53,662 nt of DNA. Origin: Gammaproteobacteria bacterium. GTDB lineage: Bacteria > Pseudomonadota > Gammaproteobacteria > Steroidobacterales > Woeseiaceae. Under the pieces are notes generated by a model. It made no database searches, had not been told where the DNA came from, and saw only the letters and a list, made by a program, of their open reading frames with translations. This document shows, in pieces, positions 1 through 53,662 of this stretch. The DNA is taken from assembly GCA_029863705.1 (NCBI GenBank), contig JAOTUU010000004.1:1-53662 (forward strand), read 5' to 3'. Within the stretch, counting starts at the first letter, position 1. Each line of letters begins with the position of its first letter. The position numbers and the translations under genes were made by a program.

Positions 1-67
1 CGATATGCGTGGCGGATCCGGGCGTCCAGTGGCTGACGTACTTGATATAGCCTTCGTCGATCGTCAA
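1..67 (-). CDS. Partial gene cut by the window edge, possibly class II aldolase-like
   Basis: Only the first 22 codons are visible. A TTG codon at 67-65 overlaps the mtnA stop in a TTGA junction and opens a frame that runs without a stop to the window edge (beginning [10 protein letters not shown]). Genes beside mtnA often encode a class II aldolase/adducin-type enzyme, and this N-terminus would be compatible with one. That is inference from context and too short to prove. The start codon is chosen because the same TTGA overlap recurs at pyrB/PyrK in this window. Confidence 0.35.
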   Translation of the reverse strand, partial: MTIDEGYIKYVSHWTPGSATHI

Positions 68-1158
68 GTGCCGACCTCTTCAGGGAAGAGACTTGCCAAC
101 CCTGCCTCGCTGGCGTCACAAATACCGCGTTCCGTTATCAATCCGCTTACCAGTCGCGCAGGCGTGACGTCGAACGCGTAGTTGCTGATCGGCGTTGTTT
201 GCATGACAGTTCGTACGGTGGTCGGCGCATCATTCGCCAGGCCGGACACGTGAGACACCTCGGTCGGGTCCCGTTCTTCGATAGGAATGTCTCTGACGCC
301 GTCGCGAACCGCCCAGTCGATGGTTGTCGAAGGCAGGGCAACATAAAAAGGCACGTCGTTATCAAACGCCGCGAGGGCTTTGAGGTAGGTCCCGATCTTG
401 TTCGCGACATCGCCCGAACGCGTCGTCCTGTCCGTACCGGTAATGACGATATCGACCTGGCCGTGCTGCATAAGGTGTCCACCGGCGTTGTCGACGATTA
501 GCGTATGCGGCACGCCGTTCCTGGCCAGTTCCCAGGCAGTCAGTTGAGAACCCTGGTTGCGGGGTCGCGTTTCATCTACCCACACATGCACATCAAGTCC
601 CTGCTGATGCGCGAAATAGATCGGCGCGGTCGCTGTGCCCCAGTTGATAGTGGCCAGGGCGCCAGCATTGCAATGCGTCAACACATTGATCGTCCCACCG
701 CTTTTTCGTTTGGAAATCGTCTCGAGCAACGTCAGGCCATGCTGACCAATGCTGCGGCAGATCTGCACGTCTTCATCGCATATCGCCTGCGCGTCGGTGC
801 GGATTGCCTGAGCGATATCGGCATTCGATGTGTTGTCGGCAATCCGCAGAATTCGCCCGACGGCCCATGCCAGGTTGACGGCTGTCGGTCGCGACGCGAG
901 CAGCTTTGCTGCCGCTTTGCGAACGGCTTCGCCGGCAGGATTGCCGTGTAATGCAGCCAGGTAGAGACTCCAGGCGGCAGTTGCTCCAATTAGCGGCGCG
1001 CCGCGCACGAACATGTCGTTAATCGCTACAAGGCCGTCTTCCCACGTTCTCAGGTCGTGGATGCAATATTCGTGCGGCAGCTTACGCTGGTCGATAATCT
1101 GTACGATCGAAGGATCGTCGGGGTTCAGCCAGATCGTGCGGAAACCCTCTTCAGCCAT
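64..1158 (-). CDS. mtnA: S-methyl-5-thioribose-1-phosphate isomerase
   Basis: MtnA converts methylthioribose-1-phosphate to methylthioribulose-1-phosphate in cytoplasmic methionine salvage. The 364-residue product has the family segments [14 protein letters not shown] near residue 50, the catalytic-cysteine stretch [11 protein letters not shown] near 160, and an [20 protein letters not shown] stretch near 245 holding the catalytic Asp. An ATG nine codons further upstream (1185) is possible. The ATG at 1158 is preferred because the protein then begins like family members and overlaps the folD stop by only eight bases, which suggests translational coupling folD-mtnA-downstream gene. The pairing with folD puts a one-carbon enzyme and a methionine-recycling enzyme in one transcript. 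Confidence 0.93.
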
Positions 1159-2047
1159 CCAGGCCCACCGAGAGTTTCGCGGCACGTAAAGTGTTGGCCA
1201 TGAGCATGACGATTGTCATGGGGCCGACGCCGCCTGGAACCGGAGTAACGGCCCTGGCTACCTCGCTGACAGATTCGAAGTCGACATCACCGGTCAGCCG
1301 CGACTTCGTTTCTCCGTCGACAGTCGTCTCGATTCGATTTATTCCGACATCGATCACCACTGCCCCGGGTTTGACCCAGCTGCCCTCGACCATATTAGCG
1401 CGGCCGACAGCGGCAATGACAATGTCGGCCTGCCTGACAACACCAGCAAGGTCGTTTGTGCGGCTGTGACAAATGGTTACCGTTGCATTCGCCTTGAGTA
1501 GCAAACTCGCCATGGGCTTGCCGACGATATTCGAGCGTCCCACGACGACAGCGCCAAGGCCCGATAGGTCTGCGCCCAGGTAGTCTTCAATCATCAACAT
1601 ACAGCCTGCCGGGGTACACGGCACAAACGCGTCGGACAAATTTCCGGAGCTCAGTTTGCCAATATTGACGAAATGAAATCCATCAACGTCTTTCGTTGGT
1701 AAAATGGATTGTGTAATCGTCTGCTCGTCGAGATGTTTTGGCAGTGGCAACTGCACCAGGATTCCGTGAATGGCCGGGTCGTTGTTGAGGTTTTCAATCA
1801 GGCCCAGAACATCGTCCTGCGCTGCGTCGATTGCGAACGTGTGTTGGACGGAGTGGAAGCCGCAGCTTTCCGCGGTACGTTTCTTGTTGCGCACATAAAC
1901 CTGACTAGCCGGATCTTCGCCGATAATTACAACTGCAAGCCCCGGCGTGACGCCGTGTTCTTCCAACAATGATGCCGTTTCTTCCGTAATTCTGGCCGAT
2001 ATGCTGGCGGCTTTGGCTTTGCCGTCAATTCGTTCCGCGGTCGTCAT
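1151..2047 (-). CDS. folD: Bifunctional methylenetetrahydrofolate dehydrogenase / methenyl-THF cyclohydrolase
   Basis: FolD interconverts 5,10-methylene-, methenyl- and 10-formyl-tetrahydrofolate with NADP in the cytoplasm. The 298-residue protein shows [14 protein letters not shown] with the catalytic Tyr and Lys, [25 protein letters not shown], the nucleotide-binding [13 protein letters not shown] and the C-terminal [15 protein letters not shown]. The frame stays open upstream to 2194, but that part is not FolD-like, so I start at the ATG at 2047 ([10 protein letters not shown]). It is divergent from the thiopurine methyltransferase gene, with about 150 bases between them for promoters. Confidence 0.95.
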
Positions 2048-2197
2048 TTTGTGCGTTTCCCAAAGTGTTGGAGTAAAGAGTCGGCAGATCCGACGGGCGC
2101 GGCGCATAGTAACGCCGTGAGCAGTGCGCGTAAAATACGTGGCACCCGCAAGCGCAGCCGGCAATGCTAGGGTGGCGCTTACCGAGGAGGACAATTC

Positions 2198-2821
2198 ATG
2201 TCAGAACCATGGATAGAGCGCTGGCAGCAAGGTCGTACGGGCTGGCATCAGGCTGATGGCAATGCCGGTCTGAGGAGTCACTGGCGTGCGACAGGCCGCC
2301 ACGTGCTGGTGCCATTGTGCGGCAAGACTGCGGACCTGAAATGGCTTGCAGACCAGGGTAATGACGTCCTCGGTGTCGAGCTGTCACAACTTGCTGTCGA
2401 GGCTTTTTTTAACGAGCAAGGGTTGGACTACGATGTTATCGACGGCGAGTTGCCGACCTATCGGGCGAAAGAAGCGGCAATTACAATCATGTGTGGTGAC
2501 TACTTCGAACTAAAATCCGTGCGTTGCGATGCGCATTACGATCGCGGCGCGCTGATCGCGATGCCGGCTGACAGGCGTGCCGCTTACGCAAGACATACAA
2601 GCACCTTGCTTGAAGAAGGGGCGGAGCAATTCGTTATTACGCTCGAATACGATCAGACAATGGCCGACGGGCCGCCGTTCTGCGTCCCGTCTGCCGAGTT
2701 GCTCTCCTACTGGCCAAGCCTGGTACGTATTGATTCACAGGACGACATCGAGAATGCGCCACCAAAATTCATTGATGCGGGGCTAACCGAAATGGTGGAG
2801 GTTATCTGGCGCTCTCCCTGA
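2198..2821 (+). CDS. tpm: Thiopurine S-methyltransferase (class I SAM methyltransferase)
   Basis: This is a cytoplasmic SAM-dependent methyltransferase of the bacterial TPMT family, which methylates thiopurines and, in some bacteria, selenium or tellurium compounds. The 207-residue length matches the family. It begins with the typical W-I-E-R-W-x-x-G-R-T-G-W-H stretch, followed by the SAM-binding region [19 protein letters not shown] with GVELS after it, and CGDYFEL near residue 100. A strong Shine-Dalgarno sequence (GAGGAGG) lies just before the ATG. The 3' end overlaps the convergent ceramidase-like gene by 20 bases. The physiological substrate here is unknown. Confidence 0.9.
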
Positions 2822-3587
2822 GGCCGGGGCGAAGATGATGTCGGGTAAGTGCGTATAGCAGCGTTGCAGGCGCTAGCGACGCAAACAGGTGTTTGAGCGT
2901 GTGGCCACTCACGACTTCACCCAGGGAAAAGATTTCGGCATCGAAGTGTTCGCATAGCTTTGCGACAACGTAAAAGGCGATCATTATCCAGAAATACCGC
3001 GCTGACCCGGACGCTGACCGATATACCACCAATATGACCGGTATGAGCAGCATCGGCAGAAACTGGACGAGCGCATAAGGGCGCAGGTCGCCGGCGCCAT
3101 GTGATTCTGTGACGGCCCAATAGGCTACTGATGCAATGCCGATTACGAGTAAAGGAACTAGCAGCCGACGCCCGATGCGTGCTGAGACAAATTCTCCTGT
3201 GATAATCGAGAATAAACCTGCAAAGCCAACCGTCATCGGCAAGCGGTCATATACGAGTGACTCGTTGGATGGCACGAGATGGTAGTACGCGGATCCAAAG
3301 GCCGTCAGCAGAATGCCGACGAAGAACGTTCGATAGGCCAGGACAAGTTCGGGCGCGCACGCATCTTGGTCATGCTTGTATACATAGGACAGTCCCCACA
3401 CACCGACAAGCAGTAAAGGCAGGGCCGACAGCACGTTCCAGCAGTTCGGAACAGCAAACAGCCGGCGGCCGTCGACGAACAGGTGGTATTCAGGATCCTG
3501 TGGGATCGGCGACGTCAGTGCAAAAAGCAGGGCGACAATAGACAGCGCGGCAAGCGCAAGCGAAATTAGCTGTCCCCTTTCGGTCAC
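2802..3587 (-). CDS. Ceramidase-domain (CREST-type) integral membrane protein
   Basis: This 261-residue, very hydrophobic protein has about seven membrane segments. The loop FGSAYYHLVPSNESLVYDRL near residue 100 carries the Ser/His and Asp pattern of the alkaline ceramidase/CREST membrane hydrolase superfamily. Two further histidines sit in CEHFD and SGHTLKH near the C-terminus and could complete the metal site. The start is GTG at 3587; no in-frame ATG precedes it. The family is known for amide hydrolysis of ceramides, but bacterial members are mostly uncharacterised, so the substrate is unknown. It stands alone on its strand. Confidence 0.72.
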   Translation of the reverse strand: MTERGQLISLALAALSIVALLFALTSPIPQDPEYHLFVDGRRLFAVPNCWNVLSALPLLLVGVWGLSYVYKHDQDACAPELVLAYRTFFVGILLTAFGSAYYHLVPSNESLVYDRLPMTVGFAGLFSIITGEFVSARIGRRLLVPLLVIGIASVAYWAVTESHGAGDLRPYALVQFLPMLLIPVILVVYRSASGSARYFWIMIAFYVVAKLCEHFDAEIFSLGEVVSGHTLKHLFASLAPATLLYALTRHHLRPGLRESAR

Positions 3588-3783
3588 GCCAGAGCCAACG
3601 GATGCGAGCTCAGCTGATTGGCCTGACGCATTTGACGCTGCGGTCTGCCCTTGAAGTTCAATGTCATCATTTGTTTATGACGGTACTTGAAGCATGCAGG
3701 CCCGGCAAGCACGGGCAGCGAATGACGCCAGGTCCCGGAATGGCGTAGACTAAGGGCCTGAGCCTGATGACCGAGGAAAACCG

Positions 3784-4155
3784 ATGTCTGACACTCGTTT
3801 CTACGATACGGTCGCGTTTGACGTTCGTGACAACGCAACAATGCTCTTTTTTGCGCGCACGAGTGACGAGGGGGATATCGACGACTATCTGCTATTGATG
3901 CGGACTGTCGAGGATGATTTCGATTCATCGATGTACATCGAGATTAATGAAAAACAATTCGGTGGACATGACCTTGTCAAAGAGGCGGTGCTTATCGGCA
4001 CGACGTTGACGTTGCGCTTGCACGAACCCGCCGCTGAGCTCGATGGCATCTCCGAGATAGTACTGAGTTTTGCCGATACGACCGAAAATGGGGCAAGCAT
4101 TGAGGCCGGTGCATTTCGTGTGCTTGGCGATACCTTGGCAGGCGGCAACGCCTGA
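3784..4155 (+). CDS. Small acidic protein resembling immunity protein Imm10
   Basis: This is a 123-residue acidic cytoplasmic protein. The middle reads DDYLLLMRTVEDDFDSSMYI, then EIN..FGGHDLVKEAVL and LTLRLH. This follows the pattern of polymorphic-toxin immunity family Imm10 (a strand ending in Y-x-E-I, then G-G, then alternating strands). I rate the family call as tentative because it rests on pattern memory only. No toxin gene lies next to it. Its stop overlaps the apparent CTG start of the GIY-YIG gene, so the two are probably translated together. Confidence 0.5.
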   Translation: MSDTRFYDTVAFDVRDNATMLFFARTSDEGDIDDYLLLMRTVEDDFDSSMYIEINEKQFGGHDLVKEAVLIGTTLTLRLHEPAAELDGISEIVLSFADTTENGASIEAGAFRVLGDTLAGGNA

Positions 4156-4481
4156 GCGTCGACAACATATACAGCCTCTACATCGTTCGATGTGCGGATG
4201 GCAGCCTCTATACTGGTATAGCAGTAGACGTCGAAAGACGATTCCAGGAACACCAATGTGGCCCGCGCGGAGCAAAGTACCTGCGCGGAAAGGGACCGCT
4301 TAGACTTGAGTTCGTGCAGAGCATAGGGGATCGCAGCAGCGCATCACGCGCCGAATACAGGGTCAAGAAACTCGACCGCGAGGGCAAGGAAAAACTGATT
4401 GCCGGCCGCTATTCACTGACGGAGCTCTTAGCAGAGCACCCTGGCAACGGCGCTCAGGTTTCCGGTGAGGTTGCGGGATAA
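4152..4481 (+). CDS. GIY-YIG domain protein (UPF0213/YhbQ-like), apparent CTG start
   Basis: From 4164 the frame encodes NIYSLYIVRCADGSLYTGIA followed by VDVERRFQEH, a clear GIY-YIG endonuclease-superfamily core with the paired Tyr, conserved Arg and later Glu (SRAEYRVKKL). The product is about 109 residues, usual for the small stand-alone UPF0213/YhbQ group. The frame has no ATG, GTG or TTG between its upstream stop (4101) and the domain. CTG at 4152 is the best start: it overlaps the preceding stop as CTGA and follows AGGCGG (4140-4145) by six bases. The last 28 bases overlap the convergent MBL gene. Functions of small GIY-YIG proteins are mostly unknown. Confidence 0.72.
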   Translation: MSVDNIYSLYIVRCADGSLYTGIAVDVERRFQEHQCGPRGAKYLRGKGPLRLEFVQSIGDRSSASRAEYRVKKLDREGKEKLIAGRYSLTELLAEHPGNGAQVSGEVAG

Positions 4482-5500
4482 AGGACGATTTTCCGGCCGA
4501 ACTCGGGGATATGCAGTCGCGCATCCAGATCCCATGACTGCCGAGAGGATTCCAGCCAGCCCGCGACCTTTACAAAATCGTCGAGTGCGCGAGGATACAG
4601 TTGGGTCTCTCCGAATGGCTGCGAGAATTCATCAAAATGTATCGGCACTACGTGGGCGGCGCCTGTAGTGGTAACGAGCGCTTTCCAGTATCGCTCTGCA
4701 TAGTCCTGACCAAGTCCGTCGAGCAAGCTGACGCCGAGCATGACCGTATCGGCCTTCACACCGACAAGCGCATTGTTGACGAATCCGGCGCTGCCCTGAA
4801 CGATAGTCGTTCCCTGGGGGTGGCTGATAATGATTGAGTAGCTTTTTCCTACACGCCACGCGGATACCGGAGCTGGCAACTGCAGAGGTTGATCGACCGT
4901 CCCATCATAGGGCACCGACCCGCTCCAGCCGATGGGCGCGTGAGTGGATTCGATCAACGTCACGGAGAATTGGCCGAATTCGTATTCTTCACCGCTGTCC
5001 ACGATGACGATCTGGTCTTCCGGGACACCGGCACCGCGCGCGATGTTCGCGCTCGTTTCTGAACCCAGAATCGAAGCGCTGCTTCGGTTGGCAATGGCGC
5101 CGATATCCATCGCATGGTCGTAATGCGAATGTACTGGAATTATCGCAGCGAGACGGCGCATGCGGTATTCGTCGATTACGCGATTTATTGTGGCGGCATC
5201 GTTCTTTACGGGTCTGTCCAGCAGCACGTCTGCCAACGACGGTCGCGAGAAGAAGCCGTCGATCAGGATCTGTGTTTCGCCATCGTCAAACAACAATGTC
5301 GTTACCCCGAGCCAGGTGACGGTGACACTATCGGCCGTGGCTTCATAGATCGGGTACGGGGGCCAGTCGATGGAGTCGAGCGTCCCGCGGTCACGCCACA
5401 GCAGCACAGCCAAAACGGCGCCGATGACGATGGCAGCTGCAGCGCCGATTGCCATTCGAGCGGCCCAGCTCCTGGCCTTTTCCGCGGCAGTCGTAGGCAT
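4454..5500 (-). CDS. Membrane-anchored MBL-fold metallo-hydrolase
   Basis: This 348-residue protein has one N-terminal membrane segment (residues about 15-36) followed by a metallo-beta-lactamase fold. The metal motif HSHYDHAMD near residue 125 is intact, and later histidines (STHAP near 190, PIHFDEF near 295) fit the remaining ligands. The strand TWLGVTTLLFDDGETQILID is typical of the UlaG/RomA-like branch. The substrate is unknown; the anchor suggests work at the membrane, probably on the periplasmic side. It follows the DUF819 gene, whose TAA overlaps its ATG by one base, so the two are an operon. Confidence 0.82.
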   Translation of the reverse strand: MPTTAAEKARSWAARMAIGAAAAIVIGAVLAVLLWRDRGTLDSIDWPPYPIYEATADSVTVTWLGVTTLLFDDGETQILIDGFFSRPSLADVLLDRPVKNDAATINRVIDEYRMRRLAAIIPVHSHYDHAMDIGAIANRSSASILGSETSANIARGAGVPEDQIVIVDSGEEYEFGQFSVTLIESTHAPIGWSGSVPYDGTVDQPLQLPAPVSAWRVGKSYSIIISHPQGTTIVQGSAGFVNNALVGVKADTVMLGVSLLDGLGQDYAERYWKALVTTTGAAHVVPIHFDEFSQPFGETQLYPRALDDFVKVAGWLESSRQSWDLDARLHIPEFGRKIVLYPATSPET

Positions 5501-6702
5501 TACTGTCCGACAGCCATCCGGGCAAGGTGTCCGGTAAGAGGTGCAAGGTAATTACCCATCGCGTAGCCGAGTAGCGCCATGAGTATCGATGCAGGTACGA
5601 GGCTCGGTCGGTGGTGCGCGGCGACTATCGGTGCAGAAGCAGCGGCACCGATGTTAGCGGCTGATGCAATAGCGACGCTGTGGACGTCAACACGGAAGAG
5701 CCAGGCGCCGGCAAGGCAAAACAGTCCGTGAATCAGGATCCAAATAAAAGCGCCGGCAACGAACATTGGTGCTTCGGCAAGCCCTGCGACCGATGCGCGC
5801 GCACCCATACCTGCCACGAAGATGTAGATAAGCGCAGTGCCCATAGCCGTTGAGTTGGGCAACCTGGATACTGGTGTCACCGATAGCAACAAGGCGATCG
5901 TCGTAACGAGCAGAATTCGAACTGTCGTGACCGAGAAAACAGATGCCGCGCCTGCGCTGACCGAGGCAACCCAGCCTGCGATGCCAGGAGCCAGTGCCGT
6001 AGCAAACCAGGTGACACCGATGGCGGTCGCAGCCAGAAAAAGGTATTGCGGCATCGTTGGTGTCTGTTCATCTTCAACGTGGAGGTCTGCCGCGGCATCC
6101 ATTGCCTGCAGTCTTTCGGCGGGTACGCGCGCCCACTTGTTGAAGCGATCCGCAAAGTCGCGCGACATCAGGAGCAGGGGTAGCCAGACAACGTAAATGA
6201 CGTTGTCGGCTATAACGGCCAGTCCGAACTGCTCCTCGGATGTGCCGAGCATCTCGGCGGTGGCGGCCATGTTCGCGGTGCCGCCAATCCAGCTTCCAGC
6301 CAGGGCGCCATAACCTTTCCACGCATCATCAGACAGCCAGGTGTGCACCAGCATATAGGCGACGACAGCACCGACCATGACGCCAGCCGTACCCATCAAC
6401 ATGACAAGCACACCTTTGCCCATCACGCTAATAACGGCCGGCACGTTCACCTTAATCAGCATCAGAACAATGAACGCGGGCAAAAGATAGGCGCTAAGAC
6501 CTGCATAAACAGGCGAGCCAGCCGGAATAACGTCGAAGTTATTCAGGAAGACCGGCGTCGCATAGATAAAAAGCAGCGGCGGCAAGTACTGAAAGAGTTT
6601 CGAGCGTGTCGTCTGTTCGACCATGAAGAAGAACGCGGCGACGAAAACCAGCACAGCGAGTACGCCAAGCGGAGAAGAAATCAGGACGTCGGTATTATCC
6701 AT
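5500..6702 (-). CDS. DUF819 family integral membrane protein
   Basis: This 400-residue polytopic membrane protein has about ten hydrophobic segments. The glycine-rich signature GSWIGGTANMAATAEMLG near residue 145 and the related IASAANIGAAASAPIVAAHH near 355 form the inverted pair seen in DUF819 (YjcL-like) proteins. The frame opens further upstream, but ATG 6702 (M-D-N-T-D-V-L) precedes the first membrane helix closely and is chosen. The family is of unknown function and looks transporter-like. It is translationally coupled to the MBL hydrolase downstream, so a joint role in handling a small molecule is an inference. Confidence 0.85.
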   Translation of the reverse strand: MDNTDVLISSPLGVLAVLVFVAAFFFMVEQTTRSKLFQYLPPLLFIYATPVFLNNFDVIPAGSPVYAGLSAYLLPAFIVLMLIKVNVPAVISVMGKGVLVMLMGTAGVMVGAVVAYMLVHTWLSDDAWKGYGALAGSWIGGTANMAATAEMLGTSEEQFGLAVIADNVIYVVWLPLLLMSRDFADRFNKWARVPAERLQAMDAAADLHVEDEQTPTMPQYLFLAATAIGVTWFATALAPGIAGWVASVSAGAASVFSVTTVRILLVTTIALLLSVTPVSRLPNSTAMGTALIYIFVAGMGARASVAGLAEAPMFVAGAFIWILIHGLFCLAGAWLFRVDVHSVAIASAANIGAAASAPIVAAHHRPSLVPASILMALLGYAMGNYLAPLTGHLARMAVGQ

Positions 6703-6778
6703 GCGATGCTGACCCGTGGTCTGCTGAAGACCCGAGCGAGTATAGAACAATGGACAAAATTCGGCGCGCTGTGATGCG

Positions 6779-7480
6779 TCAGGCTATCTGGGCTCGCAAA
6801 TCCTTGCGCGTATCTTCATCGGTCAATGCGGCCGATTTCACGGTAAGCCAGGCTGCATCCCAGTCCTTAACCTTGCTGGGGCCAAAGATAAACTTCGCGA
6901 TGAAGCTATCGAGTTGATCGATAAGAATTACGTTCTTGGGTGCTGGGGTTGGGAATTCCACAGCTCCGGTGAATACCACAACGTTCGCAACCGGGACATC
7001 CGGAACCACCTTTTGCAGCGCTCGAGTGCGACCTTCATTTTGAATAAGCGGATTCAGAAAGCGTCGCCGAAGCGTGCTGTCAACATTGGTCCACTGCGGC
7101 TCATCTTCGGCGCCGAAGACGATTCCGTTGTAGTGCTTGGTCTGGATGCAGAGGATGCCACCCGCGGTCAGAATCGCATGGTCAATTTTTATCAGGCCGC
7201 CGTACGAGCCCGGCAATATAAAATCGTGCAAAACATCGGGACTTCGGGCCTCGAGTGCTCGTCGAATACGCATCGCGCCGATCTTGCCGGTGACTATACG
7301 AATGACATGGCTGGCCACTGAGCGAAATACGAGGGTCAGCAGCAGAGCCACGGCAATTGTGAACAGGAAAGCGGCCGGCCCCACATTGGTAATTCCGGTC
7401 ACGGCAGCAGTTTCTGCGGCTAACGCGGGCAGAGTGATAAGAGGCAGGCTGCTGGCAAGGATTCTGACTAACACGAACAT
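6779..7480 (-). CDS. NERD (nuclease-related) domain membrane protein
   Basis: This 233-residue protein has an N-terminal signal-like helix, a second membrane segment (about residues 33-53), and a cytoplasmic NERD domain. The domain core reads DHAILTAGGILCIQTKHYNG, matching the D-x-n-E/Q-x-K nuclease-like pattern with Gln in the place often held by Glu. NERD proteins are thought to act on nucleic acids, but few are characterised. It follows the ABC ATPase gene on the same strand after 43 bases and may be the last gene of that operon. Confidence 0.78.
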   Translation of the reverse strand: MFVLVRILASSLPLITLPALAAETAAVTGITNVGPAAFLFTIAVALLLTLVFRSVASHVIRIVTGKIGAMRIRRALEARSPDVLHDFILPGSYGGLIKIDHAILTAGGILCIQTKHYNGIVFGAEDEPQWTNVDSTLRRRFLNPLIQNEGRTRALQKVVPDVPVANVVVFTGAVEFPTPAPKNVILIDQLDSFIAKFIFGPSKVKDWDAAWLTVKSAALTDEDTRKDLRAQIA

Positions 7481-7523
7481 GCACCTAGAGTAGAACTTTT
7501 CGTTGCAGAATTATCGTAACAGG

Positions 7524-8336
7524 TCACGTTTTACAATTCGCCTGCCCCGGATAGGCCAAAAAATAGCCGTCGCGCTCAATGACTCGAATCGATGTGTCAT
7601 AGACATCACTCAGGCTGTCGCTCGTAAGCAGAGACGCCTTATCACCGTCGGCGACGACTTTGCCGTCCCTGAGCAGCACAACACGCTCAACTTCGGGTGG
7701 GATTTCATTGAGATGATGCGTCACCAGCACGATATTGTGGCCACTGGCAGACAGTTGCCGGATGCGGTCCAGGTAGTCAAAGCTAGCGGCGAAATCCAGG
7801 CCGCTCGTGGGCTCATCGAGAATTAATGTGTCCGGCTGATGCACGAGCGCCCGGCCCAGCAGACAGCGACGCTGTTGTCCTGTCGACATCGATTCCAACG
7901 GCGTGTCACGCAGGGATGCAATGCCAAGCATTGCCAGCGTCTCCATCGCGCACCGCAGCTGTTCCTTGCTCACCAGCTCGGCCAGTATGCCGTGTACGCC
8001 GATACTCGAATGGAAGCCCGAAACGACAACCTCCAGTGCAGTTGTGGTCTCGGTGTAGCGGTTGTGCAGGTCGTGCGATACCACGCCAATGTGCTTACGC
8101 AAGTCCCAGACGTTCCAGTTTTCGCGCCCGAGAATTTTTATCCAGGCGTTTTTGGCCACAACCGGGTAGAGCTCCCGGTTGATGGTCTTTAGCAAGGTCG
8201 TCTTGCCCGACCCATTGGGACCGAGAATCGCGACGCGCTCGTGCTGGTCGATCGATAGCGTCAATTTATCGAAGACATGGGTTTTTCCGCGCCATATCGA
8301 CGCGTTGTGGATTTCAATCAGTTTCGGTTCGGACAT
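7524..8336 (-). CDS. ABC transporter ATP-binding protein
   Basis: This is a single nucleotide-binding domain of 270 residues: Walker A GPNGSGKTT near residue 40, a Q-loop in IGVVSHDLH, a signature reading MSTGQQRR (the usual LSGGQ is altered to MSTGQ), Walker B LILDEPTSGLD, and the switch histidine in VTHHLNE. It resembles one half of ModF-like ATPases. No permease or binding protein is nearby, so its partner is unknown. It lies 15 bases downstream of the MATE exporter and is probably cotranscribed with it. Confidence 0.88.
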   Translation of the reverse strand: MSEPKLIEIHNASIWRGKTHVFDKLTLSIDQHERVAILGPNGSGKTTLLKTINRELYPVVAKNAWIKILGRENWNVWDLRKHIGVVSHDLHNRYTETTTALEVVVSGFHSSIGVHGILAELVSKEQLRCAMETLAMLGIASLRDTPLESMSTGQQRRCLLGRALVHQPDTLILDEPTSGLDFAASFDYLDRIRQLSASGHNIVLVTHHLNEIPPEVERVVLLRDGKVVADGDKASLLTSDSLSDVYDTSIRVIERDGYFLAYPGQANCKT

Positions 8337-8351
8337 GTTTGATCCCGGCCA

Positions 8352-9716
8352 TCAGGCGGCCTTTAGTTTCCAGTTGCCACGCCTGAACAGGACGACGCTC
8401 ATTACCGTCAGCAGCCCTTCAGAGACGACCATAGCGACAAACGCGCCGTTAGGGCCGAGTTCGACGCCCTTTGCGAGCCAGTAGGCCAGCGGTATCTGTA
8501 TTAGCCAGAAGCACACGAAGTTCATTACTGTCGGCGTTGTCGTGTCACCTGCACCGTTAAACGCTTGCGAGATGATAATGCCGATGGCCGACAGCGGAAA
8601 CCCGAGACCGAGAATTCTCAGGCAATGGCTGCCATAACGTATGACCTCGGGGTCATCGGAGAACATCGCGGCGACAGATGGGCCAAAAGCAACGATAAGC
8701 GCGCCGACCGCAGTCATAAAGACGAGATTAAATCTCACGGCCTGCCAGGCAGATTGTTCGGCGCGCTCGGGTTTTTGCGCCCCGAGGCTCTGCCCGACCA
8801 TAGTCGCAGCAGCATTACCCAGTCCCCAGGCCGGCATCCAGACGAACTCGAGCACGCGGAGGGCGACCGTATATGCAGCGATGGCAGTGCTGCCGTACAA
8901 CGCAATGATCCGCATGATGATCATCCAGCTTGCGGTCGAGATCAGGAATTGCCCGATTCCGCCCAGTGAGATGACGAGCATGCGGGCAGCCATTGCGGGC
9001 CTAATGCGCAGGTTTCTTAGTTTCAGGCTAAGACGGGCGTTACCGTCAAACAGGTGCCAGAGCTGATAGAGAACGCCGATACTCCGACCGATCGTGGTGG
9101 CAACAGCAGCTCCGGTAACGCCCAACTCGGGGAACGGCCCCAGACCGAAAATGAAGCAGGGATCCAAAACAATATTCAGGCCATTCGCGAGCCATAATGA
9201 GCGCAATGCAACCGTCGCGTCTCCGGCGCCACGAAAAGCAGCGTTGAGCAGAAATAAGTAAACAATGCTGACGGACCCGCCGAGTAAGACGGCTGCGAAG
9301 CCGGCGCCGGTCTCGACGACGTTGGCGTTTGCCCCCATGAGGCGAAGCAGATCTTCCGCGTACGTTACGCCGAGAACACCAATAAACACCGACAGCGCGG
9401 CACCGATCCATAGTGCCTGACCCGCCACGCTGGCTGCGGCTTCCGGGTCTTTGGCGCCAATTCGTCGCGAGACCATGGCGGTGACGGCCATGCCGAGGCC
9501 GATGGCGATGGCATATAGAACCGTGACCAGTGCTTCGGTTATACCGACCGCGGCAATGGCGTCCGTACCCAGGCGAGAAACATAAGCGATATCGACGACA
9601 GCAAAAACAGATTCCATCGACATTTCGAGCATCATCGGTATTGCGAGCAGACCCAGCGCACGGCCGATTCGACCCGTCGTGTAGTCGATATCGTTATCGC
9701 GCAGTGACTCACGAAT
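8352..9716 (-). CDS. MATE family multidrug/sodium efflux transporter, apparent ATT start
   Basis: This is a twelve-helix inner-membrane exporter of the MATE family. It contains MESVFAVVDIAYVSRLGTDA after helix 1 and repeated family segments such as AAFRGAGDATVALRS and QAFNGAGDTTTPTVMNF. The first in-frame ATG is at 9635, but it would cut off the usual N-terminus. The upstream frame still reads like the family (D-I-D-Y-T-T-G-R-I-G-R-A-L-G-L-L-A-I-P) and contains no ATG, GTG or TTG. ATT at 9716 lies eight bases after GAGGGA (9730-9725) and gives 454 residues, a normal MATE length. If ATT is not used, the protein starts at 9635 and lacks about 27 residues. Confidence 0.85.
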   Translation of the reverse strand: MRESLRDNDIDYTTGRIGRALGLLAIPMMLEMSMESVFAVVDIAYVSRLGTDAIAAVGITEALVTVLYAIAIGLGMAVTAMVSRRIGAKDPEAAASVAGQALWIGAALSVFIGVLGVTYAEDLLRLMGANANVVETGAGFAAVLLGGSVSIVYLFLLNAAFRGAGDATVALRSLWLANGLNIVLDPCFIFGLGPFPELGVTGAAVATTIGRSIGVLYQLWHLFDGNARLSLKLRNLRIRPAMAARMLVISLGGIGQFLISTASWMIIMRIIALYGSTAIAAYTVALRVLEFVWMPAWGLGNAAATMVGQSLGAQKPERAEQSAWQAVRFNLVFMTAVGALIVAFGPSVAAMFSDDPEVIRYGSHCLRILGLGFPLSAIGIIISQAFNGAGDTTTPTVMNFVCFWLIQIPLAYWLAKGVELGPNGAFVAMVVSEGLLTVMSVVLFRRGNWKLKAA

Positions 9717-9795
9717 GAAAGCTATCCCTCGTGACCAAAGTTGCGGCTTTTTGGTGCTAATATTCTTTGTCCACGTTGGTGCTCAGGATCCAATC

Positions 9796-9945
9796 ATGCC
9801 CGAGGGCTTATTGCCGATTATTGTGTTTATCGTAGTGGTTATTATCTACACCATTGCAAAGGTGATTGACTACTCGCGGCAAAGCGACCAGCAGTGGCGC
9901 GAGGTTGATAAGAGCAAGCTTCGCGAATGGGAAGATGACGACTGA
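9796..9945 (+). CDS. Small single-span membrane protein
   Basis: This is a 49-residue protein with one membrane helix (residues about 6-23, rich in Ile and Val) followed by a charged cytoplasmic tail ending in E-W-E-D-D-D. The frame is open from 9715, but ATG 9796 has an AGGA sequence about seven bases upstream and places the helix at the N-terminus. I do not recognise the family. It is divergent from the MATE gene. Confidence 0.6.
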   Translation: MPEGLLPIIVFIVVVIIYTIAKVIDYSRQSDQQWREVDKSKLREWEDDD

Positions 9946-9969
9946 CGGCGCTGCAACCTTGATTTGAGC

Positions 9970-9984
9970 GCGCTAGTCTAGCGC
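9970..9984. repeat. Perfect 7-1-7 dyad
   Basis: GCGCTAG-T-CTAGCGC lies between the small membrane protein gene and the lipoprotein gene. There is no T-run after it, so an operator or a transcript-end hairpin is as likely as a terminator. Confidence 0.4.
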
Positions 9985-10085
9985 TTGGGTGGCAATCCTT
10001 CGACCCGCTGCCGGTTTTTGGATTAAACTGGTAGGCTATCGACACGAGCGAGACTCGTTTGACGAACTACCCGCAAGGTCACCCT

Positions 10086-11015
10086 ATGTCCAAGAATACC
10101 CAAATTAGCCGCGGTTGGATTACGATGGCGACAGTAGTTGGCGCCAGCCTGGCAATGCTTGTTACAGCATGTGAATCAGGCAAGCCCGCGGCCCCTGGGA
10201 CCGCAGAACAGGCTGATCGTGACAATGTGGACGCGATGTCCCGAGAGCACGCCAATGACACTACAGAAGCGAGCGAGGCCGCAAGACTCGCGCCACGGCG
10301 GCCGATCATTTCAGAGCGGTTGGCATATGCGGAAGTCGAAGATGAATTGGTCCACGGACACTTCGCGTTTCCAGCCGATATGGTTGAGCCGCTGCCGGCT
10401 ATTATTGTCATTCACGAGTGGTGGGGCCTTAACGACAACGTTCGCGCGATGGCAGACCGCCTCGCCGGAGAAGGTTATATCGTTTTTGCTGTGGATCTTT
10501 TCGGCGGTGAAGTGGCTGAGAGCCCCGAAATTGCAAGAAAATTAATGCTCTCTGTTGTCGAAAACCCCGAGCAGGCCGCTGAAAACATCCGCAAGGCGTA
10601 CGATTTCGTCAATACAACAGCCGGCGCGCCCAAGGTCGGCTCTGTTGGTTGGTGTTTTGGCGGCGGCTGGTCGCTGAATACGGCCATGCTTTTTCCGAAC
10701 GACCTCGATGCCGCAGTTATTTATTATGGCCAGGTAACGAATGACGAGGAACGGCTGCGAGAGATCAATGTGCCGATACTGGGTCTGTTCGGTGCAGACG
10801 ATACTGGTATCAGCGTCGAATCAGTGCAGCTTTTCGAGGCGGCATTGGAGCGGCTGCGCAAGAATTACGAGATCCAGATCTATCCGGGAGCAGGCCACGC
10901 TTTCGCCAACCCGACCGGTCAGAATTACAATGCGGAAGTTGCTGAAGATGCCTGGAAACGGACACTGGAATTTTTCGGTCACAACCTGGGTTCGGGCTCA
11001 GCTGACGATTCCTGA
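10086..11015 (+). CDS. Dienelactone hydrolase family lipoprotein
   Basis: This 309-residue alpha/beta hydrolase carries a lipoprotein signal (lipobox LVTAC near residue 29), so it is probably anchored in the periplasm. After a Ser/Ala/Glu-rich linker, the dienelactone hydrolase domain shows IHEWWGLNDNVR, the nucleophile motif GWCFGGGWS (Cys as nucleophile), the acid in FGADDTGIS and the histidine in GAGHAF. ATG 10086 is preferred over the upstream 10059 because it starts the signal peptide. The natural substrate is unknown. Its end overlaps the convergent exported-protein gene by 37 bases. Confidence 0.85.
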   Translation: MSKNTQISRGWITMATVVGASLAMLVTACESGKPAAPGTAEQADRDNVDAMSREHANDTTEASEAARLAPRRPIISERLAYAEVEDELVHGHFAFPADMVEPLPAIIVIHEWWGLNDNVRAMADRLAGEGYIVFAVDLFGGEVAESPEIARKLMLSVVENPEQAAENIRKAYDFVNTTAGAPKVGSVGWCFGGGWSLNTAMLFPNDLDAAVIYYGQVTNDEERLREINVPILGLFGADDTGISVESVQLFEAALERLRKNYEIQIYPGAGHAFANPTGQNYNAEVAEDAWKRTLEFFGHNLGSGSADDS

Positions 11016-11530
11016 TCCTCGGGCGATTCGATCGACGCATCGTCGACGTTGTTGCAACGCAGGACAATGTCGAGCGCTTGCGACACGTAAGTAATTGATG
11101 GCTCTTCATCGTTCAGGCATCGAAGTGAAAGATGTGCGGTCAACGCTCCCCGTATCGTCATTTCCATGTCCTCAACGTTATTCACAACGGCCGTGTGGCA
11201 AAAATCGCCAATTCGTACCGGCCCTAGCTGCTGACTTGGAATTGATAAAGGGGCATATACAACGGACTGTTCGTTGATATCATCGACGCCATAACTTTGA
11301 CGGGTATCAGCCGCGCTGACGGAAATTGATTCGATGCGGCCAGCCGCTGCACACGTCGGTTTGATCGCCAGCTCAAACTGGAGATTCGGCAGATTTATCA
11401 GCTGACGATCTTCGGCAACGGCATCGATCTCTACGACAACCGCTTGGGCGTCGACGAGCAGCTGCCCGGGTAAAATCCCGTCCATTGTGCCCATTGCGGC
11501 ACTGATCAAGAGAAAAAACAGATTCGCCAT
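10979..11530 (-). CDS. Hypothetical exported protein
   Basis: This protein is about 183 residues if it starts at ATG 11530, which gives a hydrophobic leader (M-A-N-L-F-F-L-L-I-S-A-A). The frame extends to 11605. The body is rich in acidic residues and strands and has four cysteines at roughly even spacing (PTCAAAG, GDFCHTA, LRCLNDE, LRCNNVDD), suggesting disulphides in the periplasm. The tail is Ser/Glu/Pro-rich. I do not recognise a family. Confidence 0.55.
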   Translation of the reverse strand: MANLFFLLISAAMGTMDGILPGQLLVDAQAVVVEIDAVAEDRQLINLPNLQFELAIKPTCAAAGRIESISVSAADTRQSYGVDDINEQSVVYAPLSIPSQQLGPVRIGDFCHTAVVNNVEDMEMTIRGALTAHLSLRCLNDEEPSITYVSQALDIVLRCNNVDDASIESPEDQESSAEPEPRL

Positions 11531-11647
11531 GAAACAAAGACTACGACATGGTGGTCTTAAAACAAATCGTATTTGCGTGATAACCTTGTCCAAACGAATC
11601 GCCATTTGCGGTTCCGCAAGGCAGGAACAAGGTATTCAGGGGCCCCT

Positions 11648-11923
11648 TTGATCAAAAGAACTGCACATCTAACCTACAAAGCGGCTCGCCGTATCGCCAT
11701 AGCGGTCGTCGGTGCTACCGTAATCCTGCTCGGAATAGTCATGATTGTCGCACCGGGTCCCGCCATCATTGTTATCCCGATGGGGCTTGCGATCCTGGGC
11801 ATTGAATTTGCCTGGGCGCGTCTTTGGCTCAAGAAGCTGCGCAGAGCGATCAGCAATAACGGAATCGCTCGTCGAATGCGGCGTTCCAAACAGCGCCAAA
11901 ATGGTGCCGCAGGCCAGGGTTAG
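11648..11923 (+). CDS. PGPGW-type small transmembrane protein
   Basis: This 91-residue inner-membrane protein has two membrane segments separated by a VAPGPAIIVIPMGLAILGIE loop, the hallmark of the PGPGW family of uncharacterised transmembrane proteins. A basic C-terminal tail (R-R-M-R-R-S-K-Q-R-Q) follows. Both possible starts are TTG (11573 and 11648). I choose 11648 because CAGGGG lies about five bases upstream and the N-terminus then fits the family. It is divergent from the exported protein gene. Confidence 0.72.
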   Translation: MIKRTAHLTYKAARRIAIAVVGATVILLGIVMIVAPGPAIIVIPMGLAILGIEFAWARLWLKKLRRAISNNGIARRMRRSKQRQNGAAGQG

Positions 11924-11933
11924 GCTCGATGGC

Positions 11934-12008
11934 AAAAAAAGAAAGGCGCCGGAGTACTGAATTCGAAAAAAAACAGCGGGCCATCCGACACGGATGGTCT
12001 CCGGCGCC
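11934..12008 (-). terminator. Large stem-loop with T-rich tract (minus strand)
   Basis: A perfect 10-bp stem, GGCGCCGGAG (11945-11954) with CTCCGGCGCC (11999-12008), is followed on the minus strand by TTTCTTTTTTT (11944-11934). It encloses a second perfect hairpin, CCATCCG-ACA-CGGATGG (11981-11997). The shape fits a rho-independent terminator ending the transcript that runs leftward from the sigma-54 promoter at about 12390. Confidence 0.65.
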
Positions 12009-12136
12009 CCAAGTGAACGGCACGGGGGGGTGCCGCCGGGTCGTTTCGACCCGCTTAACCGACATTTCTGCCGGCAGACTTCGGCGACGAAATTCCAGGT
12101 TCTCGGGGGAGAGGATCCTGTGTTTGCGCCGCCGAA
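11945..12136 (-). ncRNA. Candidate structured RNA / 3' untranslated region
   Basis: About 190 bases hold at least six consecutive perfect stems and no convincing gene: 11945-11954 with 11999-12008 (10 bp), 11981-11997 (7 bp), 12018-12023 with 12030-12035 (6 bp, G-rich loop), 12037-12043 with 12047-12053 (7 bp, TTT loop), the palindrome TCTGCCGGCAGA at 12067-12078, and 12080-12086 with 12130-12136 (7 bp). The region lies directly downstream of the 51-residue peptide gene on the minus strand and ends in a terminator. It could be a long structured 3' UTR or a small RNA released from it. Strand and boundaries are inferred. No known RNA family was recognised. Confidence 0.5.
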
Positions 12137-12157
12137 AGGGGTTCTTTGTCTTGCTAA

Positions 12158-12313
12158 CTACCCTTGATCTGTGGTCGCGGCGACAGAACTCAAGGTGACA
12201 TCGCTATGACCTGCTTCATCAGCAAGCGCTGTGCTTGCGGCAGCGCCTACCCCGAAGAGCACAATCAAAGCGCCGATGAGCGCGAGGCCGTTTTCAATCT
12301 TTCTGCTGTACAT
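12158..12313 (-). CDS. 51-residue exported peptide precursor under a sigma-54 promoter
   Basis: A small minus-strand gene begins at ATG 12313, preceded by AAGGGAA about eight bases upstream, and ends at TAG 12158. The product has a basic N-terminus (M-Y-S-R-K), a hydrophobic core (A-L-I-G-A-L-I-V-L-F) and a signal-peptidase I site after S-T-A-L-A at residue 31. The mature part would be only 20 residues, starting D-E-A-G-H-S-D. I do not recognise the peptide. It faces away from the PAS-PAS-sigma-54 activator gene, and the sigma-54 promoter points at it, so it is the likely target of that activator. Its role (signal, inhibitor, or a carrier for the downstream structured RNA) is unknown. Confidence 0.72.
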   Translation of the reverse strand: MYSRKIENGLALIGALIVLFGVGAAASTALADEAGHSDVTLSSVAATTDQG

Positions 12314-12337
12314 GGTCTTATTCCCTTAAATTGGTGA

Positions 12338-12354
12338 TGCAGCAAGCTGCTGCA
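12338..12354 (-). repeat. Hairpin in the leader of the peptide gene
   Basis: TGCAGCA and TGCTGCA form a perfect 7-bp stem with a three-base loop. It lies between the predicted sigma-54 transcription start (about 12377) and the ribosome-binding site of the 51-residue peptide gene, so it could influence translation or RNA stability. Confidence 0.5.
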
Positions 12355-12387
12355 TGTATCGAATCTGTATGTATACAACGTACTTAC

Positions 12388-12403
12388 TGCACAACTCGTG
12401 CCA
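12388..12403 (-). promoter_or_regulatory. Sigma-54 (-24/-12) promoter
   Basis: Read on the minus strand, TGGCAC-GAGTT-GTGCA matches the sigma-54 consensus TGGCAC-N5-TTGCA with one mismatch, and the invariant GG and GC have the required spacing. It would start transcription near 12377, about 63 bases before the peptide ATG. Confidence 0.72.
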
Positions 12404-12429
12404 ACTTGGAAAAATCATATAAAACAGAG

Positions 12430-12450
12430 GGTTAACAGATATAGTTAACC
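12430..12450. promoter_or_regulatory. Dyad GGTTAAC-N7-GTTAACC
   Basis: A perfect 7-bp inverted repeat with a seven-base spacer lies between the sigma-54 promoter and the three 12-bp repeats. It may be a binding site for IHF-like or specific regulators, or for the activator itself. Function not known. Confidence 0.45.
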
Positions 12451-12451
12451 A

Positions 12452-12502
12452 ACGGAATTCCGTAAATAACGAAAAACCGTGATATTATTTACGAAATACC
12501 GT
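12452..12502. promoter_or_regulatory. Three 12-bp repeats, candidate enhancer for the sigma-54 activator
   Basis: ACGGAATTCCGT (12452-12463), ACGAAAAACCGT (12469-12480) and ACGAAATACCGT (12491-12502) share the consensus ACGRAAWWCCGT; the first is a perfect palindrome. They lie at about -75 to -125 from the predicted sigma-54 start, the usual place for upstream activating sites. They also lie just before the activator's own ATG, so they may serve both enhancer activation and autoregulation. Confidence 0.6.
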
Positions 12503-12515
12503 ATATACTCCCCCG

Positions 12516-14321
12516 ATGACGACACTCGACGATTACCAGTGGCTGTTCCGCAAGTCGCCCGCAATGGCAACGTCCATTGGCGAAGATGGCGTGTACCTCG
12601 ACGTGAACGATGCGTTCCTTGAGCGTCTGGGCTACGAACGCGAGGAAATGGTAGGTCGTCGTCCCGGCGACTTCGTCACACCGGAGTCGGCGCGTCGTAT
12701 CGAGGAAGAATTCTTGCCGGTCCTGCGGCGCCTTGGAAAGCTGGAGAACAAGCCCATCGAATTTGTCGCAAAATCCGGCGAGCTTGTCGAGTGCGTGACG
12801 AACTCACTGGTCGAATACGATCCGGGCGGCAACTATGTCAGAACTGTTGCGCTATACAGCGAGATTGCCGACCAGGCGAGGCTTAACTTCAAGTACCGGC
12901 AACTTTATCGATCGACGCCCGCCATGCTGCACACGGTAGATAAGGACGGCAACATTGTCACCGTTACAGATCACTGGTTGCAGAAACTCGGCTATCAGCG
13001 CGATGAAGTCGTGGGGCGGCCGATTACGGATTTTATGACCAAGACTGATCAGCGACGATTTACCGCAGGTCGCTTGCAGGAATTAATGCTGCAAGGCGAA
13101 TTCAACAACGATGCACGCCAGCTTGTGGCCAAAGACGGTCGCGTTATTGATCTCCTCGTGTCAGCAATCGCACATCGTGACGAAAGCGGCGAAGTCGACC
13201 AGCTATTGGTCGCGTCCAAAGACGTTTCACAACGCAATCGCGCCGAACGTGAATTGCGAGACTCGCTCGCGGAGAACGCACGTTTGCGGGAGGAACTCGA
13301 GCGCGAACGCGACTATCTCCGTGAGGAAGTCAATGTTGCGATGAATTTCGGCCACATGGTTGGCACAAGCCATGCGTTGCAGCGCATGCTCAAAAGAGTA
13401 GAAGCGGTTGCAGAGACACCTGCGAGCGTGTTGCTTCAAGGTGAGTCTGGTGTCGGTAAGGAACTAGTCGCGCACGCAATTCATGCGCGAAGCCCGCGTG
13501 CAGGCGGTCCTCTCGTAAAGGTGAATTGTGCGTCGATCCCTAAGGAGCTTTTCGAAAGCGAGTTTTTTGGACACATAAAAGGCGCGTTCACAGGCGCACA
13601 TCGCGACCGTATTGGCCGGTTCCAGCTGGCGGACGGCGGTACGATCTTTCTCGATGAGGTTGGTGAAATACCGCTTGAACTACAAAGCAAGTTGCTGCGC
13701 GTGTTACAGGAAAGCGAATTTGAGCGCGTTGGTGACGACGTTACCCGGTCGGTGGATGTCCGCGTAGTCGCGGCGACCAACAAGAACCTCGAGCAGTTGA
13801 TCGTAGATGGCGAATTTCGCGAAGACTTGTTTTATCGGCTTAGCGTCTTCCCGGTTGACGTACCGCCATTGCGTGAGCGTGAAGAAGACATCATCCAGCT
13901 TGCGCAACATTTCCTGGAAGTAACCTGCAACGACTTCGGGCGAGAACAAATGACACTAACCCGTGCGCAGGCTGAGAATCTCCTCGGTTACAGCTGGCCG
14001 GGAAATGTTCGGGAACTCAAGAACGTAATAGAACGTGCGGTGATTTTATCGCCCGGGAATGTCTTGCGCCTTGATCTATCCATGCCTAATCTAAGTGTTG
14101 TCGAGACAAACGTCGATGTAAAAGTCGCAGCGGATAGACCCGAAATCATGACCGAGAAAGAAATGCGAGCATTTCAAAAGCAGAATACCGCGGCAGCCCT
14201 CAAACAGACGGGCTGGCGCGTATCTGGTCCCGAAGGAGCCGCTGAATTGCTGGGCGTCAGACCAACAACGCTTGCGGATAGAATTCGCACGTACGGCTTG
14301 CAGAAACCAACTCGGCGGTAA
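12516..14321 (+). CDS. Sigma-54-dependent transcriptional activator with two PAS domains
   Basis: This is a 601-residue enhancer-binding protein. Two PAS domains come first (about residues 8-115 and 128-240), then a short coiled coil (about 240-275). The AAA+ domain follows, with Walker A GESGVGKE near 309, the sigma-54-contacting GAFTGA near 355 and Walker B GTIFLDE near 375. A FhlA-like HTH (GAAELLGVRPTTLADRIRTY) ends the protein. There is no receiver domain, so it probably senses a ligand or redox state directly through PAS; no cofactor is evident. The ATG lacks a Shine-Dalgarno sequence and a TATACT element (12504-12509) sits close to it, so a leaderless message is possible. Its likely target is the divergent peptide gene. 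Confidence 0.9.
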   Translation: MTTLDDYQWLFRKSPAMATSIGEDGVYLDVNDAFLERLGYEREEMVGRRPGDFVTPESARRIEEEFLPVLRRLGKLENKPIEFVAKSGELVECVTNSLVEYDPGGNYVRTVALYSEIADQARLNFKYRQLYRSTPAMLHTVDKDGNIVTVTDHWLQKLGYQRDEVVGRPITDFMTKTDQRRFTAGRLQELMLQGEFNNDARQLVAKDGRVIDLLVSAIAHRDESGEVDQLLVASKDVSQRNRAERELRDSLAENARLREELERERDYLREEVNVAMNFGHMVGTSHALQRMLKRVEAVAETPASVLLQGESGVGKELVAHAIHARSPRAGGPLVKVNCASIPKELFESEFFGHIKGAFTGAHRDRIGRFQLADGGTIFLDEVGEIPLELQSKLLRVLQESEFERVGDDVTRSVDVRVVAATNKNLEQLIVDGEFREDLFYRLSVFPVDVPPLREREEDIIQLAQHFLEVTCNDFGREQMTLTRAQAENLLGYSWPGNVRELKNVIERAVILSPGNVLRLDLSMPNLSVVETNVDVKVAADRPEIMTEKEMRAFQKQNTAAALKQTGWRVSGPEGAAELLGVRPTTLADRIRTYGLQKPTRR

Positions 14322-14330
14322 CGGTACAAC

Positions 14331-15749
14331 ATGCGCATCAAACAATATCTGACGAGCCTGTTCTTGTTGTGTTTGCTGCCACAGGCCGCGCTGACGTCAG
14401 ACCTGCCGTTGCCGGTACAAAGCGCACTGAATCATCGCAAGCTACCGGACGACTCGTTGAGCATGTACGTCCTGGATCTCGATAGTGGCGAAACGGTACT
14501 CCAGTGGCAGGACAATGTGCCGCGCAACCCGGGTTCCACGATAAAGCTCCTGACAACATTGGTCGCTCTTGATGTTCTCGGTCCGACCTACCGCTGGAAT
14601 ACAAATATATATGCACTCGGCGAGGTCGAGAATGGGATCCTGAGTGGCGACGTGCTTATTGAGGGCCGTGGTGATCCGTTCCTGGTCACTGAGCGTGTTT
14701 GGCAATTGTTGCGGCGGGTAAGGCAAAGCGGCATCCAGAAGATTGATGGTGACCTGCTCATCGACGATAGCTATTTCGATATCGTCAACCATGACGCTGC
14801 CGCGTTCGACCGGCAGCCATTGCGGGCCTATAACGTTGCACCCAACGCGTTGCTAATGAATTACAAGACTATTCGTTTCTGGTTCGAGCCGGATCACGAC
14901 GGCAATGCCGTCCGCGTCTGGCTGGATCCACCGCTTGAAAACCTCAGTGTTGATAATCGCCTGTCACTCGTGGCTGGCGCATGTCGTGGATTTCAACGGG
15001 GCATATCGGTTTCTGCTAACGAAGCAATAGACAAGATGACCTTCAGCGGCCGTTTCCCAGCCGGTTGCAAGCGATATGCGATGAGTAGGTCGGCACTTAG
15101 TCACAACGACTTCGCCTATGGCCTTTTTATGTCGCTATGGCGGGAATCTGGTGGAGACTTTAATGGCGGCTGGAAGAGCCAGCTTGCACCGGAAGACGCT
15201 GAGCCGTTGATCTCGTTCCGATCGTTGCCTCTGGCGGACATCATCACGCGTGTCAACAAGCACAGCAATAACGTCATGGCGCGGCAACTTCTGTTCACGC
15301 TATCCGCAGAGGTCCTTGGTGAGCCGGGCACGGAATCGGGAGGACGAAAGGTCGTCGGTGACTGGTTGCGCGACAAGGGACTCGAATTTTCAGAATTCGC
15401 TTTTGACAATGGCGCTGGGCTTTCACGCGATGTACGCATGACGGCACGCGACTTCGGCGCAATGCTGCATTTTGCCTGGCAACAGCCTTACATGCCTGAG
15501 TACGCTGCATCGTTGTCGCTGTCAGGGCTTGACGGCACCTTGTCGAACCGCATGGACGACGGTCCGCTCGAGGGCGCGGCACACCTTAAAACAGGAACAC
15601 TAGACGACGTCTCCGCCATCGCAGGATATTTGCAGGCACAGTCGGGTCGGCGTTTTGTTGTTGTTGTCCTGCAAAACGAAAAAGACATTCATCGTGGGTA
15701 TGGTGAAGAAGTGCAGGAGTCGCTGCTACGCTGGTTGTACGAGCAATGA
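14331..15749 (+). CDS. dacB: D-alanyl-D-alanine carboxypeptidase/endopeptidase (PBP4)
   Basis: This 472-residue periplasmic penicillin-binding protein of class C trims or cleaves peptidoglycan stem peptides. A signal peptide covers the first 22 residues. The three active-site motifs are intact: S-T-I-K within NPGSTIKL near residue 67, S-N-N within KHSNNVMARQL near 310, and K-T-G in HLKTGTLDD near 420. The large insert between the first two motifs is typical of DacB. It starts nine bases after the sigma-54 activator's stop and may be cotranscribed with it. Confidence 0.92.
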   Translation: MRIKQYLTSLFLLCLLPQAALTSDLPLPVQSALNHRKLPDDSLSMYVLDLDSGETVLQWQDNVPRNPGSTIKLLTTLVALDVLGPTYRWNTNIYALGEVENGILSGDVLIEGRGDPFLVTERVWQLLRRVRQSGIQKIDGDLLIDDSYFDIVNHDAAAFDRQPLRAYNVAPNALLMNYKTIRFWFEPDHDGNAVRVWLDPPLENLSVDNRLSLVAGACRGFQRGISVSANEAIDKMTFSGRFPAGCKRYAMSRSALSHNDFAYGLFMSLWRESGGDFNGGWKSQLAPEDAEPLISFRSLPLADIITRVNKHSNNVMARQLLFTLSAEVLGEPGTESGGRKVVGDWLRDKGLEFSEFAFDNGAGLSRDVRMTARDFGAMLHFAWQQPYMPEYAASLSLSGLDGTLSNRMDDGPLEGAAHLKTGTLDDVSAIAGYLQAQSGRRFVVVVLQNEKDIHRGYGEEVQESLLRWLYEQ

Positions 15750-15809
15750 CCAGTATGCGGTTCTCACACGAACGGCTGTAGTAGACTCTCGCGTAATGAA
15801 ATTTGGAGA

Positions 15810-16403
15810 ATGATGATGCGTCTGTTTATTGCTGTATTGGCGCTTGTGCCGTTATTTGCATCGGCTCAAACCGCTTACGTCACGGATACATTGCAACTCG
15901 GCTTGCATCAGGCATCCGATACCAGCGACCGCCCGTTCCGCAATCTCGATAGCGGACAGGAGCTTGAGATCCTGTCACGGACAACCTATTACGCTAATGT
16001 GCGGTTGCCCGATGGTACGCTGGGCTGGGTGAAGGCCGGTTTTCTCGTTAACGACAAGCCCGCCAAACTCATAGTCGCTGAAACGCGCGCCGAAGCAGAC
16101 AGGCTTGCCGGGGAACTTGAGAAATTGCGAAGTGCCTTCGCCGCGCCGGCCGCGACCATTGATGCGTTGAACCAGCAAGTTGCCGACCTGCAGGATCGAC
16201 TTGGTGCCAGTGATGCAAAAGCCGTCGAACTCGGCGAACAAAATACCAGCCTGCGAAATCGACAGTCGCAATACAAGAACAGCATGCCATTGCAGTGGGT
16301 TGCTGGTGCTGTTGGTCTCTGTCTGATTGGTGGGTTTCTTGTCGGTCTGTGGTGGGTCGACCAGCGTAGCCGCAGGCGTCACGGCGGTATCCGAATATAC
16401 TAA
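15810..16403 (+). CDS. SH3-domain protein of the YgiM/TIGR04211 type
   Basis: This 197-residue envelope protein has a signal peptide ending near ASAQ, a bacterial SH3 domain (about residues 22-85, with Y-V-T-D-T-L-Q-L-G-L and GWVKAGFL), a coiled coil (about 90-155) and one C-terminal membrane helix before a basic tail. This architecture matches the TIGR04211/YgiM family, whose role is not settled. Three ATG codons in a row occur at 15810-15818; TTTGGAGAA just before them is the ribosome-binding site. Confidence 0.85.
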   Translation: MMMRLFIAVLALVPLFASAQTAYVTDTLQLGLHQASDTSDRPFRNLDSGQELEILSRTTYYANVRLPDGTLGWVKAGFLVNDKPAKLIVAETRAEADRLAGELEKLRSAFAAPAATIDALNQQVADLQDRLGASDAKAVELGEQNTSLRNRQSQYKNSMPLQWVAGAVGLCLIGGFLVGLWWVDQRSRRRHGGIRIY

Positions 16404-16412
16404 ACGAAGTAT

Positions 16413-17423
16413 CTAGGCCGCAGCGGTTATACCATCAGAGCAGCCGCCGCGCACTGGTAGTGTGGTACCCGCAAATAACTTGTCGATATCCGTTTGCGAT
16501 CTGACGTTGCGGGTCTGTTCCAGTTGGTCACTGGTAATGTGCGGTGCGAACAACTTTACGAAGTCGAGCATGTAGCGGCGCAAGACAATGTCCTTGCGAA
16601 AGCCTATCCACGTGGTGCTGCGCGGAAATAGTCCTTCGGCATCAATCGCCGTCAAGTCCTGTCGATCCGCGCAATCATCGGCCATGCTGGCGACTATGCC
16701 AACACCGAGGCCCATACGTACGTACGTCTTGATAACGTCCGCATCACGCGCAGTAAACACAACATCTGGTTCAAGCCCCTGGTCGGCAAATGCACGTTTC
16801 AGTGACGACTGGCCACCGAAACTGAAAACATACGTAACAAGGGGATGCTGCGCCAGGTCGTTGAGCGTCAATTTGCGTTCCAGTTTTGCGAGTTCATGAT
16901 CATTCGGAACGACAATTTTTCGATCCCAGTGATAGCTCGGTACAAGATACAAACCGCTGAACAGATCATGCGAACCGGTCGCGATGGCGAAATCGATTTC
17001 GTTGGCGGAAACCATGTCAGCGATCTGCTCTGATGTGCCCTGGTGCAGATTGAGGTTAACTTTCGGGTAACGTTCTCGAAACTCACGAATAACATCAGGA
17101 AGCACATAACGAGCTTGCGTATGTGTGGTCGCGATTGAGAGCGTTCCCTCTTCCTCCTGGTAATAGTCTGAGGCAAGACTGCGAATATTTTCAACCTCCT
17201 GCATGATCAGCCGTGATCGATCGATCACTTGCTGGCCGGCCGCGGTGATCCCTCCGAGGCTCTTGCCTTTGCGCGTAAACAACTGCAAGCCGAGTTCTTC
17301 CTCAAGCAGTTTTAGTTGTTTGCTGACTCCCGGTTGAGACGTGTACAGCCGATCCGCCGCCGCAGTGATGTTCAGCCCGTTGTCGACGATCGCAAGCAAA
17401 TATTTGAGTTGTTGTAATTTCAT
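16413..17423 (-). CDS. cysB: LysR-family regulator CysB
   Basis: CysB activates cysteine biosynthesis and sulfate assimilation in response to acetylserine. The 336-residue protein starts MKLQQLKYLLAIVDNGLNIT, typical for CysB, with the HTH recognition part AADRLYTSQPGVSKQLKLLE. The ligand-binding domain includes the ATTHTQARYVLPDVI stretch diagnostic of the CysB/Cbl group. An upstream in-frame ATG exists at 17480, but 17423 gives the family start. It is divergent from the cysteine synthase gene, a plausible target. Confidence 0.9.
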   Translation of the reverse strand: MKLQQLKYLLAIVDNGLNITAAADRLYTSQPGVSKQLKLLEEELGLQLFTRKGKSLGGITAAGQQVIDRSRLIMQEVENIRSLASDYYQEEEGTLSIATTHTQARYVLPDVIREFRERYPKVNLNLHQGTSEQIADMVSANEIDFAIATGSHDLFSGLYLVPSYHWDRKIVVPNDHELAKLERKLTLNDLAQHPLVTYVFSFGGQSSLKRAFADQGLEPDVVFTARDADVIKTYVRMGLGVGIVASMADDCADRQDLTAIDAEGLFPRSTTWIGFRKDIVLRRYMLDFVKLFAPHITSDQLEQTRNVRSQTDIDKLFAGTTLPVRGGCSDGITAAA

Positions 17424-17564
17424 TCTGTGGGTCGTCTTAGCGTCTTCATATGTGACCACGTAACTACGTGATCGTTTCAATCGCGGCCTGACAAATTACG
17501 CAAATACCGGGAGTGCCTCTCGGTCATTGACAATAGATGTTGCACAACAGCTGTCGGAGCTATA

Positions 17565-17581
17565 TATAACACATGGTTATA
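17565..17581. promoter_or_regulatory. Dyad between cysB and cysteine synthase
   Basis: TATAAC-ACATG-GTTATA is a perfect 6-5-6 inverted repeat in the A/T-rich 278-base divergent region. It could be an operator for CysB or for another regulator of the pair. Confidence 0.35.
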
Positions 17582-17701
17582 ACGATGCAAAATAGCAGTG
17601 TTTTTAATGGCTTGCGCTTTCGGTATTAGGCTCTGATGGGAAATTATTTTCGTGTTAGCCTCAGTCCCTTGACTGCAAATAATAAATAGAAGGACCAAAG
17701 G

Positions 17702-18655
17702 ATGATCTACGACAATATTCTTCAGACGATCGGTAATACGCCGATCGTGCGTCTCAACCACATGGGCCCAGACCATGTTGAGCTGTACGTCAAAGTTGAG
17801 TCATTCAACCCGATGGCGTCCGTGAAGGATCGCCTCGCATTTGCCATCATTAATGACGCGGAGCAAAAAGGTACTTTGAAACCAGGACAAACGGTTATCG
17901 AAGCTACGTCTGGAAACACTGGAATTGCATTGGCCATGGTTTGCGCTGCGAAAGGACACCCGTTCGTTGCCACGATGGCGGATTCTTTTTCGATAGAACG
18001 TCGCAAGATAATGCGCGGGCTCGGCGCCAAGGTTATTCTGACGCCGGCGGCAGAGCGCGGTAGCGGCATGGTCAAAAAAGCCGAGGAGCTTGCCCGGAAA
18101 CACGGTTGGTTTCTTGCGAGCCAGTTTGAGAATCCCGCCAACCCCGAGTTCCACGCGAATACAACGGCACCGGAGATCCTTAAAGATTTCGCCGGCAAGC
18201 GCCTCGACTACTGGGTTACCGGATATGGCACGGGCGGTACGATGAGTGGCGCCGGCAGAATCCTCAAAGCAGCCCGGCCGGACCTGACGGTTGTTGCAAC
18301 CGAGCCGGAAGTTGCGACACTGCTCGCGGGTAACGATTGGGCTCCGCACAAGATCCAGGGCTGGACGCCGGATTTCATCCCCAAGGTACTCGATCGTGAT
18401 GTGTACGATCAGCTGTTATCGGTAAGCGATGATCGTGCAATCGAAGTGTCGCGCGAATTGGCACACAAGGAAGGTATCTTTACAGGTATATCATCGGGCG
18501 CGACCCTGGCTACCGCCCTGGACGTCGCCGCAAGCGCTGCAGCAGGATCTGTCATCCTCGCGATGTTGCCGGATACGGGCGAGCGTTACCTGTCGACGCC
18601 GCTATTTGAGGGCGTCAATGAAGGTTCGGACGACGACTGGCTGAATTCGCAATAG
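17702..18655 (+). CDS. Cysteine synthase (O-acetylserine sulfhydrylase)
   Basis: This PLP enzyme makes cysteine from O-acetylserine and sulfide. In the 317-residue protein the PLP lysine lies in NPMASVKDRLA near residue 42, the substrate loop is TSGNTGIALA near 68, and the phosphate-binding glycine loop is GYGTGGTMSGAG near 175. Sequence features do not clearly separate CysK from CysM, so I give no symbol. An AGAAGGACC sequence precedes the ATG. Its position opposite cysB fits CysB control. Confidence 0.9.
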   Translation: MIYDNILQTIGNTPIVRLNHMGPDHVELYVKVESFNPMASVKDRLAFAIINDAEQKGTLKPGQTVIEATSGNTGIALAMVCAAKGHPFVATMADSFSIERRKIMRGLGAKVILTPAAERGSGMVKKAEELARKHGWFLASQFENPANPEFHANTTAPEILKDFAGKRLDYWVTGYGTGGTMSGAGRILKAARPDLTVVATEPEVATLLAGNDWAPHKIQGWTPDFIPKVLDRDVYDQLLSVSDDRAIEVSRELAHKEGIFTGISSGATLATALDVAASAAAGSVILAMLPDTGERYLSTPLFEGVNEGSDDDWLNSQ

Positions 18656-18674
18656 CTGGCTATCGAGACGAAGC

Positions 18675-18699
18675 GCCCGCCAATATTTGCAGGCTTTTT
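18675..18699 (+). terminator. Weak terminator after the cysteine synthase gene
   Basis: GCCCGC and GCAGGC can form an imperfect 6-bp stem around an eight-base loop, followed by five T. One mismatch makes this a tentative call. Confidence 0.35.
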
Positions 18700-18859
18700 A
18701 CCGTTTCGAACCGAGCACAGCAATATCCCGGCGAAAAAGTGCGTAATTAGCAGATTCTCGGATGAAAACGGGTTCACTTGAGACCCAAGTCACAGCCGGA
18801 TTTGTGCGCAACTGGCATCGTGGGCGCTTCAAGGCGTATTGCCTTCGCAACCGGATCGA

Positions 18860-21076
18860 ATGTTGTCAGCTGACCTGCACACGCTGCAAACAAGAAAGAA
18901 TGTAGGCAAGGCGAAAGGCCTGCTGCACTCGCTCGTTCCACGTGCTCAGTGCTTCTGTTTCTATGGCCCGGATCGTAAATGTGTCTGGAGCAGTGACGGC
19001 GCAGACGATTACGAGGTGGACAATTTTGTTGTCGATCTGCCTGATGAATTGATTGACGGATCCAGTGGTGATGAGGAAGCAATTCGACGAACGCTCAAGT
19101 CCGGTCGAACTTCGCTTGCATTACCTGTTTACGACGACGCCGAAAATCGACTTGGTCTACTGGTCGCGGTATTTTCCCGGAATGCGGGCAAGTCATCTTC
19201 ATTTAACCCGAAGATGCTCGTTAATATTTTGCGTCCCGCAGTCGACCTTATCGGCGAAAGCCTTGTTCTCGGTCAGAACCTGCAGACCGCTGCGAGGCAA
19301 AGCGAACTCATAGAACATGAATTGACACTTGTTTATGAGGTTGACGAAAAGATCCATGGAACGTCTCGCAGTCATGCCGGGCTTGCACAGTTGGTTGGTC
19401 AAAGCGGTCGGTTTCTGGGCATCGCGTACAGTGCGTTACTGATACCGTCAAAACGAATTCGCGTTAGCGCGACACACTCGAGCTGGAAAAGCGTCAACCG
19501 CAAGATTCTTGATAGATATGTGATTGATCACTTGCTGCCCAAGCTTGAAGGAAAACGCTGGCCTGCCGTTTTTGAAATTCCCGGGATCGATGGCGCGGAT
19601 GACGTTCCAGATAAGGGCTACCAAACGCTCCTGTGCCCGATCCTGGACAGGCATGGCAATCTCGAGGGAGTTCTGGCCCAGCTGGGACGAATCGATCACG
19701 AAGACTTTTCGAAATCCGATCGTCGCTTCATGGCGCATATCGTGCGCAAGGTTGAGTATGTCGTCGAGCAGTCCTTTGATGCGATGACCGGGCTCATGAA
19801 CCGCTCGGGCTTCGAGGCACAGCTGCAAGAATCGGCCAAGACCTTGTCTAAAGATGATGATGCTCATCAGCTCATTTATTTCGATCTCGACAACCTGCAA
19901 CTTGTAAATGACACTTTCAACCGCGATGCAGGAGATGCCATCATCTTGCATTTCGCACGCTTGCTTGAAGAGGATTTGTCGCGACATGCCGTCGTATCCA
20001 GACTGGCGGGCGATGATTTCTGCATATTGCTAACACATTCTGACACCGACAACGCGGTGCAACTTGCCCAGGCGATTCGAGAACGAGCGCAGCCACTGCG
20101 CTACCTTGAAGGTGACAAATCACTGCAGGTGACGATGAGCGTCGGTATCGCCGAGTTCTGCGTAGAGACCGATGCTGGCCGTGCTTTGACGACAGCACGA
20201 ATGGCATGTGAGGCCGCCAAGGAGCATGGGCGCGATCGCATCGAGGTATATGACGATCAGAACCTGAGCCTGGTCCGCCGCCATGATGACATGCAGTTGG
20301 TCACTCGGATTCAACAGGTGCTCGATGGCGATGAGTTCGAGCTGTATGCGCAACCGATCGTGAGCCTCTGCGGCCTCGACGAACACCTGCGATTCGAAAT
20401 CCTTCTGCGAATGAAAGACGAAGGTGGTGACGAAATTCCGACGAGTTCGTTCTTCTCGGCTGCGGAGCGGTACAAGCTCATGCCCCAGATCGACCGTTGG
20501 GTAATATCCAACACGATGGCGAAGCTCTCCAGTGAAGCGGCAGCACCTGCACTGGATAAAGCTAATTTTTCGATCAACTTGTCCGGTCAGTCAATGAGCG
20601 ATGATGACATTCTGAAGTTTATTAAGGACGAGTTCGAAAACTGTGGGTTACCGGCAGAACGGATTAGTTTCGAGGTGACGGAGTCGGCTGCAGTGTCCAA
20701 CCTTAAGAAAGCACAAACGTTTATCGACGCATTAAATGCTTGGGGTTGCAGAATATCGCTGGACGACTTTGGTGCCGGGCTGAGCTCCTTCGCGTACCTC
20801 AAGAATTTTAATGTCGACACATTGAAAATCGACGGTGGTTTTATCCGAGATATCACCGATAACCGCATATCGGAGTCGATGGTGGCTGCCATTACCCAGG
20901 TCGCCAAAGTCATGGAGCTCGAGACAGTCGCGGAGTACGTTGAGACCGAAGAGACACGCCAGCTGATTGCTAAACTGGGTGTGGATTTTGCACAAGGTCA
21001 TATTGTTGGCCGCCCAATACCGTTGAGCGATGTGCTGCAGCAGCTGCAGGATGACCTGCAGACGTCTACAGCCTAA
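18860..21076 (+). CDS. GGDEF-EAL protein, probable cyclic-di-GMP phosphodiesterase
   Basis: This is a cytoplasmic protein of about 738 residues. The N-terminal half (to about 300) looks like one or two GAF-type sensory regions without membrane segments. The GGDEF domain (about 305-460) has its signature changed to A-G-D-D-F (RLAGDDFCIL), so cyclase activity is doubtful. The EAL domain (about 480-735) keeps the metal and catalytic residues I can place: E-I-L for EAL, Asn in SINLSGQS, Glu in FEVTES, the Asp pair in DDFGAG, Lys in LKIDGGF, Glu in AEYVET and Gln in FAQGH. I infer an active phosphodiesterase. ATG 18860 is used; a TTG lies seven codons upstream. Confidence 0.87.
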   Translation: MLSADLHTLQTRKNVGKAKGLLHSLVPRAQCFCFYGPDRKCVWSSDGADDYEVDNFVVDLPDELIDGSSGDEEAIRRTLKSGRTSLALPVYDDAENRLGLLVAVFSRNAGKSSSFNPKMLVNILRPAVDLIGESLVLGQNLQTAARQSELIEHELTLVYEVDEKIHGTSRSHAGLAQLVGQSGRFLGIAYSALLIPSKRIRVSATHSSWKSVNRKILDRYVIDHLLPKLEGKRWPAVFEIPGIDGADDVPDKGYQTLLCPILDRHGNLEGVLAQLGRIDHEDFSKSDRRFMAHIVRKVEYVVEQSFDAMTGLMNRSGFEAQLQESAKTLSKDDDAHQLIYFDLDNLQLVNDTFNRDAGDAIILHFARLLEEDLSRHAVVSRLAGDDFCILLTHSDTDNAVQLAQAIRERAQPLRYLEGDKSLQVTMSVGIAEFCVETDAGRALTTARMACEAAKEHGRDRIEVYDDQNLSLVRRHDDMQLVTRIQQVLDGDEFELYAQPIVSLCGLDEHLRFEILLRMKDEGGDEIPTSSFFSAAERYKLMPQIDRWVISNTMAKLSSEAAAPALDKANFSINLSGQSMSDDDILKFIKDEFENCGLPAERISFEVTESAAVSNLKKAQTFIDALNAWGCRISLDDFGAGLSSFAYLKNFNVDTLKIDGGFIRDITDNRISESMVAAITQVAKVMELETVAEYVETEETRQLIAKLGVDFAQGHIVGRPIPLSDVLQQLQDDLQTSTA

Positions 21077-21154
21077 GCCGCCCTATCGATCTATCAGATC
21101 TTCCATGCAATTCGGTGTCGAGCCTCCTGACTCCGGGCTGATAGACTCACCCGC

Positions 21155-24061
21155 ATGGATGCCCAGCAAAATGAAAGGACCGCGCAAGCCGTTAGTGAGC
21201 TACCGCCCGAGCTGCATGATGTGGCAACAAGGTGGTTTGAACAGCTTGAAGCGGATCGTGACAGTAACGAAGTGCTGGCGAATACGATTGAGCCGCTTGT
21301 CCGGCTTGTGGCCTGCAGCGAGTTCGCAGCAAGAACAGTCATGCGCGAGTGGCGTTGGTTTGCCCAGCATCAAGACTCCTTGCAGCAACCGCCCGACGCA
21401 TCTTCTCTTGAGCGTTTCGCCGCTGAAGTAGCTTCCAGCAATGAATCGCTTGAGACGGTAAAGCAGCAATTGAGGCGGTGTCGTCACCGTTACATGGTTC
21501 ATATTTTGTGGCGGGAGATCACAGGCGCCGCGACCCTCGACGAAACGCTGGTGGCACTTTCCGATCTGGCGGATCGCTTGCTTGAGGTCGCAGCTAATTA
21601 TGCAGAGCAGCAGTTACACGAGCGCCACGGTATCGTGCGTAACGCGGCGGGCGATCCTGTTTCTCTCGTTATCCTCGGCATGGGCAAACTCGGTGGTCAT
21701 GAGCTAAATTTCTCATCCGATATTGACCTGATTTTTCTGTATCCCGAAGGCACAGAGTCAGACGGTAAGCGCAGCCTGAGTGCAGCCGAATATTTCTCCC
21801 GCGTAGCTCGCAATATCATTGCTCTTCTGGACGAGGCAACAGCCGATGGATTCGCCTTTCGCATTGACACGCGATTGCGGCCGTTCGGAGACAGCGGTCC
21901 GCCAGTGCTTAGCTTTGCCGCCCTGGAGTCCTACCTTTTACAGCATGGCCGCGGCTGGGAACGATACGCTTATGTGAAAGCACGAATTGTTGGTCCCAGG
22001 CCACCGTCAGCGGTTGCGGCGGAGTTATACGGCGACCTTGTTCGACCTTTCGTCTTTCGGCGCTACCTCGACTACGGCGTTTTCGAATCTCTGAGGAAGA
22101 TGCACGAGCTGATTTCAGCAGAAGTTGCGCGGCGCGATATGGCGGACAACGTCAAGCTGGGGCCGGGCGGGATTCGGGAGATAGAATTCATCGTGCAGTC
22201 TTTGCAACTGGTGCGAGGCGGCAGTCAACCAGAGCTGCAGGAGCGGGGGCTGCAAAAAGTGATACCCCGCCTGATCGGCGATCGTGGGCTGACACAGCGC
22301 GCCGCCGAGAGCTTGATGGGGGCGTATGCTTTCTTACGGCGTATCGAGAATTTTATCCAGGCGATTCGCGACCAGCAAACACACCAATTGCCGACCGACA
22401 GCACCGACAGGGCTCGTCTTTGCGAAGCCATGCGCTTTCCCGATTGGGCGTCCCTGCGCGCTACCCTCGACGCCCACCGCGCTGAAGTTTCAAGGCAGTT
22501 CGAGGCGATCGCCTTTCGTGCAGGAACGGAAGTAGTCGAAGAAGGATTCAGGAGCAAATCTGAAGATGTGTGGTCCCGCGATGCTGGTGCAGATGAGTGG
22601 CAACACTTCCTGGCGGACGAGGGTTTTGCCCAGGCGCAGGAACTTGCCCTCGAGCTGGAGAAATTCGCTCGCGCACCTGTAGCGACGCAGATCGACTCAA
22701 TATCCCGACAACGGTTGCGGCAATTCATGCCGAAGTTATTGTCGTTGGTCCGCAGGGGAAAGGAGCCGCTGGTAGCGCTTTCCCGGTCCCTGCTTGTCGT
22801 CGAAAAAGTGCTGCGCCGTAGTGCTTACCTCGCCTTGCTTAATGAAAACGAAGCGGCGCTGGATCGGCTTGTCGAGTTGTGTGAGAAAAGTGCCTACGTG
22901 GCAGAGCAGCTTGCACGTTACCCGGTGTTGCTGGACGAGCTTCTGGATCCGCGAATCTACTCGGGGCAATTGTCACGGACGAGTCTTGCCGCAGATTTGC
23001 GACAACGGCTAATGCACTGCGGTGTCGATGCTGAAGCACAGATGGAGGTGTTGGGTCAGTTTCAGCGCGCCAATCAGTTCCGCATAGCGGTGGCAGATTT
23101 TCACGGCACCTTGCCGATTATGAAGGTCAGTGATGCGCTGACAGAGCTTGCCGAAACGGTATTGCAACATGCGCTATACGTGGCCTGGCAAGAGCTCGCC
23201 GAAACGCACGGAGTGCCGCAGTTCGTCGTTGCCGACGAGACCCGACAGGCCGGATTTGGGGTGATCGCCTACGGCAAGCTAGGAGGCCTTGAGCTTTCTT
23301 ACGGCTCGGATCTGGATATCGTCTTTCTGCATGACTCACATGGCGCGCAACAGATGACCAATGGCGCCAGGTCGCTCGATAACACCGTGTTTTTCAGCCG
23401 CCTTGTGCGACGCTTGGTGCATTTTTTGACGACGCAGACCGGTTCCGGAGTCATGTACGATATTGACATGCGGCTACGGCCGGACGGGCACTCCGGGCTG
23501 CTGGTTACCAGCGTCGACGCGTTCGAACGATATCAACAGGACCATGCCTGGACTTGGGAGCATCAGGCCTTGCTCCGTGCCCGGCCGGTGGCGGGGAGTG
23601 AAGCGGTAGGGCACGAATTCGAAAAGATTCGAAAAGATACACTGCAGAACCTGGTGCGTCGCGACGCCCTGCGCGATGATGTGGTTTCCATGCGGCGACG
23701 GATGCGTCGCGAGCTGGACAAGAGCAATGCGACCCTGTTTGACATCAAGCAAGGGCAGGGTGGCATCGGCGATATCGAGTTTGTCGTGCAGTATCTCGTG
23801 CTGCAGCATGCCAGAGAACACCCTTCGGTCACTGAGTTTTCGGACAATATTCGGCAACTGGATGCGCTAGCCGAGACCGGATGCCTTGGAATTGAAGTCG
23901 TTGCTCGCCTGCAAGATATTTACAAGATCTACCGCCTGCGAGTGCACCATCTGGTCCTGAACAATCATAAGGCGCTTGTTCCTGTCGACGAATTTCAGCT
24001 TGAGCGCGACTACATTCGCGCAATTTGGCGCGAGCACCTAATGGATGACGGCGAGACGTAG
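21155..24061 (+). CDS. glnE: Bifunctional glutamine synthetase adenylyltransferase/adenylyl-removing enzyme
   Basis: GlnE adds AMP to glutamine synthetase and removes it, under PII control. The 968-residue length is typical. Two nucleotidyltransferase domains are clear. The N-terminal deadenylylation site shows GMGKLGGHELNFSSDIDLIF near residue 175, and the C-terminal adenylylation site shows AYGKLGGLELSYGSDLDIVF near 705. Both keep the paired aspartates. The R-domain helices lie between them. There is no strong ribosome-binding site at ATG 21155. The ATG comes 78 bases after the GGDEF-EAL gene. Confidence 0.96.
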   Translation: MDAQQNERTAQAVSELPPELHDVATRWFEQLEADRDSNEVLANTIEPLVRLVACSEFAARTVMREWRWFAQHQDSLQQPPDASSLERFAAEVASSNESLETVKQQLRRCRHRYMVHILWREITGAATLDETLVALSDLADRLLEVAANYAEQQLHERHGIVRNAAGDPVSLVILGMGKLGGHELNFSSDIDLIFLYPEGTESDGKRSLSAAEYFSRVARNIIALLDEATADGFAFRIDTRLRPFGDSGPPVLSFAALESYLLQHGRGWERYAYVKARIVGPRPPSAVAAELYGDLVRPFVFRRYLDYGVFESLRKMHELISAEVARRDMADNVKLGPGGIREIEFIVQSLQLVRGGSQPELQERGLQKVIPRLIGDRGLTQRAAESLMGAYAFLRRIENFIQAIRDQQTHQLPTDSTDRARLCEAMRFPDWASLRATLDAHRAEVSRQFEAIAFRAGTEVVEEGFRSKSEDVWSRDAGADEWQHFLADEGFAQAQELALELEKFARAPVATQIDSISRQRLRQFMPKLLSLVRRGKEPLVALSRSLLVVEKVLRRSAYLALLNENEAALDRLVELCEKSAYVAEQLARYPVLLDELLDPRIYSGQLSRTSLAADLRQRLMHCGVDAEAQMEVLGQFQRANQFRIAVADFHGTLPIMKVSDALTELAETVLQHALYVAWQELAETHGVPQFVVADETRQAGFGVIAYGKLGGLELSYGSDLDIVFLHDSHGAQQMTNGARSLDNTVFFSRLVRRLVHFLTTQTGSGVMYDIDMRLRPDGHSGLLVTSVDAFERYQQDHAWTWEHQALLRARPVAGSEAVGHEFEKIRKDTLQNLVRRDALRDDVVSMRRRMRRELDKSNATLFDIKQGQGGIGDIEFVVQYLVLQHAREHPSVTEFSDNIRQLDALAETGCLGIEVVARLQDIYKIYRLRVHHLVLNNHKALVPVDEFQLERDYIRAIWREHLMDDGET

Positions 24062-24123
24062 CCGCGAGGTCGGCGCATTGCTTATAATCCGCCATCAATT
24101 CACAACGCATATCAGGAAGCAAC

Positions 24124-24345
24124 GTGACCGCCAAAGTCGGGTCAGTCGAAGACAACCTTATTGCTGCAAATTCGCAGCATCGTTACAAAGTGCGGCACAA
24201 GGACTTACCCTTGTCCTGCCCGATGCCCGACATGTACTTGTGGAACTCCCATCCGAAAGTCTTCCTACCCATTGAGGACACTGGCGAGGCGAAATGCCCG
24301 TACTGTGGAGCACTATATTCACTTGATGAGGCTGAAACACCGTAA
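24124..24345 (+). CDS. Small CHCC zinc-finger protein (NDUFS6-like)
   Basis: This is a 73-residue protein with a zf-CHCC zinc finger: a Cys in LSCPMPD, a His in SHPKVFLPI, and C-P-Y-C in GEAKCPYCGALYSL. In bacteria this family is uncharacterised but widespread; related domains occur in a subunit of mitochondrial complex I. The start is GTG at 24124, supported by AGGAAG seven bases upstream. It follows glnE by 62 bases. Confidence 0.88.
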   Translation: MTAKVGSVEDNLIAANSQHRYKVRHKDLPLSCPMPDMYLWNSHPKVFLPIEDTGEAKCPYCGALYSLDEAETP

Positions 24346-24821
24346 TTATGCATCGAAAATCTTCTAAAATCGGTAAATGTCGAAAAGATCAAAATATGTC
24401 GTTTCTCGTCGATTGACTTTGGCGATTTCGAAAGGTCGTTAAATGTCGTTAATTTCTATAAAAAACGCCAAAATGGCTCGATCGGGAAATGCCAGGATCT
24501 CCATTTAAGGGACATCTGAAGAATAGCCCAAGTTCCGCCAGGTTTTATCGTACGGAAAGATCTAAAAGCGCTGATAATTATCATAATAGTCGATAAAGAT
24601 CTCGAAAATCTATAAAATAGCAAGATATGGAAGAATATCTGAACCGCATCCATGACCGCCAAAAATAGAAAGGGCTTGGGTTTAAAAGGCGTGAAAAATT
24701 AACGAAAAATCCGGAAAAGTTAGAATAATGTGCCGAAAAGTAAGAAAAAGCGATTATTGATGAATGTCGACAAAAACACCGTCGCTGCAGTTCTCGAGCG
24801 GCATGGCCCAGGTTGTAGCCA
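24346..24821. other. A/T-rich gene-free stretch with recurring CGAAAA
   Basis: These 476 bases are much richer in A and T than the flanking genes. CGAAAA recurs six times (for example in TCGAAAAGATC, CTCGAAAATC, AACGAAAAATC and GCCGAAAAGTAAG), and TAAATGTCG occurs twice (24374-24382, 24440-24448). No gene, terminator or promoter is convincing except the 21-residue leader frame at its right end. It may be a diverged regulatory region or a remnant. Confidence 0.5.
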
Positions 24822-24825
24822 TTGA
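24760..24825 (+). CDS. Possible 21-residue leader peptide upstream of kdkA
   Basis: ATG 24760 opens a short frame ending E-R-H-G-P-G-C-S-H, whose TGA overlaps the kdkA TTG start as TTGA. Its ribosome-binding site is weak. It could couple translation to kdkA. It may also be chance. Confidence 0.35.
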   Translation: MNVDKNTVAAVLERHGPGCSH

Positions 24826-25553
24826 CCGAGTCGGTCGAAAAGACGCCAAGCGGCGCTATTCTCTACGATCGCTCTGTTATCAGCGAGGTCTCTGAAGAAC
24901 GGTTCACGCCCTCGGGCTGGTTACATTCTGAACCTGTCAGTGGTTCGCTGCGCTCTGCCGGTCGCGGCAATACGATGTATGTGGGGCACGTTCCGCGGCA
25001 GTTTGTACTCAGGCACTTTGTACGCGGTGGGCTGATCGGCAAGCTGGTTCGGGATAGCTACGCCTGGACAGGCGAACACAATACGCGGCCATTCACGGAG
25101 TGGCGCCTGCTTGCGAAGATGGCGGACAGCGGCTTGCGAGTTCCGCGGCCGGCCGCGGCCCGTTATCGGCGCCGGGGTCTGATCTACACGGCCGATATCA
25201 TTACGGTTCGCATACCTGGCGTACAGGCATTATCGAACTTCATTGCGGCGGAGCGTCGGGAGTCCGATTTTTGGTTTGCTCTTGGGGAGGCGATTCAGGG
25301 GTTTCATGCGGCCGGCGTGTTTCATGCGGATATGAACGCGTACAACCTGCAGATTGATGCCCAGGGGCACCTTTGGATGCTTGATTTCGATCGTGGCCGC
25401 TTGTTGCCGCCGGGTCAGTGGCAGCAAAAAACGCTCAGTCGCCTGCACCGGTCACTGCAGAAAGTCCGCACGCTCGATGCGAAGGTGCACTTTGCCAAAC
25501 AAGACTGGGATCACTTGCTTGAAGGTTACTTCGACGCCTCAAAATCTGCGTAG
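24822..25553 (+). CDS. kdkA: 3-deoxy-D-manno-octulosonic acid (Kdo) kinase
   Basis: KdkA phosphorylates the Kdo residue on the lipid A precursor at the cytoplasmic face of the inner membrane. The 243-residue protein matches the Haemophilus type: VLRHFVRGGLIGKLVRDSY near residue 65, catalytic loop FHADMNAYNLQID near 165 and metal-binding LDFDRGR near 183. An in-frame TAG lies six bases upstream and no ATG follows soon, so TTG 24822 is the best start. It is convergent with the lipid A acyltransferase gene, overlapping it by 28 bases. Confidence 0.9.
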   Translation: MTESVEKTPSGAILYDRSVISEVSEERFTPSGWLHSEPVSGSLRSAGRGNTMYVGHVPRQFVLRHFVRGGLIGKLVRDSYAWTGEHNTRPFTEWRLLAKMADSGLRVPRPAAARYRRRGLIYTADIITVRIPGVQALSNFIAAERRESDFWFALGEAIQGFHAAGVFHADMNAYNLQIDAQGHLWMLDFDRGRLLPPGQWQQKTLSRLHRSLQKVRTLDAKVHFAKQDWDHLLEGYFDASKSA

Positions 25554-26464
25554 TAATCGGGGTAAGTATCTGGCAGACCTTTGAACTTGCGGTGGACCCA
25601 AAAGTACTGTTCCGGACAGCACCGAATATGCTCTTCGAGAACCCGTACATATTGCTGCGTATCTTTGACGGCGTCCCCGCAGGGAAAGTCAATCAGAGGT
25701 GGCAAGATCCTTAGCAAATATCGTCCATCCGACTTTCTTTCCGGGAAGAAAGGAATGACCCACGCTTTGCCGAGGCGCGCCAGTGTTGATGTTGCGGTTG
25801 TGTGCATTGACGGCACACCGAAAAAAGGAACTACCTCCGCGCCCTTGCGGTTATAGCTTTGATCCGGTGCATACCAGACTATTCTGCCATTGCGCAGGCT
25901 TCGTACCATGCCCTTGATGTCTCGCTTTTCGATGGTGTTTTCGATGGATCGCTCGCGCCCCGTGAGCAGAATCTCCGTTATGAACGGACTGCGGTTCTTG
26001 CGATACACCGCGTCGATTCGTGGGGCGTTTAGCTTGAGTACACGGCCACTGAGTTCAAGTGTCGTAAAATGAGCACTCAACAAAATGACACCATTGCCTT
26101 CGTCGAGGGCTCTCTGCAGGTGTTCCAGGCCGATGATGTCAGTCAATTCAGTCAGGTGTTGGTCTGATGCCCAACGGCCAAGACCCATTTCGATCAAGGA
26201 CATGCCGAGCGCTTCGAAATGCTGCCGGGCAAGGGCATCGCGCTCTTCAGTCGACATGTTAGGAAAGCACAGTTCCAAATTTCGTTTGACGATCGCGCGG
26301 CGCTTGCCCGCCACGTGGTAACCAGCCTTGCCGATGTATCGCCCAATGCCCAGAGCCAGCTTGTGTGGAAGCCAGCATATGACGCGTAATAGCCCGAGCC
26401 CTAGCCAGGTCGGCCAGTACGCCGGAGCGACGTAGGAAGAAAGCGGTTTACGATTGTCAGCCAT
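25526..26464 (-). CDS. Lipid A biosynthesis acyltransferase (LpxL/HtrB family)
   Basis: This 312-residue inner-membrane enzyme adds a secondary acyl chain to Kdo2-lipid A. The N-terminal hydrophobic helix covers about residues 15-40. The catalytic H-x4-E motif is intact in SAHFTTLELSG near residue 130, followed by the VYRKNRSP and WYAPDQSYN stretches typical of LpxL/LpxM enzymes. Sequence reading cannot separate LpxL, LpxM and LpxP. It is convergent with kdkA, so two LPS genes lie side by side. Confidence 0.88.
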   Translation of the reverse strand: MADNRKPLSSYVAPAYWPTWLGLGLLRVICWLPHKLALGIGRYIGKAGYHVAGKRRAIVKRNLELCFPNMSTEERDALARQHFEALGMSLIEMGLGRWASDQHLTELTDIIGLEHLQRALDEGNGVILLSAHFTTLELSGRVLKLNAPRIDAVYRKNRSPFITEILLTGRERSIENTIEKRDIKGMVRSLRNGRIVWYAPDQSYNRKGAEVVPFFGVPSMHTTATSTLARLGKAWVIPFFPERKSDGRYLLRILPPLIDFPCGDAVKDTQQYVRVLEEHIRCCPEQYFWVHRKFKGLPDTYPDYYADFEASK

Positions 26465-26530
26465 CGCAGTTGGAGCTTATGAACAGCAATGGTGAGAGTC
26501 CAGCGATTTCGAAGTAGTCAGCGCAGGACG

Positions 26531-27832
26531 TTATTCAGACATGCCGTCGATGTAGTCATCAGGATCGGTAGCTTCTTCGTCCGGTGTCGGTATTTCCTCG
26601 ATGATCTCGGCCGGCGCCTCATCCGTCTGAATGCCGACATGGAATGCAGCAAACCCGGGCATTACGACCTGGTTGCGGGCCATGCCAATAATCCGACCCG
26701 CGTACGGCGACCGCACTTCCGCTCTCGCGTTGTTCATCGGGTCGGTAATCGTGCCAAGTAGCGTGCCCTTGCGCACGGTGCTTCCAAGGCTGACATCAGC
26801 CAGCAATATTCCGCCATTGTCGGCGCGCACCCACGAAGAACGATAATAAACAGGTTCAGGCCGACCCCAGGAACGGTTCTTCTTGATCATGCCGAGCGTA
26901 TAAACGAGGGTCTCGATACCCTTAACGCCATGTTTGACCTCGCTAAGCTCAAGCTGTGATGGGCCACCAGCCTCAAGTGTAACTGTCGGAATGCCAGCCC
27001 TGGTCGCGGCGTAACGCAATGTGCCAACCGCCGGAGTGCTGTGCAGGATTACCATTGAGCCAAGACCCTGCGTGAGCGTCACGACGTCGGGATCGCGAAG
27101 GTCGGCGCGTATCTGCGGCAGATTCGCGCGCTCGAACGAGCCAGTGTGAACGTCGATCAGGGCGTCGCAGCCCGCGATGACATTCATGAAGAAGGAGTGC
27201 GCAATTCGTGCGGCTGCACTGCCGTTGGGGTTGCCTGGAAAGTAGCGATTCAGGTCGCGACGGTCAGGAAGATAGCGCGAGCCACGCCGAAACCCCTGCA
27301 CGTTCACAATCGGTATTCCGATTACGGCACCCGAGACTTTCGACGGAACAAGGTCATGTAAAACCCGGCGAACCATCTCAATTCCGTTGAGTTCATCGCC
27401 GTGAACGGCCGCGGTCAGGCAAAGGGTCGGTCCCGGAAATGCGCCATTTACCACAAGTACTGGAGTTGAAACGGGCACACCTTCAAAGAGCTCTGTCGCC
27501 GACCAGGAAAGTCGTTCTGCAGATCCGGGCAGGATTTCTGCGCCAAGAAACTGCAGCGGTTCCGCGAGACCTTCCGCCGAGTTAACGGCATCGGCCAAAG
27601 GGATTGCCGGACGCTCTGCTACAACCGGATCGACCATTTCTTCCGCTGCAGCTGCAACTTCACTGGAACGCGAGTCGACGTCGTCGGTCGTATCTTCCAG
27701 GATGTCGGCGCCGTTATCGCCGGGATCGACAGCGACTTCGCCCGCCATCGCCAGGCTTGTAGCGAACACAAGCCAGGCCGCGCTGAAACAGGCAGCCAGT
27801 AAGGTCCGGGATGATCGGGTAAGTCTCGTCAT
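26531..27832 (-). CDS. Exported succinylglutamate desuccinylase/aspartoacylase-like protein
   Basis: This is an M14-type zinc deacylase-like protein of 433 residues. A signal peptide ends near S-L-A-M-A. An acidic low-complexity stretch (about 30-65) follows. The zinc site is AAVHGDELNG (H-x2-E) with DVHTGS as the third ligand. Substrate-binding RGSRYLPDRRDLNR and the catalytic Glu region VTLEAGG are present. A C-terminal beta domain of the biotinyl-lipoyl type ends in an acidic tail. The signal peptide is unusual, since most homologues are cytoplasmic. The substrate is unknown. ATG 27832 gives the signal peptide, although the frame opens at 27943. Confidence 0.82.
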   Translation of the reverse strand: MTRLTRSSRTLLAACFSAAWLVFATSLAMAGEVAVDPGDNGADILEDTTDDVDSRSSEVAAAAEEMVDPVVAERPAIPLADAVNSAEGLAEPLQFLGAEILPGSAERLSWSATELFEGVPVSTPVLVVNGAFPGPTLCLTAAVHGDELNGIEMVRRVLHDLVPSKVSGAVIGIPIVNVQGFRRGSRYLPDRRDLNRYFPGNPNGSAAARIAHSFFMNVIAGCDALIDVHTGSFERANLPQIRADLRDPDVVTLTQGLGSMVILHSTPAVGTLRYAATRAGIPTVTLEAGGPSQLELSEVKHGVKGIETLVYTLGMIKKNRSWGRPEPVYYRSSWVRADNGGILLADVSLGSTVRKGTLLGTITDPMNNARAEVRSPYAGRIIGMARNQVVMPGFAAFHVGIQTDEAPAEIIEEIPTPDEEATDPDDYIDGMSE

Positions 27833-27974
27833 GGGCTCGCGAGCCTCTTGTCCTTGCCAATAAAGACGTTGCTGTCGCTGGCAAGGCTCTTTAGCATGCT
27901 TAACAATAAGGTAATTTCCTGTATTTTTCTGTGAACTAATCAATAATTTACGATTGAAACTTGATTTAACTTAA

Positions 27975-29897
27975 ATGACAAGAAAAAATCGATATAGTTT
28001 ATTTCTGATCCTGCTCACCTTTGCTGTTGCAAATGCGGATGAGACATTTCCACAGCCCGCTGAACTGCAGCGCGATGTCGATTTTTGGGTAAGCATTTTC
28101 ACGCACTACAGAACTGATCAGGGTGTCTTGCATGACAATCGGAATCTGGCGGTTGTTTACGAGCGTGTAGACCTGCCGGCGAAGATGAGTCGCCGCGACC
28201 GTCAGCGTCAGGTCAAGCAACGGCGTGAAAAATTACAGGCCGTGCTCAGGACGCTGGCCAGCGGCAAGCGCAACGCCCTGAGCGCAGAAGAAGCACGCGT
28301 GTTGGCACTGTGGCCTGACGACGTAAGCAATTCGACGCTGAGGGCGGCGAGCAAACAGATCCGCTATCAGCAAGGCTTGAAGGATCGCTTTCAAGAGGGG
28401 TTGGTTCGCGCAGGCCGTTATCGCGCCCACATAGAAAAAGAGCTCTCTGCCCTCGGTGTACCGGTTGAACTGGCAGCATTGCCGCATGTTGAGTCTTCAT
28501 ATAATACGGATGCACGCTCGCACGTCGGTGCATCCGGTATATGGCAGTTCACGCGCAGCACGGGTCGAAGATTCATGCGTATTGATCACGTCATCGACGA
28601 ACGCAACGATCCGTTCGCCGCAACGCAGGCCGCCGCAAGACTTCTTGCTTACAACTATTCGATCACCGGCAATTGGCCTATGGCGATCACCGCTTACAAC
28701 CACGGTCTTGCCGGTGCGCGGCGCGCGATGCGCAAATACGGCGACACTGCGTATGCGGACATCCTGCGCAAGTACGACGGCAGGACCTTCGGATTTGCGT
28801 CAAGGAACTTCTATGTCGCATTTCTCGCGGCGAAGGAGGTCGATCAGAATGTGGAAAAGTACTTCCCTGGCCTGGCAGCAGCTCGTGCGACCGACTTCGA
28901 GGAAGCTAAACTGCCGGCCTATATCGCGGTCAAGGAACTGACCGCAGCGCTTGGCGTTACGCCGGGGCAACTGGCCGCGCACAACCTCGCTCTTCAGCCG
29001 ACGGTTTGGCAAGGCAGCAAGCACGTGCCAAAAGGTTTCGAAATTCGTTTGCCGAAGACGATGCTCGATGCGCCCATCGACAATCTCATCGCGGACATTC
29101 CAGGTGATAAATGGCAAACGGCGCAATTGCCGGACCTGTTCCATACGATTGCGCGAGGAGACACTTTGTCGCAGATCGCAGAGACTTATCACACGCGGGT
29201 TTCGACGCTCGTTGCTTTGAACGGTCTTGGCAGTGCGGGCCGTATTCGCGCCGGTCAGCGGCTGCGCTTGCCGGCAGCCGGGCCGGCACCGTCCGCCGTG
29301 GTTTCACAATCAACGCAGGCCGCCGCGGTCGAAGCCGCGGTCGTGGCTAATGTTGACGCGCCAGCCGAGGGTTCGGCGGGTGTTGAGGAGCCTGCGCCTT
29401 CCGCACTGATTGGTGGTCTCGCTTCATCGTTGTTGGGTACTTTGCAGACAGCCCTGTTGTCCGATCCGAGTGACTACAGCGTTGCGACTGACAAGACGAT
29501 CGAAGTGCACCCGCTTGAGACCTTGGGTCACTACGCGGATTGGCTCGGTATACGAACGCAGCGACTGCGCGACATCAACGGCCTGGCGTTTCGAACACCG
29601 GTCGACGTTGGTAATCGGATTCGTCTCGATCTGGACGTCGTCGACGCAAAGACCTTCGAGGATCGAAGGGTGGCATTCCACCGAACACAACAGGATGGCT
29701 TCTTCCGCAGCAACATTATTACGGGTGTCACAGAACATGTGATTTCCGAGGGTGAGTCCATCTGGATCCTCTCGCTCAGAAAATACGATGTGCCGGTGTG
29801 GCTGTTCCGGCAATACAATCCGGAGCTGGATTTGCACAATGTCAGGCCGGGCGTAACGGTCAGTTTTCCGCTACTGGCGCCGGTGGATGCTTCGTGA
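27975..29897 (+). CDS. mltD: Membrane-bound lytic murein transglycosylase D with LysM repeats
   Basis: This 640-residue envelope enzyme cleaves the glycan strands of peptidoglycan. A signal peptide comes first; no lipobox Cys is visible, so the lipid anchor of E. coli MltD may be missing. The transglycosylase domain has catalytic Glu in LPHVESSYN near residue 170, GASGIWQFTRSTGR and AYNHG. LysM modules follow near 385-430 (FHTIARGDTLSQIAETY), about 495-540, and about 585-630. An Ala/Val-rich linker separates the first two. The last eleven bases overlap the open frame of the next gene. Confidence 0.92.
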   Translation: MTRKNRYSLFLILLTFAVANADETFPQPAELQRDVDFWVSIFTHYRTDQGVLHDNRNLAVVYERVDLPAKMSRRDRQRQVKQRREKLQAVLRTLASGKRNALSAEEARVLALWPDDVSNSTLRAASKQIRYQQGLKDRFQEGLVRAGRYRAHIEKELSALGVPVELAALPHVESSYNTDARSHVGASGIWQFTRSTGRRFMRIDHVIDERNDPFAATQAAARLLAYNYSITGNWPMAITAYNHGLAGARRAMRKYGDTAYADILRKYDGRTFGFASRNFYVAFLAAKEVDQNVEKYFPGLAAARATDFEEAKLPAYIAVKELTAALGVTPGQLAAHNLALQPTVWQGSKHVPKGFEIRLPKTMLDAPIDNLIADIPGDKWQTAQLPDLFHTIARGDTLSQIAETYHTRVSTLVALNGLGSAGRIRAGQRLRLPAAGPAPSAVVSQSTQAAAVEAAVVANVDAPAEGSAGVEEPAPSALIGGLASSLLGTLQTALLSDPSDYSVATDKTIEVHPLETLGHYADWLGIRTQRLRDINGLAFRTPVDVGNRIRLDLDVVDAKTFEDRRVAFHRTQQDGFFRSNIITGVTEHVISEGESIWILSLRKYDVPVWLFRQYNPELDLHNVRPGVTVSFPLLAPVDAS

Positions 29898-29904
29898 TTC
29901 GACG

Positions 29905-30297
29905 ATGACACGACTCATTCTCATACGACTATTGCCGCTCGGACTGCTCTTTGTAGCAGCCGTGGTGTGGATCGATGATGTCCAGGAAGGTGGCCCGTAC
30001 GTAATGCGTAATTTATTGCCGCCGGCCATAATATTGTTGCTTGCAACATTTACCCTGGTTCGTGGCGCTGGCACGTGGACGGGAGCGGGGTGGCGTCTGC
30101 CAATGGGTACGCTCGGTTACTCCATCCCGGCGCTTGGACTGTCGATTTACCTGCACTACGCCTATTCGGTCAACCTGAATGATTTGTTTACTGACTCGGC
30201 GAGCCCCGGGCAGCTGTTTCGCTTTCTTCCCTTGTACACGCTTGTGGCTGGCGGTATCGGCTTCGCAATCGGCTGGATAGTCGGACGAAATTTGTGA
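29905..30297 (+). CDS. Hypothetical membrane protein
   Basis: This is a protein of about 130 residues with four predicted membrane helices (near 5-25, 37-55, 70-85 and 105-125) and no recognised motif. It follows mltD by eight bases and precedes an L,D-transpeptidase gene, so it sits in a cell-wall cluster. The start at 29905 is preferred; the frame opens at 29887. Confidence 0.6.
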   Translation: MTRLILIRLLPLGLLFVAAVVWIDDVQEGGPYVMRNLLPPAIILLLATFTLVRGAGTWTGAGWRLPMGTLGYSIPALGLSIYLHYAYSVNLNDLFTDSASPGQLFRFLPLYTLVAGGIGFAIGWIVGRNL

Positions 30298-30383
30298 ATG
30301 TCGACGTTTTACTGTTACACCGGTTTTGCTAGTCTTCCAGCAACCAACATTTCGCTAACAAGGTATATTCCAAACGCTTGCAA

Positions 30384-30890
30384 ATGATCAGGTCGCCACA
30401 ACGCATTATTTTCACCGTATTCCTGCTACTCACCTGGCAGGGCACGTCGTATGGCGGTCAATTCCCCGTTGCGGAGAAGATCATTGTTGAGAAAGCTGAG
30501 CGCAAATTGCACCTGATCATAGACGGCGAGCCGTTTCGTACTTTCGATATTGCATTAGGCATTCGTCCGGAGGGCGACAAGGAGCATGAGGGGGACTTCA
30601 AAACTCCGGAAGGTGCTTACTGGCTTGATACCCGCAATCCCGACAGTGAGTTTTTCTTGTCGATTCATGTTTCCTACCCGAATGTAGACGATGCACGACG
30701 AGCCAGATCCAAAGGTCTGGAGCCGGGCGGCGCGATCATGATCCACGGCCAGCCAAACGAGCCGACGCGGTCCGAGGCCTACTATCGTACCCAGGACTGG
30801 ACGAATGGCTGCATCGCAGTATCAAACTCCGACATGATTGATATTTGGCTCATGACGCCCGATAACACGCCAATCGAAATCAGACCCTGA
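30384..30890 (+). CDS. L,D-transpeptidase (YkuD domain) family protein
   Basis: This 168-residue exported enzyme has a signal peptide (about 26 residues) and a YkuD domain. The catalytic motif is intact: His in MIHGQP near 115 and Cys in DWTNGCIAVSN near 138. Such enzymes make L,D crosslinks or attach proteins to peptidoglycan. The short form without a binding domain resembles ErfK/YafK-like proteins, so the exact reaction is not certain. The ATG at 30384 is used instead of the TTG two codons upstream. Confidence 0.86.
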   Translation: MIRSPQRIIFTVFLLLTWQGTSYGGQFPVAEKIIVEKAERKLHLIIDGEPFRTFDIALGIRPEGDKEHEGDFKTPEGAYWLDTRNPDSEFFLSIHVSYPNVDDARRARSKGLEPGGAIMIHGQPNEPTRSEAYYRTQDWTNGCIAVSNSDMIDIWLMTPDNTPIEIRP

Positions 30891-30901
30891 CTGGCAATCC
30901 C

Positions 30902-32272
30902 TTGTCTAGTATCCAAACTGTAGACGCCGAGGTTCGGCCGGTAGGTAGCCTTGAGGTCCTCTCAAAGCTCGAAGTCGATCAGCTTCGCTGCAGCAGTGAG
31001 GGCGGCCTCTACACCCTGTTACGGCGTTGCATGCTCGCTGTCCTCAAGTCCGGCAGTAACGAGGACGACGCGCGTGCAATGCTCGAGCGCTATCGGGATT
31101 TCAGCGTCGGTTTCATCCAGCCGGACCGCGGACTCAAGCTGGCGTTACTTGGGGCGCCGAAAAGGGCTTTCGTCGACGGGAAGATGATTCGTGGCATCCG
31201 CGAACTGTTGTTTGCCGTGCTGCGGGACATCGTTTATACGCGCAACGAGATTGTCGATAGCGGTCGCTTCGACCTGGAATCGAGTGGCGGCATCACTGAC
31301 GCGGTGTTTCATATCGTCCGCAATGCCGGGCTGCTGGCGGTGCCCGCCGAAGTAGACCTGGTGGTCTGCTGGGGCGGCCACGCAATCAGCCGTGACGAGT
31401 ATGACTACACCAAGCTGGTCGGTTACGAGCTCGGGCTGAGGGGCCTGAATGTTTGTACGGGATGTGGTCCCGGTGCCATGAAAGGGCCGATGAAGGGCGC
31501 GACGATAGGTCATGCCAAACAACGTATTCGCAATGGCCGCTACGTCGGCATCACGGAGCCGGGCATCATCGCTGCCGAGTCGCCGAACCCAATCGTCAAT
31601 TCGTTGGTAATCATGCCGGACATGGAGAAACGGCTTGAAGCATTCGTTCGGGTTGGACATGGCATTGTCGTCTTTCCAGGCGGCGTCGGAACAGCCGAAG
31701 AGATCCTCTTCCTGCTGGGTGTACTTTTGCACCCGGATAACCGGGAGCAACCCATTCCGATGGTCATGACCGGGCCGCCGTCCGCAGAGCCGTATTTTCG
31801 AAAGATTGACGAATTCGTCGGAGCAACCCTGGGTCCGGAAGCACAACAACGTTACTCCATTGTCATAGACGATCCGAGTCGGGTGGCGCGCATGGTGCAC
31901 TCGTCGCTGAGTGATGTGCGCGATTTTCGAACCCAGCACGGTGACGCTTATTACTTTAACTGGCGTCTTGCCATCGATACAGAATTTCAAAAGCCGTTCA
32001 AAGCGACTCACGATTCGATGAGTGCTCTTGAGATCCACGAGGACCTGCCGCGGCACATTCTTGCGGCCAATCTGCGGCGCGCCTTTTCAGGGATTGTGTC
32101 GGGTAACGTTCGTGAAGATACGGCGGTGCTTATCGGTCAGCGTGGCCCCTTCGAAATCAACGGCTCAGCATCGATCATGCAGTTGATGGACGATTTGCTG
32201 GCTGCTTTTGTCGAGCAACAACGCATGAAAATCTCTGGTGGTGATTACTCACCTTGTTATCGCGTGTCCTGA
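30902..32272 (+). CDS. ppnN: Nucleotide 5'-monophosphate nucleosidase PpnN (YgdH), LOG family
   Basis: PpnN hydrolyses purine and pyrimidine nucleoside monophosphates to base and ribose-5-phosphate; in E. coli it is stimulated by ppGpp. The 456 residues match E. coli PpnN over their whole length: PVGSLEVLSKLEVD at the start, VVCWGGHAIS, CTGCGPGAMKGPMKGA, and the Rossmann signature PGGVGTAEE near residue 260. The start is a TTG at 30902, 11 bases after the L,D-transpeptidase stop. Confidence 0.92.
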   Translation: MSSIQTVDAEVRPVGSLEVLSKLEVDQLRCSSEGGLYTLLRRCMLAVLKSGSNEDDARAMLERYRDFSVGFIQPDRGLKLALLGAPKRAFVDGKMIRGIRELLFAVLRDIVYTRNEIVDSGRFDLESSGGITDAVFHIVRNAGLLAVPAEVDLVVCWGGHAISRDEYDYTKLVGYELGLRGLNVCTGCGPGAMKGPMKGATIGHAKQRIRNGRYVGITEPGIIAAESPNPIVNSLVIMPDMEKRLEAFVRVGHGIVVFPGGVGTAEEILFLLGVLLHPDNREQPIPMVMTGPPSAEPYFRKIDEFVGATLGPEAQQRYSIVIDDPSRVARMVHSSLSDVRDFRTQHGDAYYFNWRLAIDTEFQKPFKATHDSMSALEIHEDLPRHILAANLRRAFSGIVSGNVREDTAVLIGQRGPFEINGSASIMQLMDDLLAAFVEQQRMKISGGDYSPCYRVS

Positions 32273-32376
32273 CTTTGCTCTCCGATTAATGTCGTTTGCA
32301 CGAGTTATTCGTCGCACAATAAGCGTGATTAAGTAAAAACGCGATATAACATATTGAAAAATAAGTAAAAAAGACC

Positions 32377-32398
32377 GAACTGCATTGTGATGCAGTTC
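32377..32398. repeat. Perfect 9-bp hairpin
   Basis: GAACTGCAT-TGTG-ATGCAGTTC lies in the A/T-rich 184-base gap between ppnN and the next small gene. There is no T-run, so it may be a leader hairpin for the downstream gene rather than a strong terminator. Confidence 0.5.
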
Positions 32399-32456
32399 CT
32401 GTGATTTATTCGGTGAGACGCATAGCATTTGTTCAAAGGACTTACTGAGCAAAGAC

Positions 32457-32732
32457 ATGCCAGATAGCAAGCACCTTCGATGGATGGACGACTACAGCAC
32501 GGATGCAACGTCGCCAGCCGATGAATCGACTGAGGCGATAACGCCAAGCCAGCCAGCTGCGAACGATGCGGACGGATGGAAGCAGTATCGTAAGTGGATA
32601 TCCAAGGCACCGGCACCTCGCGGCCGTCGTGTCGGAATTGATCCGGCGCTGTACACGTGGAAGGGCTATCGCAATTGGTCCGAACAAGTGAAACGCGACT
32701 GGCAACCCGAACCAGGTGATGACGCCGAATAG
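32457..32732 (+). CDS. Hypothetical acidic soluble protein
   Basis: This is a 91-residue hydrophilic protein with an acidic, Ser/Thr-rich first half and a Trp/Lys/Arg-rich second half (W-K-Q-Y-R-K-W, Y-T-W-K-G-Y-R-N-W). It has no signal or membrane segment. I do not recognise a family. A strong terminator follows directly. Confidence 0.55.
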   Translation: MPDSKHLRWMDDYSTDATSPADESTEAITPSQPAANDADGWKQYRKWISKAPAPRGRRVGIDPALYTWKGYRNWSEQVKRDWQPEPGDDAE

Positions 32733-32761
32733 ACTTCAAGGTAGACTGGAACTAATTTTAA

Positions 32762-32790
32762 AACGCCGACTTTTTGTCGGCGTTTTTTTT
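32762..32790 (+). terminator. Strong rho-independent terminator
   Basis: AACGCCGAC and GTCGGCGTT form a perfect 9-bp stem with a TTTTT loop, followed by a further six T. It ends transcription of the 91-residue protein gene. Confidence 0.9.
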
Positions 32791-32919
32791 GCGAAGTTTT
32801 AAAGGGCAGCAAGTGTGATGACAGTCACTAATTTTATGTCGACCCGGCGTCATTCAGAAGCGGTACTGCGTCTGATTTTTCGAGATTAGACAGGTCACTC
32901 GACAACTTCTAAACGAAGC

Positions 32920-32943
32920 TGTGATCTGCCTCACGGAGGCAGA
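32920..32943. promoter_or_regulatory. CRP-like site overlapping an 8-bp hairpin
   Basis: TGTGA-TCTGCC-TCACG (32920-32935) matches the CRP/Vfr consensus TGTGA-N6-TCACA in nine of ten defined positions. The same bases form TCTGCCTC-ACG-GAGGCAGA (32925-32943). It lies about 65 bases before the 63-residue protein gene. Confidence 0.5.
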
Positions 32944-32998
32944 GCATTTAGCTACTTATAGTCGATCTTACTGATGCTTTCAAAGCGATTTAAATAGT

Positions 32999-33190
32999 AT
33001 GTCAAATAAGTACAAGGAAACTGAGTCGCCAGTGGTTTTTCTTAAAAATGAAGCCGCCAGGCAGCGTTGGGAATTGTTCCATCGGGCTATCGCTCACGCG
33101 AAACAATCGAACAACGACACGCTGAATGAGGCGGATCCGAACGCGGTCGACGCCGAAAGCATTCGTCCTCTGCTAACTATCGTTCGCTAG
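32999..33190 (+). CDS. Hypothetical 63-residue protein
   Basis: This is a small hydrophilic protein with a helical, charged middle (N-E-A-A-R-Q-R-W-E-L-F-H-R-A) and no signal. I do not recognise a family. It precedes the 82-residue membrane protein gene by nine bases, so they are probably cotranscribed, perhaps under the CRP-like site. Confidence 0.5.
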   Translation: MSNKYKETESPVVFLKNEAARQRWELFHRAIAHAKQSNNDTLNEADPNAVDAESIRPLLTIVR

Positions 33191-33199
33191 CGGATTAGC

Positions 33200-33448
33200 A
33201 TGGAACGGTTAATTCAATGGCTTGATGACCTGGACGACCTCGTCTATATGCTTGGCCTCGTCGGTGAGAGATTTCGCAGAGGTCTTAGGTCATTGTTAAT
33301 GACCTGTTTCTTACTAACCATCCAGATTGGCGGCGTCCTGCTCGCTTTGCGGCATCCGCCACTTGCTATGGCCACAGCGATGCTCCTGTTCGTGTCTCTT
33401 TTCTACCATTCGGTTACTTCATCCCATCAGCCCCTTGAAATAGGCTGA
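33200..33448 (+). CDS. Hypothetical small membrane protein
   Basis: This is an 82-residue protein with an amphipathic N-terminus (L-D-D-L-D-D-L-V-Y) and two membrane helices (about 31-50 and 55-72). No family is recognised. Its last 15 bases contain the -35 element of the htpG heat-shock promoter. Confidence 0.55.
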   Translation: MERLIQWLDDLDDLVYMLGLVGERFRRGLRSLLMTCFLLTIQIGGVLLALRHPPLAMATAMLLFVSLFYHSVTSSHQPLEIG

Positions 33449-33459
33449 CAAGCCCCTAT
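33434..33459 (+). promoter_or_regulatory. Sigma-32 heat-shock promoter of htpG
   Basis: CTTGAAA (33434-33440) and CCCCTAT (33453-33459) are separated by 12 bases. They match the sigma-32 consensus (CTTGAAA / CCCCATNT) closely and lie about 70 bases before the htpG start. Confidence 0.78.
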
Positions 33460-33527
33460 CGTGTCTGACTCGATGCTGCCGAATTTCGTCGGTGGCACAG
33501 CGATATTGATGTGGGAGAGATACAGGC

Positions 33528-35417
33528 GTGAGCACCGAGACGGGCCGGGAAACACTCGGCTTCCAGACCGAAGTACGTCAGCTCTTGAAGCTGATGATCC
33601 ATTCTCTTTACAGTAACAAGGAGATCTTCCTTCGGGAGCTGATTTCCAATGCCTCAGATGCGGCCGACAAGCTGCGCTTCGAAGCGCTTGCTGTACCGGA
33701 CCTCCTGGGTGAAGACACCGAGCTCAAGATCAGAATTGAGTCCGACAAGGATAACAACACGATCACGGTGATTGATAACGGTATCGGCATGTCACGTGAC
33801 GAGCTCGTTGAACATCTCGGTACGATCGCTCGATCCGGTACGTCCGAATTCCTGCAACAGATGACAGGTGATCAGCAAAAAGACGCACAACTGATCGGAC
33901 AGTTTGGCGTCGGTTTCTATTCGACTTTCATCGTCGCGGACAAGGTCGTTGTCGAGTCTCGTCGGGCCGGGCTCCCGGCGGATGAGTCCGTACGTTGGGA
34001 GTCGGATGGCCAGGGCGAATTCACAATTGAGAACATAGAACGCAGCGAACGGGGCACAGCGGTCACACTTCATCTCAAAGAAGGAGAATCGGAATTTGCC
34101 GAGCCGCTGCGAATAGAGAACCTGATTCGCACTTACTCAGATCACATCGCGTTCCCGGTAACTCTGGCGAGCGTCTCTGAAAAAGATCAGGAACCGAGGG
34201 TTGTCAACGCGGCCACGGCACTGTGGACGCGATCACGATCCGAGATCGAAGATGACGAATACAAAGAGTTTTACAAACACCTGTCGCATGACTTTTCTGA
34301 TCCGGTGACATGGAGTCACAACCGTGTCGAGGGTAAGCGCGAATATACTAGTCTTCTCTATATTCCGGCGAATGCGCCTTTTGATCTTTGGAACCGGGAA
34401 GCACCACGCGGACTCAAGCTGTATGTGCAACGCGTCTTCATCATGGACGATGCGGAGCAGTTTCTGCCGCTGTATCTGCGCTTCGTCAAAGGTGTGGTCG
34501 ATTCTTCAGACCTGCCGCTAAACATATCGCGGGAATTGCTGCAGCAGAACCCGGAGCTGACAGCAATGCGCAGTGCGTTGACGCGCCGCGTTCTGGACAT
34601 GCTGAGCAAGATGGCGACCGAGGCACCGGAGGACTATGCGAAATTCTGGGGCGAGTTTGGCTCGGTCTTGAAAGAGGGCGTGGTCGAAGATCATGGAAAC
34701 GTCGATAAGCTGGCCCGACTATTGCGGTTTTCAAGCACCCACACTGAGGGTAATGCCCAGGATCAGTCGCTCCAGGACTATGTTGAGCGTGCTTCGAAAG
34801 GTCAGGACAAGATCTATTACGTGCTGGCAGAGAATCACGCAACGGCCGCAGCCAGTCCGCACATTGAAGGTTTAATGGACAGGGGAATAGAGGTACTGCT
34901 GCTAACCGACCGAATTGATGCATGGCTTGTTGACAGCCTCAATGAGTATGAGGGCAAGACATTGGTTGACGCCGGTCGCGCCGATATCGAACTTCCGGAG
35001 GGCGAGGGGAAAATTACCCAGGAAACGATGGATGATGAACACAAACCCTTGCTCAAGAAGGTCAAGAAAGTACTCAAAGATCGAGTCGAGGCCGTGCAGG
35101 TAAGCCGACGCCTTGTTGAATCACCGGCCTGTGTTGTTGCCGGCGAAAGCGAACTCAACCCGCAGCTGCGTCGCATGCTCGAAGCAAGCGGCCAGTCTCT
35201 GCCTGAATCAAAGCCTATTCTGGAGATAAATGTTAAGCATCCATTGGTCATGCGCCTGTCGGCCGTGAGCGATGACAAGCGATTCAGTGAAATTGCAAAT
35301 ATCGTGCTCGACCATGCGTTGCTGGCTGAAGGATCACAGCTCGACAACCCGGCCGAATACGTCAAGCGTATGAATGCCTTATTGCTCGAACTTGATTCGA
35401 ATGCGGCCTCGGGATAA
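33528..35417 (+). CDS. htpG: Chaperone HtpG (Hsp90)
   Basis: HtpG is the ATP-dependent cytosolic Hsp90 chaperone. The 629-residue length is standard. The GHKL ATP-binding fold is clear: [17 protein letters not shown] near residue 35, [11 protein letters not shown] near 85 and [11 protein letters not shown] near 125. The middle-domain stretch [14 protein letters not shown] near 330 supplies the catalytic Arg. The start is GTG at 33528, preceded by GGGAGAGA. A sigma-32-type promoter lies upstream. The end overlaps the open frame, but not the true start, of msrB. Confidence 0.97.
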
Positions 35418-35430
35418 AACAGCAACTGAC

Positions 35431-35826
35431 ATGACGGCAAAGAAAGCAGATAAGAGTACGCTCAGATCGGAACTAAGTGACGAGCAGTACGCGGTAACCC
35501 AGGAAAAAGGTACTGAGAGAGCGTTTACGGGCAAGTATGTCGATCACAAGCAGGATGGTACGTACCGTTGTGTTTGTTGCAATGCAGAGCTGTTTTCTTC
35601 GACGCATAAGTACGATTCCGGGTCGGGATGGCCGAGCTTCTGGCTTCCGCTTGCGGGAGATGCTGTACGCACGGTGGTCGACACAAGCCATGGGATGGCT
35701 CGAGAGGAGGTCGTATGTAGTCAGTGCAATGCGCATCTCGGGCACGTTTTCGGAGATGGACCGCAACCGACAGGGCTGCGATATTGCATCAATTCGGCAT
35801 CACTGGATTTCGACGGTTCAGAATGA
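35431..35826 (+). CDS. msrB: Peptide methionine (R)-S-oxide reductase
   Basis: MsrB reduces methionine-R-sulfoxide in proteins. The 131-residue protein has the two zinc-binding pairs C-V-C-C (as C-x2-C) and C-S-Q-C, the conserved [11 protein letters not shown] and GHVFGDGP, and the catalytic Cys in [14 protein letters not shown] 35431 gives the family start; the frame opens at 35374 within htpG. It follows htpG by 13 bases, so repair of oxidised proteins may be coinduced by heat. Confidence 0.95.
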
Positions 35827-35857
35827 GCCCCTTTTCATATTTATCCAAAGGCAATAC

Positions 35858-36388
35858 ATGATGAAGATCAGCCACACCATGTTCGCGCTCGTTCTGGCGA
35901 CAGCTATAGCCGCATGCGGCCAGCAAAGTGACCCGGCAAGCGACGCGGCTACAGACAACGCAGCAACCGAGGACCAAGCGGTGACTGAAAACGAAACCAA
36001 TGACACCGAGTCTTTCGAAATTACAGCGGGCCTCAGTGCGAAAATCCTCAAGAACGGGTACGGGCGCGCGGCCGAAGCTGGCGACATGGTCGACGTGCAT
36101 TACACGGGCTGGTTATTTGATGAAGCAGCAGCTGATAATCGTGGTGACAAGTTCGACAGCTCGGTCGACCGTGGCGAATTATTCTCGTTTCCGCTTGGTG
36201 CTGGCCGTGTGATCCAGGGTTGGGATCAGGGTGTGCTTGGAATGTTAATTGGTGAAAAACGTGAGCTGACAATTTCGCCGGAAATGGGGTATGGAGATCG
36301 TGGTGCCGGTAACGTAATTCCTCCCGGTGCGACACTCATATTCGAGGTCGAGCTTTTCAGCTTGCTTGGGCCCGGCGACTCAGAGTGA
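35858..36388 (+). CDS. FKBP-type peptidyl-prolyl isomerase lipoprotein
   Basis: This 176-residue lipoprotein speeds proline isomerisation during folding in the envelope. The lipobox is T-A-I-A-A-C, followed by an acidic Asp/Thr/Glu-rich linker (about 22-48) and one FKBP domain with DMVDVHYTGWL, KFDSSVDRGE, VIQGWDQGVLGM and IPPGATLIFEVEL. ATG codons at 35858 and 35861 follow an AAAGG sequence. It lies 31 bases after msrB and may belong to the htpG operon. Its last nine bases overlap the convergent OmpA-like gene. Confidence 0.93.
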   Translation: MMKISHTMFALVLATAIAACGQQSDPASDAATDNAATEDQAVTENETNDTESFEITAGLSAKILKNGYGRAAEAGDMVDVHYTGWLFDEAAADNRGDKFDSSVDRGELFSFPLGAGRVIQGWDQGVLGMLIGEKRELTISPEMGYGDRGAGNVIPPGATLIFEVELFSLLGPGDSE

Positions 36389-37255
36389 CGGTTGCAGTAG
36401 TTCGAATTCGATTCGTCGGTTGAGGCCACGGCCGACCACGGTTGAATTGTCCGCGACAGGTTCGGACGATCCAAGGCCAGCCACAACAAGACGGCTTGCA
36501 TCAATGCCGCGAGCAGTGAGGTGGTCGGCAACCGCCTGCGCACGGGCACGGCTCAGTTGCCGGTTCCAGGTCTCATCGCCGGTCGCGTCGCTATGGCCCC
36601 GTATCCCAATGGTTCCAGCACGGCAGTCGTGCGCGACCTCGACAATTCGATCCAGAGTTTTGTACGAGGAAGTGCGGATTTCAACACTGGACTGACGGAA
36701 ATCAATGGCCATGCCGAGCGACTGGGCGAATGCGCGCTCGCACAATGCTGACAGCGAACTGACGTCGTCAACGATAACTACGTCATGATCGATCGTCATC
36801 TGTTCAGGCAATGCCTTGCGCAGTGCGTTGAGGCGTTCATACCAGAGCTCAGGTGTTGAGGAGACACCATGGACCTTTAATGAGTGCTGTGTGACTGTTG
36901 CGCTGGCTGACTGAGTTGCGGCGAAGGCAGAGAGAAGCCGCGTGGTCAGGGGTACCCAGTCATCGCTCAGTGCCACACCTGGCCGGTAGCGAAGTGTAGG
37001 TTCGCGTGTACTGAATTCACTCGCGATAATCCTTGCAAGGGCCAGCTCATGTTTGGCAGAGGCGGTGAATCCGCTCAGCACAAGTTGGCCGCGGTGATAT
37101 TCAATCGAGAAATCCGCGGGATCCAGAGCTGAGGCATCGCCTGCCAGATTGCCTGGCGAGTTTATCCCCTGGTCGATTGAAACTGAAACCAACAGGCCGG
37201 CTGCCAGCAGTAACGCAAACGCCAGGACCTTTAGACGATGCCGACCCGCGAACAA
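36380..37255 (-). CDS. OmpA-family C-terminal domain protein with signal anchor
   Basis: This is a 291-residue envelope protein. A hydrophobic N-terminus (about 8-28) is followed by two BON-like regions (about 45-165) and an OmpA/MotB peptidoglycan-binding domain (about 190-290) with GHSDATGDETWNRQLSRARA and GLGSSEPVADN...GRGLNRRIE. It probably tethers the membrane to peptidoglycan. It lies four bases after the coiled-coil/HhH gene on the same strand. Confidence 0.85.
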   Translation of the reverse strand: MFAGRHRLKVLAFALLLAAGLLVSVSIDQGINSPGNLAGDASALDPADFSIEYHRGQLVLSGFTASAKHELALARIIASEFSTREPTLRYRPGVALSDDWVPLTTRLLSAFAATQSASATVTQHSLKVHGVSSTPELWYERLNALRKALPEQMTIDHDVVIVDDVSSLSALCERAFAQSLGMAIDFRQSSVEIRTSSYKTLDRIVEVAHDCRAGTIGIRGHSDATGDETWNRQLSRARAQAVADHLTARGIDASRLVVAGLGSSEPVADNSTVVGRGLNRRIEFELLQPSL

Positions 37256-37258
37256 AAC

Positions 37259-38236
37259 CTAGCTACCGACTTTTTGGTCGTGCAGGTCCCTGGCCTGGCC
37301 AATCCAGTCTTCGCGGTAAATACGGCTGCGAAAACCCTTCATACGGTGAGCGACCCGATCGATATCGTACTCACTCATCTCGGCGATTTGGTTGAAGCGC
37401 AAAATGCCCATTTCGTTCAGCGTCTTTTCAATCGCGGGTCCAACACCCTTAATGAGTTTGAGGTTGTCACGCGCATTGCCGTTCAGGAGATTATCGACGT
37501 CCTCATAGCTTTGGTCCGTGGAGTCTTCTGCCTGAAGCTCCGATTCACTAAGCTCGACCGCGACGCTGGACGTTTCTTCGATTGGGTCGTTTGACGCATC
37601 AAGCCCGTCCTGCATCGCTTCCGGGTCCACCGGTTCGACTCGCGTCTGATCCGAACCGACCATGGACTCCAGAGCCTCAATCCGTTCGCGTGCAACGCCA
37701 AGCTCTGCTTCGAGAGATTCGGCTTCCTCATTTCTTCTCTGGTAGCGCTCGATTAGCGGCGGCAGCCTGTTCTGCCAGTTCTCAAGTTCGCGGCTCAGGT
37801 CGAATATCTTGTCATCGCGGTCCTTGATTGCGGCGCTTTCGTTATCTGCTTTGGCAACTCTGTTCGCAATATCGCGCTGTAAGCGATCCCGCTGCGTAAC
37901 GGCCACCTCAAGGTTGCCGCGGATGTCCTTGATCTGTCGTTGCAGTTCGTCGCGTCGCTCGAACGTTTCCTTGAGGGCATTGGACAGTTCGCTGGCGCGC
38001 ATCTTCGCGTCTCTGTTCGAAGCCTGAAACTGGCTGTTCTGGTCCATCAGGCTCTTGTTCTGCTCCAGTAACCGATCGTGCTCACTGCGTTGTGCCTTAA
38101 GCTGCTCCTGCCAACCCGCATTGATCGCGGCTTTTTCTGTCGTAGTTTGATTGCCGCGGACAAGCCAGCCAATAATCACGCCGACAATTAGCGCGCCGGC
38201 CAGAAGAGTGATGTGCGTGACTGTGATTTCGGGCAT
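37259..38236 (-). CDS. Membrane-anchored coiled-coil protein with helix-hairpin-helix domain
   Basis: This is a 325-residue protein. One N-terminal membrane helix (about 8-26) precedes a long coiled coil (about 30-195), an acidic linker (about 200-250) and a C-terminal helix-hairpin-helix region (NLKLIKGVGPAIEKTLNEMG, then F-N-Q-I-A-E-M-S). Such domains are often attached to unrelated proteins and their role is unknown. The topology suggests a rod in the cytoplasm with a nucleic-acid or protein-binding tip. It lies 12 bases after rocD. Confidence 0.78.
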   Translation of the reverse strand: MPEITVTHITLLAGALIVGVIIGWLVRGNQTTTEKAAINAGWQEQLKAQRSEHDRLLEQNKSLMDQNSQFQASNRDAKMRASELSNALKETFERRDELQRQIKDIRGNLEVAVTQRDRLQRDIANRVAKADNESAAIKDRDDKIFDLSRELENWQNRLPPLIERYQRRNEEAESLEAELGVARERIEALESMVGSDQTRVEPVDPEAMQDGLDASNDPIEETSSVAVELSESELQAEDSTDQSYEDVDNLLNGNARDNLKLIKGVGPAIEKTLNEMGILRFNQIAEMSEYDIDRVAHRMKGFRSRIYREDWIGQARDLHDQKVGS

Positions 38237-38248
38237 ATAGGTCAGTCC

Positions 38249-39466
38249 TTACGAGGCGAGCCTTTGCGTGTCGATCTCGCTGAGTACGTCGCGGATTTGC
38301 GCAACGGCCCATTCAATCTCGGTTTCGTCAATTATTAACGGTGGCGCGAGTCTTACGACTGTCGCGTGCGTCTCTTTGCACAACAAGCCGCGATCCATCA
38401 GGGCTTCACAAATCTCGCGCGCACTGCACATCGTCGGATCGGTTTCGATGCCTATAAACAAACCTCGGCCCCTGACTTCGCGGACCAGTGGTGAATCTAT
38501 CTCCCGTAGCGCGTTGATCAGGCGATCTCCCATTCGTGCACTTCTCGCCGGCAGATCGTCTTCAACAAGGATGTTCAGCGCTTCCAGCCCTATAGCTGCC
38601 GCCAGCGGGTTGCCGCCGAACGTGCTGCCGTGGTCACCAGGTGTAAACACCTCCATGACATCGCGGCGACTGAGGAACATCGACACCGGCAAGATGCCGC
38701 CGCCGAGAGCCTTGCCCAGAATCAGGCCGTCCGGATGAACATCCTCGTGCTCGCATGCGAGTAAGCTGCCTGTGCGCCCGAGTCCGGTCTGGATTTCATC
38801 GGCGATCAACAGCACCTTGTGTTTGCGGCACAGTTCCTCTGCAGCTTTGAGATATCCCGGCGGCGGCACGATGATGCCGCCTTCGCCCTGGATAGGTTCA
38901 ACGAGAAACGCCGCTGTGTTTTCATTGATGGCAGCTTCCAGCGATTTGATGTCACCGTATTCGACGAGTCGAAAGCCCGGCGGAAACGGCCCGAATCCAT
39001 ATTGGTATTGAGGCTCGTCGGACATCGCAACGATTGCTATCGTGCGACCGTGGAAATTGCCTGTACAGGCGATGATCTCGGCCTTGTCAGCGGCGACACC
39101 TTTCACGGTATAGGCCCACTTCCGAGCCGCCTTGATAGCCGTCTCAACGGCTTCAGACCCGGTGTTCATGGGCAAGGCCATATCCTGGCCGGTTAACGTG
39201 CACGCTTTCTCGAGGAACGGGCCCAATTTGTCCGTATAAAACGCCCGTGAGACGATATTCAGGCGCTCGACTTGTTCTTGTACGAGTTTCACAAGGCGAG
39301 CATGGCCGTGTCCATGGCTGACCGCCGAGTAGGCGCTCATCATGTCGAGGTACTTCTTACCTGCCTCATCCCAGACATAGGCACCCTCCGCGCGGGTTAA
39401 TACCACGGGCAGCGGGTGGTAATTCTGTGCACAATAACGTGCTTCGAGATCGATGCTGTCACTCAT
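38249..39466 (-). CDS. rocD: Ornithine--oxo-acid transaminase
   Basis: RocD moves the delta-amino group of ornithine to 2-oxoglutarate, giving glutamate semialdehyde for proline or arginine metabolism. This 405-residue class III aminotransferase has MNTGSEAVETAIKAARKW, FHGRTIA, LIADEIQTGLGRTG and the PLP lysine in LILGKALGGG. The long match to the ornithine type (Y-C-A-Q-N-Y-H-P-L-P-V-V-L at the start) supports this over acetylornithine aminotransferase. proC, which uses the product, lies 3 kb away but not in the same operon. Confidence 0.92.
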   Translation of the reverse strand: MSDSIDLEARYCAQNYHPLPVVLTRAEGAYVWDEAGKKYLDMMSAYSAVSHGHGHARLVKLVQEQVERLNIVSRAFYTDKLGPFLEKACTLTGQDMALPMNTGSEAVETAIKAARKWAYTVKGVAADKAEIIACTGNFHGRTIAIVAMSDEPQYQYGFGPFPPGFRLVEYGDIKSLEAAINENTAAFLVEPIQGEGGIIVPPPGYLKAAEELCRKHKVLLIADEIQTGLGRTGSLLACEHEDVHPDGLILGKALGGGILPVSMFLSRRDVMEVFTPGDHGSTFGGNPLAAAIGLEALNILVEDDLPARSARMGDRLINALREIDSPLVREVRGRGLFIGIETDPTMCSAREICEALMDRGLLCKETHATVVRLAPPLIIDETEIEWAVAQIRDVLSEIDTQRLAS

Positions 39467-39671
39467 GCCATTACCGGTCAGCGCGATCGCTCGGCTTCCA
39501 CATCCAGTATAAAGTCAGAATTTTACAGCAATAACATCCACTTAAGCTAATACAAATAGGACCAAAAGGTACTCAGACCAGTGCATCTCCGATTGGGAAC
39601 ACAGACAAAATAGAACGAAAGATGCTTAGATCACCGCAAAACTCATCAGGAAAACAGGTCCGGTTCGCACC

Positions 39672-40325
39672 GTGAACAGATTACCGCGATCACAAAAACT
39701 CATGTTGCAAGGCCCGGTCGGAAGGCTCGAGTCGATTCTTGATGTTCCCGGGGATGCCGAAATCGTCGGCGCAGCTGTCGTTTGCCACCCGCATCCGCAA
39801 CATGGCGGGACGATGCACAACAAAGTGGCGCACACGCTTGCGCGAGCTTTTGCGCGGTCTGGCTTCGAGACATTGCGATTTAATTTCCGCGGTACTGAGG
39901 CGAGCGAAGGCCAGTATGACGATGGTATCGGCGAACTGGATGATGCGCTCGCCGCGCTTGATTGGATGCGGGAGCGTCGTCCCGGCGGACCGTTTTGGCT
40001 GGCAGGGTTCTCATTTGGCGCGGCAATTGCTATTCGCGCCGCTGTCAAAGTTGAGGTAAACGGGCTAGTGAGCGTCGCGCCGGCGGTAAGCAGGTTTGCT
40101 AACGACATGGCAGATCAGCCGAAGTGTCCCTGGCTGGTGATGCAGGGTGACGAAGATGAACTTGTCGATATTGAGGAAACTCTGGCTTGGCTGAATGCCC
40201 TGGAAGCGGGCCCTGAGTTGCTCGTGCTTGCTGGCGCGGAGCACTTTTTTCACGGCAGGTTGAATGATGTCCGTGAAGCGGTCATGGACTTCATCGCGCG
40301 AAATGGGGGCAGTGGCCCTGAATAA
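39672..40325 (+). CDS. Alpha/beta hydrolase
   Basis: This 217-residue cytoplasmic hydrolase belongs to the group with the diagnostic CHPHPQHGGTMHNKVAH near residue 38. The nucleophile elbow is GFSFGAA near 115, the acid is likely in QGDEDELVD, and the histidine in GAEHFFHG near 193. The substrate is unknown. The start is GTG at 39672. It ends at a shared terminator with the HU-like gene. Confidence 0.87.
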   Translation: MNRLPRSQKLMLQGPVGRLESILDVPGDAEIVGAAVVCHPHPQHGGTMHNKVAHTLARAFARSGFETLRFNFRGTEASEGQYDDGIGELDDALAALDWMRERRPGGPFWLAGFSFGAAIAIRAAVKVEVNGLVSVAPAVSRFANDMADQPKCPWLVMQGDEDELVDIEETLAWLNALEAGPELLVLAGAEHFFHGRLNDVREAVMDFIARNGGSGPE

Positions 40326-40352
40326 AAAAAGCCGGGGCATGCCCCGGCTTTT
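40324..40352. terminator. Bidirectional terminator
   Basis: The 18-base perfect palindrome GCCGGGGCATGCCCCGGC (40331-40348) is flanked by seven A on the left and four T on the right. It can end both the hydrolase gene and the HU-like gene, which converge here. Confidence 0.88.
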
Positions 40353-40378
40353 CGTAACGCCTGGTGAGATTCAAGCAG

Positions 40379-40699
40379 TCAGACCATATCCTTCAGGCCT
40401 TTCAGGGCCGTAATCTTGACGACTTTGGATGCAGGCTTGGCCTTAAACATCATTTCTTCACCTGTAAACGGGTTAACGCCCTTGCGCGCCTTCTTAGCGG
40501 GTTTCTTTACAACTCGCATTTTCAAAAGACCAGGGACGGAAAACATACCCGGCGCGCCACGACCGCCGAGGTTTTTCTTGATTTGACCATTGAGCGAATC
40601 GAATACGGCGGCAACGTCTTTGCGTGCCAATCCGGTGTCGTCAACGATCTTTGCATAGATTTCTGATTTGGTAGGTGGCTTCTTGGTGTTCGCTGCCAT
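40379..40699 (-). CDS. HU-family DNA-binding protein
   Basis: This is a 106-residue, lysine-rich nucleoid protein with HU/IHF-like features: KSEIYAKIVDDTGLARKDVAAVFD at the start, GMFSVPGLLKMRVV for the beta arm region and GVNPFTGEEMMFKAKPASKV near the end. The basic insertion KKPAKKARKG sets it apart from standard HU and suggests a specialised paralogue. ATG 40699 is preceded by GAGGAG. Its exact DNA target is unknown. Confidence 0.88.
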   Translation of the reverse strand: MAANTKKPPTKSEIYAKIVDDTGLARKDVAAVFDSLNGQIKKNLGGRGAPGMFSVPGLLKMRVVKKPAKKARKGVNPFTGEEMMFKAKPASKVVKITALKGLKDMV

Positions 40700-40841
40700 G
40701 AAAAAATGACTCCTCAAAGATACAAAAAGCGGGTGTTACCCGCGTCAAAAGCAGCGCGACGATAGCACAAGTTCGGCGGTCACGTAACCGCAAAGCGCGC
40801 CTTTATCAATAGGATTGATGAACGATCAGAGCTGGACGATA

Positions 40842-41315
40842 TCAGTCAGTAAAAAATTGACGCTTGAAGCGGACGTCGGATGACTTGTCGCTACCATCAG
40901 GCATTACGCTGATATCGAAGATCAGAGTCTCTCGATTCGCCACGGGCACTTCGCCGATGTAGTAGATAGCGTCTTGCTCTTTGATCTCGCGCATCGTGAC
41001 ACTCTTGAGTTGGCCCGTAAGGTTCACGGTCTTGACCGTGACCGCTGCGGCCACGGGGCTGTTGGTCGCCTCTTCCAGAACAGAGACATTCAGCATCGCG
41101 CGGTTCTTGCTGCGCACAATGTTGTAGGCGCGCGCCACTTCGGGTGGCAATTGATCCGTCGACTGGGCACTGAAATGAACAACATGATCGCCAATGTCAG
41201 TACTTGTGGCACCCGCTGGCTGCGCTTCCGGAACAGCGCTTGACTCGGTCGGCCCGCCACAGGCAGACACCAGTCCGAGTAATGACAAAGCGATAAGAAT
41301 TTGCTTGTTTTTCAT
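40842..41315 (-). CDS. DUF4426 domain lipoprotein
   Basis: This is a 157-residue lipoprotein with lipobox L-V-S-A-C-G near residue 19. The rest is beta-rich and matches the DUF4426 pattern: Y-x-V-H-F-like H-V-V-H-F-S-A near 45, then AYNIVRSKNRAMLNVSVLE, and a C-terminal F-K-R-Q-F-F. The function is unknown. It is the last gene of the yggS-proC-yggT-yggU operon, 27 bases after yggU, as seen in other gammaproteobacteria. Confidence 0.83.
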   Translation of the reverse strand: MKNKQILIALSLLGLVSACGGPTESSAVPEAQPAGATSTDIGDHVVHFSAQSTDQLPPEVARAYNIVRSKNRAMLNVSVLEEATNSPVAAAVTVKTVNLTGQLKSVTMREIKEQDAIYYIGEVPVANRETLIFDISVMPDGSDKSSDVRFKRQFFTD

Positions 41316-41342
41316 GATACTCGCCTCCGGCTGCGGCAAATA

Positions 41343-41663
41343 CTATAAACCATTTGCTACTCGTGTCGCGACCGGCAGGTCGCCAGGCACCTCTATCGGG
41401 CCTGCCAAAGAGACTTGTTTGTTGCGGTGCGTCAACCCTCGGGTCAGGGTGATGCGCGACTGCGGCACGCCCAAATAGTCGGCCAGCAAACCGATAACAG
41501 CCTTGTTGGCTTTGCCATCGGTTGCCGCGGCCGTGGTTCGCACGCGCAATTGTCCGTGTTCCACGCCTTGAATTTCGTTCTTACTTGCGCGCGGCTGAAC
41601 CCTCACCTGCACGATCAGATTTTCACCCTGCCATCGTGCAACGCTGCGATCGATGTTGCTCAA
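41343..41663 (-). CDS. yggU: DUF167 family protein (YggU)
   Basis: This is a 106-residue cytoplasmic protein of the YggU/DUF167 family, with VQVRVQPRASKNEIQGVEHG, TDGKANKAVIGLLADYLGV and LTRGLTHRNKQV. The function is unknown. It overlaps yggT by four bases (ATGA). Confidence 0.92.
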   Translation of the reverse strand: MSNIDRSVARWQGENLIVQVRVQPRASKNEIQGVEHGQLRVRTTAAATDGKANKAVIGLLADYLGVPQSRITLTRGLTHRNKQVSLAGPIEVPGDLPVATRVANGL

Positions 41664-42208
41664 ATCTGGAAGGGTCGAAGTGTGCTTAAGAATATGGCGG
41701 CAGCCTGCAAAGCGATGATTGCGAAGATCGGGGAAATGTCGAGCCCACCTATCGGGCGTATAAGGCGTCTGAACGGTGCCATGACGGGTTCGACAAGCAT
41801 AGAGATAAACGCGGTGGCCGGGTTGTATGTGCCGGGTGCGATCCAGCTCAATATGATGTAGATGAAGATCGCAAAGGTAAACAAGCGCAACGACAGCAAG
41901 ACAAGGTCGATCAACGACGTTAGGGCGACGGGTCCGATCGTTGGCGTCACCGCGCTAAGTGTCAATATTATTAGCAAGGTCAGATACTGGATAGCGAAGG
42001 CGACTACAACGGTGGCGGTATCCAGACGTCCGATGGGTGGAATTATTCGCCTTACCGGAACCACGAGCGGAGAGGTTATTCGCAGAATGCCCTGTGCGAT
42101 AGGATTTCGGAAATCTGCTCTAAGCCACGGCAACCAAAAGCGCAACAGCATGACCAGCAGAAACAGCTGCGCAAGAGTACTGATGATAAAGATAAGTGCG
42201 GGTTTCAT
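41660..42208 (-). CDS. yggT: YggT family membrane protein
   Basis: This is a 182-residue inner-membrane protein with two YggT repeats of two helices each. Each repeat holds the family pattern (N-P-I-A-Q-G-I-L-R-I-T-S-P-L and the later V-E-P-V-M-A-P-F-R-R-L-I-R-P). The family is conserved but poorly understood. It overlaps proC and yggU by four bases each. Confidence 0.92.
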   Translation of the reverse strand: MKPALIFIISTLAQLFLLVMLLRFWLPWLRADFRNPIAQGILRITSPLVVPVRRIIPPIGRLDTATVVVAFAIQYLTLLIILTLSAVTPTIGPVALTSLIDLVLLSLRLFTFAIFIYIILSWIAPGTYNPATAFISMLVEPVMAPFRRLIRPIGGLDISPIFAIIALQAAAIFLSTLRPFQI

Positions 42209-43032
42209 TGACCGGATGTCTCTGCCAGTTCGACGGCTCTTTGCCTTGCGGCCGCAATTGCTGCTGCAAAGATATCACGAACGTTCTTGTCGTCGAAGAC
42301 CTCAAATGCCGCAGCCGTCGTGCCGCCCGGTGAGCGCACATGCGCGATCATTGCTTCCATCGATTCGCCGCTCACGGCCGCGAGCGAGGCAGATCCTTGC
42401 GCCGTATCCATTACGAGCTTGTGGGCGGCCTGTGAGTCCAGGCCGAAGTCTTCTGCAGATTGAATCAATATGTCAATTAACAAATAAAAGTAGGCGGGAC
42501 CCGTTCCCGATATCGCTGTAACGGCATCGATATCACCTTCATCCGCGACGTGCACAACGCTGCCTACCGCAGACAAAATTTCAGTCGCCCTGTCGCGTTC
42601 TCTGCTGCTGGTAACTTCATTGGCAAACAGACCTGAAGCACCTTTCAACAACAGCGCAGGCTGGTTTGGCATTACCCGGACAACAGCCAGGCCATCGCCG
42701 AGCCATGCGTCGATATCGCGACTGTGGGTGCCGGCGGCGACTGAAATAACCAGTGGCCGGCCAGCCTGCACGGCATCGGCAAGATCGAGGCAGACTTCAC
42801 GCATCAGTTGCGGCTTTACGGCCAGCACCAGGCAGTCCGCCCGTTCTGCGACGGTGTTATTGTCCCCGCTAACAAGAACCCCCGGAAGGTCCGCTGACAA
42901 AACACCACGGCGCTCGGCATTGGGCTCGGCAAGCATCAGGTTTTCCGGCCGATAGCCACTTGAGAGCAGACCGCCGACAAGTGCCCGTGCCATGTTGCCG
43001 CCGCCGATGAAGCCGACCTTGTAGTTACTCAT
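42205..43032 (-). CDS. proC: Pyrroline-5-carboxylate reductase
   Basis: ProC reduces pyrroline-5-carboxylate to proline with NADPH. The 275-residue protein has the N-terminal Rossmann motif GFIGGGNMARALVGGL, VLAVKPQ, VISVAAG, RVMPNQPA and the C-terminal signature RSPGGTTAAAFEVF. It overlaps the YggS gene by four bases (ATGA). Confidence 0.95.
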   Translation of the reverse strand: MSNYKVGFIGGGNMARALVGGLLSSGYRPENLMLAEPNAERRGVLSADLPGVLVSGDNNTVAERADCLVLAVKPQLMREVCLDLADAVQAGRPLVISVAAGTHSRDIDAWLGDGLAVVRVMPNQPALLLKGASGLFANEVTSSRERDRATEILSAVGSVVHVADEGDIDAVTAISGTGPAYFYLLIDILIQSAEDFGLDSQAAHKLVMDTAQGSASLAAVSGESMEAMIAHVRSPGGTTAAAFEVFDDKNVRDIFAAAIAAARQRAVELAETSGQ

Positions 43033-43718
43033 GTTGCATTCCTGGGTCCAAATACGGCCGTACCGATGCGGACGATTGTAGCGCCTTCAAAAATTGCCGC
43101 ACGATAGTCGCCACTCATTCCCATGCTTAGAGTATCAGTAGGTATGCCGCTGGCACGAAGTTGATCAGCAAGGCGGCGCAGGCAGGCAAATGGCTTGCGT
43201 TGCGACTCAAAATCGTCGCGTATTGCAGGCAGGCACATCAGGCCGCGCAGCCTGATGCGTGGCAAGCCCACTACGCGCTTGGCCAGATCGGCTACATCTG
43301 TAACCGTGATTCCCGATTTGCTCGTCTCATCGTCGACGTTTACCTGCAGGCAGATGTTGAGGTCATCGAGGCTGGCAGGCCTCTGGCGGCTGAGCCGTTC
43401 AGCTGTTTTCAGGCGATCGACTGAATGTACCCAGTCAAAATGCTCGGCTACGACCTTCGTTTTGTTGGTTTGGAGGTGGCCAATAAAGTGCCATTTGAGG
43501 GAACTGTCGGCCACGGCCCTGATCTTCTCCAGCCCCTCGACGACCTGATTCTCGCCGAAATCGATTTGGCCGGCAGCTGCCGCTTCATAAATGGCAGAAA
43601 TGGTCTGCCGCTTGCTGACGGCCAGCAATTTCACACTGGCCGGGTCGCGGCTCGCATCAGCAGCGGCTTTCGCCAGCAAATCTCGGATTTCTCGCAAGTT
43701 TTCCGTGACTCTAATCAC
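43029..43718 (-). CDS. yggS: YggS family PLP homeostasis protein
   Basis: This 229-residue PLP-binding protein controls pyridoxal phosphate balance. The PLP lysine lies in LLAVSKRQ near residue 33; FGENQVVEGLEK, WHFIGHLQTNK and SMGMSGDYRAAI are further markers. It is the first gene of the operon reaching to 40842 and is divergent from pilT. Confidence 0.95.
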   Translation of the reverse strand: MIRVTENLREIRDLLAKAAADASRDPASVKLLAVSKRQTISAIYEAAAAGQIDFGENQVVEGLEKIRAVADSSLKWHFIGHLQTNKTKVVAEHFDWVHSVDRLKTAERLSRQRPASLDDLNICLQVNVDDETSKSGITVTDVADLAKRVVGLPRIRLRGLMCLPAIRDDFESQRKPFACLRRLADQLRASGIPTDTLSMGMSGDYRAAIFEGATIVRIGTAVFGPRNAT

Positions 43719-43804
43719 GTTTTACTCCGGGTGCTTCGCTATACTAGGCTTCGATCAGTGCCGGGTTATGGTAAGTCCGGCCACCCATAATATGAGGGAG
43801 AAGC

Positions 43805-44845
43805 ATGGCCGTCGATGTTGCCCAATTGCTGTCGTTCACGGTAAAGAACAACGCATCCGATCTGCACCTGTCTGGCGGTGTACCACCCATGATTCGTGTC
43901 GATGGTGACATCAAGCGTATCAACATGCCTGCGCTGACCCATAAAGATGTCAATAGCATGGTTTACGACATCATGAATGACAAGCAGCGCAAGGACTACG
44001 AAGAATTCCTCGAGACCGATTTCTCTTTCGAGATTCCCAAGCTCGCCCGTTTTCGCGTAAATGCATTTAATCAGAACCGCGGTTCAGCCGCTGTGTTCAG
44101 GACCATTCCCTCAGAGATACTGACACTTGATGATCTGGGTGCTCCTGCGATATTCAAGGATATTTCCATGCATCCGCGTGGCATCGTTCTTGTAACCGGC
44201 CCGACAGGCTCTGGTAAGTCGACGACGCTTGCGGCGATGGTCGATTACATCAACGACAACAAGCCAGACCACATTTTGACGATTGAAGACCCGATCGAAT
44301 TCGTACACGAATCCAAGAAATGCCTGATTAATCAGCGCGAAGTGCACCGCGACACGCTGGGCTTTAACGAAGCGCTGCGCTCGGCGCTGCGCGAAGATCC
44401 GGACGTGATTCTCGTCGGCGAGTTGCGTGACCTCGAGACTATTCGGCTGGCACTGACGGCCGCGGAAACCGGACACCTTGTATTCGGCACGCTGCACACG
44501 AGTTCGGCCGCAAAAACCATTGACCGTATTGTCGACGTGTTTCCTGCCGCCGAAAAGGAAATGGTCCGATCCATGTTGTCCGAATCGCTGCGCGCGGTTA
44601 TTTCGCAAACTCTGCTGAAGAGAATTGGTGGCGGACGAATTGCTGCACACGAGATCATGACCGGTACGCCCGCAATTCGTAACCTGATCCGTGAGGGCAA
44701 GATTGCCCAGATGTACTCTGCAATTCAGACCGGACAGGCTGCAGGCATGCACACACTCGATCAGAACCTGGCCGAGCTGATGTCGAAGGGTCTGATTAAC
44801 AAGGAAGAAGCACGCTTCCGTGCAGTTCAGAAAGAGAATTTCTAG
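43805..44845 (+). CDS. pilT: Type IV pilus retraction ATPase PilT
   Basis: PilT powers pilus retraction and twitching as a hexamer at the inner membrane. In the 346-residue protein Walker A is GPTGSGKST near residue 132. The Asp box gives the stretch ILTIEDPIEF; Walker B is VILVGELRD; the His box is TGHLVFGTLHTSSA. The AIRNLIREGKI signature of true PilT lies near 290. GAGGGAGAAGC precedes the ATG. It is the first of three related ATPases here. Confidence 0.95.
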   Translation: MAVDVAQLLSFTVKNNASDLHLSGGVPPMIRVDGDIKRINMPALTHKDVNSMVYDIMNDKQRKDYEEFLETDFSFEIPKLARFRVNAFNQNRGSAAVFRTIPSEILTLDDLGAPAIFKDISMHPRGIVLVTGPTGSGKSTTLAAMVDYINDNKPDHILTIEDPIEFVHESKKCLINQREVHRDTLGFNEALRSALREDPDVILVGELRDLETIRLALTAAETGHLVFGTLHTSSAAKTIDRIVDVFPAAEKEMVRSMLSESLRAVISQTLLKRIGGGRIAAHEIMTGTPAIRNLIREGKIAQMYSAIQTGQAAGMHTLDQNLAELMSKGLINKEEARFRAVQKENF

Positions 44846-44885
44846 GAATAGCTGCTTGCAGCTCTTCTGACTGGAGAAAGGAAAA

Positions 44886-46043
44886 ATGGAACGCGAACAA
44901 GCGGTAAGACTGACGCAGAATCTGCTCAGAAAAATGGTCGAGCGCGAAGGCTCTGACTTGTTTCTCACAATGGGGTTTCCGCCAGCGATCAAAGTCGACG
45001 GCACGATCCACAAAGCGACAGATACGCCGTTAACATCTGATCAGGCTGCGATCATGGTCCGAGCGATCATGAACGACAAGCAGATCAAGGAATTTGATGC
45101 GACTAAAGAATGTAACTTCGCGATCGCACCACAAGGTATTGGCCGTTTCCGCGTCAGCGCGTTTATTCAGCAGGGTCATGTCGGTGCAGTACTGAGAACG
45201 ATCACGACAGAGATACCAACACTCGAAGATCTTGATTTGCCGCCGATTCTCAAAGACGTCGTCATGAACAAACGTGGTCTTTGCATCATCGTTGGTGGTA
45301 CGGGCTCCGGTAAATCAACAACGCTTGCGGCGATGATTGGGCACCGCAATCATAACTCGCGTGGCCACATCGTTTCCATTGAGGATCCGGTGGAGTATGT
45401 GCATCCGCACGAGGGTTGTGTGATCACACAACGAGAAGTGGGCGTTGATACAGAAACATGGCATGCAGCCCTGAAAAACACGCTGCGTCAGGCACCAGAC
45501 GTCATACTCATCGGTGAGATCCGCGATCGCGAAACGATGGAATACGGTATTCAATTCGCCGAGACCGGTCACTTGTGTCTTGCGACCTTGCACGCCAACA
45601 GCGCGAACCAGGCGCTCGATCGAATTATCAACTTCTTCCCCGAGGAGCGGCGTCAGCAATTGCTGATGGATCTTTCTTTGAACACCAAAGCCTTTATTTC
45701 GCAGCGCCTCGTACCGAGAGAAGGCGGCGTCGGGCGAATCGCCGCGATGGAAATAATGCTCAACACACCGCTTGTCGCAGACCTCATCTTCAAAGGCGAA
45801 GTCGGGCAGATCAAGGAGATTATGGCCAAGTCCACTCGCCTGGGGATGCAGACCTTTGACCAGGCGCTGTTTGACCTGTACGAGCATGCCGCAATTTCCT
45901 ACGAAGAGGCCATGCGCAATGCCGATTCCAAGAATGAACTCAGGCTGCGCGTCAAACTTGAGAGCAAGCGCGACTCCTCCATTGCCGACCAGCAATCCGA
46001 GAGCCTCAAGATCATCGAAGATGATACCGCTCAGACTTTCTGA
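44886..46043 (+). CDS. pilU: Type IV pilus retraction ATPase PilU
   Basis: PilU helps PilT in retraction. The 385-residue protein has Walker A GGTGSGKSTTLA, ISIEDPVEYVHPHEGC, VILIGEIRDRETM and LATLHANSANQALDRII. The long C-terminal tail after RLRVKLES is the feature that marks PilU against PilT. It lies 41 bases after pilT, with a GGAGAAAGG ribosome-binding site. Confidence 0.93.
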   Translation: MEREQAVRLTQNLLRKMVEREGSDLFLTMGFPPAIKVDGTIHKATDTPLTSDQAAIMVRAIMNDKQIKEFDATKECNFAIAPQGIGRFRVSAFIQQGHVGAVLRTITTEIPTLEDLDLPPILKDVVMNKRGLCIIVGGTGSGKSTTLAAMIGHRNHNSRGHIVSIEDPVEYVHPHEGCVITQREVGVDTETWHAALKNTLRQAPDVILIGEIRDRETMEYGIQFAETGHLCLATLHANSANQALDRIINFFPEERRQQLLMDLSLNTKAFISQRLVPREGGVGRIAAMEIMLNTPLVADLIFKGEVGQIKEIMAKSTRLGMQTFDQALFDLYEHAAISYEEAMRNADSKNELRLRVKLESKRDSSIADQQSESLKIIEDDTAQTF

Positions 46044-46064
46044 GCGTCACGCAAGAGTGCATAA

Positions 46065-47123
46065 ATGAACGTAAAGCCGTTATTCAAATTGATGGTCGAA
46101 AAGAAAGCGTCGGACCTTTTCTTCGCGCCTTTCTCGCCAGCCAAGATCAAGATTGACGGCAAGATAATTCCCGTCAACAAGCTCGAGATGACGCCAAAGA
46201 TGGTCAGACAGGCGGCCATGGAGCTCATGGACGAGGATCAAATGGAAACCTTCATGCGCGAGCTCGAGATCGATTTCGCGATTTCGGAGCCCGGACTGGG
46301 TCGTTTCCGTGTCAACGTCTTCCACCAGCGTAGTAACGTTGCAATGGTGTTGCGATATATCACCTCGGAGTTGCCGACGCTCGAGGAGCTCGGTATGCCG
46401 AAGCAGCTCAAAGAGCTGATCATGTTGCGTCGTGGCCTGATTCTAATGGTGGGCGCCACCGGTTGTGGCAAGTCGACGACGTTGGCGGCGATGGTCAATC
46501 ACCGCAACGAGAAAACGTCATCACACATTATTACGATCGAAGACCCGATTGAGTTTCTGCACCCAAACAAGAAATCCATCGTCAATCAGCGCGAAGTCGG
46601 ACTGGATACGAAGTCGTACGGCAGGGCGCTGAAAAGCGCGATGCGCGCGGCACCGGATGTGATTCAGATCGGTGAGATTCGGGATACGGAATCCATGCAG
46701 GCGGCGCTGGATATGGCTGGTACTGGCCATCTGGTCGTCGGCACATTGCACTCGAACAATGCCGCAGAGACACTCGATCGCATCATCAACTTCTTCCCGC
46801 AGGAACAGCACGGTCAGGTCTTTATGGATCTCGGGCATTATCTGCGCGCAATTCTGTCGCAGCGCCTGGTGCGCTCCCGCAGCGGTAAGCTTGTTGCGGC
46901 CGTGGAACTCATGCTTAACACGCCGCATATCAAGGACCTTATGCTCAAGGGCAAGATTTCCGACGTCAAAGAAGCACATAAGGATAGCGGTGAGCAGGGC
47001 ATGCAGACCTTCGATGAAGCGCTTCTTGGCCTGTACAAGGCGGGCTCAATCACGCTCGAAGAAGCCATGTCGCACGCAGATTCTCGCTCCAACCTCGAAG
47101 CCAAGATTAACTTCGGCGGATAG
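46065..47123 (+). CDS. Third PilT/PilU-like ATPase
   Basis: This 352-residue paralogue has complete ATPase motifs: GATGCGKSTTLA, IITIEDPIEFLHPNKK, VIQIGEIRDTESM and VVGTLHSNNAAETLDRII. It lacks both the AIRNLIRE element of PilT and the long tail of PilU; the matching region reads LNTPHIKDLMLKGKI. It begins 22 bases after pilU. It may be a PilU-type accessory motor or act on another pilus; which of these is not known. Confidence 0.9.
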   Translation: MNVKPLFKLMVEKKASDLFFAPFSPAKIKIDGKIIPVNKLEMTPKMVRQAAMELMDEDQMETFMRELEIDFAISEPGLGRFRVNVFHQRSNVAMVLRYITSELPTLEELGMPKQLKELIMLRRGLILMVGATGCGKSTTLAAMVNHRNEKTSSHIITIEDPIEFLHPNKKSIVNQREVGLDTKSYGRALKSAMRAAPDVIQIGEIRDTESMQAALDMAGTGHLVVGTLHSNNAAETLDRIINFFPQEQHGQVFMDLGHYLRAILSQRLVRSRSGKLVAAVELMLNTPHIKDLMLKGKISDVKEAHKDSGEQGMQTFDEALLGLYKAGSITLEEAMSHADSRSNLEAKINFGG

Positions 47124-47163
47124 GCTGGCGCGCCTGGCGTGATCTCAGTAAACTTGCGTCGCC

Positions 47164-48162
47164 ATGCAAGCGACCGAAATAATTCAAGTCACCATTGACG
47201 ATGCAGGACTACAGCTCAATGCCGATGGCAGCCTGCGTCATTTGTTGACGCTTAAGGGCCTGGACAAGACCATACTCATCGAATTACTCGATGAGGCCCA
47301 GCAGTTCATCAGCCCATTTGGAGCTATACCCGCTCGCAGTCGATCGCTTGAAGGCCGAACCGTGGCGAACCTGTTTTTCGAGCCCAGCACCCGAACGCGA
47401 GCGTCATTCGACCTTGCTGCAAAACGCCTTGGTGCCGACGTGCTCAACCTCGACGTCAATACCTCCTCGCGCAAGAAAGGCGAGAGCATCCTCGACATGA
47501 TCTACACGCTGCAGGCTATGCATGTTGACATCATGGTGGTCCGCGATGCCAGCGCGAGCGTGCCGGCCCATATCGCCCGCAACGTCAACGACTATGTCAG
47601 TATTCTCAATGCTGGTGAGGCCGATGTATCCCACCCAACCCAGGGTTTGCTTGATTTACTCACCATCCGCCAGAACAAGGGCGGGTTTAATGGCCTGACT
47701 GTCGCGATTGTTGGCGACATTGCACATTCGCGCGTGGCCCGATCAACGGCGCATGGACTAAACACACTCGGCGTAGGAGAGTTGCGGCTTGTTTCTCCGG
47801 CGGCACTGGCGCCCGACCCGGATGAGATGCCTTTTGCGTCATTGACCGATAACCTCGATGACGGCATCCGCGGCGCAGATGTCGTCATGGCTTTGCGTAT
47901 TCAGCGCGAGCGCATGGATAGCCTTGAGGGTATCCCCGGCATGGACGAGTACTTTGCCAACTACGGAGTGAGCGCAAAGCGCCTCGAACTGGCCGCACCC
48001 GATGCGATCGTAATGCACCCGGGGCCAATGAACCGTGGTATCGAAATCGAATCAAGCCTTGCCGATAGTTCGGCTTCGGTCATTACCCAACAAGTCACGA
48101 ACGGCGTCGCTGTGCGCATGGCAGTCCTTGAGCGCGTCAGCAAGACGATGGCGGCGACTTGA
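47164..48162 (+). CDS. pyrB: Aspartate carbamoyltransferase catalytic subunit
   Basis: PyrB makes carbamoyl-aspartate in pyrimidine synthesis. The 332-residue protein has the carbamoyl-phosphate motif FEPSTRTRASFD near residue 68, then HPTQGLLDLLTI, GDIAHSRVARS and MHPGPMNRG. No pyrI or pyrC is adjacent. The stop overlaps the next start as TTGA. Confidence 0.95.
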   Translation: MQATEIIQVTIDDAGLQLNADGSLRHLLTLKGLDKTILIELLDEAQQFISPFGAIPARSRSLEGRTVANLFFEPSTRTRASFDLAAKRLGADVLNLDVNTSSRKKGESILDMIYTLQAMHVDIMVVRDASASVPAHIARNVNDYVSILNAGEADVSHPTQGLLDLLTIRQNKGGFNGLTVAIVGDIAHSRVARSTAHGLNTLGVGELRLVSPAALAPDPDEMPFASLTDNLDDGIRGADVVMALRIQRERMDSLEGIPGMDEYFANYGVSAKRLELAAPDAIVMHPGPMNRGIEIESSLADSSASVITQQVTNGVAVRMAVLERVSKTMAAT

Positions 48163-49046
48163 CGACAGCAGCGCAGAAACACGCACAAAGAAATCGCGGA
48201 ACCCTGTTCGTTGAAGACGGTGAAGTTGTGTTGATCGAGGCGTATCCGGGCGATCAGTTCATCATGCGTATTCGTGCGCCAAAGTGTGCTGCAGCGGCCA
48301 AGGCTGGCAGTTTCGTGCACATAAATTGTGATGCGACTTTGCCCATGCGCCGACCGCTTTCGATCATGCGAGCAACGGACGATTGCATCGAGGTGTTGTA
48401 CAAAATTGTCGGCGAAGGTTTGCACCTGCTGGCCGGTAAACGGCCGGGCGATGTGTTGAGTATCCTTGGCCCGATAGGACGGCCGTTTGAGCCGTCTCCG
48501 GAGCACCCGAACGCCTTGCTCATCGGCGGCGGTGTTGGCATCCCGCCGATGGTTTTTCTGGCGGGAACTTTGAGCGATACGGGTAGGAAACCCCTGGCTA
48601 TCCTGGGCTCAGAGATTCCGTTTCCCTTCGGTTTGGAGAAATCCAGACTTCCTACACCCTGGCTGGCCGATGACATCGACAGCGCAATGCCATTGTTAGA
48701 AAGCTGGGGCGTGCCTTCACGGCTAACGAGTTTGTCAGACTTTGACGGTTGCTACCGGGGCTATGTGACGGATTTGGCCGACGAGTGGATGCAGAGTCTC
48801 GACGATAACGAAAGGGCCAAGACCCAGGTTTTTGCCTGCGGCCCGACACCAATGCTCAAAGCAGTTGCAGAATTTGCGAAGCGCTATGACCTGCCGTGCC
48901 AGGTATCACTGGAGGAGTTCATGGCCTGCGCCGTTGGCGGTTGTGCCGGTTGCACCGTAAACATAAAGACACCGGATGGCCCGGCGATGAAGCGTGTTTG
49001 TGTCGACGGGCCTGTCTTCGATGCCGCTTCGGTTGCCTGGCAGTAG
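48159..49046 (+). CDS. PyrK-like dihydroorotate dehydrogenase electron-transfer subunit
   Basis: This 295-residue flavoprotein has an FAD domain with MRRPLSIMRA (R-x-x-S), a nucleotide-binding LIGGGVGIPPMVFLA, and a C-terminal [2Fe-2S] motif (EEFMACAVGGCAGC, then VCVDGPVF) with cysteines at C-x4-C-x2-C-x12-C. This fits PyrK, the partner of the NAD-linked PyrD type 1B. No pyrD is next to it. The start is TTG at 48159, coupled to pyrB by TTGA. Related flavin reductases are the alternative. Confidence 0.83.
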   Translation: MTTAAQKHAQRNRGTLFVEDGEVVLIEAYPGDQFIMRIRAPKCAAAAKAGSFVHINCDATLPMRRPLSIMRATDDCIEVLYKIVGEGLHLLAGKRPGDVLSILGPIGRPFEPSPEHPNALLIGGGVGIPPMVFLAGTLSDTGRKPLAILGSEIPFPFGLEKSRLPTPWLADDIDSAMPLLESWGVPSRLTSLSDFDGCYRGYVTDLADEWMQSLDDNERAKTQVFACGPTPMLKAVAEFAKRYDLPCQVSLEEFMACAVGGCAGCTVNIKTPDGPAMKRVCVDGPVFDAASVAWQ

Positions 49047-49059
49047 AGCTGTAGAGAAC

Positions 49060-49404
49060 TTGTGGGAGCGGTCTCTCCCCTCTACGGGGGATAATAAGCC
49101 GCGACGGTACGTCTCCCACACGGCCGTCTAGCCTGGCATCATTTTTTTCCGGAATGGCTCGCTGCGCTGCGCTTTATTTCCGGAAAAAAAGATCCCACGC
49201 TCCCGGCCCTCCTACCATCATCGCAGGGCTGGCGGACGGGGCGTTTATCGAGGGAAGTAAAGCGCAGCATCGCGAGCTCCCGTCAAGCGGGATCGAGACA
49301 TGACCGAGAGAAATGTCGCGTCTGCCAGCCGAGTAGCCAAGCATCGCGGGAGCCGGCCGTGTGACAATCTAAACCCGATGTCGCGGCTAAAGCCGCTCCC
49401 ACAA
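49060..49404. repeat. 345-bp element with REP-like terminal inverted repeats
   Basis: TTGTGGGAGCGG (49060-49071) is repeated inverted as CCGCTCCCACAA (49393-49404). Each end also contains the second half of a REP unit, GCCGCGAC (49098-49105) and GTCGCGGC (49380-49387); the right unit folds as GCGGC-TAAA-GCCGC. Inside are further dyads: TGTGGGAG with CTCCCACA (49061-49068, 49113-49120), the strong hairpin at 49142-49190, and GGCTGGCGGACG with CGTCTGCCAGCC (49227-49238, 49319-49330, one mismatch). No transposase gene is present. It fills the gap between the PyrK-like gene and ruvX. Confidence 0.75.
49142..49190. terminator. Long hairpin, likely bidirectional terminator
   Basis: TTTTTTTCCGGAA and TTCCGGAAAAAAA form a perfect 13-bp stem around a 23-base loop. 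Runs of seven T and seven A sit on the outer sides, so it could end the pyrB operon and ruvX transcripts. Confidence 0.6.
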
Positions 49405-49407
49405 ATT

Positions 49408-49851
49408 CTATCTATGTGACGCCAGGTACCGCTCGGCAATAAATACCGCCGCAGCGCTATCAATCATTTCTTTCTTGATTCGTCCACGAGATCCCGTTGC
49501 TCGGGCATTCTTCAATACCGCCCTGGCCTCAGTCGACGTATTACGCTCGTCTATCGTTTCTATGGGCAGGTCGTAACGTCTTAGTTCTTCGATAAAAGAC
49601 TCGACATGCGCAGTCATGTCGCTCGGCGTTTCGTCAACATGACGTGGCATGCCGACGACAACCAACGATGGCTGCCATTCGTTGATCAATTTGCCGAGGC
49701 TCTCGAAGTCGGGGCCCTCCTCGCCGTTTCGGACAACACCGAGCGGGCTCGCAGAACCGGTAATCGACTGGCCGACCGCAATACCGATGCGGCGCAGGCC
49801 GAAGTCAACCGCCAGTATGGTTTTCGGGCCGAGGTCAGGCGTGTCCGGCAT
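49408..49851 (-). CDS. ruvX: Putative Holliday junction resolvase RuvX (YqgF)
   Basis: This 147-residue RNase-H-fold protein is called a pre-16S rRNA nuclease or Holliday junction resolvase. Acidic catalytic residues are placed in LAVDFGLRRIGIAVG, TIDERNTSTEA and IDSAAAVFIAERYL. ATG 49851 gives the family start and overlaps the yqgE stop by 17 bases; the frame itself opens at 49932. Confidence 0.94.
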   Translation of the reverse strand: MPDTPDLGPKTILAVDFGLRRIGIAVGQSITGSASPLGVVRNGEEGPDFESLGKLINEWQPSLVVVGMPRHVDETPSDMTAHVESFIEELRRYDLPIETIDERNTSTEARAVLKNARATGSRGRIKKEMIDSAAAVFIAERYLASHR

Positions 49852-50398
49852 CGGGAGAAATCTGGCTGATGTCGATGCCGATTGACTGGGCGGCAGACAT
49901 CCAGCGTTCGCCAAATGGTGTATCGAAGACAATTTCGGGAGTGGCTGGCACGCTTAACCAGGAATTTGCCAACATTTCTTCCTCGAGTTGGCCGGCACCC
50001 CATCCCGCATACCCCAGCGCAACAAGTGTTTTGTCAGGGCCGTTGCCAGCTGCCATTGCGTCGAGTACGTCGCGTGACAGCGTCAGTAGAATATCGTCCG
50101 ACAGGGCCAGCGAATTCTCAAACACCTCGGCCGGGCTGTGCAGCACGAATCCGCGTTCGGGGCTAACGGGCCCGCCCAAAAGCACCGGTTCCTGGCTTGC
50201 AGCAGGGTTGGAATTCTGGGCATCAAGCTGCTCGAACAGGCCGCCGAGGTCCAGGTCCAGTGGCCGGTTGATGACAATGCCAAGCGCTCCATCGCTGTTA
50301 TGTTCGCAAATCAACGTAACCGTGGTGCTGAAATTGGGGTCAGGCATCCCCGGCATGGCGATGAGCAACTGATTTGCTAAAGAGCTGTGGAAACTCAT
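49835..50398 (-). CDS. YqgE/AlgH family protein
   Basis: This 187-residue protein has the YqgE/AlgH features: SLANQLLIAMPGMPDPNF at the start, ALGIVINRP, LGGPV and GYAGWGAGQLEEE. The biochemical function is unknown. It is coupled to ruvX, an arrangement found in many gammaproteobacteria. Confidence 0.94.
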   Translation of the reverse strand: MSFHSSLANQLLIAMPGMPDPNFSTTVTLICEHNSDGALGIVINRPLDLDLGGLFEQLDAQNSNPAASQEPVLLGGPVSPERGFVLHSPAEVFENSLALSDDILLTLSRDVLDAMAAGNGPDKTLVALGYAGWGAGQLEEEMLANSWLSVPATPEIVFDTPFGERWMSAAQSIGIDISQISPDAGHA

Positions 50399-50449
50399 GT
50401 TTACAGTATCGGTCTTGCGGCGGGCGGGTACAACTATGGAGCGGCCCCG

Positions 50450-51427
50450 TTATGCTGAAGCGTCCGGGCTTCGGAGAATCGGGCGTGATAATCCGACTGT
50501 CAGCCTTTCACCCAATACTTCCCGCCGAAACCGAAACAACTCTGCCGGACGGCCGCGGTTGAGCGCAGTAGTGCGGCCGACAGATTCAACCAAATCGGCT
50601 TTGGCAACGAGGCGACGAAAGTTTTGTTTATGCAGGGTCGCACCGCTAAGAGCTTCGGCTACCCGCTGCAATTGCAACAACGTGAACTCACCAGGTAGCA
50701 ACTCGAACACAACGGGTCGATAGGCAAGCTTGCCACGAAGCCGTCCCAGCGCGGTCGCGAGAATTCGGCGATGGTCTGAATTGAGTGGTTGTCCGAGCTC
50801 TACGGCTGCAAATTCGGTGCTTTGATCGCGCCCGGATTCCGCGACAATGCCGGCTTCGTACAAGAGCTCGAAGCGCTCGAGTGATAGAACGCTGTCTATT
50901 TCCTCGCCCGGTTTCAGCCCAAAAGTAACATTGACACGTTCTTTCCGGGCCTTTCGGGACTTGCCCGAAATGGCGCTATTTACCCAGTTGTGTAATGCCG
51001 GCGCTATGGTTTCGCCAATCATCGCTGGATAGCCTTTGCGCCAGTCTTCCCAGGGCAGATAGCCGTACAAGTCTTGCCACCCGGCATTTTTCTCAATAAC
51101 AGCATCCTCGCGAGCCAATGCGATATAGGCAACCGATACGACTCGCGGCCCACCACGGATTTCCCCGGGATCGCGATTGCGATTACCAAAGGTATACAGC
51201 TGTTCGACATAGTAGAGATCAAGGCCGGTCTGGGCCTCGACCCAACGCCTGAGGCCGCTTTCCAGACTGTCATGATGTGTTGGATCGAACGGACCACTGG
51301 GAAGTCCGCAGCCGCTAAAGTCTGAGGCGTCTTCTGCATTGACGATGAGAACACGGGGCTGGTTGCCGGTCACCGCGACGATAACCGCGGTGAGGTTGAT
51401 CACTACATTCTGCGCATCCAAGACCAT
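50450..51427 (-). CDS. nrtR: NrtR-type Nudix transcriptional regulator of NAD synthesis
   Basis: NrtR proteins repress NAD genes and respond to ADP-ribose. In the 325-residue protein an N-terminal Nudix-like domain (about 1-150) shows GCGLPSGPFDP and a degenerate Nudix helix (SLESGLRRWVEAQTGL), where the catalytic Glu residues are reduced, as expected for a sensor. A C-terminal winged helix (about 230-325) holds TLLQLQRVAEAL and KQNFRRLVAKADLVE. It is divergent from nadA, with two matching operator dyads between. Confidence 0.88.
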   Translation of the reverse strand: MVLDAQNVVINLTAVIVAVTGNQPRVLIVNAEDASDFSGCGLPSGPFDPTHHDSLESGLRRWVEAQTGLDLYYVEQLYTFGNRNRDPGEIRGGPRVVSVAYIALAREDAVIEKNAGWQDLYGYLPWEDWRKGYPAMIGETIAPALHNWVNSAISGKSRKARKERVNVTFGLKPGEEIDSVLSLERFELLYEAGIVAESGRDQSTEFAAVELGQPLNSDHRRILATALGRLRGKLAYRPVVFELLPGEFTLLQLQRVAEALSGATLHKQNFRRLVAKADLVESVGRTTALNRGRPAELFRFRREVLGERLTVGLSRPILRSPDASA

Positions 51428-51437
51428 TGACTCCGAT

Positions 51438-51456
51438 TATGCTCTCTGAGAGTATA
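51438..51456. promoter_or_regulatory. NrtR operator dyad 1
   Basis: TATGCTC-TCTGA-GAGTATA is an inverted repeat with one mismatch. It is 11 bases from the nrtR start and shares the pattern TATRCTC-N5-GAGYATA with dyad 2. Confidence 0.72.
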
Positions 51457-51462
51457 TACACA

Positions 51463-51481
51463 TATGCTCGTTTAGAGCATA
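51463..51481. promoter_or_regulatory. NrtR operator dyad 2
   Basis: TATGCTC-GTTTA-GAGCATA is a perfect 7-5-7 inverted repeat. It lies 25 bases from dyad 1 centre to centre, between nrtR and nadA. Confidence 0.78.
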
Positions 51482-51530
51482 ACTGTTTCACAAGCAATCA
51501 ATTCTGTCCTACTCAAAATATAGGTGATTC

Positions 51531-52529
51531 GTGTCGACACAAGCAGTATCTGCCGAAGCTCTGGCGCCCCTGGACCCGCTCTACGATAAGGTGCGGCATG
51601 TAATTCCGGACGTCGAATGGGCCGTGCATGCGGGCTTCGTTGAACAAATCAACAATCTCAAGGCACAACGCAACGCAGTGGTGCTCGCGCACAACTACCA
51701 GACACCGGAAATTTTCCATTGCGTTGCCGATATCACCGGTGATTCACTCGCTCTCGCCAGACGCGCGGCAGATGCCGATGCCGATGTCATTGTCATGGCG
51801 GGCGTCCATTTCATGGCTGAAACAGTCAAGTTATTAAATCCGTCAAAGACCGTTCTCATCCCGGACGAGCGGGCGGGCTGCTCACTTGCCGAGTCCATCA
51901 CCCCCGAAGACATTCGTGCTTTGCGGGCCCAAAACCCCGGTGCACCGGTGGTCACTTACGTTAATACCTCTGCCGCAGTTAAAGCGGAATCTGATATTTG
52001 TTGCACCTCCGGAAATGCCGTGGAAGTCGTAGAGTCGCTCGGTGCGGGCGAGGTGATTTTCCTGCCCGACGAATACCTGGCGAACTACGTCGCCATGCAA
52101 ACGGATGTGAAGATTATTACATGGCAAGGTCACTGCGAAGTTCACGAGCGCTTTAGTGCCGAAGAACTTGAACAGTATCGAGTGGAATTCGATGAGCTGA
52201 CGATCATCGCACACCCGGAATGTCCGCCTGACGTCTTGAGGGCGGCCGACTTTGTCGGATCAACAGCCCAAATGCAGTCTTACGTGCACCGCGAACGGCC
52301 ACGTCGTGTCTTGATGGTTACCGAGTGTTCGATGAGTGACAACGTTGCGGCGGAAATACGAGACGTTGAATTCATTCGCCCTTGCAACCTGTGCCCACAC
52401 ATGAAGCGCATCACGCTCGCAAATATTCAGCAATGCCTTGAGACCTTGCGACCGAAGATCGAGATTGATCCTGCGGTGGCGGATAGGGCGCGCCGGGCGG
52501 TGGAGCGGATGCTCGCGGTTAAGGTTTGA
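51531..52529 (+). CDS. nadA: Quinolinate synthase A
   Basis: NadA condenses iminoaspartate with dihydroxyacetone phosphate to quinolinate using a [4Fe-4S] cluster. The 332-residue protein has AHNYQTPEI near residue 55, three candidate cluster cysteines ([20 protein letters not shown] and [10 protein letters not shown]), and the [12 protein letters not shown] stretch. The start is GTG at 51531 with AGGTG just upstream. It is probably repressed by NrtR through the two dyads and cotranscribed with nadB. Confidence 0.95.
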
Positions 52530-52557
52530 GGACAAAGCATTGTCAACGGAATCTGCA

Positions 52558-53662
52558 ATGAGAGACACCGAACGGACAATTGTTGTCGGTTCGGGCCTCG
52601 CCGGGCTGACCTGTGCGCTGTCTCTGGCGCCTCGTCCGGTAACCCTGATCTCCAAAACGCCTCATCTTGAAGGTGGATCGAGTATCTGGGCACAGGGAGG
52701 CATAGCCGCTGCCGTTGGCCCCGGCGACTCGCCGCAGGCGCATGCGGAGGACACTGTTTCTGCCGGCGCAGGGCTTTGCGATCCAGAGCGGGTCCGCACA
52801 CTGACCGAAGACGGGGCTTTGGCGTTACGCTGGCTACTGGACGAAGGTATCAACTTTGACAGGGAAGCGACGGGCGAATTGCAGCTCGCACGCGAAGGCT
52901 CTCATCAGCATGCGCGTGTTGTGCATGCCGGAGGAGATGCAACCGGCAATATCTTGATGCGGAAACTCGTGCGACACGTCGCTGAGTCACCTTCAATCAC
53001 TGTATTGACTGATACTTTTGTTGGCGACCTCCTCATCAGCAAGGGACAGGTGGCTGGCGTTGTCGCTTGCAATCAGGTCGGCGGCTGGATGAATATCCCG
53101 GCACCTCATGTCGTGCTTGCGACGGGTGGTATCGGCATGGCCTGGGAACGCACAACCAACCCTCCTGAGTCGACCGGTGATGGCCTCGCCATGGCAGCAC
53201 GGGCTGGCGCGAAGCTCGCAAACGTAGAGTTCGTGCAATTTCATCCGACGGCACTGGCCGTGGCAGCCGGCGGCAGCAATCTCACCCTGCTCACAGAAGC
53301 GCTTAGAGGCGCCGGTGCTACGCTTCTGGACGAATCAGGGCATCGCTTTATGCAGGACATTCATGCATTGGCGGAGCTCGCGCCACGCGATGTTGTTGCT
53401 CGCGCTATTCACGCGAGAGTTTCCTGTGGGCAGAGAGTGTTCCTTGATATGGCACCAGCGCTGCGCTCGAAAGGTGCTGGAGCGTTTCCCGGCGCCCTCG
53501 CCGCTGCGAAACACGCCGGCTTCGACCCATACGTTGACCCCGTCCCCGTAGTGCCGGCTGCGCACTATCACATGGGTGGTATACAGGTAGACAGCCTCGG
53601 CCGATCTTCGCTTACCGGTCTTTGGGCGTGCGGGGAAGTATCGGCAACGGGAATTCACGGCG
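52558..53662 (+). CDS. nadB: L-aspartate oxidase (3' end beyond the window)
   Basis: NadB oxidises aspartate to iminoaspartate for NadA. The 368 visible codons contain the FAD motif VVGSGLAGLTCAL, SSIWAQGGIAAAVGPGDS, VVHAGGDATGNIL, the active-site VEFVQFHPTAL, ELAPRDVVARAI and AHYHMGGI. The frame is open to the last base, so the C-terminus is missing. ATG 52558 is used; TTG 52540 is in frame and preceded by GAGG, so it may be the real start. It begins 28 bases after nadA. Confidence 0.95.
   Translation, partial: MRDTERTIVVGSGLAGLTCALSLAPRPVTLISKTPHLEGGSSIWAQGGIAAAVGPGDSPQAHAEDTVSAGAGLCDPERVRTLTEDGALALRWLLDEGINFDREATGELQLAREGSHQHARVVHAGGDATGNILMRKLVRHVAESPSITVLTDTFVGDLLISKGQVAGVVACNQVGGWMNIPAPHVVLATGGIGMAWERTTNPPESTGDGLAMAARAGAKLANVEFVQFHPTALAVAAGGSNLTLLTEALRGAGATLLDESGHRFMQDIHALAELAPRDVVARAIHARVSCGQRVFLDMAPALRSKGAGAFPGALAAAKHAGFDPYVDPVPVVPAAHYHMGGIQVDSLGRSSLTGLWACGEVSATGIHG

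What the first reader, a model, noticed from the sequence alone, without database searches (positions are those of the whole stretch)
11945..12136. Dense run of perfect stems with no gene
Six stems of 6-10 bp or palindromes in under 200 bases, one enclosing another, next to a terminator. Chance stems of this number are unlikely, and frames here look non-coding. Location downstream of a sigma-54-driven small gene is reminiscent of sigma-54-controlled small RNAs such as Qrr or CrcZ, though no sequence match is seen.
Basis: partly seen in the sequence, partly recalled or inferred. Interest (0 to 1): 0.7.

Follow-up and report, generated by a model that had tools for sequence, protein, structure and literature searches.

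The report
Sigma-54-driven small RNA with C-rich loops
The stems are the 3' part of a conserved, apparently undescribed RNA of Woeseiaceae bacteria, made from a promoter beside its own sensor protein, which probably controls messenger RNAs by pairing its cytosine-rich loops with their ribosome-binding sites.

Summary
The minus strand of 11945-12136 folds far better than shuffles (z -4.83, 0 of 200). It is the 3' half of a predicted ~440-nt transcript in a Woeseiaceae genome: sigma-54 site (12403-12388), 51-aa ORF, five stem-loops, terminator ending near 11934. Stems change with compensation while two C-rich loops (core UCUCnCCCCC; CCCCCC) stay: 92.8% of cells pair (78.2% shuffled) and 22 of 30 pairs have double changes. 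A covariance model finds it in 66 of the 73 same-genus genomes listed. In 21 of 22 more distant loci the stems look unrelated but C-rich-loop hairpins remain (29 against ~2.5 in shuffles). The divergent PAS-PAS-AAA+ activator has paired palindromes beside this promoter and, in this genome, nowhere else. Best reading: a dedicated sigma-54 sensor makes a C-rich-loop riboregulator acting on G-rich ribosome-binding sites, working like 6C/B11, CcsR or GsrN, with a leader peptide. No Rfam family matches. Expression, signal and targets are untested; one candidate target was examined and rejected.

The parts
11945..12136 (-). Structured RNA domain, stem-loops P1 to P5 (the finding)
   Evidence: fold z -4.83; for P1-P4, 92.8% of cells paired and 191 double-changed cells over 45 sequences
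12080..12136 (-). P1: long hairpin; C-rich loop 1 has UCCCCC at 12110-12105 (family core UCUCnCCCCC)
   Evidence: fold; loop has CCCC in 45 of 45 sequences; arm-swap -29.8 against -20.3 +/- 0.65 kcal/mol, 0 of 10000 (40 sequences)
12058..12075 (-). P2: small hairpin; loop has GGA in 33 of 45 sequences but not in the window
12037..12053 (-). P3: CGGGUCG-AAA-CGACCCG hairpin; compensatory changes in relatives
12017..12036 (-). P4: hairpin with C-rich loop 2 (CCCCCC at 12029-12024); near-invariant stem
   Evidence: loop has CCCC in 43 of 45
11934..12008 (-). P5: intrinsic terminator, 10-bp outer stem (11945-11954 with 11999-12008) enclosing a hairpin (11981-11997), then T tract 11944-11934
   Evidence: relatives: long form in 24 rows that reach the end, short-loop form in 10, one row (L047) cut by a contig end
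12158..12313 (-). Leader ORF, 51 aa, hydrophobic signal-peptide-like N-terminus, no Pfam or NCBIfam match
   Evidence: codon-position diversity 0.40/0.28/0.60
12388..12403 (-). Sigma-54 promoter (-24/-12); predicted start about 12377
   Evidence: a similar site 109-136 bases from the activator start in 42 of 42 loci L016-L057
12451..12503 (.). Three palindromes ACG-N6-CGT (12452-12463, 12469-12480, 12491-12502): probable enhancer (UAS) of the activator
   Evidence: the double site occurs once in G000
12504..12509 (+). TATACT, possible -10 of the activator gene 6 nt before its ATG, next to the third palindrome (possible autorepression)
   Evidence: inference from sequence; TATA-like stretch before the activator start in 34 of 36 genus loci
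12516..14321 (+). Divergent PAS-PAS-AAA+ sigma-54 activator (601 aa), GAFTGA motif, no receiver domain found

Best explanation
The region is the riboregulatory 3' domain of a sigma-54-dependent transcript. SHOWN by sequence comparison: (1) a conserved sigma-54-type site with palindromic enhancer-like sites, next to a divergent PAS-PAS-AAA+ activator; (2) a small signal-peptide-like ORF; (3) compensatorily changing hairpins that display two conserved C-rich loops; (4) an intrinsic terminator. INFERRED: (5) the activator senses an unknown signal through its PAS domains and drives this promoter, probably as its main or only target; (6) the C-rich loops pair with G-rich tracts at or near ribosome-binding sites of trans mRNAs and block translation or change mRNA stability, as described for B11/6C and GsrN; (7) Hfq may help, given the U-rich terminator tail; (8) the 3' domain may be cut from the peptide mRNA by an RNase, as CcsR is; (9) the peptide is a second product whose role is open.
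For: Fold z -4.83. Over 45 sequences 92.8% of cells pair (shuffled 78.2%; slid structures 24-47%), 191 double-changed cells against 52 shuffled, 22 of 30 pairs doubly changed against 15 shuffled (alignment fitted to the model). Swapping arms between species agrees: P1 and P3 pair with their own arms better than any of 10000 permutations. Loop 1 has CCCC in 45 of 45, loop 2 in 43 of 45; the ten core columns of loop 1 are 81-100% identical against a mean of 70% for P1+P2 stem columns. The model finds 72 of 107 family genomes, 66 of 73 listed for the genus, including ones of 1.4-1.5 Mb. In 22 more distant loci, 21 have C-rich-loop hairpins, 29 in all, against 2.5 in shuffles and 2 on the opposite strand; by the looser measure, 20 of 22. 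L091 and L092 have no leader ORF and the hairpins follow the promoter at once. The double palindrome occurs once in G000; in 41 genomes 35 have it at this locus, while the 12 sites elsewhere do not exceed the backward control of 27 (my count). G043 lacks both a close activator orthologue and the RNA. Hfq in 30 of 31 genomes. Literature, passages only: PMC10470900, PMC12395582, PMC5869019.
Against: No expression data and no validated target. GGGGGAGAG-N3-10-ATG gives 46 rows in 46 genomes, its mirror 21, but both resemble Shine-Dalgarno sites. The one recurrent candidate, an aldehyde dehydrogenase, is absent from the window's genome and keeps the same site in G043, which has no RNA hit: rejected. 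The window's own copy failed the strict hairpin scan, as did L026 and L044: flanks of the pyrimidine run pair (7 of 11 bases unpaired against the 70% asked) and P4 refolds with its neighbours in the short context used. Averaged over its whole length loop 1 is only slightly more conserved (77%) than the stems (70%). P1's own arm is the strictly best partner in only 15 of 40 sequences and P3's in 4 of 41. P4's stem hardly varies and gives no covariation evidence.
Confidence: 0.7

Rival explanations
1. The hairpins are only a stabilising 3' UTR and terminator of the small-peptide mRNA; the peptide is the sole functional product.
For: The leader ORF shows a codon-like pattern and a hydrophobic small ORF was found in nearly all loci; the last stem is a terminator.
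Against: A stabilising stem need not keep its loop, yet the C-rich loop cores are kept and stems change. L091 and L092 keep the C-rich hairpins without such an ORF. The peptide varies from 30 to over 100 aa.
Confidence: 0.13
2. CsrA/RsmA sponge: GGA motifs in the P2 and P3 loops titrate CsrA.
For: P2 loop has GGA in 33 of 45 and P3 in 28 of 45; 58 GGA hairpin loops against 8 in shuffles in 41 genus-type sequences; CsrA in 26 of 31 genomes.
Against: The window's own P2 and P3 loops and those of its near relative L059 have no GGA. In the 22 distant loci GGA loops are near chance (10 against a mean of 5.7, largest 10). L048 and L049 lack P2 and P3 in the folds (by eye) yet keep C-rich hairpins. 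CsrB/RsmZ-type RNAs carry many more GGA loops (recalled).
Confidence: 0.06
3. Decoy for a protein that binds C-rich single strands (for example Rho or a cold-shock protein) rather than a base-pairing RNA.
For: Loops are C-rich and the C run varies in length between sequences, as a protein site might allow.
Against: The C-rich-loop sRNAs described in the passages read act by base pairing; the core UCUCnCCCCC is more specific than a bare C run.
Confidence: 0.08

Closest known systems
6C RNA / B11 (Actinobacteria)
   Same: Two stem-loops whose loops are runs of cytosines, with an intrinsic terminator; loops pair with G tracts at RBSs (passages).
   Different: No Rfam match; Gammaproteobacteria; sigma-54-type promoter and divergent activator; leader ORF; here the C-rich loops are not the terminator loop, whereas in M. 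marinum B11 loop-3 is.
CcsR / cuckoo RNAs with CcaF1 (CIN1 locus, Alphaproteobacteria)
   Same: One transcript carrying a small protein followed by sRNAs and a Rho-independent terminator (passages); C-rich loops (recalled).
   Different: Leader peptide is not DUF1127 (no Pfam match); loop core UCUCnCCCCC, not CCUCCUCCC (recalled); sigma-54-type instead of RpoHI/RpoHII promoter; no Rfam match.
GsrN (Caulobacteraceae)
   Same: Six tandem cytosines in an exposed loop direct target pairing; the loop is the most conserved part (passages).
   Different: Under sigma-EcfG; no leader ORF mentioned in the passages read.
Qrr / LuxO (Vibrio)
   Same: Sigma-54-dependent sRNA next to its activator gene (recalled).
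   Different: Activator has two PAS domains and no receiver; LuxO model 296 bits against a cut-off of 800; no Qrr match in the Rfam scans.
CrcZ/CrcY with CbrB (Pseudomonadaceae)
   Same: sRNA from an RpoN promoter activated by an enhancer-binding protein (passages).
   Different: No AANAANAA motif in the window transcript (motif recalled); exposed loops are C-rich.

Membership tests
6C RNA (Rfam) | match to the Rfam covariance model | tested here: not met
   not reported at gathering for the window, nor at E<=1 in 7 loci, nor at E<=10 for 11925-12400
6C RNA (Rfam) | two hairpin loops with runs of about six cytosines | tested here: met
   CCCC in P1 loop 45 of 45 and P4 loop 43 of 45
CcsR / cuckoo (CIN1) | upstream DUF1127 small protein | tested here: not met
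   no Pfam or NCBIfam family for the 51-aa ORF at E<=0.001
CcsR / cuckoo (CIN1) | RNase E processing of a protein-sRNA precursor | not testable with these tools
   needs RNA
Qrr | Qrr covariance model and LuxO activator | tested here: not met
   not reported; LuxO 296.1 bits against cut-off 800
CrcZ/CrcY | several AANAANAA motifs (recalled) | tested here: not met
   0 in the window transcript; 0 or 1 in each of 42 loci
CsrB/RsmZ-type CsrA sponge | multiple GGA hairpin loops (recalled) | tested here: not met
   none in the window's P2/P3 loops, though 33 and 28 of 45 sequences have them
sigma-54-dependent sRNA (general kind) | conserved -24/-12 site and enhancer-like sites upstream | tested here: met
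   42 of 42 loci; palindromes
sigma-54-dependent sRNA (general kind) | transcription that depends on RpoN and the activator | not testable with these tools
   needs an experiment
C-rich-loop base-pairing sRNA (general kind) | loops pair with G-rich RBS tracts of mRNAs | tested here: inconclusive
   46 against 21 pattern rows; the one recurrent candidate was rejected

The most novel reading that the evidence does not exclude
A one-sensor, one-promoter system found in several families of one order: a PAS-sensing sigma-54 activator whose sole DNA target is a bifunctional gene. That gene makes a secreted or membrane peptide plus a C-rich-loop RNA that represses many mRNAs through their ribosome-binding sites, so a single enhancer-controlled switch resets translation genome-wide. 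It would be a gammaproteobacterial, sigma-54 counterpart of actinobacterial 6C and alphaproteobacterial CcsR that arose independently.
Probability: 0.4. Interest if true: 0.75.

Novelty: new variant of a known kind. Interest (0 to 1): 0.63.

Why it matters
None of the papers listed by the ten searches reports an sRNA in Woeseiaceae (the lists are capped). The system has a testable input (PAS activator), a nearly unique DNA site, one conserved transcript and clear candidate seed loops. It also suggests that C-rich-loop regulators (6C, CcsR, GsrN and this one) arose repeatedly under different sigma factors: 21 of 22 distant loci show C-rich-loop hairpins on stems that look unrelated.

Tried and rejected
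Rfam: no family in the whole window; only sub-threshold hits for two of seven relatives (mir-322 in L097, BsrG in L091) and for the element alone (GlsR25, 13.5 bits against a gathering score of 100).

Target search: GGGGGAGAGTGACGCATG stands in five genomes; four of these loci were examined and encode the same aldehyde dehydrogenase. Rejected as a target: the gene is absent from G000, the same site stands in G043, which has no RNA hit, and the site differs in G017, G022, G009 and G042 (in five of the eleven loci the start could not be read). It may simply be coding sequence of the gene before it (impression, not tested).

C-rich leader of the activator: the window has CTCCCCCG just before the activator's ATG (12508-12515). 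By eye it is not conserved in the loci, so it was treated as coincidence.

RNAalifold on the plain MAFFT alignment of 41 sequences recovered only P3 and P4 (10 pairs, 3 with double changes), because P1 arms differ in length. I therefore used arm-swapping and a covariance model built from 16 well-aligned sequences.

Rows dropped: of 59 loci with a hit, ten were identical duplicates; of the 49 distinct ones eight (L048, L049, L050, L068, L073, L075, L079, L080) were left out of alignment A1 as diverged or lacking P3/P4 in their usual form. All eight were offered to the model: L048, L068 and L080 matched; the other five did not at E<=0.1. In one search the P2 arms were chosen by folding each sequence, so the P2 result (-11.3 against -6.9) is biased and not relied on; one sequence (L051) was too short for the P1 test.

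G255, the only hit outside the family, has the same score and contig place as L063; its genome has 6% contamination, so the contig may be misbinned.

Full report
OBSERVATION. The stems are real and lie where reported. The minus strand folds at -93.4 kcal/mol, z -4.83, with none of 200 shuffles as good; the plus strand is weaker (z -2.45). On the minus strand the fold is P1 (12136-12080), P2 (12075-12058), P3 (12053-12037), P4 (12036-12017) and P5 (12008-11945), followed by a T tract at 11944-11934.

SURROUNDINGS. Upstream on the same strand is a 51-aa ORF (12313-12158) with no Pfam or NCBIfam match, and before it a sigma-54-type site TGGCACGAGTTGTGCA (12403-12388). Divergent to it is a 601-aa PAS-PAS-AAA+ sigma-54 activator (12516-14321) with a GAFTGA motif (read) and no receiver domain found; no NCBIfam equivalog shown passes its cut-off (best NorR, 367 bits against 476, 25 of 34 families shown). 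Between the two genes are three palindromes ACG-N6-CGT (12452-12463, 12469-12480, 12491-12502), about 80-120 bases upstream of the predicted start (about 12377), the usual place of an enhancer (recalled). The third stands next to TATACT, 6 bases before the activator's ATG; a TATA-like stretch is there in 34 of 36 genus loci. So the activator may repress itself and its mRNA may be leaderless (inference).

ORIGIN. Record titles of the relatives name Woeseiaceae, Woeseia and other Gammaproteobacteria, almost all MAGs. That these are typical of marine sediment is recalled.

CONSERVATION IN THE GENUS. DNA comparison with 40 genomes found matches in 15, own included; the 14 others fall within window 12052-11932 (P3 to the terminator) at 75-84% identity. 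Using the activator as anchor (59 of 60 genomes have some homologue), I took 42 loci, 36 of the genus and 6 of other families (L016-L057). All 42 have a sigma-54-type site 109-136 bases from the activator start, and 35 of the 36 genus loci match the RNA by iterative profile search; the exception, L044, is cut by a contig end within P4, and G022's full copy is L058.

COVARIATION. A covariance model of P1-P4 from 16 sequences matched 45 of 74 sources at E<=0.1, once in the window (many sources were distant loci). On that alignment 92.8% of cells pair (78.2% shuffled), 191 cells changed on both sides (52 shuffled), 22 of 30 pairs have a double change (15 shuffled), and structures slid by 1-3 columns fall to 24-47%. 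This alignment is fitted to the model, so I also swapped arms between species: P1 own arms -29.8 kcal/mol against -20.3 +/- 0.65 permuted (40 sequences), P3 -11.2 against -8.3 +/- 0.31 (41 sequences), 0 of 10000 permutations each. The own arm is the strictly best partner in 15 of 40 (P1) and 4 of 41 (P3), as expected where close relatives share arms. P4's stem hardly varies and says nothing either way.

LOOPS. The P1 loop holds CCCC in 45 of 45 sequences and the P4 loop in 43 of 45; the ten core columns of loop 1 are 81-100% identical while P1+P2 stem columns average 70%; averaged over all its columns loop 1 reaches 77%. In 41 sequences there are 81 hairpin loops with CCCC, at least one in each, against 15 in shuffles. 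P2 and P3 loops often carry GGA (33 and 28 of 45) but not in the window or its near relative L059.

RANGE. In 107 family genomes the model finds 72. Counted from the listing, 66 of these are of the window's genus and 6 of other genera; 7 genus genomes are listed without a match, and the 15 unmatched genomes not listed appear, from the order of the list, to be of other genera. Each has one match except G022, whose two matches lie at contig ends. Three of the seven genus genomes without a hit (G001, G005, G047) carry diverged versions (L049, L050, L048). G043 lacks a close activator orthologue as well (best E 1.2e-97 against 7.6e-275 or better elsewhere in the genus). Among 246 genomes of the order 51 match at E<=0.01, only one outside the family (G255, possibly misbinned). 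Recognisable sequence ends there, but the arrangement does not: of 22 more distant loci with the activator, 21 have at least one stable hairpin with a C-rich loop downstream of the sigma-54-type site, 29 in all; shuffles give 2.5 and the opposite strand 2 (the miss is L103). The same strict scan found 33 of 36 genus loci (shuffles 4) and missed the window's own (L016), L026 and L044; there the flanks of the pyrimidine run pair, leaving 7 of 11, 9 of 13 and 7 of 11 bases open against the 70% asked. Stems look unrelated between the distant loci while loops read CUCCCCC or similar (by eye). In L091 and L092 no leader ORF was found and the C-rich hairpins start right after the promoter.

REGULON. 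The double palindrome ACG-N6-CGT-N5-ACG-N6-CGT occurs once in G000, at 12452-12480 (reported on both strands because it is palindromic), and in 37 of 41 genus genomes. By my count of its rows there are 47 sites: 35 lie at the activator/RNA locus, one per genome, and 12 elsewhere (one of them, in G119, could not be placed relative to an activator). The backward control gives 27 sites, so the 12 are no more than chance. Four genomes have none. Single palindromes elsewhere would be missed. The activator thus looks dedicated to this promoter.

LEADER PEPTIDE. Its first 34 alignment columns show diversity 0.40, 0.28 and 0.60 at codon positions 1, 2 and 3 (43 of 45 loci, ATG ORFs chosen by a protein pattern), as expected of a coding gene. 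Length varies from 30 to over 100 aa; the N-terminus is hydrophobic in the genus loci (where the most hydrophobic candidate was picked).

MECHANISM. Sensor to sigma-54 promoter to transcript is inferred from anatomy. The step from C-rich loop to target is by analogy: B11/6C loops pair with G tracts at RBSs and loop mutations abolish regulation (PMC10470900 and PMC12395582, passages); GsrN's six cytosines direct pairing with katG (PMC5869019, passages); in R. sphaeroides a small protein and the CcsR sRNAs share a transcript cut by RNase E (PMC10253847, passages). Hfq is present in 30 of 31 genomes and CsrA in 26 of 31. Target evidence is weak: GGGGGAGAG-N3-10-ATG gives 46 rows (45 sites; 10 for its backward control) and the mirrored GAGAGGGGG gives 21 (24 for its control) in 46 genomes, but G-rich Shine-Dalgarno sites would do the same, and several of the 30 sites translated lead only short frames. 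The one recurrent gene was rejected.

WHAT IT IS NOT. No Rfam family; no CrcZ-type motifs in the window transcript; not LuxO-Qrr; not DUF1127-CcsR.

PRIOR REPORTS. Ten searches of the held open-access library listed no paper on an sRNA of Woeseiaceae or on a sigma-54 C-rich-loop sRNA with a divergent PAS activator. I saw capped listings and the passages named above (also PMC6292655 on CrcZ) and nothing more; most subscription papers are not held.

VERDICT. A real, conserved and, as far as these searches reach, undescribed RNA element; very likely a sigma-54-controlled, C-rich-loop riboregulator with a leader peptide. Structure, promoter and conservation are well supported; targets, signal and expression are not tested.

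Noticed in passing
L052-L057, L083, L084, L086, L087, L089, L090, L096-L098: In 14 of the 20 order-level loci with a leader ORF the peptide ends in Arg-Gly just before the stop, despite little other similarity; meaning unknown.
   Followed up: no
L099, L106 (L099's record is titled Nitrosomonas sp., L106's uncultured Nitrosomonas sp.): A related activator has a sigma-54-type site at the same distance, but the candidate divergent ORF resembles a small secreted EF-hand protein (by eye) and no C-rich hairpin was found.
   Followed up: partly
window 12504-12516: TATACT lies 6 bases before the activator's ATG, next to the third palindrome, suggesting a leaderless, self-repressed mRNA; a TATA-like stretch is there in 34 of 36 genus loci.
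   Followed up: partly
window 12058-12075 and 12037-12053; alignment A3: Loops of P2 and P3 carry GGA (CsrA-like) in 33 and 28 of 45 sequences, but not in the window or L059.
   Followed up: partly
window 11945-12008; alignment: The terminator has two forms in the genus: a long one with a nested hairpin in its loop, and a short hairpin in 10 loci (L023, L029, L030, L032, L033, L035-L038, L040).
   Followed up: partly
L063 / G255: The only RNA match outside the family sits on a short contig of a genome with 6% contamination; possible misbinning.
   Followed up: no
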